Assembly (NCBI GenBank): GCA_021234155.1
Contig: JAJEKV010000002.1
Coordinates: forward strand, 42,089,203 to 42,153,202
Length of the DNA: 64,000 bases
Direction of reading: 5' to 3'
Origin: Isoetes taiwanensis
Lineage: Eukaryota > Streptophyta > Lycopodiopsida > Isoetales > Isoetaceae
Positions 1-64,000 of the stretch are shown here, in pieces (within the stretch, counting starts at the first letter, position 1; every line of letters begins with the position of its first letter). The position numbers and the translations under genes were made by a program. The notes under the pieces were generated by a model, which searched no databases, had not been told where the DNA came from, and saw only the letters and a program-made list of their open reading frames with translations.

Positions 1-1364
1 CAAAGATATCACGGTCCCGGGGCGTATCTTTATCTTTGCATCGTCCTGCATACACGCATAACTCCGTGGCGTAATGCGCGATGTGTGTAGCCAGGTGGGT
101 AGCCCCTAGGGGGCAACTTGCTAGGTATGTGCATTTATCATTAATGTGCACATTTACCAATGTGCACATTTATTAAGGTGCACACCTTTCCATATGGGCA
201 CATTTTGCCACCTAGCCATTAAAGGCAAGTGGGCCCATTCCCAATTATCCCACATGCCTAGTCTATTTAGGAAGGGAAACCCTAACTTGCCCATTTTTCG
301 TTTCTAGGGTTTTAGAGCTTTGTTTTGGCTGCCCCAGGGGTCAAAACCGCCTCCCAGACTCTGTCTGAGAGAATTGCACCATTAGTTTCCCTTGATTCGA
401 GCAGTTCAGCAGGATGGTCGAACTCAGGTTCTTTAGTTCTTCTGTGATGTACATGGATGATGTATCTCTATGAACTCCTTGTATTGGGAAGGGGGGTAGA
501 GACCTAAAGCTTGGTAGTAGATGCTCCTAGGATAGCCTCTCTAGCACACTATAGATTCGGCCTGTGTACAAGAGCCCCACCAGGTTGTGGATGAAGGGGC
601 CAGACTGGCTTATAAGGAGGTTCGTGTTCTGACTCTTGAACGATCCCTATGGTGTGTTAGTGCTACCGGGGATCACTGTGGACTAGGCCTAATGGTTTGC
701 CACTGCGTGTGGGCAAGGCATGGGCTCGACACCCGTGGGGTGATGTGTCACCCTCCATTGGGTTCAAGTCGAATACGGGCAGTGGCCCTCTAGTCACCTT
801 GAGTCAGCATGTAGATCTCTGGAGGGAGTGATCCCTACCGCCCCATCGGGACCGGGAGATGCAACCCGGGGAATAGCCCCTTTGGCTATGCACCCGGCGG
901 CTCTGATCGAGTCCCAACACTTTTCACCCCTACTCGCAAAGTGTGCATGGGAGGGGCGGATGGAGTGGACAACCCTAAGCCATGTTCTTATGCCGCCCAA
1001 ATCCATTGCCATGAATTAAATGCGCAATGAACTCGAGTCCCAGCCGTCGATCATCCCTTTGAGTCTGAGCCTTGGGTAGGATTTCCCCATATGTATTGTG
1101 CTCATCTTTGTCTATGCAGATGTGATGATCCACCCTTCGAGGTGGATATGTGATGATATTGTATACTGACTTGTATGTTTACGCTTCCGCAGCTAGGTAG
1201 GCCCTGAGGGGGACGGGGTAAATGACCCCTTCACTCTTCCCAATCGGAACCCGCCACGCGGTTCGCGGTCATGTGGAGGGCCCCAGACGACATGGAGCTG
1301 GTATGGGGGAAGAACTCATGTTTGTATACGGTGAGTGCACCGTATATGAGCCGGGGACGTCACA
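1..1364 (+). repeat. Nearly complete LTR of a retrotransposon, plus orientation, cut by the window start
   Basis: The sequence matches, in reverse complement, the LTRs of the element at 44437-54171. Shared blocks include the CRE-like stretch ending GGGGACGTCACA at 1353-1364, the blocks around 480-560 and 1180-1300, and the start 'CAAAGATATCACGG', which in the other copy lies about 15 bases inside the LTR. So only some 15 bases are missing at the left. No primer-binding site (TGGTATCAGAGC) follows position 1364, so this is a 3' LTR or a solo LTR. Short open frames inside it are not genes. Confidence 0.8.
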
Positions 1365-2177
1365 GACATGGCGTTGGCTGGCATAGAACATCGGCTAGGG
1401 TTGTCCACTCCATCCGCCCCTCCTGTGCACACTTTGCAGATGAGTCGAATCATGCTATGGCATCACTATAGCCTTCCGGAGACGCAGACTCAAGGTACCA
1501 CCCTTCGAGCCCACTCCAGGGTTCATGAAGCCCTGGTCCGATGAGGCAGGTCAAGGAAGTGTCCCCTTCCAGGATCGCAGCGGTTCCATGGGTGAGCTAG
1601 AGAATACGTGCCGCATCAGCGACCCCCGCATCCATACCCGACTTACTCACCCTAAATCTACTCAAAGTACAGGGTGCCCCATACGGGTCACACCTCTGCA
1701 CCTAGGGAGTGTCAGACCCATACCCGGCCCTCTACGTGGCCAGGCCATCGCCCCTAGCCCACTGTAGGAGTCCCAGGAGCCTTGTATGTTCGTGCAAGAC
1801 CCCACCCCCACTTCACCACTGCGTCCCTTCTCTAGTGCTAAGCAATTCCATAGCATCCACAACTCAGTGATCTCTTGTGCTCAGGCCGCAATAATTGGGA
1901 GCTAAAGGAGCTACTAGGAGCATACTAAAGCATAAGGCACAGAGGTCTCTACCCCCCTCTAATCCCTGCTTTACGTCCATCCATTATCCTAATTAATCCA
2001 ATTAAAGATTAATTCCTTAATTATAGGTAATTAACCTTTAATAATTAATTTAGCATAGCTAAATTAATCCCTTTTAGGTCAACCCCCTAGGTTAAAATAC
2101 CCCATGGTGGCGTACCTCTACTGGGTGACGTGTCAGTATATTTATACGTATACCATATAAATACTTAAAACGTCACA
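1365..2177 (-). repeat. Partial LTR of the same family, opposite orientation
   Basis: From about 1375 the text is LTR sequence again but inverted. The stretch 'ccactccatccgcccctcc' at 1408-1426 corresponds to 44839-44857 of the LTR at 44437-46052. The copy ends with ...CGTCACA at 2171-2177, the outer end of a minus-strand LTR. The first roughly 370 bases of the LTR are missing at the junction with the plus-strand copy. Its middle (1500-1960) has diverged from the copy at 45 kb. A simple reading is a plus-strand LTR inserted into this minus-strand LTR, with the missing part lying left of the window. Confidence 0.65.
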
Positions 2178-2270
2178 GAATGAAAGAGCCAGAGGATAAA
2201 ATGCATTACCATAGTAGAACAAAAAGAAGCTGGAAGAAACGCCTTTAAGGAAATATCCTCTCACAGAAAT

Positions 2271-2681
2271 CTACCTGCAAGCGTTGAGAAATGTGACTCC
2301 CGAACAAACAAATTGCGGAAACATGTGATTCAAATCCAGATGGCAGATCGGCTTCTCTCCTGAAGACCTAACATGAGACTGTTGTTGCCAGCTTCGCCCT
2401 TTGAAGCCATGGAGGAGAATCACCCCAGCTATGATTACGGTCACAAAAATGCCAGTAACCTAAGGAAATAAAAAAACGTTTGTAATTATTGAATAAAAAA
2501 ACGGAATACAAAAATCAAACGTGTGCCTGGCATACAAAAATCAAAATTCTAAAATGTAAACAAGATCTAAAATGTAGCATATCAAATTTTAAATGGAACT
2601 GAAGGGTTTAGTGTCTGCAACACAGCATTTTACCTACTCCATAAACCACAATGAAGATCCACATACTTGCATCGAAACATG
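2271..2681 (-). CDS. Last two exons of an unrecognised single-pass membrane protein (partial)
   Basis: On the minus strand a frame opens at 2459 after a strong splice acceptor (T-rich tract then CCTTAG) and runs 62 codons to a stop at 2271-2273. It starts with a hydrophobic run (VTGIFVTVIIAGVILLHGF) and then has a polar tail with basic residues (KGRSWQQQ). An exon at 2681-2638, between acceptor CCAG and donor GTAGGT, joins it in phase and adds the first half of the same hydrophobic segment (MWIFIVVYG), giving one transmembrane helix of normal length. A further exon-like stretch lies at about 2780-2900 (GIKFSIERLGMGKKVHV, followed by donor GTGAGT), but its upstream half is in another frame, so the gene may be broken. 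I do not recognise the family. The splice calls are by eye. Confidence 0.4.
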
Positions 2682-3225
2682 CTGGAAGAACACGCCGAGA
2701 AGAATAAAAAAAGAACAGATGCCCTAAATCGTAAATCGAGATTTGCATAGCTGGTTTGATCAGCTTCTGTTGCATAGGGTGGAAAAATCGTCAACAAAAC
2801 TCACATGAACTTTCTTTCCCATTCCAAGCCGCTCAATAGAAAACTTAATGCCGCTCCATTTGCCTCAAGCTCCAGACCCGCTACCTCACAACATGTCTGA
2901 ATGGAAAAATGGAAATGCTGCTATTATAATGTACCCAAACATCGCTAAAAATCTTAATACCCAGGAGATATAACGCTAAGAATCATTGTTAAGAAAATGG
3001 AAAAAAATGAAACGGGAGGGATGATTAAGGAAGAAAAAAATTTGAACTCAAAGATGCACTCGCACTCAAAGACGCATGCATGGTATATCAAAATAGGGGT
3101 TTTCAGAAGGGTTTTCAGCAGCTAAAGAAATCCAAGGCAGCAAGCCAAGGCCAGCCTATGTTAAAGCAAAGGAAGTAGACGAAATAAAGGAATGAAATAT
3201 ACCTAGTTTTGCTGAAATCGTTGAA

Positions 3226-3559
3226 GAAACTTGCTGAAAATCTGTCTTGCCAAACCGGCTCCCTGGCACAAATTTTGATGTTATCCTCTGCAAAAAAGGG
3301 TAGAACAGGATCACATCAGAGAATAGAGAGCAGCAAAAATCCATGTAAAAAAACAAAGGCAAGAATCATACTCGATTGCTACAGGTAGATTGCTGAAATC
3401 TTGTCCTGCCCTTTTGATGCTTCCAAACCGGCTCCCTGGCACAAACTCTTCTTATGTTATCCCTCTGCAAAAAGGGGTAGAATAGGCCAGATCAGAGAAT
3501 AGAGAGCACCAAAAATCAATGTAAAAAAGGGAGCAAGAATCATACTCGATTTGCTACAG
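3226..3559. repeat. Diverged tandem duplication of about 165 bp
   Basis: Two successive copies share 'ccaaaccggctccctggcac', 'agagaatagagagca' and 'aagaatcatactcgatt'. The first copy is about 3226-3383 and the second about 3384-3559. On the minus strand each copy has a T-rich tract followed by TTGCAG and then AGG(G)ATAACAT, so it may be a duplicated small exon with its acceptor. No continuing protein frame was found. Confidence 0.6.
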
Positions 3560-4040
3560 CTCGATTGCTACAGCTCCAACTCGCTCCAAGCTCTCTTAGA
3601 CGAATGCAGAAAGTCCTTAAGCTGAAGAAAAAGATAAGATGCAGAGGACATAGGATGTTAGAGTGCTACCTGCTGCTCCAACGAACAGCAATGAACTGGA
3701 GAAAAAAATATCTAGCTGCACCCTGCACCCTCTCCAAAATCCAAGCACACTTTGATAACCCAGCATTGCTCCAACGATTGCTCCAGCTCTAGCATGCAAA
3801 CACCTTGATTCGTTTTGTACAAACCCTAAGCAAGGAAGCTGTTTCCATTGGAGCAGGCGGCCCATCATCAATCATCAGGGCGAGATCCACCGCCCAAAAT
3901 TTTATCTCAATCACCGTTCCAAATTTTCTTCGAAAGAACGCCGGAAAATCAAGATATGGCCGGAAAATATTTTTTTCTTCCAAAGGTCACGCCCTGAAAA
4001 GGGCACACCGGCATCAGCAAGAAACCCAAAAACTTTTTGA

Positions 4041-4115
4041 CTAGTAAACGTGTGCCCGGCGTTGCCGGGCTACCCAAAGTAGACTAGTAAATGTGTGCCC
4101 GGCGTTGCCGGGCTA
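4041..4115 (-). mobile_element. Two tandem Helitron-type 3' termini
   Basis: Read on the minus strand, each unit is a perfect 7-bp GC stem with a 3-base loop (GCCCGGC AAC GCCGGGC), then 9 bases, then CTAG, then a T of the flank. This is the layout of a Helitron 3' end (hairpin about 10 bases before CTRR, insertion between A and T). One CTAG is at 4041-4044 and the second at 4084-4087, 43 bases apart. Any element body would extend to higher coordinates. No helicase (RepHel) gene was seen there, so these belong to non-autonomous copies, or the second end replaced the first. Confidence 0.55.
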
Positions 4116-5090
4116 ATGTCTCTGGCATGTATTTTTACTCGGCCTTTAACATCCATATGTGCAACTTCAACAGTGCATGTTGATATTAGAAAAAATCGAC
4201 AATGTTTGCTTTTGTAATTATTTTTGTTATTCAGATTGTTTAACGATAGTATGATCAATGTATTAACTTTGTGTTTATAGATTTTAGAAGAGAAAAATAT
4301 GTATAAAAAGAAATGTGAGTGGTAGTTAAATCTACCTCTAAAAGATGGAAATTTGGAAAGATGAATCCAAAACTTGTGCTCAAAATGTCACTCTTAGCTG
4401 TAATACTTGTGAATTTTGCTAAGGGTCGAATGGCCACGTCACCACCCAGCGCCATTTTTCTTGATTTCCTTGTCTTTTTCGATTCAAACTCGTTCTTGAT
4501 CCTTTCCATCAGGGATTTTCCCTTCTGATCCGAATTACTCGCTACAGCTTGCAGGCCCTGTAGAGGCCCTGCAAAATTCGATCTCCTTATCATTTTCTCT
4601 ATGCATGGATACTAAATTTTTCACTATTCTGAAGCAGGATCAAAGAATTACCTGTGTCCTCCGAGCTCTGGGACAGTTTTCTTCTCAAGCAATTCTTCCC
4701 AGACACACTATTTAACCCTGAATTCTCAATTATACCATCCTCAGAAGAATTCGAAGCCGAAATCATTGAAGCTTGGGTGCTAGAATTCACAGGCAAAAAG
4801 AACATTTCGGCAACAGCAATCTTTCAGGTATTTTGTGGGTGGTCAGAAAGGAAAATCTCAGTTAAAATTTTCTCAGAATGATTATTCATACTTTCAAATC
4901 TCTCGAGACCTTCTGGCATAAATTTGGTTTTTCTGTCCCTCATAGTTTTTAGATAGATCTTTTTCCAATTTGATCTCTGTTTTTCCCCTCTTCCTTTCTT
5001 ATTTTTCCATTCCTCTGCTCTTGCTTCTGATAGCCTTACTTTATTTGCTCTGCATTAATGGCGTATTTTCCCCCAAAAAATAAAAAATAA
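4116..5090. other. Non-coding stretch leading into LINE-1
   Basis: No convincing gene. The only frames are short and have no recognisable domain. The distal part (from about 4600) is probably the 5' leader of LINE-1, because the ORF1 protein begins at 5091, but I could not define the element's 5' end or a target duplication. Confidence 0.4.
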
Positions 5091-6860
5091 TTGCAATGCC
5101 CGTCAGCCCTAGATTCAAATTCTCTCTCACTCCTTCATAGTTTTATGCTCTTCCCGGCTGCTCAAAGGGACTCTCTTCTCACTCAGTTAAGTGCATTCCA
5201 CCTTGATCCATCAAAATTTATCAAATTTGGTGATTTTGCTAACCGGGATCCTCTGTCAAAAGATATGCATCACTTCAGCCCATATGCTCCTAATTGGGAT
5301 ACGCTCTCTCTGGACCCAAGGGGAACTCTTACTCTGCGAAGATTGGATGCTTCTGGAGTGCCAATTCCTCTCTTTCCGAGACCAACCCAACCAACCATCT
5401 CAGACGAGCAATTGGCTTTGGATTTTGAGCTTCAACAATCAAGAGCCCCCACAAATATTGAGCTTTTCAGAGGTATTCATTTAAACTCTCCTTTGATTGC
5501 CTCGAAAATTGATTCTTTATCAAAGCTTGCTGTTGTTGCCAAAGTTGATTCCACTGGTATAAAAATAGAAAAACTTTGGGACCATCTCCTAAGGCTTCAC
5601 AAGGGCATTGTCATAAATTCTATCTACTGGCTAAGTTATCCATACATCCTGGTGGAATGTGGTTGCTCCAGGACTGCAAATTTCTTGCTTAAGCTTGGCC
5701 TCACAACATGTGACACTTCCCAAATATCCTTTTTAAAATGGAATGCCACCTTACCTCTAAATGAATTCAGTAAGTTTCATATAGCTTCTATCACCATGAG
5801 TGAGCTCAGTTCCATATATTGGAATGAAGACTGCTTCCAGTCTATCTTTAGCACCATTGGTACCTATTTGACCACAGAATACTCCACATATAAACCACCA
5901 AAATGCTTCATTCAGCTGGACATCACCAAAGCCATTCCCACTGCCATATCCTTTATAGATTTCTTTGGGAAAACCTCTATCCTTCAACTTAGATGGGTAG
6001 GACTACCAAATCTTTGCCAGACATGCAACTCAAGACATAAAGTAGGCAGTGAATGTATACTGCTTCAAAATGAAGCAAAAACATATGATATTCCAGAAAA
6101 AGGGATTGTTGATGCTGGGCCACCCAATCAAGCAGCTACCTCAACATTTCCAAACAGATTGGGATCCAATCAACATACAGCAATGGACACTAATAGGCCA
6201 GATCATAATACTCATTGGCATCAAAATGGATGGAACAAAGTCAATGGCAGTACAAAAAGAATCCAAAAACATAGAAATGCTAGGACTTTGGCACAGCAAA
6301 AATCTGATCTCAGCTACAGCTCTCAGATATCTGCCATAACATCATCTTCTGACAAGCAAATGAAGATTAAGGTTCTAAACAAAGGGATCTTCATCAAGGA
6401 AGATCGACCTTCAGGTTGTCAGGATAAACCTATTTTGGCAACAAAACAGTCTTCTGAGATGGCTAAAATAAATAAAGTAAACATTGAGCATAACAGGTAT
6501 ATGCTAAAAGGAAAAGGTAAAGCCTCACTTTTGCCTCCAAAAGTTGATTTGCATAAGACTCTTTCAAACATTATGAAGGATTCCAGGCAAATTATCAGTC
6601 AACAACCACTATCAAGCAAAGGATCTGCTGATATCCAAGTTGGAAACAAAAATACAGCTTCTTCTAATATGACAATTACTGAGAGAAGTAAATCTATTTC
6701 ACAAGGTTTGAATGGGGTTTCATTACTTAATGAAAAAGGTATCGACCACAAAGAAAAGGGCAGCCAGATTACATCAACATCAACTGAGTTTTCTCCAGCT
6801 CCAGCCAAGGTTCCACAACACCATAATACTTTGGATCACCAAGACATTGAACCTGAATGA
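5091..6860 (+). CDS. LINE-1 ORF1 protein, proximal part (nucleic-acid binding)
   Basis: This 589-codon frame is the ORF1 of a plant L1-type LINE, the RNA-binding partner of the ORF2 enzyme in the retrotransposition particle. The first 330 residues look like a DUF4283-type domain. Near residues 305-325 there is a zinc-knuckle of the form C-x2-C-x3-H-x5-C (CQTCNSRHKVGSEC), as expected after that domain. The remainder is low-complexity and rich in Ser, Lys and Asn, as usual for the ORF1 linker. The frame stops at 6858-6860, but the protein continues in the +1 frame (next entry). Upstream Mets are absent in this frame, so the start at 5091 is reasonable. Confidence 0.75.
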   Translation: MQCPSALDSNSLSLLHSFMLFPAAQRDSLLTQLSAFHLDPSKFIKFGDFANRDPLSKDMHHFSPYAPNWDTLSLDPRGTLTLRRLDASGVPIPLFPRPTQPTISDEQLALDFELQQSRAPTNIELFRGIHLNSPLIASKIDSLSKLAVVAKVDSTGIKIEKLWDHLLRLHKGIVINSIYWLSYPYILVECGCSRTANFLLKLGLTTCDTSQISFLKWNATLPLNEFSKFHIASITMSELSSIYWNEDCFQSIFSTIGTYLTTEYSTYKPPKCFIQLDITKAIPTAISFIDFFGKTSILQLRWVGLPNLCQTCNSRHKVGSECILLQNEAKTYDIPEKGIVDAGPPNQAATSTFPNRLGSNQHTAMDTNRPDHNTHWHQNGWNKVNGSTKRIQKHRNARTLAQQKSDLSYSSQISAITSSSDKQMKIKVLNKGIFIKEDRPSGCQDKPILATKQSSEMAKINKVNIEHNRYMLKGKGKASLLPPKVDLHKTLSNIMKDSRQIISQQPLSSKGSADIQVGNKNTASSNMTITERSKSISQGLNGVSLLNEKGIDHKEKGSQITSTSTEFSPAPAKVPQHHNTLDHQDIEPE

Positions 6861-7869
6861 GATGCTACTTGATACACTGAAAGTATCAAATTCCTTTGCC
6901 ATTCTTGCAGATATGCCAGATGATCCTGGTGCTGATAAAATTGCAGATGAAACCTGTATTGGTCCCATTGAGACAACCTCTCTTCACTCTCAACTTGAAA
7001 ACACACCTCCATATACATCCATCACACATCCCATCCAAAATATTGCATTCCCATTCGAAACTGCACTTGATCCCCTCTTTTTACATGTTGACCTCTCTGA
7101 AACCTCTGAATCATCCTTACCCCCTACTAAGAATGCAGCCATTTCCCCAAAGATAGCTCAGCAATTGCAGGAATTAATGACAGACACTGAGGTATTGCCA
7201 GATCCTTCTAAACAGATGTCAGTGGCCCCAAAGGATAGAGATGAACAGATTAGAAATATCTCAAAGGGTTGGGAACACAATTTGCTGCATACAGATCATG
7301 AGCACACAGTAGTAACAGCAACAGCATGTGATCAGCACCAATCAGAGAAAACAACAGGAAATAATGCAAACTCCTCCCTACATCAATTGAGATCTACAGA
7401 GTCACCATACTTGGAACAAGCTACTACCAGGCAAGATCTTTCCACTCTAAAAGTTGCAGATAATTTGTTACTTAACTGCTCTATTATGGATAATAATGTG
7501 GATAATAATGTAATTACCCCCACAAACTTCACTGATTCTTCTTTAGCTGAGACTGTAGTCCATGAATGTTGCAAATCCAAATTCTGGCAGTGCTCTCACT
7601 CTGACATAATATCTAAAGAAAACAACTCTGCAGAACCTCACTCTGACAAAGAAAATGCCCCTGACCTCCATATTTCAAACACTGATAACCTATGGGATGG
7701 AGATATTTATTTGCTTGCTCATCAGGACAGTCCTATTGTTGACCACTCAACCAACAAATCCTCCAACAGAAATGGAAAGAAAAAGGGGAAAAACATTCTT
7801 GGACAAATCCAAAACACACCTGCAGCCAATACTCGACAAAAAACCAAAAGGGCTAGCAAATTCCACTAG
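6841..7869 (+). pseudogene. LINE-1 ORF1, distal part in a shifted frame
   Basis: After a frame change near 6840-6865 the ORF1 product continues for about 340 codons to a TAG at 7867-7869. It opens with the stretch KVSNSFAILADMPDD, a typical end-of-ORF1 'nsFaiL' motif of plant LINEs. The rest is acidic, Ser/Thr-rich and low complexity. A one-base indel is the simplest cause. A programmed frameshift cannot be excluded, but no slippery site stands out. The end lies 34 bases before the ORF2 start. Confidence 0.6.
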
Positions 7870-7903
7870 CCATCCCCTAGATTGCTTTATTCTTAAATTC
7901 ACC

Positions 7904-10900
7904 ATGAAGATTCTCAGTTGGAATCTCAGGGGTATCAAAGGCCCTTTAAAAAGAAGACGGGCAATCTCTCAAATCAGAAGTTATGATGCAGATATCATCC
8001 TTCTTCAGGAGCTAAGACTTCCTAGCTTCGAATGCTCAAACTTAGCAGATTGGATTGGCCCTGGCTTTTCATCTATTTGGACTGAGGCCAATGGTACCTC
8101 TGGTGGCCTTTGCATTATTTGGAGACATCTTGTCCATAGCTATGTTCATACTAGCCCTTGCAGATCCTGGCAATCTGTCATTTACAAGCATAATGATTTT
8201 AGCTTTGGAATTATAAACATTTATGCTTCCACTAATTCAAGAATTAGAGCTAATACTTGGCCCATGGTTAGCAATTTTATTGCATCTCAAGACTGTGACA
8301 CTTGGATCATGGCAGGGGATTTTAATAACACTCCTACTTGGGATATGAAGATAGGAAAAAATCTTAACATGTCATCTGAAGAGATTTCACAATGGGATCA
8401 AATGCTTGATAGGCACTTCTTTCAGCATATCCCCTCCTCTACCTCTGCCTACACTTGGTCTAACAAGCAAGAAGGAAATAGCAGGGTCTACTGTGCTCTA
8501 GACAGGTTCTACATAAATAACACTCAGAATGATATCTGGAATAACTGTCTGGTCAGCAGTGATGAGTGCACATCTATATCTGATCACCAGCCTCAATTCT
8601 TCACTATCAATCACACTCTATCCGTTAAGAGGCATGGCAATACCCCTTTTAAGCTGAATTGCTCCCTTCTCGACTCTGATACTTTCTGCAAGGATTTCAT
8701 TGCCTTCTATGAAAGTCTCCCCAAAGTTAGATCTACAAATTCTATGAAAGCCTTTTATGCCAACTTAAAAGATTCCAAGATCTGGATCAAACAGTGGTCG
8801 AAGAGTCTACATGAAAGCAAGCAAGCAGAAAAAAGAGCCTATCTTAAAGAAATGAAAGAGGTAAGAATGCAGCTGCAGGAGGACCCCCTTAATATTGAGC
8901 TTCATTGGCAAGAAGGAAATCTTGAAAGGGTTATCAAAACAATTGAAGAGATGGAAGCAAAAGGAGCATCCATCAGATGCAAAATCAAGTATCTTTCCAA
9001 CATGGACCATGGAAATTCCAAGTTCTTTTACAGAGTTGCCAAATCTAGACTTCTGAAGAGTCAACTGACCACTGTCAAAGATGAAAATGGTAATATCTTC
9101 ACAGATCAAAAAGAAATTTCCAATTTCTTTTGCTCCAATTATGAGAATATTTTCTCCCAACCTATAGACAGCTCTGTACAAACTGTTGAAGCCAAAGCTT
9201 TTACTGATCTCATTGAAAATAATGGTCTCCATAGTAATTTGATCATGACCCCCTCTATAGATGCTATCCCCACTGCAGATGAGATCTTCTCTATCCTAAA
9301 GAGTCTTGCCAAAGGCAAAAGCCCTGGCCCTGATGGTCTTCCCCCCGAATTCTACATTAGATTCTGGGATACTATTAAAAATGATTTCATGCACATGATC
9401 AAGGGTTTTTGGAATTCCAACCATCTGCATCCTGCTCTATCTTCTGGCCTTATCACTCTTATCCCTAAAGTTGACAATCCTCAGTCTTTCTCAGACTGGA
9501 GGCCTATCTCTTTAACAAACTCCACTTATAAGGTCTGTGCTAAGATTATAGCTAACAGGGTAAAAGCTCATCTTCAAGAGGTCATCAGCCAGAATCAATC
9601 TGCTTTTCTCCCAAACAGATATATCCTAGATAACTATATTGCAGCCGTGGAAGGAATGCATTGGAACAATCTAACTAAACAAAATTGTATCTTATTGAAG
9701 TTATATTTTTCAAAAGCCTTTGACACTGTAAGGTGGAATTTCTTAGAGTTCTCCCTGCAAAAACTGGGCTTTAGTGAAAAGATTATTAAGCTAATCTTGG
9801 GATTAAATTCTAGATCCCAATCAACTGTTCTTGTGAATGGTTCCCCTGGATATTTCTTCCCTCTGGCTCGAGGTGTCAGACAAGGTTGCCCCCTAGCCCC
9901 TTATCTCTTTCTGGCTGTAGCAGAGATGCTAACTAGAGTGATTATACATCAACAGTCTGTGGGAAATATAGTTGGTCTGAATCTTCCTGATAATACTTCC
10001 AACCTTTCCATTCTGCAATATGCAGATGACTCCTTCAGCTTCCTCAAGAATGAGTCAAGCATCATTGCCAACTTCCTGAACATAATTCACATCTTTGGAG
10101 CAGCCTCTGGGATACATCTCAACAGAAACAAATGCACAATTATTGGGGATTTAGATGTTGATAGTATTGCTGGCATCAAGTGCATCAAATCAACTGAGAC
10201 AACCAACCTTTTGGGTATGCCTTTGTCCCTCAATCCCAGTCTCAAAGGACTATGGACACCTATTGTTTCCAGAATCAGAAAAAAGCTAGGCAATTATGGA
10301 AATTGTCTTTCACTAGCAGGGAGAACCATAATTGCTAATTCTGTTCTTGCTGCCTCCCACATTTATTACTCCTCTGCCCTCTTAGCTCCAAAATGCATCT
10401 ATCAACAAATCGAGAGAATTGTCAGAAACTTCATCTGGAAGAAGCACCATATGGTTAACTGGAACACTATTACCAGAAGCAAGAAGCAGGGTGGCATAGG
10501 ATGTAAGAACTTGGCTCTTCAGGGCTATGCTTTGGCTGGAAAATATATCTGGAAATCCCTGTTCCTGCAGAATAATCCAGCCACATTATTTATCAAATAC
10601 TGGCTTTCTTGCAGTCATCCTAAAGGACATCTTTCTATCAGTCATGATCTGCCTTCATCAACTTTCACAACTCTGAAACCTGCATCAAACATATCTCCTC
10701 TTATGAGAGGCATTATCTTGGCTTGGAACAAAGTTTACATTAACTTTGAACATTCAAGTATTCAGAATAGCCACTCGAGCACAAGCATTTTTTGGAATCC
10801 TAATCTTTCCAGAGACAATATTACTCCTTTGGCTATTAAACATCCTAAGTTGTACAAAAAGTGGACAGGTTATGGTATTTCAAAGCTTGGTGATTTATGG

Positions 10901-11221
10901 GTTCAAACAAGATGGATTTCCTGGACAAATCTGAAAAATAGGATCAGAGGCAGCTCATCTGATAAGCTTCTGTTTAGATTCATCAGGCAAAAACTTAGCA
11001 ATATCAATCTCCTTGACAATCCTGTCACTGCTGATTGGTCCATTATGGGTAAGCCTAGCTACAATGTTTCCAAGGTCTACACCTGTTTAAATATGCCCCA
11101 CCAGCCCTCCAAATCTAAACTTTATTGGGGACTCTCTGATGATTCTGAAAATAGGCTTTTTAAAAATATTTGGAATTCATACTTGCCCCCAAAGATTTTC
11201 TACTTTATCTGGCAAATCTAG
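7904..11221 (+). pseudogene. LINE-1 ORF2: endonuclease-reverse transcriptase with a dead active site
   Basis: ORF2 would nick target DNA and copy the LINE RNA. I take the start at ATG 7904 because MKILSWNLRGIKG is the usual N-terminus; the frame runs 1105 codons. The AP-like endonuclease (about residues 1-230) keeps SWN, QEL, GDFNN and SDH. Reverse transcriptase blocks follow: GKSPGPDGLPPEFY, SAFLPNRYILDN, GVRQGCPLAPYLF and the catalytic YADD at 10018-10029. The motif A aspartate is replaced: the text reads LLKLYFSKAFD, where LINEs have D in place of that Y (codon tat at 9703-9705, one base from gat). The frame ends at FIWQI with a stop, and the zf-RVT end continues in another frame. The copy cannot be an active polymerase. 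Confidence 0.85.
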
Positions 11222-11394
11222 AAACTTTAGCAATGCACTCGAATTCTTTAACAAATCTTGTGCATCCCAACTGCCCTCTTGGTTGCAACAATGTTGAATC
11301 TCCCTTAATCATTTTATCACACCTAACCCGTATATTAAGTAAAATATTAAAAAGAGTCCTCCAAATTGGACAAACAATGCAATTTAATTTATGA
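11170..11394 (+). pseudogene. LINE-1 ORF2 tail: decayed zf-RVT domain in a shifted frame
   Basis: In the frame one base off ORF2, the text after LPPK(I)FYFIWQI continues as LETLAMHSNSLTNLVHPNCP and then LGCNNVESPLIILSHL. This is the position and partial pattern of the LINE C-terminal zinc finger (C..C..E..H), but the second cysteine spacing is wrong and the final H/C pair is lost. LINE-1 homology fades after this, into AT-rich sequence. Confidence 0.55.
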
Positions 11395-11843
11395 AATTGT
11401 AATGTGCAGAAATATAGAAGCTTGCACCTTGCGTGACAAAATCGAGCAACAAGATTGCATTGCATTTCAAACAAGGAAATTGGGCTAAATCAATGCAATG
11501 GGTTAGTGTGTAGTTAAAAAGAATTGCAACTCTTGTTTTTGCTTAGAATGTTTTAACTTTGTAGTTGTTTTGTTCCTTTTGTTAAGAGGAAATGAAATTA
11601 CAATGCTAGCTTCACTTTAATGTCTCCACTTGTTGAAACAATACGCCATAGTTTAATCGATCATTATTTGACTATAATGTGTAGGACTTCCTGTAGGAAA
11701 CCTCCATATGTAGGCAACGTTCACAGAGACTGCCACAGACTGACATAAAGTGGAGCATGTGGCAAAAACATAAAAGTGTGATTATTTTGGGAATTAAATC
11801 AATAGTTTGTCCTTCCTATATAAAGCAGTGTCCTATTTCTGTT
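11395..11843. other. AT-rich spacer between two LINEs
   Basis: No gene, RNA or repeat was recognised. It may hold the 3' end of LINE-1 and the start of the LINE-2 leader, but no poly(A) tail or target duplication could be fixed by eye. Confidence 0.4.
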
Positions 11844-12200
11844 CTCACCTATTTTCTTCCTTGAAAAGTACCACAATATGACACGTGTAGATTCCTTCAT
11901 TGCGGGCATTTATAGCGGACAATCATGACACCTATATAATTATTATTTTTTTTGTTTTCACACATTTTCTCCCTTCAAAATTACTTGGACGAGACACGTA
12001 TACATGCTTATTTATTAGGGAGGATTTCGTGACATCGACACCTCATTTATTACAGAGGAATTTGCGACGTTGACCTTTAGGCATTAAATGAAGCCGATGG
12101 ATTGATTTATTGCAGAAGATTTACACTTACCACAACATGACACGTGTTAGACTCATTCAATGCGAGCATTTATGGCAGACAATCATGACACCTATATAAT
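11844..12200 (+). repeat. Repeated units in the LINE-2 5' leader
   Basis: The block 11871-11940 ('ccacaatatgacacgtg' to 'caatcatgacacctatataa') recurs with few changes at 12130-12200. A weaker copy of its front part lies at about 11956-12003. The spacing is about 260 bp. Both copies contain the E-box/G-box-like CACGTG and a TATATAA-type run. Because they sit directly before ORF1 of LINE-2, they resemble tandem promoter monomers of a LINE 5' UTR; that role is inference. Confidence 0.55.
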
Positions 12201-12284
12201 TGACCATGTAATTGAAGATTTCCGAAAAGGATTCAAGAAGCAGATGACCATGTAATTGAAGATTTCCGAAAAGGATTCAAGAAG
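12201..12284 (+). repeat. Perfect 43-bp tandem duplication before LINE-2 ORF1
   Basis: The unit 'gaccatgtaattgaagattt...ggattcaagaag' occurs at 12202 and again at 12245 with no spacer. It follows the leader repeats and precedes the ORF1 start at 12330. Confidence 0.8.
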
Positions 12285-12329
12285 AGGCTTCCCTCTTTCG
12301 GCCCTGATACTCTTTTAAAGGAAGTTGAA

Positions 12330-13745
12330 ATGGACTATAAAACTTACCAATTCCCGCTCAAAGTTCCCACCAAATGCGAGATTGCTGACAGTAATGGTTA
12401 CTTCCATCCGACGGACTGTGCAAATTGTGAATGCCAAAACTGTACCAGCATCAAGGAGCAGAACCTGGACAAAAACAAGACAAAGGTTTCCAATTCCAAG
12501 CAAACTTTGAAGTCTTCAGTCCCAATCATGGGAAAATACGACAAAATCAATGGTATCTCTTACAAGAATGCTTTACTCAATTCTTTAAATTCTGTTATTG
12601 ATGCTAATGATTTTGCTGAAAAAGATGATCTTAAAGGAAAAGAGGATATTCTGGACCTGGGTAATATTGTGGATAATACAGCCAACACCAGATATATAAA
12701 TCATGGAATTCTTATCCACTTCCCTCAAAGCTGTCCTTCCATTAGCACTGTTAAATATTGGATTACCAAAACTCTGTTAGTTCCAATATTATCTATCCTT
12801 AAACTGGACAGTAAGACCTATCAGATCATTTGTAGAGAAGAGAAGAGTGTTTCCATGATTCTTACCAGGAAAATCACCCTCATCTCAGGTTCTCCAGTTT
12901 ATATAATGAAATGGGACCCTCTATTCATTCCAGGAGATTTCTCCACGATAGCTACCACCACCTGGATTTCTTGTTTGAATCTCCCTATGGGCTGCTGGAC
13001 CATCTCTCATCTTAGTGCTATAGCCAGCAGTCTAGGGGAAATCATTCATGTCTCCATCCCCCAAACCAGTTTCCCCTCTGTCTGTATTCAAAAGAAAATT
13101 TATTCTAATTGGGAAGACTGTATCCCCTGTAAAATTCCTAAAAGGGGGCTCTTTGAGCTGAAAATTTCCTACTCCAAAACGCCTCTGGCTAAAAGTTCTC
13201 ACCCTAGAGAGCATCATAAAGAGGCTAAGATCCAGCAACAGGAGGAGGCACATCATAAGCAGGAAGAAACCTATCAGGCCAAGCAAGTTTGGGTGCCCAA
13301 GGTTAAGAAAATGGAAGACAATTGTGTTAGCAAAACTGTCTGTAATACCAGCACAAGGGATATCAAGGAAGACAAGGCTGAATACAATATCATTGATTCT
13401 CAAGATAAGTATATTCCAGATAAAGGTATTTTCTTCCAATTCCCCTCAAAAGTGGTGATTAGAGTCGACCCTATTAATATGACTATCTCGACTATGGATC
13501 TTGGTATCTCAACCCTAGATTTTGATAAATTTGGCAAATATGAGGAAACCAGGAGGGACGACTCAGAAGAGGATGACTTTGAATTTCGAGTCAATAGCAA
13601 GACTTCCACCCTGGAAGACTTGACCTGGTCTACAATCAACAACAGAAGGAAGAGAGGTAAGAAAAATTTCAAAGAATACTCTTTGGGACCTCCAAGAAGA
13701 TCACCAAGAAAGATCCTCCCCCCCTCCAATGGATATAAGTCTTAA
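12330..13745 (+). CDS. LINE-2 ORF1 protein
   Basis: The frame has 471 codons. Residues about 105-290 resemble a DUF4283-type domain: ILIHFPQSCPSISTVKYWI, then DPLFIPGDFSTIATTTWISC and the proline-glycine pattern LNLPMGCWTISHL. The usual C-terminal CCHC knuckle is absent. Instead there is a cysteine cluster near the N-terminus (CANCECQNC, residues about 31-39). The C-terminus is acidic, then basic and Pro-rich. The stop overlaps the ATG of ORF2 (13729) by 17 bases in another frame, as in bicistronic LINEs where ORF2 is reached by reinitiation. ORF1 itself shows no break. Confidence 0.75.
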   Translation: MDYKTYQFPLKVPTKCEIADSNGYFHPTDCANCECQNCTSIKEQNLDKNKTKVSNSKQTLKSSVPIMGKYDKINGISYKNALLNSLNSVIDANDFAEKDDLKGKEDILDLGNIVDNTANTRYINHGILIHFPQSCPSISTVKYWITKTLLVPILSILKLDSKTYQIICREEKSVSMILTRKITLISGSPVYIMKWDPLFIPGDFSTIATTTWISCLNLPMGCWTISHLSAIASSLGEIIHVSIPQTSFPSVCIQKKIYSNWEDCIPCKIPKRGLFELKISYSKTPLAKSSHPREHHKEAKIQQQEEAHHKQEETYQAKQVWVPKVKKMEDNCVSKTVCNTSTRDIKEDKAEYNIIDSQDKYIPDKGIFFQFPSKVVIRVDPINMTISTMDLGISTLDFDKFGKYEETRRDDSEEDDFEFRVNSKTSTLEDLTWSTINNRRKRGKKNFKEYSLGPPRRSPRKILPPSNGYKS

Positions 13746-16700
13746 AGGCATAACTTGGAATATCCAAGGCATCAATTCTAATATCAAAAGAGGTAGATTG
13801 AAGGTTCGCCTCTCTTCCATGAATCTGGATTTCCTTTTCTTTCAAGAGCACAAGATTTATGATGACAACATTAATTCCATTATTAAAGATGTTCTTCCTG
13901 TTGACTTTCAGCATTGGTCTCTCAAAGCTAACAACACTTCTGCAGGAATCACTATAGCTTGGAGCAACAGGCTTAACTTTGCTGACATTCAGATGGTAAA
14001 TGACAACAGCTTTTATCAATGTTTATGCTTACCATCAGCCCCCGGAAAGAGTCAACCTTTGGGAAGTCATTAATAGGAGTCTAGAGAGGATTCCTTATGA
14101 TGAGTGTATTCTAGCAGGAGATTTTAACATGGTCACCCATAGCTATATGAGAAGTGCCAATTTTAGGCCCCTGACTGATAATGAATTTGCTAGCTGGAAT
14201 TCTCTTCTTCACTCTCATCATCTCTCTCTAACCAGAGTCACCCCCCACTCTTACAGTTGGAGTGACCATAGGGATCAGCCTGTCTGCTGCCTTCATGATA
14301 GATTTTACCTCAGTGAGGCCCTCTGGAACAATAGCACTAGGGTCACCAATTTAACCAACTATACTATTTCTGATCATTTTCCTCAGCTCATAAGCATCTG
14401 TGGTAACACTGCTCAAAGAAAAAGAAATTCTTTTTTTAAACTCAACACTAATCTCCTTGAGCTTGATGACTTCATGCCTAATCTGCAACAGGTTGTTTCT
14501 CAAGAGAGAAAACCTAATGGTAACACAGGCTGGATGGATTGGTAGGTGAGGGTTTCCAAAAGAATCAAGAATTGGCTCAAGGTTTGGGGAAAGGAAGTCC
14601 ATAGAAGTAACACTGCTCATTTACAGGATTTGAGATCCCAGTTGGACTTAGCCCATGATCAGCACAAAGATGAAATCAAAATTCAGATAGAAAGAGAAGA
14701 GATCAGAATTGCCAGAGGCTGGAAAATTAAAGCAAAGGTAAAGGAGCTCAAAGAAGATGAGAGAAGCAATTCGAAATATTTCTTCATCAAAGCTAAGGGA
14801 AGGATTAAGAGAAATCACATCTACAGTATCCTTTGGGAAGGCAATAGCATTGACAATGATATGCAGCTCAAGGATGCTGCCAGAACTCACTTCTCCAGGA
14901 TTATGGGGACTGAGGAAATATTAGAAGGGAAGATATTGAGAATTTTGTGTGTATTCAAGAAAAAGTTACTGATCTGATGAATCACAGACTTTCCAGGCCT
15001 TTTAATAATGAGGAAATGTTGAAGGTTCTTCAGGGAATGGAAAATGGTAAAACTCCAGGCCCTGATGGTCTCCTAGCTGAATTCTTCAAGAAATCATGGG
15101 ATATTCTGGGTATGGATATAGTATCCCTTGCTAATGAATTTTTGATGACTAAGAAGCTGGGCTGCAGGATCAACACAAGTCTGATCGCCCTCATCCCAAA
15201 GATTGAACTCCCAGCTACTTTTTCTGACTACAGGCCTATCTCCCTAACCAATGTGGTCTATAAGCTAATTGCAGGTACCATTGCTGCTAGGCTCAAGCCC
15301 ATCCTTGAGGAACTTATCAGCAACACTCAAAGTGCCTACTTGAGAGGCAGGTATATTCTAGATAATGTTGCTGCTGCTTCTTTAGGAATCTCTTGGGCCA
15401 AAGACTCCAATCAGTCAATTGGCCTCCTCAAATTGGATATTACAAAGGCCTTTGACACTGTAAGTTGGACTTTCCTTTGCTGGTGTTGCAAAAAGCTTGG
15501 TTTCTCTGATAATGTTATTTCTGTCTTCCAAGCCATTCTTAGCAATTCCAGATCTGCTGTTCTCATAAATGGGGAGTGTAGCCCTTTCTTCGACATTAAA
15601 AGGGGGGTTAAGCAAGGCTGCCCCCTTGCACCCTTCCTCTTCCTGATTGTAATGGAAGGTCTGAACAGCCATCTCAAGAGAGCCAAAGATTTACATCTAA
15701 TTAAAGGTCTTAGCCTACCCTCCCAGGAGGCAGGAGAAATCTTAAATGTTCACTTTGCAGATGACACTTTTCTCTTTCTTCATTTGGAAGCACACTCCAT
15801 TCAGCACACTCAAACTATTTTAGAAGATTTTGGCAAGTGCTCGGGATGCAAAATCAACCCTGCCAAGACCAAGCTTATCTCAAGGCATCAAGAGGAGGGT
15901 GAGCAAGCAGCTACAAACTTGGGTTGTATGTACCTCTCTCCCACTACTAAAACTAAAATTTTAGGCATCCCATATGCTATTAGAACTAATGCTTGTGAGC
16001 TTTGGGATGACTTGATTGACAAATTTTATAGAAAAGTAGACTCCCTTAATTCTAAATTCCTTTCTAAAAATGGGAGAGCCATTTTGGCAAATTCAGTCAT
16101 CTCCTCCTCTCAGGTTTATCAATCCTCCATTATGGTGGCCCCTAAGAAGGTTCTGACCAAAATGCAAGGTATTATTGGTAGGTTTATTGCAGGAGGGTCA
16201 AGCAGGAGGTGCTGGATCCCCATCTCTATGGAAGAATGTTGCAAGCACAAAAAGTTGGGAGGTTTGGGAGTTATTAATATTGAGAAGCAGGCTACTGCTT
16301 TGGCTGCTAAGTACTTCTACAGAGCCTATAATAACCAAATCAATCACCCTGTGAGCATTCTTATCTCCCATTATGTCAGTAAATGCCACCCCTTTGGCTG
16401 GAGGAATCTCAAAATGCAGCTGCCCCATAGCATTTACTTCGACTTTACCATTCCAACTACAGTGCCTTTGATTATCAAAAAGTGGATCAGGGCATGGCAA
16501 AAGGTAAAGGGTATGTATACATGGAAGGAAGGTCTTTCTCAAGATCAACCAATTTTCTGGAGCCCCTCTCTCATTCTGGATGACCCTAATACCTGTCTGG
16601 CTGCTAATTTTCCTACTCTAGCCAAGCAATGGACCAATAAGGGAATTATTTACATAAGGGACATTACTGATAATTTTGTTTATCAGGATTGCAAATTTAG

Positions 16701-17228
16701 GAGATGATTCCAGGCAGTTTTTTAACAGCATCACCCAAAGGTTGGCAGTTGGAGTTTGGCATGACACAGATGTTCTTTGGCACATCAATGAATTCTGTGG
16801 ATATAGAGTAAACTTGGCTTACAGGTACCTCAATAGAGGCCAAGAGAATTCTATCCACAGAAAATGGAATATTGATCCAGACAGAGCTTCCAGGAACCTG
16901 AGATTCATGTGGAAGAGTCCAATTCATCCAAAGATCAAGGCCTTTATGTGGCAGCTATGGCATAAAGCTTTAGCCACAAACAGAAAAAGATGGAGGCTAA
17001 AGATGTCTGATTCTAATATATGTGTTAGGTGTATGCAGGATCAGGAAGATGAAGAACACCTATTTAAAAATTGCTTATGGGCAGAATGGACTTTGGAGTT
17101 TGGCGGCGGGTTGAACATTCCTGGATTGGCCAATATGCAAATTGATGAAATTTTCTTCCCTGAGAACCCAGTGGAATGGAGGAGATACATTCTTCTTTGG
17201 AGAATGTGGAAAGGGAGGAATACCCTGA
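13729..17228 (+). pseudogene. LINE-2 ORF2 (endonuclease-reverse transcriptase), frameshifted and interrupted
   Basis: The protein is readable in pieces: 13729 to about 14020, then about 14000-14977 in the next frame with an in-frame TAG at 14543-14545, then 14947-16707, then 16676-17224. Endonuclease residues are intact (ITWNIQG, FFQEHK, LAGDFNM, ISDHFPQ). Reverse transcriptase motifs are intact too: GKTPGPDGL, RYILDN, KLDITKAFDTVSW (motif A Asp kept), GVKQGCPLAPFLF and FADD. The zf-RVT end is present as CVRCMQDQEDEEHLFKNC. The frame is cut in codon 'ctg a' at 17225-17228 by the transposon that begins at 17229 and resumes at 20742. Three frame changes plus one stop make this copy inactive. 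Confidence 0.9.
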
Positions 17229-17253
17229 AAGTCGTATTTAATTAAAGTGGGAC
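17229..17253 (+). repeat. Left terminal inverted repeat of the transposon
   Basis: It matches the reverse complement of 20717-20741 at all 25 positions. The words 'gggac' recur just inside (around 17267 and 17287), as subterminal repeats often do. Confidence 0.9.
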
Positions 17254-17403
17254 AAATCTCGAATTTTGGGACTCGGACTGAAAATGGGACAAATTTTTTT
17301 TCATTGAATCGTTGTTAGATCAGGGGGAGGGGAAGGGAAAGGGGAGAAGTTGAGAGAAGTAAGGAAGGGGTTAAGTTAGAAGAAGGGGGAGGGAGGAAGT
17401 TCA

Positions 17404-17632
17404 AAAGGGGGGTGAGAAGAGGGGGCAGAGGCAACTAGAGAGGGGAGGAGGACGGGCAAGAGGCAATTGGGAGGGGGGAGGGGGGATGGGAAAGAGGCAA
17501 CCGGAGAGGGAGGAGGATGGGAAAGGCAACTGGAGAAGGGAAGGAGGATGGGCAAAGAGGCAACCGGGGAGGAGGATGATGGGCAAAGGGCAAATGGGAA
17601 GGGAGAGAAAGGGCAAAAGGGGGCAAAGATGT
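17404..17632. repeat. G/A-rich degenerate minisatellite
   Basis: Units of roughly 30-40 bases built on 'gggcaa(a)gaggcaac.gg(a)gagg' recur about six times. The plus strand has many runs of three or more G, so G-quadruplex formation is possible. Open frames across it on the minus strand (Pro/Ser/Leu repeats) are compositional and not genes. Confidence 0.7.
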
Positions 17633-18086
17633 AGTAATTATAATCAATATAATTATAATAAATATAATTAACAAATATAATTAACATTATTATAATTAAT
17701 TAAAAAAAACAATATATATAATGAATCAGGAAATAATAGCCAAGGTGATTTCTCGACTAGTGGGGCGAGAAGATGCCCACAAAATCAGACTCCAAAAAAG
17801 CTGCCAAGGGAGGATTGCTTGTTCTGTTGTTCTGGCTTAACGAAAAATCAAATCAAAGCTCCCCGGATTCACTAAGAAGATTGCATCGAGACAACACCCG
17901 GAACTCCGCTTTTTGAAAGTAGCTGAATCACAGAGCAACCTGGGAATGATGGACAAAATTTGGATGAGCCGAATTCGACCCTACTAGGTGCTGCCGCAGT
18001 CCAAAATGAGGGCGAGGAGGCCATCGCCTCGCCTTCGGCTTTGCCTTAGCCTCACAAGACATATGAGCTCCTTCTTTCATGCGACC

Positions 18087-18132
18087 ATCTATGGCGTGGA
18101 TAGGGAGGGATCTATGGCGTGGATAGGGAGGG
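18087..18132 (+). repeat. Perfect 23-bp tandem duplication
   Basis: The unit 'atctatggcgtggataggg' plus 'aggg' occurs twice without spacer at 18087 and 18110, inside the transposon. Confidence 0.85.
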
Positions 18133-18354
18133 AGGACTAAAAATAAAACTAAAAGAAATCCTTCCCGACTGCCGAGTCGAGAAGGGAGGGATAGGAGATC
18201 TGCAGATATTTATAAAGTAGGAGACATGGAAAATATATAAAGAAAATCCGGGAAGATGCAGAGGTAGCCGATTATCTGCTCGGACCTGCTGGCTGGAGGA
18301 TCAGCTCAGATGAAGGCTGACCCATTCGATATCAAGATGAAGGCGATGCCATAG

Positions 18355-18948
18355 CTAGAGCTCAGAACTACATCTTACCAGCCACCGACCTCCGAGACTA
18401 CATTCTCCAGCCTCCGACCTCCGGACTACATTCTCCAGCACAAACAAGCACGACGGACCTCCCAGATTTCCACACTCGCCCAGTATCTCGCTCGAAGCTT
18501 TCATCCTCTCATCCGCCAAATCCAAGGTATCCTTCACCTTCTGTAGCACCGGCCTTCCCGCGCAGTGAATCGCCCAGAAAAGATCGTTGTATTCCGGCGC
18601 TGGCTGATCTTCGCAGGTATCCAGCGCTTTATTCACAAATTCTTCAATGTGTTCTCCGATTAATGCAGGCAGAATCCGACCTACAATCCCTGTGATACCT
18701 ATTTCTCGAAGACGGACTTCCACGGCCTCCTCTGTTCCGGCAAGTACGTTTTCCCCTGCCCAGTGGATCTCAAATAGGGTTTTTTCTTCAGGAGTCGGAT
18801 CTGCGCCTACTATCACAGCGGCAGCGCCATCTCCGAATATGGCTTCTTGCACCAGCAGATGTGGCATGTGCTCGTCCGGCGGATGAACCCATAAGGTAGT
18901 GTCTTCGCATGCTACAACCAAAACCCTAGCCCCTTTGTTGTTTTCCGC
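18355..18948 (-). pseudogene. Captured fragment of a type III polyketide synthase (chalcone synthase family)
   Basis: Chalcone synthase-type enzymes condense malonyl-CoA units onto a CoA starter in the cytosol. The fragment begins at 18948 with AENNKGARVLVV and continues through IFGDGAAAVIVGADP, YNDLFWAIHCAGRPVLQKV and ECGNLGGPSCLFVLENV. By family knowledge these cover about residues 198-365 of a roughly 390-residue enzyme. The catalytic His (WAIHCAG) and Asn (CGNL) are kept. The nucleophilic Cys half is absent, and the C-terminal GFGPG end is replaced by a tail encoded by a short tandem repeat (18385-18440) ending at 18355. A 21-bp direct repeat stands at each side (18364-18384, 18955-18975). 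There is no start codon of its own. The frame is still open, so capture may be recent or the piece may have been selected. Confidence 0.8.
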
Positions 18949-18975
18949 TGGGTAAGAACTACATCTTACCAGCCA
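18364..18975 (+). repeat. 21-bp direct repeats flanking the captured PKS fragment
   Basis: The same 21 bases ('agaactacatcttaccagcc' plus a) lie at 18364-18384 and 18955-18975, one at each end of the PKS homology. They may be target-site or template-switch scars of the capture. A chance or secondary duplication is possible. Confidence 0.75.
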
Positions 18976-19736
18976 TAGCCAGGAGCTTCAATGCTGTAGC
19001 CAAGATTTTGGGCGTTCTCCATAGCCATGGCGTAAGTGTACCAAATTTCAGCACATGTCCTAAATCTCTCTTGTTTTCAAAGGTATGTACCAAATCCCCT
19101 CCCCCCCTTTTTTAAATTTCAAATTTCGAATTTAAGCATGGGTGGGAGAAAAAAGCGGGATATAAATTGTACGTAAGAAAGAAAGGCGGGGTATAGCGTG
19201 GCCAATTATTAAAATCCTTATGATTAAAATCCTTATAGCGTGGACTATCATTTTATTAGTGTCACCCATATAAATATTTGAATTTTTGTCGCAAATTGAT
19301 AGCATGGTTGTGTGTTTATATATGTATGCTTGTATAATCATATTTTACCCCTTATGTTGACCTTAGAGTTGCTAGGCATATTATTCTTATATCTAAGATA
19401 AAAAGTGGACCGTGTGCTAGTATGCTAATGCGTGTATTATGAAATTGTGGTAGTATAAAGTACTAATGTGTGCTAATTAAGGTGTGCTAGTATAAAAATG
19501 CTAATGTGTGCTAATACTAATGTGTGCTTTGTATGGACCGTGCTATGGGTAAACATTGATATATTATAAAAGGGGCAGGGTCTATTTTTTCGTATATGTA
19601 TACATGATAAATGCATGATATGGTGTGCATTAGAAAATACATAGAAAATACCATTGCTGGTCCAGTTAGTCATGATTGGTGCTCTATGAGATTGGAGCTA
19701 GAAATTATATTTGTAGGCAACTGCATTTCTTGAACC

Positions 19737-20201
19737 TCGAAATCAGTTTTCCACCACGAAGCTGCCTTTCTCGACTTCAAGAAGTCGAAAAGGTCCTCGA
19801 GGATCAAGCGTTCTCGACCTCGAACTCGTTTTTCACTTTGAGCTTCCTTTCTCAAATTTCAAAATCGCTGCGTTTTACTCTCGATGCTTTTCTCGACCCA
19901 CGAGTCGAGAAAGGCCCTTAAAAAAATTTTTCTTGAAAAAAAACCTTTTTTTTTCCTAGTTAAAAAAAAAAAAAAAAAAAAAAAATTTTTACTATGAGTT
20001 ACGCCGACTCACGAAATCGAGAAAGGCCATTAGAGGGGCTTTGAGGGTCTTTCTCGACTTCGCGAAGTCGAGAAAGGCCCTCAAAAAAAATTTTTTTTTT
20101 GCCTACTTAGAAAAAGAAGGAATTTTTTTTTTTGTTTTTTGTTTTTTGGGCTCTAAGTTACATCGGGGGGCCTTTCTCGACTTCATGAGTCGAGAAAGGC
20201 C
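19737..20201. repeat. Array of palindromic TTTCTCGACTT units
   Basis: The best unit is 20043-20082, a 20-bp arm pair with one mismatch and no loop, centred on CTTCG/CGAAG. A second is 20169-20201 (GGCCTTTCTCGACT, short loop, AGTCGAGAAAGGCC). Degenerate relatives occur near 19743-19805 and 19885-19915 and as half-sites ('cgagaaaggcc') near 20020. Poly(A) and poly(T) runs separate them. The setting, just inside the right end of the transposon, suggests subterminal repeats. Confidence 0.75.
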
Positions 20202-20716
20202 TCATACCTACATTCTTCGAAATGGCCCTTAGAACCGGTTGTTTTCTTATTTGTATTGTCTCGTAGCATCACTTGCACTAACTTGATTTTGCCTTTCCCA
20301 AGACAAATCGCGAATGACGGGAGACATGATCGGAGCCATGTCGCTAGCGTGTTCGATTTCTATTCTCTTCAAGTTGCTCTTGTGGCTTGGAACGCCTCGC
20401 ACCTTGCTCTGCATGTTGTTCCCAGTAGGTGGTCTGTGTGCGAAGATGATGTAATATTTGTGTCAGCCCGACCATCATAGTATCTTCAACCATTGTAAAC
20501 TTTGGTTTCAATCTAGAACTTTGATTTCAATCTTTAATGAATTTCCTTTGTTTCAGTTGCATTGTTCTTGTTCTCGACTCGCTAATCAGGGAAAACTGGA
20601 GGAAAGCTTCGATGCAGAGTTCTAGACAAAAAATCGAATTAAGGATAGTTTTCGGGTCGGGGTGCTCTTTTTCATGTAAATTAACAGGGTTCCGAAAAAA
20701 AATGGGAATGGAATGA

Positions 20717-20741
20717 GTCCCACTTTAATTAAATACGACTT
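20717..20741 (-). repeat. Right terminal inverted repeat of the transposon
   Basis: It is the perfect inverted copy of 17229-17253. Directly after it come CTGA (20742-20745) and the resumed LINE-2 frame. Confidence 0.9.
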
Positions 20742-20840
20742 CTGATCTTTAAGGAAGAAATTATCTGGCCCAATGCCATTATTAAGCAAGCCCAATATGA
20801 TATAAATTGGGTTTTGGAAATCTTCGGGAATCAGAACTAA
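20742..20840 (+). pseudogene. LINE-2 ORF2, last 32 codons after the transposon
   Basis: Reading from 20742 in the frame that was cut at 17225 gives LIFKEEIIWPNAIIKQ, then AQYDINWVLEIFGNQN and a stop at 20838-20840. The text WKGRNTL (before the insertion) plus IFKEE (after) is a normal LINE C-terminus ('W..RN..iF'). This continuity confirms the insertion. Confidence 0.85.
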
Positions 20841-20859
20841 GTCCTAATCCTTTTATCTA

Positions 20860-21207
20860 ATGTTAATTTTGTCTTTGTGTGCAGGAAACACTCTGATCAT
20901 GTTCAAAAGATTGAGGTGGAGAAGGATGAATCTCCATGCGAATGCGCAATGGCTAACACAGTTCGGGGTGGAAATACCAAACGAGCACGGGGATAATTGT
21001 CAATGCAACTGTGCCTGCACTGCTTACTTGGATGAAAGAAGATACATTCTGTGTACAGCCAAGGATAAAAAGGACAGATTCAATCCGGGGAAGGCCCACA
21101 TGTGTAAATGCCCTTACTGCTTGTTCATTGTTGCCAACAAGGGCATGGGAAGGAAAGACCATTCCAACAGAGAGCCAAAGAAAAGGAGGTACTCGGGCGA
21201 ACATTGA
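20860..21207 (+). CDS. Small cysteine-rich protein just downstream of LINE-2 ORF2
   Basis: The frame has 115 codons; an inner Met at 20899 would give 102 residues. It is basic and has two cysteine groups, CQCNCAC and, after about 30 residues, CKCPYC, which could bind zinc. A short stretch before the inner Met (T-rich, then TGTGCAG at 20878-20884) looks like a splice acceptor. The frame begins only 20 bases after the ORF2 stop and before the A-rich tract at about 21405-21435, so it lies within the LINE-2 transcript and could be a third ORF. I do not recognise the family. Confidence 0.4.
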   Translation: MLILSLCAGNTLIMFKRLRWRRMNLHANAQWLTQFGVEIPNEHGDNCQCNCACTAYLDERRYILCTAKDKKDRFNPGKAHMCKCPYCLFIVANKGMGRKDHSNREPKKRRYSGEH

Positions 21208-23492
21208 CCACTGCCTCTCCAGAATTATCTAACTGTCTGAAACTACCAGATACTTATAATTATGCTTATGTCTTTTGGTTAGTTTAACTTTATCAGGGTT
21301 TTCGACCTACCCTTTCCTAAAGGTCTTCCTTTTTCAAAAAAGTATCATATAGCTTTTTTGAACTATGTACTTTATCATACACTCTTAATACATACTTAAG
21401 CCTTCAATTAAAAAAACAAAAAATAATTAAAAACTAGCAGTACTGCAGGGTTGGGAAGAAGGCTAAGGCAGAAATTTATAACCTAAAGAACAATCCTTAA
21501 TACGTGAGTACAGAAAAATGCATAGACAAAGGCCCAAAAGACTATGAGGCTCGTGCCCTACGGATATGTGGTGAAACAATACATGTGAAAGAGAGAAAAT
21601 GGAAATCATGTGCCACTAGATCAATCAAATTGAAAGAAGCAACTTGAGGTATAGTTCCAAATGTCTAATCTTTGGAATGGAAATAATGAATGAACAATCT
21701 TAATTACTTGTAAAACGCTAGGGGAATACTTGCAAAAAGGATGCTAACAGAGCAAAATCCTAAACTAAAACTAGTTCCAAGAAGCAATATGGTTATTATT
21801 GTGCATACTATTGTGGTCTTAGAAGGTGCAACTCAATTTAAATAAACAAGGCAAAAGTTTTAAATGCGACTTTACCCATGAACTTCCCAGGAACCTATAT
21901 ACAGTATTGCAGGTGTCTTTCATAATAAGGAGCTATAAGCAAAACACAAAACACAAAACACTATGACGTTAATCACCAAAAATAAGATGCAAGCTAAAAG
22001 CAAAAGTGGAGACATCAAGACTCCAAAATTAAAATGCACACCTCTTGTCAACACACCTACATCTAGATGAGTCAACATAAACATTTAAATCCTAGTTGCT
22101 CAACCCATAAGCAACCGCAACAGAGGGTCAGAACTAGAACGTTGCCATCATTATCAACACGCAATCCCATTTTTGCAATGCCGAAGAAGGAAAAACAACC
22201 ATAAAAATTACCTTGAATGCTATAAAGAGAAAATACAAACAAATTAGAGATGAAAGTTTGGACCATAGAGAAGGAAAGTTGTCTAGCTTAATAACTGAAA
22301 ATATACTTCAAAATTTCAAACCCATTAGAGTCTTAAGCCCATCCACGTGCAGTACTGTGAAGGACTTTGCACATATGGTACCAATCATCCGTATGTAGGC
22401 AATGTATGCATTTGTATCCGATGCACCTTACATTCCCTTCTGCTTACTACTTGCTTTGACTCTTCATTGACTCCATTTACTTGGTTTAGAATGTGCAGTG
22501 TTGATGGAGTCATTTGCTTAACACCCATGCGTGAGTCGAGCTTGTGCCTTGAATATGATATATCAACATGATGACAGTCCATCTTGCGATAAAGTAGAAG
22601 AAAAGAAGCAGACTGCATGGTAAACTGGGCTGCATAAGACAAGATCTAATTGCAATGGTTTGTATTTGCTTCTTGAAATTACTAGAATTGCCCTTGAACA
22701 ATTGATGGCGCCTAAGAGCCATTGGTTTAGGCAATGTCATGGATGATGCAATAAGGGATTTCTATAGTCGTTTGTCAGAAGCGGACCCTACGCAAGATGA
22801 CAATGAAAGATACGCTTGGATAACCAACAATGTCCAAAGAGTAGCAAGAACATTGTAAATGAGGTTGAGCATTTAAGAAGCCTACGCTTGAAAGAAGAGT
22901 TTTGTGGCTAAAGTATGGGATGAGGCATGGAATTCAAGAACAAACGCCTAAACATGCGCCTGAGAGGGGGGGGAGAGGGAGGGGGAAGGGAGGTGGAGGC
23001 AGCTGATGCGTGGGGAATACTAAGGGCAGATGCTACAACAACATGGTTTGCATACAATGATCCATCTCTACTACTTCGCAGGGAACTCACACCATCAACT
23101 TCTTTTGGAGAATTGTACAGATGCAACATTTGGGATTGGAGTTCCACCTGAACAAAAAGTATTGTGGGATGTTCATAGATCTACAAACAACCAGAGAGCG
23201 GAAAAGTGACGCCCTTGCTGATAAAATTGTGCAGGATTTAAGGGAGTGTGCCATCCAAATCAAGCATGGTAGTATTGTAAGTGCCATTGGTAAAACATTT
23301 GAATTGAAGCACCTTTTCGAAATTGGAGGTGATCAGAGGGGCCTGACAGTGGCCAAGGAACAAGGAAACAGGAGCTACGTGGCAGACTTTGCAATTAACA
23401 CTCCTTCATAACCATCTTAGGCAATGAAGTCGCGCAACAAGAACATAGTAGATTGTGTCACTTTCTAAAATACATGACTAAGGTAGTGAGAA
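21208..23492. other. Non-coding stretch after LINE-2
   Basis: An A-rich run at about 21405-21435 may be the LINE-2 tail. Beyond it only short frames occur, none with a recognisable domain. A purine-rich G tract lies at 22960-22997. I see no gene. Confidence 0.4.
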
Positions 23493-23626
23493 ATGGAACG
23501 CAATAAAGTTACCCTGGTTATGGGTCGTGGCACGATCATCACCGTGGGTTATTCTACGGGATGGAATCACCCACCGTTGGGATTGCGCCATATCAGCATG
23601 ACCAGGGTAACTTTATTGCGTTCCAT
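23493..23626. mobile_element. MITE-like foldback element of 134 bp
   Basis: The ends are 26-bp perfect inverted repeats (ATGGAACGCAATAAAGTTAC... at 23493-23518 and its inverse at 23601-23626); the match extends to 30 bp with one mismatch. The centre also pairs in part. The flanks repeat TGAGAAA directly (23487-23493 and 23626-23632, depending on the cut), a 7-bp duplication or 9 bp with one mismatch. It is non-autonomous; a hAT or Mutator origin fits that length range. Confidence 0.8.
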
Positions 23627-24420
23627 GAGAAATGATGCAAAAAGCAAACACCTCGATCTCTCCCAGCTTCTCAACACATTGACTGTTTGCTTTTGCTGCT
23701 CCACTATTGTAGGCATGTGGCCAGACACGGATTTCACTAATAGTAAATGGTGGACAGCATACAAACCCTTACTGTAGAAAGGGCTATAAGATTCATTAGA
23801 TTCATATAGAACTCTGAAGTGAATATCGACACATCATTTGATGTCTCCATTGCATTGATGCATATTCATTTTTTTCATTTATTTGTTCCACCTTTTTAGG
23901 TCTTTTTCCTTCCTTTGTTGTTACTTCTGCTTTCATGCATTTGTTTAATAGTGTTCATATGTGGGCATTTTCCCTGTTTGGCATCTTCTGTCAAAGTGTA
24001 GATAATGTAATCTTGTTATTGAAGCATTGTATAGAGCTGTTTGTACATGCCAACCCGTCCATACCTATCTGTACTAGTACTCTATATAACCATATGATGG
24101 AGCGGCAGAGATCAAACAACAGAGACAATACATTTGCACCTTCATCAATCGTTACTCCAAGCTTGGTGGACAACCCAATGTCAGCACTAGTAGCACACCA
24201 TCAGAACCTCCCCCACCAACATGTACTTCCAAGTGATATAGTGATCTGCAACAAGAAAAACTAGGCATTGACATAGTCGCACATCAAACGTCACATAATA
24301 TTGCTCCAAGCATGAGAATTAGAATGGCTTCTTATGTAGCTCTTATATATGCGAATGACAAATCGATCTGTGTTCTAATCCGAATCATTTAGTTATAGAA
24401 ATGTCAAGCAATCAAGTAAT
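23627..24420. other. Non-coding stretch
   Basis: It is AT-rich and has only short open frames without recognisable content. Confidence 0.4.
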
Positions 24421-24424
24421 ATCA

Positions 24425-24640
24425 ATCATTTTTGAAGCCCTACTTTGTTCTGCTTTGCCGAATCTTGCCGGATCTTGAAGCCTTGCTGTGTTTTGCCGGA
24501 TCTTGAAACCCTGCACTGCTTTGCCGGATATACTGCTCTGTTTTGCTCTGCTTCGCCATATCTTGAAGCCATGCTCTGCTTCGCCGGATTTTTGAAGCCC
24601 TGCTCTGTTTTTGAAGCATCTGAATCTTCGCCAGATCGCT
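24425..24640. repeat. Minisatellite of about 30-bp units
   Basis: Degenerate units of the form 'ctgctttgccggatcttgaa' plus 'gccctg' recur about seven times. All three minus-strand frames stay open across it and give repeats such as 'KQSRASKI', a by-product of the unit length rather than evidence for a protein. Confidence 0.75.
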
Positions 24641-24670
24641 GAGGTAAAAACGTCCCCAACTTCTATATTG

Positions 24671-24730
24671 TAGGGGAATGGAGGTTGGGGCCTCCATTCC
24701 GGTTTCCAGGCCCCAACCTCCATTCCCCTA
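24671..24730. repeat. Perfect 22-bp inverted repeat (hairpin)
   Basis: The arms 24671-24692 and 24709-24730 (TAGGGGAATGGAGGTTGGGG plus CC and its inverse) enclose 16 bases. A related half-site ('ccccaacttctgtattag') is at 25141. It may be a terminator-like hairpin or a short foldback insertion. Confidence 0.85.
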
Positions 24731-26566
24731 TACAATTAACACTTAGTTGAGGGTTTATCTTTTTCCATGTCTGAGTTCATAAAAGCTGTGACTGAACCTG
24801 TTTTTTCAACCCTGATCTACTCTAATACGCTTGCTACTCTCTTTTTGTTTGGGTCCCATAGGCCAATAGGTCCGTGGACGCTAAAAAATCTATTCTATTC
24901 TATTCTAACTTCGCTTCATCAGGATTCATTCTGCTTTAGGCCTTTTGATTCTAGTCCGACCCCTCTGGGCAAACAAGGTGGCTTCCTTTTATGGGAGATC
25001 ATAGTTCGAGCTTCAAAATGGGGGGTTTTTACCCCTTTAGCTCCAATCCAATCAACACTAGGAGGAATCGAGAAGAGGAAGGAGTTAAAACTTCAAGCCA
25101 TCTGACTCTAGCCCTGTGTGTGGACGTCGAGCAAACTGCTCCCCAACTTCTGTATTAGAGGAAAGGTTATGGATTTGCCCTTGCTTGTCGCCCAAACCCT
25201 CACAGCCGCCTCAAAACCCGAAACCCTGTACAATACTTGAGGGTCCATGTCCTTAAAAAAACATTTCTAGCTTGGCAAAAAAAAATTAATGCTTGAAAAA
25301 GAAAACCCCATCTAAAAAAAAAAAAAAAAAAAAATATCCATTAAAACCTCTTTTCCCAGACCAAAATTTGGTAAAAGCCATTTGCCAATATGAGGGTCCC
25401 CTTTTTTTTCTTTTTTTTTTAAATGGAGGACTTGCTCACCTTGTTATTTTCTATTCTATCTATTTTGTTATGAGAGAACTTTCGCCTCCATTGAGCTGCA
25501 ACTGGCCCGCCAAATCAGCCTGGCTAAAAAGCTAAAATGGGTTGGGTGTCAGACTCGGGCATCCCTTTTTAAATGAAAAAAAAAAATCAATTTATTTCAA
25601 ATTCAATGCTCAATTTCCGATCTTCTCAATTATCAGTGGCTTGGACAAATGCAATGGCAACATGTTTGACTTTTGTATATGCAAAAATTGAGAACTCTTG
25701 TACCTTTATATAGACAAATAGACTTTTATTTGAATTTATTGATGGTTCCAGTATTAGCAAACTTGTTTTTGTATACTGATAAGCAAATTCCTTGACATTT
25801 GAACTGCTATAGTTTTCTCCCTCTCTCTTAACCTTCCAAGCATCAAATATATTGTACCAAGCTTGGGCATCTTTCCCACCTAGAGTTATTGAATACCAAC
25901 ATCACAAGTTTAGATGATCATAGGTGATTCAACCACTTGACTCTTTTTTGTCAAATTGACGATAAAGCAACTTCTTGGATTAAACTGGTCTATATCATCG
26001 CAATAAATCCTGCAAGTGGAATCCAACCTTTACATTATGCAATCAGTCTCTTCATTAAGTTGGAAGCTCCAGGAGTCTCCATAGAGGTCAAGATTTTTGT
26101 CTCAAGAAGTCATTCCAATCACTTGCATCTCCAAGAAATAATACACAACAGTAAAATATATGCAGACACAATTAATGCGTATTTCACCTAAAATTATATG
26201 AAAATTAAAACTTATAGAAAGAAATATTAAATGTCTATGCATGCACTGCCTATCGCTTTTATGTTCCGCTCAAAATCATGCTACTGAATCATGTAATTCA
26301 CCATAGCCCAACGGTATTTTCCAGCCAACTAAATTCAACATCAGCCATACAAACATTGATAATATATACTTATCGTTAGAACATTATGTATACCTACCCT
26401 CTCCCCCATACCAGCTACCGCCTGGGATAATTGTCTTGTACAAGCATAATCTGCATGACTTATTGTGGTATAGACATACCTACATTAGTCTGCTCAATCT
26501 TTCAGTAACCCTAATGTACAAGAATGTGGAAACATAGACTGCAGAAATGCTTGATCTAGCAAAGAG
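24731..26566. other. Non-coding stretch
   Basis: It contains a frame of 112 codons at 24767-25105 and poly(A)/poly(T) runs near 25315-25335 and 25400-25420. No domain was recognised. Confidence 0.35.
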
Positions 26567-26656
26567 CTTGAATAGATAAGCATCCGCTATCAAAAGCCTT
26601 GCCTTGAATTCTGTTTGAATAGATAGCCATCTGCTATCAAAAGCCTCGCCTTGGAT
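26567..26656. repeat. Diverged 46-bp tandem duplication
   Basis: The unit 'ttgaatagataagcatc' to 'gccttggatc' occurs at about 26567 and 26613 with several substitutions. Confidence 0.75.
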
Positions 26657-27080
26657 CCTTAAAACCTCTAGAAAACTGTTGAAAAGACACACATACTTAG
26701 CAACCATGATCATGATGTAACAATTGGAACAAACAATCACAACAAGGTAAACGTGAGCTCACCTCCTCTCTAAAGCTTGATGTAAAGTTTTTCATATTTT
26801 CGGCAATCTCTTCCTTCTGTGCTAAACCTGCATTAGCAGATCATGTGAACATGTATTTCTGATTCTATTCCTAAAGAATCTCAATTTGGGTTAACCAATG
26901 AATCAAGAACCACATGCATGCAGCAGCACAAGGAGATGGTTAATGTATGAGCCTAACTCTCTGTTTAACACCTATTTACAGAATTTAATGTTATAAAGAA
27001 CCTTCCTCGTATGCTAGAATCCTTCTTATAGCAATATCAGAAACAGAAAAAGGAGACATGGAAAATATCATTCCTCAACC

Positions 27081-27229
27081 AACTTCCATTTGCTTATCCA
27101 ACTAGAGCTGATGCAATAATAATAGCAAATGCAGACCAACAAAAATATTGAGGATAACTTCCATTTGCTTATCCAACTAGAGCTGATGCAATAATAATAC
27201 AAATGCAGACCAACAAAAATATTGAGGAT
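27081..27229. repeat. 75-bp tandem duplication
   Basis: The units 27081-27155 and 27156-27229 are identical except for one missing base. It is a recent duplication of non-coding DNA. Confidence 0.9.
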
Positions 27230-28020
27230 AATTTTCCACCAACATCATGCGCTTTTCAAATACTTTCCTAGAGAAGTATAATATAGCAAAGCAATAGATT
27301 TTAGAAACATATATATAGAGTTATAATAATTACTACGACTGCTTGAAATAGGAGTCCGAAGCAACAGAAATCACTCCAGAATGGAACAGTAACCGATTGT
27401 AAAACATGAGAATGACAAATCCCCAATCTGACTAATGACAAAGGCCAAAACTGTGGAGGATGATGAACAACCATGAAGCCGGTTTTAATTCGAATGAACA
27501 TGCCAAATATATTTTATAAGAAATAAGTTGCACAATAACCTTCCTGATTCCCCAAAAATGGCCTGGCAGGGATAGGCAACAAGGGCAATTTAGAAAAACC
27601 CATCCATATACCTTTCTGAGCAAATTCCTCGATCGCCTTAGAGGATCGCACTGCAAACCGTTGGAAGGTCACACTGGATTGAAGAACACAAAATAAGAAG
27701 ACGTCCATTAAATAGGTTAGCTATTGCTAGAAGTTGCGGATACGTACCTGTTGGAAAGACGCTGCACAAGCCACTCATTCAAAGCGTATTGCACAGCGCG
27801 AACTAGAAAGCCTCCGCCGGGCGCCATTTCCACGGACAGAATCTGCCCTAATCACAGTCAACTTAAACCTTCGCCACGTGGATTTTTCCTTTGTAATACA
27901 TCTTGGCCATACACATAAGCATTCACCCAGGATGGATAATGCTCGTATCCTAGTATTGCTCTTCTTGTTGTTCTTTAATAAACAAGGCATGCCGTGGCAC
28001 TACCTATTGCCCTTTATGTG
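27230..28020. other. Non-coding stretch
   Basis: No gene recognised. A few short frames overlap on both strands without domains. Confidence 0.35.
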
Positions 28021-28137
28021 CTAGGTAGCCGGCCAGTTGTCGCGGTTTCCGGCCGGTAAACCGGCAGTGGCGCTGCCGCTGCCGGTGCCGCTGCCGGGTT
28101 TACCGGCCGGAAACCGCCCAACCGGGCCGGCTACCCC
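28021..28137. mobile_element. GC-rich foldback element
   Basis: Long imperfect inverted arms (GTAGCCGGCC...TTTCCGGCCGGTAAA...CGGCAG and inverse) meet at a CTGCCGGTGCCG core, making an almost complete hairpin of about 110 bases. The outer right edge read on the minus strand (TGGGGTAGCCGGCCC) recalls hAT termini (T/CAGGGGT...), but no 8-bp duplication is visible. Confidence 0.65.
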
Positions 28138-28146
28138 AAATAAGGG

Positions 28147-28985
28147 AACCGCTAGTGCCTTGAAATTCCGGTGATCACGTGGGATTTTCCGGATGACGCA
28201 TGCGATTTTTTTTGCGTGGCGGGCAATTTTCCCCTTTTCTCCCCGCGACGGAGGAGCGGCCAAGCTTTGGCGATGGCGCCGATTTTTCTCGAGGCGCCAT
28301 TGTTTCTTTCTTGATTTTCAGGTTCGGGAGCATGGCGCCATTGTTTTTAGTGCTTTTTTTTTTCTTTTGTGATGTTTTGACGTCGTTTTCTTGTTTTTTT
28401 AGGTTCTGAGGCTGCTCAGACTTCAGGCATCAAGATATTTTGTTAGGTTCTGCCGATTTCTCGAAGATTTTGTTAGGTTCTCCCGATTTTTTGAAGATTT
28501 CTTGAAAACTTTGTTAGGTTCTGCCGATTTCTTGAAGATTTTGGCGATTTTGGAGTCCGGATTTGCGGCATTTAGTGTTGCATGCAGACTTTACTTCGAT
28601 TTTCATAATCTTTGACGAGTTTAGAGTCCGGAGTTGCGGGATTTAGTGTTGCATGCAGAGTTTACTTGCACAGGTAATCTTTTTGTGTTGAATGCAGAGT
28701 TCAGTTGTATAGTTCAAACTAAGACTGTAATTTCTTGTTGCAGATTTGCAGAAATGACAGAATCAAGGTCGATGCTGGTGATTAACAGTTAAAAAATTAT
28801 GAGTGATTACTGTAATTGTCTGGTTAAAAAATAATGACTAATGGTGTGGTAAAAAAATATGACAATGATCTGTTTACTTGTAATGGCGGTGCTCTAAGCG
28901 GCGCCGCCAACAAACAATAAACCCAAAAAATTACCTAAAAGGAACAAAGCCTCAAAAATCGAGGAATTTCAAGGCACTAGCGGTT
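28147..28985. mobile_element. 0.84-kb non-autonomous element with perfect 23-bp inverted ends
   Basis: The ends 28147-28169 and 28963-28985 (AACCGCTAGTGCCTTGAAAT plus TCC and inverse) match perfectly. Inside, on the plus strand, are repeats of 'ttgttaggttctgccgattt' (three copies, 28440-28540) and of 'agtccgga.ttgcgg.attt' (two copies, 28552-28650). A GC-rich 'gatggcgcc' palindrome lies near 28272-28345. No protein of note is encoded. No clear target duplication was found, so the true ends may lie a few bases outside. Confidence 0.65.
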
Positions 28986-29030
28986 TACGTTACTGATTAT
29001 GGCATTGTGGATGCTCTTATTATATATTTA

Positions 29031-29062
29031 CTAGAAATATTGGCCAATGTTGCTGGGCATAA
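29031..29062 (-). mobile_element. Decayed Helitron-type 3' terminus
   Basis: On the minus strand: TGCCCAGCAACATTGGCC, then AATATTT, then CTAG and T. It matches the two hairpin ends at 4041-4115 in layout and loop (AAC), but the stem has mutated. Confidence 0.35.
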
Positions 29063-29384
29063 CCTGAAAATAGTAAATGATACACTGTAGACTAGACTGT
29101 ACCAATGAGAAAGAGAGCATTATAATGAAAAAATACTCCATCATTATTTGACTTTTTTTCCCCTCTCCTTTCCTTTTTTTTTTCCTTGGTCTGCATGGGC
29201 ATTCTATCTACTTATCCATCTTTTGCCCTTCCCCACTTTTTCACGTCCCCCTCCCCCCAAACTCTTTTTCTTTCTTTTTTCATATTTCAATTATGTGCTT
29301 TTCCTTTTCTCATTTTCTTTGTTTTTTGCTTGAACATGTTCCCCTTTCCCTTTTTCTGTCCCTTTCATGGGATGCCAGCACCCT

Positions 29385-29690
29385 GAACAGGTCAAGATGG
29401 CACATTATTAACGCCACATAAAATCCCATGTTGGAGGGGGGCCCGCAATGCTATATACGCACTCATCTACCCATGAAAAAGCGCAGATCCATTGCTTCTA
29501 TTTGCACTGGTGCACACCATCTCCGGATTGAGACGGGGAGATGGATTGGGGAGCCGCGTCGTCAGGAGAGGCTTTGTCAACGCTGCCAGGTTGGAGCTGT
29601 GGAAGACGAATGCCACACACTTCAGAGTTGTCCGGCTTTACAAGAAGCTGCCATGTCCTGTTCCAATACAAGTTGGAACTTTTTGTACTT
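29385..29690 (+). pseudogene. LINE-3 C-terminal fragment
   Basis: The frame includes IASICTGAHHLRIETGRWIG, then RLCQRCQ and DECHTLQSC, the zinc-binding end of a LINE polymerase (C-x2-C ... H ... C). The same sequence, inverted, is at 42290-42610. The piece is cut at both sides and lies opposite in strand to the LINE-3 polymerase piece at 30041-30620. Confidence 0.65.
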
Positions 29691-30040
29691 TTGTGTCATG
29701 CTTCATTTGTGATTGTTTTCTTCATGTACTTCACGTTCTTCCAACACACGTTGGAAGTTAAACTTCCTGTATAGTTGTGCTAATAGCTCATGAGTGTCAT
29801 GCTTCATTTGTGATTGTTTATGCTGTCATCACTTGTATCTTCGAACATGTGTTGGAAGTTTTTTTTTTTGGTTACTTCAGTGCTAGTAATTTCAATGAGT
29901 TTTATGCTTCACTTGTCTTAGTACGAACATCTTGGAAATGGAGTTCATAGCACTGTTTTTCTAGCTGTACAAGAGAAGCATATCCTTTTGCAATTCTTGC
30001 CTGACCAGCCTCCCTCAATATGAAAAGAGGGCCCGCGAAC

Positions 30041-30620
30041 TCAACCCCCAAGTAGGTGTATGTAGAAACAATTTCTACAGGCTGTGCTTGAAGAGTTATT
30101 TTTCCAAATTTTCCAAAAGGTATTAAATAGCATCACTTTGGTCTTGTAGAGATTTACTTGCAGCTCTCTATCTTTGCAAAAGGCTTCTAGGGCAGCCAAA
30201 TATTTTTGGAGCCCTTGGGGAGATGGTGAGATTTGAGCCACATCATCCGTATAAAGCAAATATGGAATGCATTCCTAAGCAAGCAATGGAGCCTTCTCCG
30301 CCTAAGGACTGAACAAAGTTTTCAAGCTCGTCAATGTAAAGGCCAAATAGAGTAGGAGAGAGGGGACACCCTTGTTTAACCCCAATTGTACTGAAAACTT
30401 CCTTTGAAAACTGCCCATCTATTTTCACTCTACCTATTACATTCTCATATAATGTCAACACTGCCCAGATCAGCTCGTGAGAAAGCCCCAACATTTTGAG
30501 CCTTTGAAACAACCTGTTCCGAGGAACAGTATCAAAGGCTTTTCGGAAATCAACAAACAGAAGCGATATTTGTGTATTTTCCAAGGTGCACACATCTCTG
30601 ATCAGTAGCTTCTCCGTCGT
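30041..30620 (-). pseudogene. LINE-3 reverse transcriptase fragment
   Basis: Read on the minus strand, 30600-30250 encodes LLFVDFRKAFDTVPRNRLF, a linker, and GVKQGCPLSPTLFGLYIDEL (motifs A and B). After a frame change near 30250 comes MLYTDDVAQISPSPQGLQKY (motif C, YADD changed to YTDD), then the SKTK-like block NLYKTKVMLF. The motif style (DFRKAFDTVPR, GLYIDEL) differs from plant L1 elements such as LINE-1 and LINE-2 here. The endonuclease is missing. The fragment is dead. Confidence 0.8.
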
Positions 30621-31626
30621 GCTCAGCAGAAGATCACTAAAGCTTATCGTTGCTCATCTCTAGCTGATGATAAAAAAGAGATAATTTGGCAGATGTATTT
30701 ACGGTGTTCTTCTTATGCATAGACGGGTGTTTCTGCCTAGCTGGGTCAGCCTATCCACTAGGGTTTTATTCCTGTCTGTGCATTGTGTATTGCGCCTTTG
30801 TTCTTGTCAATAAAAAGAGTCTCACGTCCTTCAAAAAAAAAATGATTGTATGGTCGAAAAACGTGCTTTGTGAAGTGCCTTATTCGGTTTGTCATTTCAA
30901 ATGTGAATTACTCTATTAGCAACAGCATATTTCAGTTGCTACAATGCTAACACAACCACAAGCACTATATATAGAAATATTCTTTTCATGCATAGCATCT
31001 TCTTATGCATTTCGAATGAAATATTCTTGACGTTCCATATTCATTGAATTAGACACCAAGGCATAATTATAGGGAAAATGGTGAATATGCATCACTTAAG
31101 CTGCGGATAGGATAATTATGCAAAGGCAATTGCACAATAAAAGTCTAACACAAGTTAGACAATTATCAACATTCTATCTACTTACTTAAAATGTATCTGT
31201 ATCTATGTTTTGTTGATGTCTTTAACTACTTTTAAGAGTGACTTTTTTTTTTTTTTTTTGAGTGAATGGGTTTTTTTCATTAATTATAGAAAAAGGTACA
31301 ACATATTGAGTGAGCCTTTATAAGTAGGCTACTCATAAAAAAGCATGCAGATAAATACAAGTAAGATAAGTGCTGTGAGAAGCACATAGTAGTGTCCAAA
31401 ATATTAATCAACCTTATTAGTAGCTGGTAAGTTTGTTGTGCTGCAACTAAGAGAAACATTGTTGAAAAAGTTCAGCAACATCTGCCTTAACCAGTCAAAG
31501 ACCAGTCAAAGATCAATTCCTGCAAAATAGATTAGGTGCAAATAAAATGTTGTAATTATATGAAGATCAGTATGTGGTCCCAATAGTGTGAGGTGCAGGT
31601 CAACGAATAGGAAGAGAGTGGAGATG
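30621..31626. other. Non-coding stretch
   Basis: It has poly(T) near 31240 and an A-run at 30830, possible retroelement tails. No gene seen. Confidence 0.35.
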
Positions 31627-32160
31627 TCAATGGAAGTGGTAGGAGCTAAGATATTCAAAGTGAGCTTGGAAGTGAGGTTGGAGTATAAGAGTGCGGCCAT
31701 TTCCCCAATTCAACTCAATAATCAGCCTATCTGCATTTGTGGTGGACATTAGAATGATTAATGTGCCATATGCATCTGCCAAACCCCTGTAGTGGTAATA
31801 ACATTCTCTATAATTCTCAAACTGTTGATCAGTCATTCTTCTGCTGTTACATTCCAGAAACCACCATAACTGCACCATTAGATATGTGCTTCTGCAGAAT
31901 TCCATAGCCCAATCTAGTTCCTCATCAGGGATGTATGGTATGTCGATATCTGTGATGCCCCTGACTGGACCTGTCCACATGTCATATATATATGTATACT
32001 GTATATCATGAACTAGCCTCTGTCCTGGGAACAGTCTGTATTCTGCTGGCTCAACCGAAGTGCCAATGTCCCTACTTAGGTTCCTCATGTAATCTACCAG
32101 TAAAAAATTAAGTGTCAGTAAGAGATTCATGACAATGTAGTTTAAATATTTTATAAGCAC
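31627..32160 (-). CDS. Unrecognised 177-residue frame after a LINE-4 fragment
   Basis: The frame is open for 177 codons. It starts with a hydrophobic run (YIVMNLLLTLNFLLVDYM) and continues with a mixed, Tyr- and Trp-rich sequence that reads like a folded protein (e.g. DEELDWAMEFCRSTYLMVQL). It follows directly on the LINE-4 ORF2 remnant on the same strand and overlaps it by about 50 bases. It may be a further ORF of that LINE or part of an unrelated gene. No family recognised. Confidence 0.4.
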   Translation of the reverse strand: MLIKYLNYIVMNLLLTLNFLLVDYMRNLSRDIGTSVEPAEYRLFPGQRLVHDIQYTYIYDMWTGPVRGITDIDIPYIPDEELDWAMEFCRSTYLMVQLWWFLECNSRRMTDQQFENYRECYYHYRGLADAYGTLIILMSTTNADRLIIELNWGNGRTLILQPHFQAHFEYLSSYHFH

Positions 32161-32560
32161 CCAAGAAATTGCCTATACTTAGCCATTTATTATCCAAAGA
32201 ATCTAAGGAATCTTTATGTTGGTGTATCTGACTTGTTGCAACCATTTCTATGTCATATATAACTTGAGTTTTAATCCAGAATATTGAAATTGTCTTTCCA
32301 CCATACTGACACTTATTTCTATGCTTCCATACATTCCACAAAGCAATGTAACATAAGGAATTTTTAAAAGCATCATCATTCATCAGGAACTCAAGCAAAG
32401 TAGCAGGACAAGTGATATTGAAAGTATATTCAAACCATCTCCAAAAAGAATTTAGAATAGCACAGTGAAGGTTTGCATGCATCAAGCAGTGTCAACCATA
32501 AAACAGCATTGGGCAGAAAAGGCATTTGGTTCATCAAGTCCTCTGCAACATTCAACAAAC
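32108..32560 (-). pseudogene. LINE-4 ORF2 C-terminal fragment
   Basis: The frame from 32485 reads MHANLHCAILNSFWRWFEY, then IALWNVWKHRNKCQYGGKTI, the typical end of a plant L1 LINE polymerase (H..C..FW, then 'lW..WkhRN'). Upstream of 32485 the zinc finger continues in another frame (CPMLFYG). Everything before it is missing: a 5'-truncated LINE copy. Confidence 0.65.
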
Positions 32561-33449
32561 TAGCGCCACAAAAATAATGCATGATTCACTTGCATGCTGT
32601 TTTGCAATGACATTTGTTCATTTTGTTATGCCATAGATTACGAGGGATATCTTGTATTATCCTATTTTCCATGGGAATTCCCTTCTCCTAAATCTCTAAA
32701 GAAAAGCATCTTAATATTAAAAAACTACCAACAAAGGAATTACTTGAGGTTAGCACAGTGGTGGAAGAGAATGGTGAAGAAGAACTGAGGCGAGTAAATT
32801 TAGCAAAAACTCAAAACCAACATACATTGAAGGTCTTGGCTGATTAGCATTCTCAACTTGACAAGCTCCCTATCGTCCAAGGACAGACAGATATGATAAT
32901 GAAACCGCCTGTAATGAGAAAAGGATGACTAATGCGAAGGGAGAGCTATGGAATAACTTTTTCTGGAAAATCAAAGGGCGATTCCTTAAGAAAGGCATTA
33001 GCAGTTGTGGAAGACAAGGTGAAACGTGTTAGTCTGAGTGAATCTCAGCCACAAAAAGGTGGCTAAAGCACATCCCATTGATGTTATTTGGTAAGAAATG
33101 TTTTTATGTTGTTCTTAAGCCTGCAAATTTAGAATCCTTACTGCACTTTTACACAGAATAACATCCTTCAAATCTTTAATCTATCCATATGGGGTGGGTG
33201 TTAATTCATCTAATTATAATTCCCTCATAGAAGGGGCACATGGAGCACAAATGGTGGCATTCATATGCAAATAAGAGTGTTGGATAACTGTTTAAATAGC
33301 CCCTATCTTGGATGTACCATACATAAGTCTATCACTAAGCTTTACATGTTTCCATTTGTTTTGCGGTGTACTGTAGTGATGGACTTGCATTCTGTTATAG
33401 CTTATGTGGGAGGTTTGGGTGTTCAAAGAAACAATTTCCCTGCCCATTA
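32561..33449. other. Non-coding stretch
   Basis: AT-rich. No gene or repeat recognised. Confidence 0.35.
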
Positions 33450-33900
33450 TAGTTTATTGTCTGTGCAATATCATGGTCTCCAAGTTTGGCACAAGCATCA
33501 AGAATACCAACAAATATCATCATCTCTTCCGTATGCATTTCCCCCAAAAGTTTTAAGCCTTCCTTCATGCAGCCATGCTTTGAGTATGATGTTATCAAGG
33601 ATGTCCATAGTATTATATCCTTCTCATTAATCTTGTCAAAGACCCTTTGTGCATCCTCCAGTCCATTAAACCTTCCATACATGTACACAAGAGGCATGCA
33701 AGTGGATATATATGTATCTATAGAGGCAACTCCCCCAACAAAACAAACTGCTTATGAACTTCATTTTTTGTGTTTTGGATTGATCCAGTGCATCAATAAC
33801 CAAATCTAGGATATACTGGCAGAACAAAGATGGACGAAACCGTTTCCCCTGCCAATGAAATGAGCTTGCCCAGAACTTGTATGGGATTCCCAGAATCAAT
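33450..33900 (-). pseudogene. Pentatricopeptide-repeat gene fragment
   Basis: On the minus strand from 33697 the text MPLVYMYGRFNGLEDAQRVF, DKINEKDIILWTSLITSYSK and GMHTEE-like sequence to GILDACAKLGDHDIAQTI is about two and a half PPR motifs of the PLS type. Upstream (33860-33700) further similarity is broken across frames. PPR proteins bind organelle RNA. This piece has no start or end and looks like debris of a relative of the gene at 37213-39765. Confidence 0.65.
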
Positions 33901-34146
33901 AGACTGGGCTCCTTGCAAATTACTTAAATACATTCTTCCATATCTAACCTTACTCTGCTATATCCATGCATGCAAGAAACCACCCAAAAGGAGCGACCAA
34001 AACAATCTTCTAAAGATGGAAAAGCAAAGGACATTGAAGCTATTCCATGAGATAGATCTAAAAGCATACCTGTACACAGCTTTTCCACAAATTGCACAGT
34101 AGATCCTCAGCTAACAAACAGCAAATTCTCCAAACCAATTTTGTCG

Positions 34147-34214
34147 GCATAATAACTCCCCTGCTTCATGGCTAGAACTAGCATAATAACTCCCCTGCTT
34201 CATGGCTAGAACTG
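34147..34214. repeat. 34-bp tandem duplication
   Basis: The unit 'gcataataactcccctgctt' plus 'catggctagaacta' occurs at 34147 and 34181 with one difference. Confidence 0.85.
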
Positions 34215-37212
34215 GAGACCTACACTGTTGCTCAGAAGCAACGGCGCAACAACAAAGGTACTTGCGAAAAGTCAAAATGCCAATGAGGAATAGAAACAAG
34301 GATTTCAAACCCTCGTACAAAAAGCATCGCCGGATTGCACCCTAACAACCCCCCTAACGATAATGGATGGCAGCTAACCCATCTTCTCATGCTGACTAAC
34401 GCAGCTCCATAAATCAACATCAGCTGTCCATGTAACCTTACAAAAGGATCACCGTCCAAACGGAAAACCCACATATCAACCCATCTCCCAAAGGTCTGCC
34501 ATTGGGGCAACCCAAAACAATGATTTAGGGAAAAATAAGTTCCAATTGCCATAAAAAAAGAAAATGGCATCCAAAAAGCCAAAAACCTTAGGCCATCCCC
34601 TCGCTCCTTAACAGGGGCAATCCAATGAAGATGGACGTTTTCTATATTTTTATAAGACTGTTGGAAAATGGTATGTTCTAATGTGTGATATTTCTTGTTG
34701 GATCAGATTTCTAATTGAAAGCAAGAAGAATATGTTTGACCTGCATGCTGAAAACAAAGATGAGAAAACAATCATACATATGACATCTACATGAGCCAGA
34801 AGCAAAACGAAGTGCCAGAAGAAAAAACATACCTCCTCATTCAAGTAGGTGTCATTACTAAATTAGTTGTAAAAGGCAAGAGATTCTGAACTAATTTACA
34901 ACAAATACAGAAAGAAAAACAATAATACATATATTATTTACCTTCCATCTCTTGATCAAGCTCTTCTTTTCATTGTCGGCAAGATCTCATATTGATCTCA
35001 AAGAACCATCCAAACTCTGTTTTGAAGCATGTGAACGCAGAGAGACATGACATTGGTAAACCAGAATGATATTTGTCTTCCTTTAACCATTTCAAAATTG
35101 TGGAGGCTTGTTTTGAGCAATTTGGCTGCCAAAAGAACAATTCCAAAAGCAGAAATATGGCAGTAGCCCTTGCAAGCACCTGCTAAAGTTACGCATCCCA
35201 TCGCCTGCCAGCATAAACAATAAAAGCATATTTGTATAAGATGCAACTCAACGAAGATAAGGAAAAGAAATAGGATATTACAAAGAAATCCATCTGGAAT
35301 GCTTCATCTTACTTCCATTTTCACAGCTCCAATGGAAGGCAGAAACAATTAAAAAACATAAACGTAATGTAACATACCAAACTTGTCAAACAAACAAATT
35401 ACCTGATTGATCTGAAGGAACACAAATTTCATCAACTATGAGTTCAGGAAAGCCTCTGTGCGTGCATCATCAATGATGACAGAAAATTTTGATCTCACCT
35501 AATCAATGCATTTGTGCAGAACGCCACACATAAACAAACCCTCTTTTCTTATACTTTACTCCCACTTCAAGTATTCCCAACAAAATTGAGTCAAACCACC
35601 TGGGCGGCCATCGCCTACCTTTCAGTGGATGAGGTCCAAGAAATCAAATGAACCTGGAATGCACAGACAGGAAGCCAAGAGAGGGATCTATAATAACCAA
35701 AAAATGGATAGAAATCCATGAAAATCAAAAGTTCTTACGCCTTTAACATTTTGGACCAAACCATTGGCTACCTACTGGCACGAGGAAAGGAGCTTCCAAG
35801 TACGTGTCCTGTAACAAAGAAGTAAGAAGAATGTCATATATTTAAATGCTGGATGAGAGGTCTGGTCTGGTTTTTATTACTGAGCAAACCCTGTACATGC
35901 AGTAGACTTTGAACAAAAAAAAATGATAAACAACATTACCTCTGATCTCAGCCCCTGCTTTAAGCTGCCTCTCTAGGCGATTCACTCCTAAACCTAAAGG
36001 AAATGAAGATTGAGGACCCCTGAAGATCGAAAGATTCAAAAGCATGCCATGTACCTGACATCGGATGTTGCTGGCGGTTCCTGAGGGGGAGAAAGAAAGA
36101 AAGAAAGATTATATTAACGTCTACAAAAGACCTCTTAGGTCTATGAGACCATTTTGTACAGCAATCATGTGCACCTAGGGGCGCATTTGCAGCCTCCTAG
36201 AGATGTTACATAAAAATGAAAAAAAGAAAAGAAAAACTAAAGTATGAAGTCATGAAGCATTTGTCTTCTTGGCCACCGCTTCAAAGTCCGAAGTGATGTC
36301 AGACTTGTTTTCTCTTTGAAAGGACTGCTTAGAGCGGATCCCCATTAGCATCACACTCGTGTTTGATACCTGTGCCATGTAGGCAATCACAGGCAGAGCA
36401 AATGCAGACCATTTCCATTTTCAATCGCATAACTTACCTTTTTTATTCCGGTGACAGAGCAGTAAACGCCCAAGAAGATTTGAGATAGCCGGTTTGGATA
36501 CGTAGGAGAATTGGAAGTCGGTTTGAATATGCCCTAAACGACAAACTCCAGGGCAACTTCAGTTTTTCAGATGCAGTGATGGTGCATCTGAAAACTCTAC
36601 CGGATGCAGCGCCATGTCACCCAATTTGAGTTCCGGTGGAAGCAATGGGAACAGCAAATCGTGGAGCCAGGAGTGCCATATGGCACAGTATTTCCGGTAG
36701 ATGACCCGAATGGAGATGGGCCCTTATGTTTGTCCTTTACAGCCCGCTTTCTTCTTCTTGGCACTTTCATGGATATCCCTCTTGGGACCGGATTAGGGGG
36801 TCCAGGAAGGGGACCTGGCTTCCGTTTATTATCCTTACCCCCTGAGTTGTCGGATCCTCTGCCATTCAAGGGCTCAGAAATCGTTGGACGGTGGAAGACG
36901 AAAACGTCCATCTGCTCTGCTGGCAAGAAAACCGCTCCTTTTCTTTGATTGTGAACGTTTAGCTTGCCAGAAAAGTGCTCTCTGCCAAAAAAAGCATAAG
37001 CAGGACGATCTCGCTCATCTATAGACGATCTCGCTCATCGATGGCACCCAATAGGTTGGGACTGATCATCTGGCCGTAGCCCTCCACCTTAACCAATACT
37101 AAGCCACAGTAAAATTTTATGATCGCAACTTTATGATCAAAGAGCAATCTCGCTCGTCCAAATGGCACCCAATAGCCATATTATTGGAAAGCCAACATTT
37201 GACATTCGTTTT
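34215..37212. other. Spacer with possible exons of an unrecognised minus-strand gene
   Basis: Three exon-like stretches on the minus strand have fair splice sites. The first is about 36052-35940, coding GLGVNRLERQLKAGAEIR, with donor GTAATG. The second is 35811-35779, with acceptor TTTGTTACAG and donor GTAGGT. The third is 35660-35626, with acceptor GCATTCCAG and an in-frame TGA. Joined in phase they would end a protein in ...SFDFLDLIH. A frame at 36597-36926 (Pro/Arg-rich on the minus strand) could be an earlier exon or chance. A (GAAA)n run is at 36090-36108, and a duplicated 'gacgatctcgctcat' block at 37005-37040 recurs near 37143. All of this is tentative. Confidence 0.2.
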
Positions 37213-39765
37213 TTAACTTGGAATTAGACTTGTCCCTCTGGAATAGATATTCAACATCAAGGCATATGGTGGAGCATAAAGTGGGTGTAGCTGAATAATT
37301 GCATCAAAACATCGCCTGCCAAGATCTACATTGCAATGGAAATTGCAAGCGCTAAGAAGCGTCATCCATGAAGAAACATCAGGTTGGGCATTTTCTTTGA
37401 GCAAATTCTCTGCCTCATTAAACTGGCCGGTATGGCCAAGAAGATCTATTAGGCAAGTAATATGGTATACATCAGGCTCTATATCATATTCATTTACCAT
37501 GTTTTTAAAGTACAATAGGATTTCATTGACGAAACCTGCATGAAGAAAGGTGGCCAGAAGAGCACTGAATGCAACCTTGTCTGGTTTAATGCCACAGCCC
37601 TGCATTTTTTCAAAACAATGCATGGCACCTTCAATCTCCCCAAGCTGGGCGTGTCCACAAATCAATGTGCACCATAAATGTGCATCTTGATTGTCCAGGC
37701 CATTAAATATGTCCTGTGCTTCTTTCAAGCCACCACATTTAGCATACATATCTACAATGGCACATTCAATCTGAATGTCAGATTGCAGGCCCCTACTAAT
37801 GATCTGCTGATGAAGACATCTGCCCTGCTCTATGGCACCCATGATCCCACATACTTTCAAGATGCTAAGAAATGTGACAGCATTTGGTAGGATACCATTT
37901 TTCTGCATATCTTGGAAGCATTCCATGGCAAGTTGACCTTTATCATGTTCAACATATCCTGAAATCATTGTTCCCCATGGCACTACATTCTTGTTTGATA
38001 TTCCATCAAAAATACTACGCGCTTCATTCAAGAATCCAAATTTAAGATACATATCTACAAGACTACTTCCAACCACATCATCAGATTGGAGACTGCGATC
38101 AATTATCTGCTTATGAATAACCCTACCCTGTTCTATTGCATGTATGCTGCCACATGCTTTTAGAATACTTGAAAATATATGTTTGTCTGGCTTAACTCCA
38201 TCATGTTGCATATGTTTGAAGCATTCCAGTGCAAGGTCACCTTTCCCATATTGGGCATACCCAGCAATCATTGCACCCCATGACACAGCGTTTTGATTTG
38301 GCATTCTGTCTAAGATACTGCGAGCCTCTTCTAAGCTTCCACCCCTGACATACATATCAACAAGACTACTCCCTACCACAATGTCAAAGAGAGAACCATC
38401 TTCCATGATCTGCTCATGGATGCACCTGCCATGTACAATGTCCCCTATGCTACCACATGCTTTTAAGACACTAGGAAATACAAGTCTGTTTGGCTGTGTG
38501 CCATCTTGCACCATGCCATTAAAACACTCTAGGGCAAGATACGCTAGACCTTCCTGTGCATATCCTGTAATAATTGCGCCCCAACTCATGGCCTCTCGCG
38601 TGGACAACCTGTCAAACACTCCGCGAGCCTCCTCTATGCTGCCGCACTTAGCATACATATCTATAAGAGTAACCCCTATAACACTGTCACATTCGGTCCC
38701 GGTTTCTATAAGCTGCTGATGAATGAGCCTCCCCTGTTGTATTCTGTATTGGACGCCACATGCTTTCAACATGGATGAAAATATGACCTTGCTAGGCTTT
38801 AAACCATCATGCTCCATCTCTTCAACATATTCTGAAATCGTGTCAAGTTTGTCATGCTGGGTAAAACCAGCAATCATTGTCCCCCATAAAACCAAATCTC
38901 TATTGGGCAACCTATCGAACACCGTACGCGCTTCCTCCAAGCTTCCACATTTAGCATACATATTAACAAGCATGCTGCCTATCATTGGATCCAACTGTAG
39001 CTCATTGTCAAGAATCTGTTCATGGATATATCTACCCTGCTCTATGAAGCCAATGATAATGCATGCTTTCAAGATGCCTAGATATATGACTCTGCTAGGT
39101 CTTATGCCATTCTGGAGCATGCCTCCAAAACATTCCAAGGCATTGTAACCTTCTAAATGTTGAGCATGTCCCATAATCATAGCTCCCCATGACACTATGT
39201 TTTTTAATGGCACAATGTCAAAAACTCTACGTGCCTCATCCAAGCTTCCACATTTACAGTACATATCAACAAGACTACTGCCTACTACAATATCAAATTG
39301 GTGGCCAGTCTCGACAACTTCATTATGTATTTGCCTACCCTGCTCTAGGGCACCTACAGTGTTGCACCCTGTCAATATACTTGAAAAGGTGAACTTGTTG
39401 GGTATTTCTCCCTCATATAGCATCCTGGCATACAAACTATGGGCTTTTCCACCATGTCCATGTTTAGCACTGGCATCAATAATTGCATTCCATGTATACT
39501 GAGTTGGCTTTGAAACCTTGCTGAAAACTTGGTTTGCTTGGATTAAGCTGCCACAAGTGCTAAATAGACGAATGAGATGATCGGTCAAAACAGGCACCAA
39601 ATCTAGTCCGCTGTAGCTCATTAAGGACTGAATCCTGTGGCCAAGTTCCTTGTTTTGCAGCTTCGTGCATTCTTGCAACATATGGTACATAAGGTTTCTG
39701 GAAACAGAGATTCCATGTTGTTGCATCAACTCAGCTGATGCAACAGCTTGATTCAGCCATGACAT
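37213..39765 (-). CDS. Pentatricopeptide-repeat protein, PLS type, without E/DYW end
   Basis: The uninterrupted frame has 850 codons. After about 75 residues of leader (MSWLNQAVASAELMQQHG...) come some seven P-L-S triplets of about 100 residues each. Each has the phrases 'YAKCGSLEEAR.VFD..P', 'V.WG.MI.GYAQ' and 'M..DG.KP....F.S.LKACG'. Such proteins bind organelle RNA base by base, often for C-to-U editing. The frame ends just after LYAPPYALMLNIYSRG, where E and DYW domains would follow, so it has no deaminase of its own; either it was truncated or it works with a partner. Just upstream of the ATG is an acceptor-like TTTGTTGCAG, so a 5' exon carrying a transit peptide may exist. The repeats are well kept, so this looks like a working gene. 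Confidence 0.9.
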   Translation of the reverse strand: MSWLNQAVASAELMQQHGISVSRNLMYHMLQECTKLQNKELGHRIQSLMSYSGLDLVPVLTDHLIRLFSTCGSLIQANQVFSKVSKPTQYTWNAIIDASAKHGHGGKAHSLYARMLYEGEIPNKFTFSSILTGCNTVGALEQGRQIHNEVVETGHQFDIVVGSSLVDMYCKCGSLDEARRVFDIVPLKNIVSWGAMIMGHAQHLEGYNALECFGGMLQNGIRPSRVIYLGILKACIIIGFIEQGRYIHEQILDNELQLDPMIGSMLVNMYAKCGSLEEARTVFDRLPNRDLVLWGTMIAGFTQHDKLDTISEYVEEMEHDGLKPSKVIFSSMLKACGVQYRIQQGRLIHQQLIETGTECDSVIGVTLIDMYAKCGSIEEARGVFDRLSTREAMSWGAIITGYAQEGLAYLALECFNGMVQDGTQPNRLVFPSVLKACGSIGDIVHGRCIHEQIMEDGSLFDIVVGSSLVDMYVRGGSLEEARSILDRMPNQNAVSWGAMIAGYAQYGKGDLALECFKHMQHDGVKPDKHIFSSILKACGSIHAIEQGRVIHKQIIDRSLQSDDVVGSSLVDMYLKFGFLNEARSIFDGISNKNVVPWGTMISGYVEHDKGQLAMECFQDMQKNGILPNAVTFLSILKVCGIMGAIEQGRCLHQQIISRGLQSDIQIECAIVDMYAKCGGLKEAQDIFNGLDNQDAHLWCTLICGHAQLGEIEGAMHCFEKMQGCGIKPDKVAFSALLATFLHAGFVNEILLYFKNMVNEYDIEPDVYHITCLIDLLGHTGQFNEAENLLKENAQPDVSSWMTLLSACNFHCNVDLGRRCFDAIIQLHPLYAPPYALMLNIYSRGTSLIPS

Positions 39766-39779
39766 CTCTGCAACAAATA

Positions 39780-42289
39780 ATTAATCTCTAATCCATTATT
39801 TTTAAAACTAAGCCATATGTTAAAAGACTCATGCCACTTTCTCAAAGCACACGTTTACTAGGCAAATCCTTTCTCACGCCATAGAACAATCCTGGTTTGA
39901 ATCACAAATAATATAACTAACCGAAGCATCCAAACTTTGCTTGTTTTAAGCTTACAGTCAGGCATGTGTAAACCGTTTACAAAAATGCCATTGGCAAGGC
40001 CCTCGCATGCCCGCCCTCTCAAGCATCTTATTTGTTTCAGAAAAGTGCCTGCATTTGTGAGTGAAATATGTGAAGTGGCATATAACATTCAAGAAGCACT
40101 GAAAATACATGATTACTTACTTGCAATTGAATGAAAGGATAGACCTGGGCAACCAACATCCTGATGATGAAAATATTTAGTAGACTAGAAGCCAGCTTGA
40201 TGTCTGATATGCCCATGTACAACAATTGCTGGTGTGGAGATGATCAGTAGAGCAAACGTATATTCTGTGAACGCATTTAGAGCTTGATGCAACAGTCCAG
40301 TTCTATCTTCTATCTAAGCAGCAGAAAGCAGAACCCCATCAGATTGAAACTTGGTTTAGATGGTGTGTCTAAGGATCAGCAAGGAACTTGGAACTTGGTC
40401 GTGAAGGAGCTGTGCAGAGTTCTGTTACCTACTGGCAAACACTTTGAAATCTATTTCCTGTTTCTTCTTCTGGAAACTGATTGCAAGATCTCGAGGCTGC
40501 ACAAACTGCAGATATAAGATCCACAGCAAAGTCATCATCCTTTGACTTCAAATATGCTATGCCGACATAGCTGTGCAGATCAGTCTTAGGCTCCCTGACC
40601 ATAAAGGTATAAAGATCATTTGCAGACTTCTGTTTAAGAACAGAGTCAAAGATCACTTCCAGGACAAAGCAAATATAAGTCAACGATACGTTTGGACAAA
40701 AGAGATTAAATATGATGGCATTGGGTATAAAAGACAGCTGCCAGAAGGATACAGCCTTCAGGTCTCCAGGATAAATTGAGATATCTCATGTTGGTAGCTA
40801 TACAAATTGGGTCAATGCTTAGATAATATCATAGTGGTTCACAGGGCGGGCAGAAGTCCATATAAATCCAACTCTTTTCAAGTTGATATTAGACAAGTCG
40901 AATACCTCCAAGACGGAAAAACTCCTTTGCCGGAACTGCTATCCCAAAAAAATGGGGGTATTAGACTTGTCTAAACTCACGCTGCATTCCACAGGTCGAA
41001 TACCCAAGGGGGTATTAGACTCCATCTAAACTAACTCCGTGAATTTGACAGGATGGTTCAATGGGATGCCATACTGATGATTGAAATTGAGACATCTCGG
41101 GAAAAGAAAAAAGAAATGTTTACTGTTCATGGCAAAAAGCCCCCAAAACCTACACACATAAAACATGATATATTATGATGTCTCAAATCATACCTGCCAG
41201 AGCGAAGCCTCAACACTTTCAACTGAATCTGCACCTCTTTTGATTTCTTGGTTGAGTTTTTCCACATGTCCGTAATACCTAAATCATATCAAACATTCAA
41301 ATCTCTCTCCGTAATCAGCTGCTAGCAAGCTAAAGCATGGTATGATCCACTGTTCTAATGGCTGGAGCTCTTAGTGAGTTTGCCTGAAGATAAAGATGTC
41401 TGCCAGCGAACACAATCCATGCAGCATTTGCCAGAAAGGAAAATAAGCAAACTAATACCTACATTTGATATTACAGAGTACATTCTTGATCTGGGCTATA
41501 CTACATTCCTTCAGTCTGCCGCCATCTTCTCTGGCCGTCTGATGCTTCATCATGGAAACTAATCAGTTAGGGAGTGTGAGCAAACTCCGTCAATCCACAG
41601 AAGATTTTAGGGCCATAGAGATGACAGATGTTTTAAGTATTCAACTTACAAAATCGTGCCACCAGGTATTCGACTTACAGAATTCAGAGAAAGCTTTGAT
41701 GAGCCGAATATCCCCTTTCTGCCGGAAATTTTTCTTCTGATGAAATCTATTTTTGAGCCGAATACCCTCAAGTGGTATTCAGCTTGGAGTTTTCTGGAAT
41801 CAAGGCCCACTTTGGGAGCCAATATTTCCTTCGCAAGTGGAAACCAAAGATGGATTGTGGATGCTTATGTAGGGTTCACATGGACGAACAAATTGGGTGC
41901 TGCTGAAAAGCGGTTGTTCAGCTGCTGAGCCTAAAATTTTCAGCCCGTTCAAAAATTTCAGCCCTCGCAGGGTCTATATTGCGAAACTGAGTCAGTGTGG
42001 CATTTTGCGAAGTAAGCCAAAGCCTATTTCTACACCATGTGAGCAGGGTATTAATGAGTGTTGTTTAAGCATAGCTCAGTAGTAAGGATGTTACCCTATC
42101 TCACTAGCACTAATAAGAGCCCTTCACGATAAGCTTAGCTTAGCTTCATGGAGGGAATAAGTAATGAAGGAGACCATAACCTTGTACCAATTAGGCTCTC
42201 GGCTAATCTAATAACACTGGTCATAGCTGATACTTGTACTTTTACGTAAAGACAATCTATAGCTTAAGAATTACCTCAAGCTTCTACAA
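39780..42289. other. Spacer upstream of the PPR gene
   Basis: It should hold the PPR promoter or 5' exon, but I could not place either. Only short frames occur. Around 40880-41030 the words 'tcgaatacc' and 'tctaatacc' recur in both orientations. A tRNA-like A box near 42072 has no partner B box. Confidence 0.35.
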
Positions 42290-42610
42290 GGAGCGGCTCA
42301 TAAGGAAGCATCAATTTAAAGCAACTCAGCATAGCGCGTCCGGATTTGATCATATGCTGAGCAACTTTGAAGGGTATGAGATTCATCCTCAATGACTCCC
42401 ATTTGGCAGCATTGACAGAGCCTGTCCTGACGTGGCTCACCAATCCATCTGCCTGTCTCAATTCGAAGATGATGTGCCCCTGTACGAATGGAGGCAATGA
42501 GTCTGCGTCGTTTCATGGGCAAGTTGCGCAGGTAGCATTGCGGGCCTCGTTCCAATGTGGGATTTATGTGGCGCTGGTAGTGTGCTGTCTTGACCTGTTC
42601 AAGGGCGCTA
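42290..42610 (-). pseudogene. LINE-3 C-terminal fragment, second copy
   Basis: On the minus strand: RGPQCYLRNLPMKRRRLIAS, then GAHHLRIETGRWIGEPR, LCQCCQ and DESHTLQSC. It is the inverted relative of 29385-29690, sharing the lead-in 'gaacaggtcaaga' as well, so both copies contain the same segment of the element. It is truncated on both sides. Confidence 0.65.
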
Positions 42611-44436
42611 AATTTTAAACATAAACAGTGTCGTGAGATGACATAAAATCAATACAAATATCTCATAGAAAAATATGGAACCATTTAGTTCTTACAAGTT
42701 CTAGCAATGGCCTTACCTAGCCTTTTTATTATTTTGGTTGCTCTTGGACATCTGAGGTGCCTAGCATCTGTAGTATAAAATAGGCATATTCTGGCATACT
42801 GGTTGCACTATAGTGTGAGACAATCAGGAAAACGCCTAGTTAATGGTGACTGGAACACTTTGAAGGGGGCACTAGTAGCACTTGAGTTATCACAAAAGAG
42901 TTATGGCAATGCTAATTTGGGTCTAGAATCTTCAAATAAATGCATAATCCACAATAATATTGAGTAACTGCACAAAAATGGAGTAACAGTGGATTGCTTT
43001 TGTTAATGCCATCTTCTGTATGCTCTGCCTCGTTCTCCAAGAAAATTAACACCATAGATGTTTGATGGATGTTCTAGTAAACGCATGTTGCAAGATACAG
43101 TATATTTGTGGCCATTTTGATGCTCATTATCACAGCCCATGCATACAAGCTCATAAAAGCTAGCACCCCAGGTCATTCTTAGCAACCCAAGTCTATATCT
43201 TTGCCTTAAAGAAGTGTAAGAAGGAACTTCTAATTCTTGAAGGGAGCTCATAAGCTCTACTACATTCATCAAGTTTTCTGGAGGCATAAAAGAGATATTT
43301 TATCTCCAGAATCTACCGATCACCTAAAAACACATAGCCGATTCTTTCAAAGCTTTATGCTAAACAAAAATCTTGGTATAAAACCAAGTATATCTCATAG
43401 AATCATTGATTTCCGAAAGGGCATTTTTATTGTAACTTGTAGTCGTGACATGCATGATATCAAAATGTTTCTTCCGACATCAGTTTCACATACCACATCT
43501 TGCATGAAGAGCTTTAAAACCCTTAGATACTATTTTGCTTGGAATCCTATGCTTCATTTGCATGTCCCTTAAAATTTGTATTCTTAGTCATATAGGCAAC
43601 CTGATTTGATTAATTCAAGATCCTATGCATCCTACTTCTCAAAACTTAAAGCTATATTTGTTTATTAGCTTTCTTAGGTAATCATATCCTTACTATTTTT
43701 GAGTTAATTTATTGTACACCCAAATCCTTTGTAAGTCTGATTTCTAGTGGAGATAAAGTAACATGGACTGCCACTAATCTGTATATATTCAGTAAATAAG
43801 TTTACAAAAATCTGGTTATCATTCTCAACCTCGAGTTTTACCACAGGCATAAGCCAGCATCTATATAGTTCAAATGTAGCCATGCTTTCATATCAGCATA
43901 TTCAAACATGTATGTTTCACTTTGCTAACCAAAATTCAGCACTTGGCTATTGCTATGAGAAGAAAGATCCATAGTATAATCCGGTTAGGATACCATATAA
44001 TAGTTGGCTTAGTCTAAATACCACCTCTGCTGTGAAACCAGCTTAAAATAAGTCACAGAATATTTCAACAAGTAGATACTCGTCCCATCCCATTATGCAG
44101 AAGCCAGACATAACAGCAAAAAGAAGACAATGAAAGATGAACCACCACGTACCTGCAGCCAATCATGCAAACATTAGCAGTATACCTGGTAATGAAGCAA
44201 GGGCCAAAAGGTACATTGGGTGGTTCATGGCTCTTCGCCCTTCACCCATTGTACATCTTTTTGCCCTTGTATTAGTAACTGATAATAAGGAAAAAGCATA
44301 GAATGTAAATACTGATGTAAAACTTAAAAAATATACAAATATTGTACTCTTGTGAAGCATTCAATAGAAACTTTGTTTTCCACATCTTGAAGGCTTATTA
44401 ATTGCTAATAGCTGATGCTAATATTCCAGCAGCAAC
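42611..44436. other. Non-coding stretch
   Basis: AT-rich, with short frames only. A minus-strand frame at 43003-43287 is 94 codons without a recognised domain. Confidence 0.35.
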
Positions 44437-46052
44437 TGTGACGTCCCCTACTCATATATGGTGCACTCACCGTATACAAACAGGAGTTCATCCCCCATAC
44501 CAGCTCCACACTGATACAGGGCCCTCCACGTATCACTGCAACCTTGATGAGTTCCAATGGGAAGAATGAAGGGGTCATTTACCCTGTCTCCCTCAGGGCC
44601 TACCTAGCTGCGGAAGCGTAAACATACATGTCAGTATACAACATCAACATCACATAACCATCTCGAAGGATGGCTCATCACATATCTGCATAGACAAAGA
44701 TCAGTACATCACATATGGAATCCTACCCAAGGTTCAGACTCAAAGGGGATGATTGACGGCTTGGGTCTCCAGAGTTCATTGCAGACAGAATTCATGGCAA
44801 TGGATTTGGCTGGCATAAGAACATGGCTTAGGGTAGTCCACTCCATCCGCCCCTCCTGTACACACTTTGCAGAGTAGGTTGAAAAGTGTTGGGACCTGAC
44901 TGTAGCCCGCCGGATGCATAGCCAAAGGGGCTATTCCTGGGTTGCATCTCCCCAGTTCCGATGGGGCAGGTAGGGATCACTCCCTCCAGAGATCTACATG
45001 CTGACTCAAGGTGACTAGAGGGCCACTGCCCTTATTCGACTTGAACCCAATGGAGAGTGACGCATCACTCCACGGGTGTCGAGCCCATGCCTTGCCCACA
45101 CGCAGTGGCAAGCCATTAGACCTAGTCCACAATGATCCCCGGTAGACTTTACACACCAGAGGGATCGTTCAAGAGTCAGAACACGAACCTCCTTATAAGC
45201 CAGTCTGGCCCCTTCACCCACAACCAGGTGTGGCTCTTGTACACAGGCCGAATTTACAGTGTGCTAAAGAGGCTAGCTAGGAGCATCAACTACCAGGCTT
45301 TAGGGTCTCTACCCCCCTTCCCAATACAATGAGTCCACAGAGATATATCATCATACATATCACAGAATAACTAAAGAACAAGATCTAATCTATATCATAG
45401 AGTTAGGTTCTTTAGTTAGAGCTTGGTATCTAGAGATCTAGATGGCTGCTATGGGCAATTTAATAGGCTAAACCTACTGATTCGATGACTGGAAGATGGT
45501 TTAGGCTATTAAATTGACGAAATATCTGATCCCTGGCTCGCTCATCCTGCTCTGAACTCGACCATCCTGCTCTGCTGCTAGAAGATGAAGCTAGATTGGG
45601 AAACTAACGAGCTGGTTCGCTCAGACAGAGTCTGGGATGCGGTTTTGACTCCTGGAGCAAGCAAAACAGAGCCCTAAAATCCTATGGACGAAAATGGCAA
45701 GTTAGGGTTTCCTTAACCTATATAGACAAAGGGTTAGGGCTAGGGTTCCTATTATCCCCTTTAGGCATGTGGGATAATTGGATGTGGCCCCACTTATATT
45801 AAATAAGTGGCCTAGGATATCCACATGGGTAAATGCGTACACATGGATGAATGTGTACACATTGACACACACATGGATAAGTGTGCATATGGGCAATTGT
45901 GCCCATGATTAAATGCATACACCTTGCAAGTTGCCCCCTAGGGTGCTACCTGCTCATACACGTTGGCGTACACGTCAGTCGGAATGGCGTGTACGCGTGA
46001 CAAGGCAGTATAGTATACGTCTTAGGACCGTATACTGTGCTGGAACGTCACA
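44437..46052 (-). repeat. 3' LTR, full length (1616 bp)
   Basis: It begins (minus) TGTGACGTTCCAGC and ends GGGGACGTCACA. The ends form a short TGTGACGT/ACGTCACA inverted repeat. It is the longest copy of this LTR in the window. Confidence 0.85.
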
Positions 46053-46064
46053 TTCTCCCCACCT
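46053..46064 (-). other. Polypurine tract
   Basis: AGGTGGGGAGAA on the minus strand directly abuts the LTR start TGTGACG. Its place and composition are those of the plus-strand priming site. Confidence 0.8.
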
Positions 46065-49000
46065 TGAAATGATGCTGTCCGCAGCATCGTGGGTCTCCCC
46101 ACCTTGGGATCTTCTTAACCTGTAATCAACTTGATGCATACAATTTATTATTATTATACTTACACAATTATTAGAATTATTCTAGGGTAATGTTTAAGAC
46201 ATTACTGTACTATTCCATTATCCAATTAACTTATCGCTTCATAACTTAATCAACGCAAGGTAATTACTAACCTTACTTAATACAACATTTAAGTTTACCA
46301 AAGTTTATCAATTTCATACAAAATTTACACTTCTAAGGTACTCTTCATCCCTTGCAACACGTTTTAACAAAATTCGTGTTGCAAGTCTTTGCACCTTGAG
46401 ATCCTGCATTAATTTTACAATATCTATAATTACATATTTACTAGCTTACACAAGATTTAAGCGATTAGTTTCAATGGTAGAAATCACAACTACTCTAGAA
46501 CTATTTATGCAAGTGTTCGTGATGCGACTCCCCGCCGGTTCTTCGTTCTCATTGGCCTCCTGGATTCACACCACGCTAGAATATTAATGTAAAGTTGGTT
46601 ATAAGGGAACCACCCCATCTATCTACATGAATGCATGACTAATCTCCCGGCGTAGGAAGAGGATGCTTCTTCCATCGTGGCCGTGGAGACAGCGCCCTAT
46701 AATGCCTATATGCCGCTCATGCCTACACCTTTAGTTGCTTGAGACGTGGAGGATAGGGTCCTTCCCGTATTTGGGCGTGAAGGATAGGGTCCTCCCCATA
46801 GGCATTGACTAGAGGTGCTTTCCTATCAATGCATTCCTGAATGACCTCTTATCTCTCGAGGTCGTCTACTTCCGTGGGACGGAAGTAGACTTTTTAATCT
46901 ACCTTCCACTCATTCAAGCGGAACCGCGGTCATGCCTACATTGACATTACACCACGTCCTAGAGATCACCGTAGTGGTCCCATCATCGGTAAATACGCAT
47001 GCAACCCATACCTGGCATAGGTTGCTAAACACAAATCGACATGCCTGAGCCAATTTTTGCTGGCTCCTTTAATGCATGTGATTAACATAATTACTCTAAG
47101 GTAATATTTATGAATTAACATTATCATAGTATCGGATACATTACTTCCGATAGTACAATTATATTTACTCTAAGCTTTGAAATATTTAACGACTTTTAGA
47201 TCGCGATTATTTAAACAATAACCCTGATTTAGATCTATTGTATCATAAACAAGGTTTTAATTATCATACACAAGAATTAGATGTGCTCCCTATTCTCTTC
47301 CTTGGGTCCTGCATTACCCTTGGAAGTATATCCCTAAGATGCACTTAAGTATATCTGAATTCTATTTTCTATTTATATTTATGAGGACCCGAGGTCATAT
47401 AGCTATCCTTGGAAGGAATTGCATCCTTGTGAAGGATTAATTAACATGCTACCTCACATTACCATTGTTATTTAACTTATTTCCCTATGATACATATACG
47501 TACAACAAATTCTATGCAGTTATTAGGATCTATATTTAACTTGTCAATAAGACACATTAAAGCTTATTATACATGGGCACACCTTACCTAAGGCTAGGAC
47601 GCATCCACCCATTGAGCCGGCGTGGAGTAGTTTGGAAATGACTTGGTCGTTGCATTTCTCCCATATTTTTGCTCCACTTCATTGGTGTAGTTAGCTATCA
47701 CGTCAGTCTCGCACGTTGAAGGCCTTCTGTTCATTCGCTTCGGCCATTGCCGGAGTGAACTCTATTCTACGGGTCGATCAATTCGATGCAAGTACGTTCA
47801 ATCATAAGATTGAGCCCTCCCATTTTCTTCAAAAAGAGAATGGTCCTGCACCCCTTCAATGACGTTGTACACAAGGTCATATATCTATTCTCTCCCCTTA
47901 AGAGGTTATACGCTTCTTACTTAGCGCATTAATTTACTAGCCTTAGCTAGCATATATAACCATCTAAGATGGATGCACATATTATGTTGTCATTTATTTC
48001 AATATAGTTATGGGTTACCTACTTAGTTAGAACGATTCTAAACCACAAGGTTTTGTCATGACGACAATTCCTTTTGTCTCAAAAGACTATTTGATTACTA
48101 TAATTCTTATTTTAGATGTACCTTACATGTATTATTCTTTTATATTCTAGAGATTCCCCCTTTCTTAGTTATTTAAACTCTTGGAATATTCCTACCAATC
48201 GAATTGATGCCATCGTAACAAGTTGGCCGGACTTGCTAGATTACTTCTTTTATTTCGGTTGGATTATTCTTTTGGAGGTACTAGATTTATACATGGTCAA
48301 CGATTATCCTAGTAATGATTCCTTCTTAGCGAGGTGATCAATCTCACCAAGTGGTTTCAATACGTTGGATGACTATTAACAATCGTGTATAATTTTAGTT
48401 ACTCCTATGCGTTTCCTTCCCAATACTTGACGCTTAGCTCAATATTGGGGCAATCCTTTCGGCGAGAATATCTAAAAATGCCTTCTACTCCCAATATGGA
48501 TGTTGTCGTCCGTACATTTAACCTACTAGGCCCCATGGCCTTAGATCCCTGAGCTTGCTAGAAGCTCATCCACTCGTTGCCTGCTTGAAGTAGCAAGGTA
48601 CGTTCTTCTGAGTCGCTCGATACTTTAGTCTCCTTGACGGTGGCTCCCCTTTGATGTAGAGGTTGACTTTGTTCGTTAGAAGCCTCTCATTGCTGGTGGC
48701 TTGATGGTGTAGTCGATCACTTGAAATCTTCCATGCCGCTTTTCAAAAGTCTGAAGGTGGCGCCGTTGAAAAAGATCTTTCATCTTGAACTTTTTGACTT
48801 GGCAGCTAAAGGACGTCTCTGTATCCGATATTGTTTCTTCGACTCCATCGACGTCTCATACGTCGAGTCCTCTTGTTGCCTGAAGAGTGTTGAGGATGTT
48901 GATTGCTTCACCCCTGCAAATTGCCTGACATCTCTTCCTTTGATTTGTTACGCTATGGGAGGGAAGGAATAACAAGGGAACTATATATGTAAAGCATATA

Positions 49001-49280
49001 GCTTACATAATTACAATTACTACTAGAGCTATTAAGTCCCCCTTGTGCCTCCCTTCGAGTTGCACACCTACTCCTTGGTAATGTCATCGGTGTTCCTCCC
49101 GGTGCAATGGTGTTGACGATCTATATCCTCCTATTTGTACATCAGCTCGTACTCCGGGGTAACTTGTTGATATACTTGGGCCCTTCGATGTTTGTCGGCT
49201 ATGGCACAACACGCTTTGCATCACATTCTAACTAAAGGTGTGCTGGTCGTTGATGCTTCGACATTTCAGTCTGCTTCTTG
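46065..49280 (-). other. Internal region of the LTR element without coding capacity
   Basis: This is where integrase and RNase H would lie in an autonomous element. Stops are frequent in all frames and no motif was found. Confidence 0.6.
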
Positions 49281-49688
49281 ATCATGTTCTCGGGCGGTAA
49301 TTGTTCCCCCCTTCATGATACTTGAAGCTATTTGGAGGCGTCTCTTGAGGCTGTGCGCGCTTCCTTTGGCTATACTCCTCTGGAGTTGTTCTCTTCTGCA
49401 GTTGTTCTTTGAATCGTCCATCCTTGGGTTCACCAAATTGCATGCAAGTCCGCGTGCAAGTTATCGGCTCGCCTCGCCTCACCTAATTGCTTCTCCATCG
49501 AGCTTCCAATCTTCCTTGTTTGATCCCCTCGGTCACATGGCTTGGACATTGTCACGTTCCTCGGTGCTATGCCGTCTTCTTGTCTTGAGGTACCCTCCGA
49601 TGGTTTTGATTGTGCTCGTCAGTTTTGATCCTCCTGTTGCCTCTAGGGAGCTCGTGGAAGAATTCGGTTGCTAGCACTTCTCCAGCTT

Positions 49689-51769
49689 TCAGTTCCTGAC
49701 CTTTGTCCCTCTATGCATGTCGGTCTCTCTGTCAAGTAAAGCTTCATGGCTCTCCTCCCTGCTGGCTATATTGTCGGGATGATGGATCCTTATATCTGCG
49801 CAGCTTGACCCTTGAGTTGAAGAAGTACCTGCCTTAGATATACTCTTGTCGTTGAATAGCCTGGCTATTATCTTGAACTCTCTTTTTGCCGAAGGTGCTT
49901 CAGTTGCTATCCTTGTCGTTAAGGTGTCGAATGCTTCTACCTTGGGCGTTTGACGTGCCACATGTCGGAGATATGATCGGCTTCTTCTCTTCTAATTACT
50001 GGTAGGAGTACCTGACGAAGCCATCACCTAGTTGTTGAAGGCATATCTCCTCATCGCAGTGCCTTTCGTAAGTGCATCTCCATCTAATACACGTGTCATA
50101 GCGCATCACCCTATATTACCACGAGGTGGAATTATGGTTGTCGAGATGTTGCCTTCTTAGTTGGCTCGTTGATGTCGGGTCGTTCCTCCTTCTATTGTTG
50201 AGGCCACTCGTGTCATAAGTTCGTCAAGTGTTGCTGCTGCCACAAGAGGTAGTGGTGCGCCCTGACGATGTCCTGGTGCAGCGCTGATGATCTTGACATG
50301 ACCGGTGTTGTCTCTTATTCTGACATTGGGTGGACGAGCGGTCTTCTCCATTTTGATCTTGGGCTATAGTTGTGCTTCCTTGCTTCCTCATTTGGTAGTC
50401 GAAGTGAAGGAGCTTCCTGATCTAAGCGCTAAATCCTTAAAACATGACTTTAAACTCATGTTTCTCCACTATATCTGTGAGCACCCGAGATATACAATAG
50501 ACATATACGCATTTACATTGGGATTTTAATTCATCCACTTTTTCAAAACAACTACGAAGATCTACTTAAATGTTTATACTCCTTTAGGGTTTCCCCTCCT
50601 CCTATCGCGTTTGATCCTTCGGTTTTGCTGCATCTTCTTCGTTCTGGTTGACTCCGGGATTCCTTGAGATGCTGCTACTATTGTTGAGCTTCATGTCTGA
50701 TCCAAGCTCGTCACCCCAAGTTGCGAAGAGTGTTCGTCGATGTGATCCCTTGAAAAAGTTGCTCCTCCTTAATGTGTATATCCATCATAAGGAATGCGGT
50801 GACCGCTCAACGTCCCTATATGCAGTGTGTCGTTGCAAGGTTGCCGATGTGCGGTGCCATTGATCGGTTGAGTAGGATCACCTGGCTATTGCAGTCGGGC
50901 GTTCTTGAATGTCTTCGAAGCTCTGAGATCGTGGTCGGTAGGCAGGCATTGTCATTCCTTCGTAGTTTGAATTTCTGAGTGCGCCCCTGTTGATTGGGCT
51001 TTGCTTCATTCCGAGGTGCCTCTCCTGTGCCTGGAAGTGTGGTCATCTCTATTGCACCTACCCTAGCTCCTTCTGGTTGCCTTTGCATGATTTGTACCTG
51101 CTGGTTAGGTCGTCTCCTCCGTCCTTTGGGTCCCATCCATTCGAGTCTCGCACTCCTTGGCTGACGTAGTAAAGTCGTCCTTCCTTTGGTTTCTAGGTGT
51201 TTCTAGGTCCCGAATTCTTGTTCGAGCGGAATATTCTCCTCCTTGATCTTGCCCCTAATGCTGATATAGGCCTTCAAGTTGGAGATGTTCCTTCCCTGAT
51301 ATGCGTCTCCTTCCCCTCATGGTCTCCTACTTTTTTGGAACCGATGAAAGTTCTCATGCTGGTGCAAGGGAGCTGGAAGCTCGTCCTGGTCAGCCTTAGG
51401 TGCTTTGTGGTTGCCTAGCTTGGTTGCTCCTTTTGTTGACGTTGCATTACATTCGCTTGAGCTGCTGGGCTGCAAGGTCGTGGTGGTCTTCTCTCCGGTT
51501 TCTATACGCTCCTGTGCCGCCATGACTTCTCTCCTCGACGGAAGCTTATGCCCTCTGGCCCTAGCTCGTGATGCTAACGCGGCATCGATGTCTAACATCT
51601 TCCTGCATCTGTATTTTTCTGCCTTGCGTTCTTCCATTTGAAACTCATGTGCGTCGAGTTGGTGAAGGCATCGAGATCCTCTTTCTGATGTGACCTCGTG
51701 GACGTGGTAGCCGGGAGGTTGACATCTAGAAAATTCTTGATGCCGTTGGTTACCAAATATTCTTCCCAT
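49689..51769 (-). pseudogene. Degenerate gag-like frames of the LTR element
   Basis: Minus-strand frames at 51769-51317, 51136-50816, 50351-50157 and 49961-49689 follow the leader in the gag position. They are hydrophilic and rich in Arg, Gln and Lys (e.g. FQMEERKAEKYRCRKMLDID) but show no CCHC knuckle or protease. Frame breaks separate them. Gag identity is inferred only from position and composition. Confidence 0.4.
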
Positions 51770-52702
51770 TTGATGAAGATTGATGATAGGCCGGTGGTGT
51801 CCTGTTCTACTCGTTTGTCAGTTGAGGTATTTGTCGTTGTGCTTCCCTCTCTTGGGTCTGCCTTTTGGGTCTCCTCTCCTTATCTGTCTGTACATCGGCT
51901 GGGACCTCGATGTCTTCAAGAAGTTGCGCCTCTAGCTCTTACGTGGCTCGCCCTCAGATTGCTTCAAAGCAACGCCAGATATTCTAGAGTCTAAGGGTCT
52001 ACTTGAAGGGCTCTCCTACAACATTTTGAGCTCTATAAGCAAGCAAGATGGCTCGAGCAGCATTACTGGAGACATATCTATAATCTCCAAGTCTATGGAC
52101 ATTAGGACGTGTGGCATGGCATGACATGAGGGTTGTTTTGCAAAACCTCCATGATGTTTGAGGCATACTCTAAGGTCCTAGCAAAGTTGGTTTGGGGGAG
52201 TCCAATCTCTACACATGGAGTGACTTGGGCAGCTCTAGACTCTAGCTCCTTTCTAGGTATCCTGGCAATAGGGAGTGTCAATGTGGCGGCTGTATAAGTC
52301 AAACTCTATTAGAAGGACACAAAATTAGGTCAAGGTTTATGCCTTTGGCATGAGCAGAGGTGATGTACCCACAATTGGACTTGGGTTGCTATGCTGAGGT
52401 CTAGATGACTATAACAAAGGGGTGTTCTTGGGCACTTCTATCTAGGAGTAAGGCATCAGCTTTGAGCCGAGAGCAATACTTGTGAGGTACTAATGGGGTA
52501 TGCTTCTATTTACAAACAAACCACAGTTTGGAAAAACAATTCAAGGGTTTGAGCAATTTTGGTCATTTTGAGCTGGGGTTTGACATTTATAGCCTAATAT
52601 GAGGTCATAAATGGATTCTAGGCTGTCTAACGGTCCTATTGCAACAAATTTCAGGTGATTTGGAGCTCTGTAGCTCAAGTTATGGAGGTTCAAAGTTTGG
52701 AG

Positions 52703-53361
52703 GTCTCACACATTGCGCCCAGACCAATAATGAACTTTTCATTTTCGGTCCTGGCGCGACGTGTGAGACATTGGCTCTAAATGGGTTAAACTTGTCCAAT
52801 TTGGGTGATATAAGGGTCTAATTCTGCTGGACTCATCGAGTTAGGCAGAATTAACCCCTTGTTTGGTCAATTTGGAGCTGTTTTGGGCACTTTTGGGGCA
52901 TGGTCTCACACGTTGCGCCCAGACCAATAATGAACTTTTCATTTTCGGTCCTGGCGCGAGGTGTGAGACATCCTCTCGAATTGGCCTAGGATGTCTGTTT
53001 TGACTAAAACAAAAGCTAAAACTTACTAACTCAACTTAATTAAGTAACTTCATACACTTATAATTTACTCTAAAACACTTTGTATTAAACAAAATTTTAT
53101 CATTTACGAAATTAATAAGGCTCTCCTTTGATATGGCTGGCTAAGTGCATATCTTCTTCTTGTATCTCTCGCTCTATCTGCTCGTACACTTCTTGGGTCT
53201 AATATACAAATCTAACTAATCCTTATCTTAAAACTCGATCTAGCATGTTACCTTTTTTTGAAATTCATCAAGTATTAAGGTGTTTTTGGCTCAACGTCTC
53301 ACACGTTGCGCCCAGCTCAAAATGAGAGTTCCATTTTTGCTCCTGGCGCGACGTGTGAGAC
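52703..53361. repeat. Three hairpin units in the retrotransposon leader
   Basis: Units at 52703-52769, 52903-52969 and 53296-53361 each start GTCTCACAC(G/A)TTGCGCC and end GGCGCGA(C/G)GTGTGAGAC, so each folds on itself with a stem of about 17 pairs. The loop ('agaccaataatgaac...') is almost identical in the first two and differs in the third. They lie 200-870 bases after the primer site in transcript direction. Confidence 0.9.
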
Positions 53362-53552
53362 CTTCTTGCTTTAGAAGGGTTTGGCTCGCCAATTTTAATC
53401 TTTTTATGTTCCAGTTCACTTACTGTTACTAGCTTAGCATATACTACCAAAAATGAGAAAAACATTTCCCACTTTTCGAGGTTTGAGGATCCTATCAAGT
53501 TAGTACTACTGGGAGCATAGTCAGTGCTTTGCTCTTGGTCTCCAAGAACATT

Positions 53553-53564
53553 GCTCTGATACCA
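53553..53564 (-). other. Primer-binding site for initiator tRNA-Met
   Basis: TGGTATCAGAGC on the minus strand, one base after the 5' LTR end at 53566, complementary to the 3' end of plant initiator tRNA-Met. Confidence 0.9.
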
Positions 53565-53565
53565 C

Positions 53566-54171
53566 TGTGACGTCCCCTACTCATATACGGTGCACTCACC
53601 GTATACAAACAGGAGTTCATCCCCCATATCAGCTCCACACTGATACAGGGCCCTCCACGTATCACTGCAACCTTGATGAGTTCCAATGGGAAGAATGAAG
53701 GGGTCATTTACCCTGTCTCCCTCAGGGCCTACCTAGGCTGAAAACTAACTTGGTGGGTTCGGCCGCATTGAGTCCGGGATGCGCTTTGACTCTGGAGCAA
53801 GCAAAACAGAGCCCTAAAACCCTATGGACGAAAATGGCAAGACAAAGGGTTAGGGCTAGGGTTCCCATTATCCCCTTTAGGCATGTGGGATAATTGGATG
53901 TGGCCCCACTTATATTAAATAAGTGGCCTAGGATATCCACATGGGTAAATGTGTACACATGGATGAATGTGTACACATTGACACACACATGGATAAGTGT
54001 GCATATGGGCAATTGTGCCCATAATTAAATGCACACACCTTGCAAGTTGCCCCCTAGGGTGCTACCGCCGCCACACGCTACGCACACGCCGGTCGAATGG
54101 CGGTACGCTGCGATTTAGGCAAAGATGCGATAATCCTTAGGACCGTGATATCTTTGCTACTGAACGTCACA
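53566..54171 (-). repeat. 5' LTR with an internal deletion (606 bp)
   Basis: Compared with the 3' LTR it lacks about 990 bases, corresponding to 44604-45591. Both deletion edges carry CTAG (44604-44607 and 45591-45594), and one CTAG remains at the join (53733-53736). This fits deletion between short direct repeats. Outside the gap the two LTRs are closely similar. Confidence 0.85.
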
Positions 54172-54446
54172 AAGAACAAACACTTTAACAAAACAAATAA
54201 CATATAAAAGGAAGAGCCTCTCAAACTCGGGTCAGTTTAGCTTTGGCTGATTCTTGAGACAAATCCTATATTCATATTACCAATTAATTTCTTCCAAGTA
54301 TACCTGGTTTAAGCACTTGGCTAAGCCTCTGCCTTGTTGTTTTTATTAAAAAAAACCCAACCACATTTGTAGCAGCTGTTGGTAGATATCATGCCTGTAT
54401 TTCTTCTTCATCGGATAGACACAACAAGAAAAGGGTCATTTAGCGA
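54172..54446. other. Short spacer
   Basis: AT-rich, no feature seen. Confidence 0.4.
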
Positions 54447-54870
54447 CGCCCGCGACGCCCGACGGCGCGTCGCCGGGCGTCCGCTGCAGACGTCGTTAGC
54501 ATACATCGCCGCATGCGACGTAAGGCCGCATGCGACGTTGGCGGCGCCGCCAGACGCGATACGTGACGCCGCGCTAGACGCCGCATGGCACGCGACACGC
54601 GGAAATATACACGGGAATATACACGCGGAACATCACCAAAATCCACGCTGCGTCCGTAAAAGTTACGCGTGTATACGCCGCATGCGACGCGACACGTCGA
54701 CGTATTAATCGGGAATATACACGCGGAATATACACGCAGCGTAAAAGCCACGGTATACGCCGCATCTTGACGTGACATCGGAATATACACGGAATACACA
54801 CGGGAAAATTCAAAAATCTGGCAGATAGAAAAGCCACGCGGCAAAAAAAGCCGCGGGATACGCCGCATGA
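54447..54870. repeat. CG-rich array with motif GCCGCATGCGACG (left)
   Basis: The motif is exact at 54508-54520, 54525-54537 and 54677-54689, with many near copies and a second word 'gaatatacacg' repeated six times at 54604-54800. CpG density is far above the neighbourhood. A matching array is at 61480-61600. Frames across it are compositional. Confidence 0.75.
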
Positions 54871-54935
54871 CGTGTAGGGGAAAAAAATAAAAAAAAATAA
54901 AAAATATATTTATATAAAAAATATAAATATAAAAA

Positions 54936-55066
54936 TATTTTTAAATAATCACAAAAGTGTTTTTATATTCATATTTTTAAATAGTCACAAAATTATTTTT
55001 ATATTTATATTTTTAAATAATCACAAAAGTGAATTGTATTTATATTTTTAAATAATCACAAAAGAC
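54936..55066. repeat. AT-rich tandem repeat, unit about 45 bp
   Basis: The words 'tttttaaata(a/g)tcacaaaa' recur four times with 'tatttatatt' spacers. Confidence 0.8.
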
Positions 55067-57176
55067 TTCGTTAAGAGGAGTATCCACCCTTTTAGCCTAG
55101 AGCTACTCTCTCTCTCGATTCGAAGGGAGTAGTCATCCGAGTACGTAGTTAGAGGACGCCTCAAACCGTCAGCCGCACGGTCGCGATTGGATGGCTCTCC
55201 AGCGACGTTTGCAGATCCCTCGCCGCCCCCAAGCCCCATGTCATGCTCTAGACCTTCATTCATATCCGCCACTGCTTCCTATAAAAACCAAAAGAATATG
55301 GCGTTAATGTAGTTCATAGAATTATAATAATTTTCTACAACGCACCCCCAAGATTCCCGCCAATTGGGAGAGTTCCCTCGTCAGATAACCGTTGATACAG
55401 ATAAACAAATCCCACGCCCGCGGGCTACTTGTACCTGCTGCTTGTTAGGGGCAAACCCGTATAGATGTTCCTATGACAATATAACGAGTATTAGCTAGTG
55501 ACATTTAAAGTTCTTATTAAAATTAATGTGAACTAATATAGCTCTTACTGAATCTATAGAAAAACCCTTTTCGATCACGGAGTCCAAATGAGACGCCTTT
55601 AACTCACTTTTAGTTGCTTTGTCGGTCCGAGCTCTATGTTTGCTTTCTGGATCCTTTGCACGTTCGAATGCAATCTGATTGCAAGGCACACAACATTATC
55701 ACAAGTTAAAGTGAACGAATGACAAAAAAAATAAGAAATACCTTGATATCTTCCTTGTGGAGATTAAGTGGTTTAGGGACTTTTGACCAATCGCCTCCTT
55801 CTTTTTCGCAAGTCTGCTTCAGTTCCTTGACCACATGGTGCCTTTGACATAAATCGATAGATCAACGCCATATCAAAATAATAAAAACAAGACTATGAGT
55901 AGGTCATGTACCTCCTTTTTCGTATAAGCTCGCCCATCATCGGCGTGAGCTTCTTCCGCTTCGCGCCTTTGCTTTTTCTATCTCCGGGAAACTCGTTTCA
56001 TTTTATTTTTGACGCTCTCTATTTCGCGTTGGTCATAAGCGCCAGGCCACTCCCCTATACCGCGGGGAGGCCATAAACGACTGATATTATTTGTGACCGC
56101 GTCCCTCAGTGTAGTATAAAAGACACTTCCCTCATCATCCTTCTTAGGAAGAGCGTCCCTGAAGCATAAATGGTGGGTATATAAAAGCGTGTTTATGTCT
56201 ACCGTCAATATACATATCCCGGCCCCGATTAAGAACCTTTTGAGCACTTTACAATGTATTCTAAGTGAAGAGAATGAACAAAACAACAAATTTAGATGAC
56301 AAAGTACTAATATTTAAGGTTGATATCTTAAATAATATGTTCACATAACTTACATCAAAAAATTATTATTAATATGATAGTCGGGTATATTCGGGGCCAA
56401 ATCACCCGCAGACTTACGTGTCTAAAACAAAGCGAAATGGACGCTCTTCTTCAGTGACACGTGGACGTCGTCGGGATCCTTCCCTCTCCAAGTCAGGCGA
56501 GCGACCATGTTCTTCGGATCCCGAACCCTGTGATGATCGTCGCGATCTTGAACGTTATGAGTCTGTTGCTCCACTACTTCTTGACCTGGGAAGTAATGAG
56601 AGAATGAGCATCTTTAACATGCTGCAACCAAAGAAATGTTTGGTACGTAGTGGATATATATTTACCTGTTGAAATCTTCCTCCAAGTTCCTTGCATTAGA
56701 AAAATCTGTTCCCGTCTCTTGCCTAGAACGGGAGTCCATACTACGTCTAGCATTCTCAATATTCTCGCGAGAACGTGGAGGCCGATAATCAACACTATGT
56801 CATTGGGGAATAGGAGCGGGAGGCTGCCTAACTGGCGTTGGTGTCAAAGAGGCAAAATATGCTGCAATTTGGTCTCTCGCGGAGGAGCTGCAGAAGCACA
56901 AATATCATGCAAAAAACAATTCATTTATTTATTATTTTTATAAAAAGCTATCTTAATACCCAAACCTGCTGGTGTAGTGATAGGTGGAGGTTGGCGTCTT
57001 GGAGGAACATTAGCACGATTGCCCCTACCTCGCGTGGAGTCCTCCTCCTATTTTCTCTAAACTCGTCCCTTTCCTCTACACAACAAATTAAAACTCCATG
57101 CATAAACTCACATACCTAATTAGAGGGTAAAGCGTATAATAAAAACTATATAAATACTTACCTTCGCCTTGCTCAT
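55048..57176 (-). pseudogene. Degenerate multi-exon gene, unrecognised
   Basis: On the minus strand, splice-bounded pieces can be read in order. The ATG is at 57176 (MSKAK, donor GTAAGT at 57161). A Pro/Arg-rich exon lies near 57045-56965. An exon at about 56890-56675 (DQIAAYFASLTPTPVRQPP ... RSRENIENARRSMDSRSRQE) has an in-frame TGA. An SR-rich exon at about 56640-56425 has an in-frame TAA. Then come SAGDLAPNIPDYHINNNFL (56425-56365), an exon from 56160 (DALPKKDDEGSVFYTTLRDA ... KMKRV) with a TAG, VVKELKQTCEKEGGDWSKV (55850-55743), FERAKDPESKHRARTDKA (55682-55556), EHLYGFAPNKQQ (55469-55434) and a last Gly-rich exon from 55278. Three internal stops say pseudogene or transposon gene. No family recognised. 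Confidence 0.45.
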
Positions 57177-57362
57177 TCTCCGTGACGATTACAATTACCT
57201 CTATTCATCGCCGAAAAAAGAGCACACCTAGATCAAAAAGAAATTGTGAGAGAAACATTTGATAACCATGAATGATATTGGTTGCAATAATAGAATGATA
57301 CTTACAAACCATAGAGATGAAAAATAGTATTTTTATGGTTCAAATGTGCCACTAATGAGCCC

Positions 57363-57488
57363 CTACAGACTTATCGCAGCCTTGACCGCCTTGACCGGGG
57401 CGAGGGGAGACGATAATGCCATGAATATTGCATCGCCAGAAAAGAGGGCCACAATGAGGAAAACCGCTAAGAATTGAGCCTCCGCCAT
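57363..57488 (-). CDS. Small hydrophobic ORF (41 residues), possible signal-peptide exon
   Basis: Starts MAEAQFLAVFLIVALFSGDA, with the form of a secretion signal, and ends SPLAPVKAVKAAISL before TAG. No mature domain follows. It could be a first exon or chance. It lies about 190 bases upstream of the multi-exon gene on the same strand. Confidence 0.25.
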   Translation of the reverse strand: MAEAQFLAVFLIVALFSGDAIFMALSSPLAPVKAVKAAISL

Positions 57489-57639
57489 GACTATATATAT
57501 TAATTTGAACATAACGAAATTAGCGAGAGAAAAGCTTTGAACAAGTGTCTTTGAATAAATACCTAAATTTATATTCTTATCTTCTTATTTATATTAGAAA
57601 AGTATCTCAGATATATGTATGGGGTGCATATCAACTCTA

Positions 57640-57893
57640 GGTTGCCATATTATCGCCATGTATCATGTCATACACCTAACCCTAAATTATCCCATCGGGC
57701 ATTTTTTAGTGCCACATCATGAAACCCCACGCTATGCGTGTGGCACATCATCAAACCCTAGGTTGTGTCACGTCATGACTTCCTATTGCCACATCATAGT
57801 AAGTGCCATGTCATCAAACCCTAGCTTAGGTGTGCCACATCATCAAACCCTAGATTGTGCCACATGGCATTTACAATCTAGGGTTTGATGATG
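57640..57893. repeat. Degenerate minisatellite ending in a 21-bp palindrome
   Basis: The words 'ccacatcatcaaaccctag' recur about six times. The last copy, 57838-57858, is followed after 14 bases by its perfect inverse at 57873-57893. Confidence 0.8.
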
Positions 57894-58079
57894 TAGCACA
57901 CAAAACCTAGGGTTTGACGCCCCAGAGCGACACTTTATCTACAAGTTATGATTAATAATTTATTTACCATTAATAATAATTTTTTGATTAATAAATTACT
58001 TTTTCATTAGTAATTTTGACTAAAAACATTTATTGGTTGCAACAAGCCTCAAATAGGAAGACAAAATTATATTAATCAC

Positions 58080-59790
58080 TTCTTGCAAGCATTTAACAAG
58101 AGCTTAGCCATCTCAAGTGGATCACCACACTTCATATGTCGCCTCTCTCTCACAACTATATCGGAAAGAAAGCCCCATTGCTTTTGAACACATCGACGAC
58201 GCGAGCAATAGATGGGCGATCCATGTGCACCAGCTCTCTATCCATCATCATTTGGACCTTCATATGTTGGATGATGTCCAATGTGCTAGAGTATCGGTCG
58301 GTTGGGTTTATCTCAACACACAACCCCATAAGCCGCATTGCCCTGGACAAAATCAAGGAGCATCTCGTGAAATGTAGCCCAGTGGAATATATGTCGATAT
58401 CGCATGCCCCCATGATGCTTGGTCATCCGATGATGATGTAAAACTCTCTTCTCTTACCAAGGATATCGCACTGCTCCATCTTGTAGTGTATAACGGCTCT
58501 TCAATTTGGGCATTCGCCTCCTTGCAAAAAAAAAAAAAATCGGAGGGCCGTGGTCCCAATCACCAATAGCCACCCACACATTTGTAAGGGAGTCATCAAA
58601 ATGGAGTTTGACCCTTTTGCAATTGAGCTTTGTGTGTGTCCAACCTGAGCGTGGATGGCATAGACTCTTCTCGCAAGAGCGAGAGCTATTTCGGGACGTG
58701 ACTTATACACGGTAGTCTCATTTTGGCTTTCCACTCCGCACTTATCTTCATATCAGCCCTTCTTGGAGCACTATGCATTGCATTTGACCATCTCCTATAA
58801 GAAGAGAATTGGCTCGGAAGATGGTCAAGTAATTCTGCAAAGGTTCCTCCATTCATGAATGGCAGATTACCATTGGTCCCCTGTGGCTCATCTCCACAAA
58901 AGACCTCAGGGGCAAGTCCAAGGGGTGTGGCCAATGCTGGACTTGGGCTCTTGAAACGGATATACTTGTCAGCCAACAACCATGATGCAGCTCTATCTTG
59001 GCCTCTCCACACAATGCCAGTATAATAATCATCTTGATTAAAGTACGGGTTCCCAAGATCCGATTTGGTATATCCGCAGCCTTGTTTACTACCAATGCAC
59101 TTTACAACTCCAACAAAGATCCACAGAATGCCGGGCCAATAAATGCAAAGACATTTATCATGAGCATGTAATGATAATCTAGCCCCCGCACCAATAGAGC
59201 TCCCACCATGGATAAGACTATCTAACTCCTTCACTGCTCATCATTGAGACTCAAGCATCGGCCATCTTGTGATCTTTATGCCGGACCTTTGCACTTCGCC
59301 ACGAATTAGCCCATCGTCCCCATGCATGCCTCAAAGATAGGGGCTCATAAGTGGCACTTTTATACTTAAGTAGCATCCTCACTTCGCTCAGATTGCAAAC
59401 CCAAGACTTTAAGTTCTTTTCTCATCATATCTTCCAACTCGCACTCATGCTCGCCACCTCCCACATAATTCGCAGACCGACATTCTTTCTCAACCGATGC
59501 TACAAAACGGTTAATTCGATCATCGGGCTTGCATATGTCATTCGGGTCTGGTCTCAGGCGATATTTGATTGATGAGGATGCGCCTAATTTCACTAAGCAT
59601 CTCTGTCCCCCATACGAGGCCATTTTATGCCTACAAACAAAACAAAATAATGAATACAAAAGCCAAGCATGCACAAAGTAAATGCAACATAATACTGACA
59701 ATATCAAACATGTATGCACCATATAATCATTACTTATAACACTCCTATGGCTTACTAATACCTTATCCGACTTCCCAAAAAAAAGCAAAA
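58080..59790 (-). pseudogene. Fragmentary coding debris with a protein-kinase C-lobe-like end
   Basis: Minus-strand pieces read like protein but change frame often. Among them are ASYGGQRCLVKLGASSSIKY near 59620, DLGNPYFNQDDYYTGIVWRG and ATPLGLAPEVFCGDEP around 59050-58890, and LMGLCVEINPTDR, then DIIQHMK near 58320-58240. The last resembles the end of a plant Ser/Thr kinase domain ('l...C...P..RPsm..Vv..L'), and ATPLGLAPEV could be a decayed activation segment. The end KCGDPLEMAKLLLNACKK lies at about 58135-58080. No glycine loop, VAIK or HRD was seen. Kinase identity is weak. Confidence 0.3.
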
Positions 59791-60240
59791 AAAAAGAAGA
59801 AGAAACAAGAAAAACTAAATAGGTTAGATTAGGGTATTCAGACCCACCTAAATTTACATTCAGTATTACTAGTTAATTAGTTAGCGATAGTCCCAAAATT
59901 TAGTTAACTTTTTAACCAAAAACACTACCTAAACTTATCTTCGCACCTTGTTCTGATTAGTTAGCAAAATTAACTAAAAATTAACTAAATTAGAAATTAG
60001 CACTATAGAGGTCACTTTAAGTTTAGTTAATTGTACATATAATTTTTATGCCTTTGGCTAACTTAACTAGACATGTTCAAAATATTTAGTTAATTAGTTA
60101 AGTTATTTTTTACCAACGCTTTTAGTGCTAATTAGTACTACATTAAGTTAGCCTAACCTATTTTTTTTAACTAGCACGGGTGTGAAGGGAATCATCCGCC
60201 ATCGTTAACTTAACCTAGCTCTAGCTACCTCTAGCTAAAA
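59791..60240. other. AT-rich spacer with 'gttaactaa' words
   Basis: The words 'tagttaa', 'aattaacta' and 'gttagc' recur in both directions between 59870 and 60180, without a fixed period. No gene. Confidence 0.4.
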
Positions 60241-60250
60241 CCGACAATAA

Positions 60251-60644
60251 CGTGGAACTAAGGTTCCGAACACCCTGGTCCTCCCCACTCGCCAAGGGAG
60301 CCGAATTATGTCCTTGCCGTGAGCCACATCTACCTAAGAATGAGAAGAAAAGTGGACTTGGACCCCGACACCTAGTCCTCTCCACGCAAGGTGGAGCCGA
60401 ATCGTGTCCTTGAACAAGCCACTACAATTTTATTTTAAACCTAAAAATAACAAGTGGAACTGAAGTGGACTTGAACTCGCACGCGGGTCCTCTCCACTCT
60501 AGGTGGAGCCGACCGCGTCCCTTGAACAAGCCACTCATTAACCTAGGAAACATTTATGATTGTAGTGAAAGTGGACTTCAACCCGGGTACATGGTCCTCC
60601 CCACTCTAGGTGGAGCCGAATTCGCGTCCCTTGAACAAGCCACT
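60251..60644 (-). repeat. Four tandem tRNA-sized units
   Basis: Units at about 60251-60326, 60351-60423, 60464-60535 and 60570-60644 are 72-76 bases long, set about 105-113 bases apart. Read on the minus strand, the last three start AGTGGCTTGTTCAAGG and end in CCACT, so their termini can pair. Near the 3' end is GTTCAAGTCC (or GTTGAAGTCC), close to the Pol III B box GGTTCGANTCC. A central arm CTCCACCTAGAGTGGAG is self-complementary. No good anticodon arm or cloverleaf could be built by eye, so I call it only a repeat. Confidence 0.6.
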
Positions 60645-60779
60645 CCATCAATTTTTTAACCTACTTAAAACTATAAAAATAAAATGCAAGTGCGATCAAC
60701 TACTTACCAAAATAAGGACGCTGCGGTACAAGATCCCTGCTGGTCCAAATCGTAATAGAAAGCCGCAAATGTATAACAA

Positions 60780-61330
60780 AGCATTAGAAGAATAAGAACA
60801 AAGAAGAAAAAGATCGAAGAAGAAAGAAAGGAAAAAAAGGGGGGGGGATAGAAAACAAGAGATAGAAATAAAACAAGAGAAAGAAATAAGAGAATAGAAG
60901 GGAATAGAATGGAAGGAAGAAATAAGGGAAGGGAAAGAAAAGGATCGAATGGAAAGTGAGGAAGAAATGTGAAGAATAAGAAACAAATGAAGAATGAAGA
61001 AATGAAATTAAAAAGAATGAAGAATAAGAAATGAAAAAAAATGAAGAATAAGGAAGGGAAGAGAAGAAAGAAATGAGGGAAGGGAGGGGAAAGAATGAGG
61101 AAGAAAGAATGAGAAAGAAATGAGGAAAGAAGAAATATGGGAAGAAAGAATGAGGAAAGAATGAAGCATGGAAGAAGGAGGAAGAAATGAAGCATGAGGA
61201 AGAATGAGGAAGAAATGAAGCATGAGAAAGAAAGAAGGAGGAAGAATGAACGAGGCATGGAAGAATGGGAAGAAAAAAAATCAAGAACAAAGAAGAAGAG
61301 GAAGGAAAGGAAACCAAAAAAAGAGGAAGG
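60780..61330. repeat. Polypurine tract of about 550 bp
   Basis: The plus strand is almost purely A and G, built from 'gaagaatgagg', 'aagaaatga' and similar words. Minus-strand frames (Ser/Phe/Leu) of up to 210 codons across it are compositional and are not genes. Triplex (H-DNA) formation is possible. Confidence 0.85.
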
Positions 61331-61479
61331 TGGCATGCACCATTCAATCCAAAAAACCTATTCAATCTAAAAAACATGATATACTAACCTTAGAATAGTT
61401 GCTTGCGTGTAGATCGTGGTACTAGCGCCATGGATCGCCCAAGAACCTCAAGAAGTAGGGCAAAAAGAAGTTCCCGAAA

Positions 61480-61600
61480 AGCCGGCCGCCGCTGGTTCAA
61501 AATATTACGAGCGCCGCGATGCGACGCCACGCCGCATGCGACGTTATTTCAAATCGCGACGCCGACGCCCCCCCCTGACGATTTTGTTATAGCGACGTTA
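61480..61600. repeat. CG-rich array with motif GCCGCATGCGACG (right)
   Basis: It holds the exact motif at 61531-61543 and near copies (gcgatgcgacgcc, gcgacgccgacgcc). It shares with the left array (54447) both the motif and the word 'tagcgacg' close to the outer edge (54450 and 61588-61597). The two arrays bracket about 7.1 kb. Confidence 0.65.
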
Positions 61601-61636
61601 TTGTTTTTGCATCTTTTTTTTTTAATGTGAAGCTCA

Positions 61637-62180
61637 TTAAAGTTTGTCCCTAGGCTTATTTGAACAGTCCGAGGCCGATCCTTGAACGGAGGATTCAACG
61701 GCCGGATATATAGGGGAACCGAGCCGGAGGGTGTTCATTAGCATACCCCCCCAGGGGGCTGCGACAAGCCGCCGAGAACGTTTTGGGGTCCGCCTCCCCC
61801 GGGATCTGGGACTCTCCCCACCGAGGTGGCCATTCAAAGTCGCCTTGCTTGACTTGGGGAAGGGTGCTACCATGCTTGCCCAACAACGGCCGCCGGACCG
61901 TTCTAACCCCAACGCTTGTCTGGACCTTATCCGAAAATTTTGGAAATTTTCCTCAGATGCCGGTGATGACCATGGAAGCCACCACCAAAACCATAATTTA
62001 ATTCCATGCCATGCATTAACTACGAATTTATAAACCATAAATGCAATAAAATGCATAACTAAAAGAGTGTGCATCGAAAAAGGCAAGTCTTTGACCGGGG
62101 GCAACAAGGCTGTATGGACACATTAAAAAAAAATTTTCACTTGGAAACTATGAAGCAATCTTTCATCAAGGTACAATTGT
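61637..62180. other. Unassigned repetitive sequence
   Basis: Its end (62005-62035, 'gcattaactacgaatttata') resembles a junction that recurs at 62495 and 63575, so it may be a further partial copy of the 1-kb repeat. A minus-strand frame at 61637-62107 has no recognised domain. Confidence 0.35.
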
Positions 62181-62189
62181 TTCTGAGAA

Positions 62190-64000
62190 ACAAAACCAGT
62201 TCATTACAAGTTAGTTATGCCATCCATGTCAAATAGCTTTAGGGAGCAGAAAAATCAAAACAAAACCCTTCTAGAATCTGCAAGTCCTGTGGTTTACGCC
62301 CAATGCAATCTTAGACCAAGTATAACGCCCAAATGAGCCAAGGTCAACCCCAAGTACAACGATCCCACAAACTCCATTCCTTTGACCTTAGCTAACCCTT
62401 TGACCTAGACCTCCTAAAATTTCAAAAATTGGGCTGTGTGATGGAGATGGATTAGGAATCCAGCTGGCAAAAAATCAAAATTTATTTTCGTACAATGCAT
62501 TAATTGCGAATTTATGAATGTCTTGCCACCGCAAAAGCCCCCAACTTCTACTTGCCACATCGGGAGGAGGACAGTGCCCAAACTCCGGCCCCGCCGGCCT
62601 CCCCTTGTTCAGATTCTCTGGCCAGCAGCCTTCTACCATGTCCCAAGTGCAACAGACAAGTCTCGCCCCCAAAACGCAAACCCTTCTAGAACCCGGCAAC
62701 CCACGGTGGTTTATGTTTTTGAGGCCCTCTCCTGTCGATTCGGGCGGACCTTGCGCCGCGACTTGACGTGGAGTGGGGTGTTGATGCCGAGAGCACGGAC
62801 CCCTAAATCCCCCTAAGCCGCTTGCCCCCGATTTCCTCTCCCCAAGGCCCCTGGGACGGGACGGGCGACCTCCCTCTCCTGAATCGCGATTTGACTCGCC
62901 AATGGACTCGAACATCGACGCTGCCCTAGGGACCAAGTTCTCGGGCCGAAGACCAAAACTCGCCCCCAAAACAAAACCCTTCTAGAATCCGGCAAGTCAC
63001 GTGGTTTACGCTTTGAGGCCCTCTCCTTGTCGATTTGGTCGGGACCTTGCACCGTGATCTTGACATGGAGTGGGGGTGTTGACGCCAGAGCCGGGACCCT
63101 AAACTCCCCCTAAGTTGCTTGCCCCAATTCAGTTCATTACAAGTTAATTATGCCATCCATGTCAAATAGCTTTAGGGAGCAAAATTGAACAAGGGCATTC
63201 TCTATCCATATGCCTTGATACCAAACACAACCATCATCACAAGCAACCAAATCTAACCCCTCCCCAACCCGCGACTAGTCTTTTGCTTATCTATAATCAT
63301 TTATCTTCATTCTAGTAGTTATGATGCTTTTCCTCAGAATCATTTATCTTCATTCTAATAGTTATGATGCTTATATTCTCAATGCAATCTTAGACAAAGT
63401 ATAACGCCCAAATGAGCCAAGGTCAACCCCAAGTACAACGATCCCACAAACTCCATTCCTTTGACCTTAGCTAACCCTTTGACCTAGACCTTCTCCAAAA
63501 ATTTCAAAATTGGGTCGTAGGCCGAGATGGGTTAGGAATCCACCGGCAAAAATCAGAATTTATTTTCAGACAATGCATTAATTATAATTTATGAATGTCT
63601 TGCCACCGCAAAAAAAGCTCGACTTCTACTTGCCACATCGAGGAGGACAGGCCCAAACTCGTCCCCGGCGCCCCTTTGTTCAGATTCTCTACTGCAGCCG
63701 GCCAGTCCCAGTGCAATGGACAAGTCTCGCCCCCCAAACACAAACCCTTCTAGAACCCGCAACCCACTGTGGTTTACGCTTTGAGGCCCTCTCCTTGTCG
63801 ATTCTAAGGGACTTGTGCCGCGGATTCTTGACGGGAGTTGTTGACGCTACGCTGACCCTAAAATCCCCTAAGTCGCTGCTCAATTTCCTCCCCCCAAGGC
63901 CCCCTGGGATCTGACTTCGCAACCTCCTCCCTCCCGAATCACATTTGACTCGGCCAATGGGACCAAACCCGCCGACCGTGTTCTAGGGACCAAGTTCTGG
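62190..64000. repeat. Roughly 1-kb unit in tandem, cut by the window end
   Basis: The block starting 'gttcattacaagtta' at 62199 recurs at 63131. 'caatgcaatcttagac' is at 62301 and 63379. 'tatgaatgtcttgccaccgc' is at 62513 and 63590. The segment with 'cttctagaa.ccgcaa..cac..tggtttacg' occurs three times (62680, 62970, 63745). The second unit has an extra piece of about 180 bases at 63190-63370 with its own 33-bp duplication ('cattctagtagttatgatgc'). Frames across it, some over 100 codons, have no recognised domain. Confidence 0.75.

Follow-up and report, generated by a model that had tools for sequence, protein, structure and literature searches.

A probably Sola-like family of gene-carrying DNA transposons associated with a DUF7869 transposase in Isoetes taiwanensis

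A LINE reading frame interrupted by a DNA element with perfect inverted ends and a target duplication of only 4 bp raises the question of which transposon superfamily the intruder belongs to, and which protein moves it. The element lies at positions 17229-20741 (3513 bp) of a 64,000-nt stretch of the Isoetes taiwanensis genome, referred to here as the window. Its terminal inverted repeats (TIRs), at 17229-17253 on the plus strand and 20717-20741 on the minus strand, are complementary over all 25 nt (100%, 0 mismatches); they are the only two matches to the 25-bp end in the window with up to 3 mismatches allowed, and none occurred at that threshold in 100 shuffles. Comparison of the flanks identifies the target site duplication (TSD) CTGA at 17225-17228 and 20742-20745, so that both the perfect 25-bp ends and the exact 4-bp duplication of the original prediction hold. 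The target LINE frame, on the plus strand, comprises a C-terminal part with a zf-RVT domain (16676-17228; PF13966, E 1.3e-13 in the left-flank ORF) and a continuation to the stop (20746-20840). By direct reading, removal of the element together with one TSD copy lets the frame run on through ...RNTLIFKEEIIWPN... to the stop at 20840. A 203-nt query made of the joined flanks yielded 336 candidate empty sites, and all 40 LINE relatives that were scored align across the junction without interruption, the best two over 203/203 nt at 99% identity; the joined frame and these relatives bear out the claim that the insertion lies inside a LINE whose frame is restored on excision. We conclude that window positions 17229-20741 are a real cut-and-paste element, and that this copy is non-autonomous; tblastn detects no transposase in the window.

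Searching the 1.658-Gb genome with the 25-bp end, the way in which further copies had been expected to be found, uncovers a large family: at up to 2 mismatches there are 1661 forward and 1709 reverse matches (3370 in total), which cannot be due to chance because the reversed control pattern gives 0 and 0. TSDs were scored in 26 copies with both ends read, leaving out one copy with one end missing in the fetched stretch (L042) and another with both missing (L046). Identical 4-bp flanks are present in 23 of the 26, although a poly-A run makes one of these ambiguous; one copy has a 5-bp duplication (C16) and two have none (L003, C10). These copies support the proposal of a family outside the common plant superfamilies with non-autonomous members and 4-bp duplications. 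The expectation that other duplications would resemble CTGA stands for their length, which is conserved across the family, and fails for their sequence, which is variable; a CTGA-like target preference is rejected. The similarity of the copies extends inwards from the TIRs. The left subterminal block (62 bp, 17229-17290, plus strand), which recurs elsewhere in the family, also in the 12-kb copies that bear the transposase, has 95-100% identity in 12 of the 14 copies compared, with no match of at least 60 bp in the other two (L008, L009), and the family-wide right block (up to 236 bp, 20506-20741, plus strand) is matched in all 14, at 80-94% identity over 169-240 bp. The right-block match of one copy (L005) is part of a longer match.

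Longer copies with transposase remnants between the same ends, which the original prediction had proposed to look for, were found: two of 12,062 bp (C22, TSD TAAA) and 12,063 bp (C16, 5-bp TSD), and one of 5,109 bp (L020, TSD TTCT). No open transposase frame exists in any of these three; open frames of 571-694 aa occur at three loci seen with one end only (L021, L022, L027). Pfam identifies DUF7869 (PF25273) in both 12-kb copies, which were read whole. Transposases of the family match this profile with E-values of 1e-44 and 2e-40, and scores of 138.6 and 152.7 bits against a curated cut-off of 26. Among 12,936 candidate transposase loci in the genome 104 were scored, and the family end (up to 3 mismatches) is present at 9/9 further transposase loci, four of which (L021, L022, L024, L027) have a perfect end about 170-210 bp past the transposase C-terminus. 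The motifs D-G/K-x-DQ, LDN and GHTHD-x-ID are invariant across six Isoetes transposases, and the aspartates are invariant also in seven Azolla-associated ones. Pfam assigns DUF7869 no function, and the name was not found in the literature searched. A PDB profile search with the transposase alignment gave no relative, its one match (E 0.062) being an unrelated haemoprotein receptor, and a PDB search with one transposase ORF gave no match. AlphaFold models of an Azolla-associated transposase (7-sequence alignment, mean pLDDT 42.1) and of its partner protein (4 sequences, mean pLDDT 38.2) were too poor for a fold search, which makes the RNase-H-like core expected of a DDD transposase a putative one here. 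No relative was found among viral contigs, or, for one sister-lineage protein, among phages by tblastn. Searched at E-values up to 10, Pfam reports DUF7869 as the only domain in the transposase, with neither an integrase core nor a MULE domain. A Ginger-type transposon, which would combine a 4-bp duplication with an integrase-like transposase, agrees with the family in duplication length, given as 4 bp for Ginger1 and 4 or 5 bp for Ginger2 in the available part of the literature account (PMC10045372), but we reject it as exceedingly improbable because the transposase matches DUF7869 and has no integrase (rve-type) core.

The interior of the window copy has two features beyond those originally described, a captured host fragment and a palindrome cluster. 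The 539-bp fragment (18411-18949, minus strand) matches a chalcone-synthase-like host gene (L045:1748-2286) at 531/539 bases (98.5%), inside what we read as its second exon. The ORF at 18355-18921 matches Chal_sti_synt_C (E 2.4e-25) and Chal_sti_synt_N (E 1.2e-8) in Pfam, and chalcone synthases, which belong to the pigment pathway, in the PDB down to E 1e-35. Copies of a 21-bp direct repeat (family D13, plus strand) lie to the left (18364-18384) and right (18955-18975) of the fragment, the left one being absent from that position in a sibling copy (L043). Short homology at the capture junctions, the duplicated 21-bp flank, the different filler that sibling copies hold at this slot, and an identical captured piece in two copies whose backbones differ suggest that internal fragments may be gained and exchanged via faulty gap repair with template switching. 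Host cargo is not restricted to the window copy, as 86 ORFs from a further 15 copies include some with GT47, aspartyl-protease and chalcone-synthase domains. Four palindromes of the TCTCGAC...GTCGAGA type lie in the right half of the element: those at 19768-19791, 19886-19915 and 20167-20203 were detected by arm search and motif patterns, and a 46-bp one (20040-20085; the motif at its centre, one mismatch between its 23-nt arms) by repeat, arm and motif searches. A related palindrome at 18160-18185, one half of which reads CCCGAC, was found by arm search without a match to the motif patterns. A protein encoded by the element or by the host may bind the shared palindromes.

Captured host gene fragments are a hallmark of Pack-MULEs, and their occurrence in this family might point to a Mutator-like element with an atypically short duplication. 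We consider this very improbable, and the family is ruled out as Mutator by a transposase that contains DUF7869 alone, without a MULE domain, and by TSDs of 4 bp in 23/26 copies as against 7-12 bp in MULEs (PMC10741241, in the portion available). The likeness to plant Pack-MULEs, which have also served as a comparison for giant transposons (PMC12477816, in the sections at hand), is one of workings: non-autonomous copies have common ends around captured host fragments, whereas the transposase family and the duplication differ and membership does not follow. The window copy exemplifies gene capture as in Pack-MULEs, carried out by different machinery.

The transposase is paired with a second gene. 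It encodes an FCP1/NIF-type phosphatase-like protein (PF03031, 41.8 bits against a cut-off of 21.8; no match in the PDB) whose first motif is altered to DxNG, the canonical motif having a second Asp. A scored phosphatase locus is located within 30 kb of 29 of the 104 scored transposase loci, and all 29 pairs are divergent (head to head); the two 12-kb copies have the same order between their ends. We found no description of this pairing in the literature searched. That the gene is no more than a frequently captured passenger of host origin, without a functional role in the autonomous element, is somewhat doubtful, although the family does capture host genes and the window copy lacks any credible phosphatase match (tblastn, best E 1.9). 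Stops interrupt the matched stretch at 45 of the 150 loci scored, a set whose ranking by score favours intact ones; yet 105 of the 150 have no stop, some of which are just 74% identical to the query. A median dN/dS of 0.50 for 12 selected open copies is no more than moderately low, as a passenger would allow, but the ratio is below 1 in all 65 pairs used, by a crude Nei-Gojobori estimate in which the frames include sequence before the likely start and 1 of 66 pairs was dropped for too low a dS. The uniform divergent order also argues for a functional second gene.

Sister DUF7869 lineages, in Isoetes and in contigs probably from the Azolla fern, instead have a ParB-like gene paired with the transposase. 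A DIPYG methyltransferase-type motif follows the ParB-like region in 5 of 8 loci scanned (L048, L056-L059); the methyltransferase assignment rests on this motif, Pfam giving nothing above cut-off. Profile search detects no ParB-like gene inside copies of the window element's family. The only strong ParB-like profile match (L023) falls essentially outside the element's right end. Around other DUF7869 lineages (L047-L050, L056-L059) the search for outer TIRs returned mainly internal palindromes and no trusted end pair.

This layout bears on the superfamily. In the parts of the sources available, Sola elements are characterized by 4-bp TSDs, DDD transposases and TIRs of 11-1124 bp, and occur in the moss Physcomitrella (PMC10741241); our family agrees in its 4-bp duplication (23/26 copies) and its 25-bp TIRs. 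Sola1-1_Ec32 of the brown alga Ectocarpus is large and has an opposite-strand second gene with ParB-like and methyltransferase parts (PMC12477816, seen in part). It resembles the sister lineages, whose ParB-like gene lies opposite the transposase, and differs from the window element's family, which has the phosphatase-like gene there and no ParB-like one. Dictyostelid Sola2, with AWWT-type duplications, TIRs of 12-21 bp, a transposase of 888 aa and a Fanzor1 cargo, shares the 4-bp duplication, the large transposase, and the retention of one element part while the rest is replaced between related families; our family differs in its 25-bp TIRs and in having AWWT in only 2 of 23 four-bp TSDs, both AATT (PMC3627910, as far as the accessible text goes). 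Sola2 is not the best match, given this count against the one Sola2 target preference available and the sister-lineage two-gene layout, which matches Sola1 (PMC3627910, PMC12477816, both in part). The original assignment to a new non-autonomous family or a Sola2- or Ginger-type group survives in the non-autonomous family, its 4-bp TSD and the transposase of longer copies, and falls for Ginger and for Sola2. We therefore place the family nearest Sola1, by context (partner gene, duplication length and aspartates) rather than by sequence comparison with Sola transposases. It is this basis, together with the rarity of AWWT and the status of DUF7869 in Pfam, that leaves some room for DUF7869 elements being a superfamily of their own outside Sola; convergence or an exchange of partners would then account for the 4-bp TSD and the ParB-like/methyltransferase-like partner that they have in common with Sola1. 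We regard this as unlikely, since duplication and TIR lengths fit the Sola description and the aspartates are compatible with it (PMC10741241, partial text). The window element is probably one of the non-autonomous, gene-carrying members of a Sola-like DNA transposon family with a DUF7869 transposase. The DUF7869 protein would bind the TIRs and subterminal blocks, cut by means of its conserved aspartates and perform strand transfer with a 4-bp stagger, the window copy being moved in trans.

A tentative scenario, which we hold to be possible and rather less than even in probability, is that a lycophyte Sola-like lineage (or a new DUF7869 superfamily) swapped the ParB-like/methyltransferase-like accessory protein of its relatives for a domesticated FCP1/NIF-type phosphatase-like protein with the altered first motif. 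Encoded divergently from the transposase and amplified together with the elements, this protein might target transcription or silencing in the host, with exons of host genes being shuffled by the non-autonomous members. The family, with its 4-bp TSDs outside the common plant superfamilies, contributes 3370 element ends to the genome, carries gene fragments, and connects a functionally unassigned Pfam domain with transposition. If the phosphatase-like gene proves to be a true accessory gene, it would be a kind of DNA-transposon passenger not known to us, and a single genome that houses both the ParB-like and the phosphatase-like lineages would permit a direct comparison of accessory functions. 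Exon capture would also reach beyond the superfamilies in which it is known.

The element at window positions 17229-20741 is 3513 bp long, ends in perfect 25-bp terminal inverted repeats and is directly flanked on either side by CTGA, exactly as the original prediction had claimed. Within the 64-kb window, matches to the 25-bp end with up to three mismatches were confined to the element's own two, and 100 shuffles gave zero. The element splits an open reading frame (ORF), the C-terminal part of which corresponds to the zf-RVT domain of reverse transcriptases (E 1.3e-13); with the element and one CTGA left out, the frame continues as RNTLIFKEEIIWPN... and reaches its stop at 20840, which bears out the proposed restoration of a LINE frame upon excision. 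The uninterrupted site, which related LINE copies had been expected to carry, was sought with the joined flanks (203 nt): all 40 alignments scored among 336 candidates span the junction, the top two with 99% over 203/203, therefore the empty site is present many times and the insertion duplicated exactly four bases. Inside the element, positions 17329-17625 comprise a purine-rich, imperfectly repeated tract of the GGAGGATGGGCAAAGAGGCAAC type.

Searching the genome (1,658,258,908 bases, 1110 contigs) for other copies with the 25-bp end, another proposal of the prediction, returned 1661 forward and 1709 reverse matches with up to two mismatches, compared to none in either direction for the reversed control; these sequence matches suggest that copies with good ends number about 1,700. 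Of the end pairs in the listed places, at least 26 are separated by less than 16 kb (12 by 3.5-5.8 kb, 14 by 11.0-14.8 kb) and four further pairs by 23-27 kb. The copies form a family that duplicates its target: where both ends were read (26 copies, including the window copy), identical 4-bp flanks were found in 23, one of them, L008, being ambiguous due to a poly-A run, while the flanks match over 5 bp in C16 and show no duplication in L003 and C10. The expectation of CTGA-like 4-bp duplications thus holds for the length but not for the sequence, which is free among the copies read, with a mild A/T preference. Comparison of the window element with 14 other copies revealed that its first 62 bp are common to 12 and its last 170-240 bp to all 14, whereas much of the interior differs. 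The element also contains TCTCGAC...GTCGAGA palindromes (three strict, four loose copies), none of which occur in the remaining 60,487 bp of the window (mean in 500 composition shuffles: 0 strict, 0.004 loose), and an arm search detected a fifth, less regular one. At least two loose palindromes are present in 17 of 18 other both-ended copies; none were seen in the 5.1-kb derivative L020 and the 6-kb piece L027. They are hypothetical protein binding sites.

Two 12-kb copies read whole, C16 and C22, share about 3.2 kb beside one end with L020. Pfam identifies DUF7869 (PF25273) in this stretch of C16 and C22, and L020 aligns to the same DUF7869 protein. All three carry both 25-bp ends, with target duplications of 5 bp, TAAA and TTCT, respectively; the anticipated copies with a transposase between the same ends thus exist, but the transposase frame is broken in each. 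More open frames are found in L021 (591 aa), L022 (571 aa) and L027 (694 aa), with DUF7869 matches of E 1e-44 in L021 and 2e-40 in L027, and with a perfect end approximately 170-210 bp past the C-terminus in all three. In the set of nine transposase loci to which L021, L022 and L027 belong, each shows one end with up to three mismatches, and the 25-bp ends are linked to the DUF7869 transposase gene. A 400-aa transposase query yielded 104 scored candidates out of 12,936; for DUF7869 in general, all 150 loci scored (of 9,907 candidates) exceeded the cut-off, with no match in any of 14 control genomes. In an alignment of six Isoetes proteins, taken from this lineage and others (a seventh row, containing stops, was dropped), D..DQ, LDN and GHTHD.ID are invariant and provide a putative DDD catalytic triad. 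The DUF7869 transposase would accordingly be expected to use DDD chemistry, and the window copy would be mobilised in trans.

Head to head with the transposase lies a gene with an NLI-interacting-factor/FCP1 phosphatase domain (PF03031, 41.8 bits, cut-off 21.8; the C16 ORF by itself scores 17.3 bits, under the cut-off). In C16 and C22 the transposase points to one end and the phosphatase-like gene to the other; no match to the latter's protein was found in the window copy. Searching with this protein turned up 6,862 candidates, 150 of which were scored; in this score-ranked list the matched stretch is free of stops in 105 and has at least one in 45. A scored phosphatase locus lies within 16 kb of 24 of the 104 scored transposase loci and within 30 kb of 29, with about 0.6 pairs expected from chance placement by an arithmetic estimate. 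The near pairs are all divergent, and the divergent placing of the second gene is constant. Among 12 open copies the median dN/dS is 0.50 (range 0.27-0.79, 65 of 66 pairs). The first HAD motif reads DVNGVL, and phosphatase activity is uncertain because the second Asp, canonical at that position, is absent. The protein may play an accessory role.

In other Isoetes DUF7869 loci (L047-L050), the gene divergent to the transposase appears ParB-like in our reading; Pfam returned only weak DUF6551 matches (E 0.009 and 0.03) in two of three partner proteins. A scan of prokaryote genomes for DUF7869 relatives found seven loci (L055-L061, CAKZGI01) in one bin labelled uncultured Trichormus. Their transposases resemble those of Isoetes. 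Since Azolla ferns host Trichormus azollae as their cyanobiont, and a neighbour of the L059 transposase gene can be read as a retrotransposon-type integrase, these contigs are probably fern contamination, i.e. Azolla host DNA binned with the symbiont. Four of the seven (L056-L059) possess the same divergent pair, with a DIPYGF motif downstream of the ParB-like part, as in Isoetes L048; none was seen in L047, L049 and L050. N6/N4 DNA methyltransferases have motifs of this kind; Pfam detected no methyltransferase above threshold in the DIPYGF-bearing partner. Structure models of the Azolla-associated transposase and its partner are of low confidence (pLDDT 42 and 38). Palindromes of other sequence occur in L047-L049 and L056-L059, mostly between the two genes; those of L047-L049 are near-perfect and about 32 bp long. 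At L023:5681-5974, a family copy appears inserted in or beside the ParB-like gene of another DUF7869 element.

A 21.5-kb Ectocarpus Sola1 element is reported to carry an opposite-strand gene that is ParB-like and N4/N6 DNA methyltransferase (PMC12477816), and Sola is reported to have 4-bp target duplications and a DDD transposase and to occur in Physcomitrella (PMC10741241). The opposite-strand ParB-like partner is a feature that this Sola1 element shares with the sister lineages (L047-L050, L056-L059). Because their partner genes match the Sola1 layout, and given these descriptions of Sola, we infer from context that the family is Sola-like; of the earlier suggestions, Sola2 or Ginger, this retains Sola but with Sola1 as the nearest group. 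In the open-licence literature we found no work on DUF7869 or on this family, nothing on such a Sola family in Isoetes or lycophytes by title or abstract start, and nothing on a phosphatase domain with DNA transposons; for ParB with DNA transposons PMC12477816 was relevant, and this family was not found.

The window element carries a captured chalcone-synthase-like fragment of 539 bp (18411-18949, minus strand), the ORF of which matches chalcone synthase domains. It shares 531 of 539 bases with L045, a chalcone-synthase-like gene whose open frame spans 336 aa, where the matched part lies inside the second exon as read; the match stops on both sides within this frame, therefore the direction was from gene to element. 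In the siblings L043 and L044, which share element positions 1-1134 and 1714-3513 with the window copy (86-98%), the slot holds about 660-665 bp of different filler instead. The fragments of L041 and L042 differ from the window copy by 10.8% and 7.2% (backbones 4.6-4.8% and 4.2-6.3%) and look older, as far as sequence divergence can tell. L040 has the same 539 bp with 0 mismatches, while its backbone differs by 3.2-3.8%. This pattern could have arisen, among other ways, by recent conversion, with either another copy or the host gene as donor. At its junctions the fragment shows short homology, the last captured bases are repeated in tandem, and a 21-bp stretch of the element is duplicated on the two sides. 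Capture may have proceeded via repair synthesis with template switching, and the captured piece may then have been exchanged between copies. A survey of 86 longer ORFs in 15 further copies (E 0.001) identified GT47 (L003), aspartyl protease/xylanase inhibitor, chalcone synthase and acyl-carrier-protein synthase III, a fold relative of chalcone synthase, in one ORF each, and no other family. The Exostosin/GT47 fragment (L003:910-1365, in a copy devoid of a target duplication) is probably another captured gene fragment. Members of this family capture host genes.
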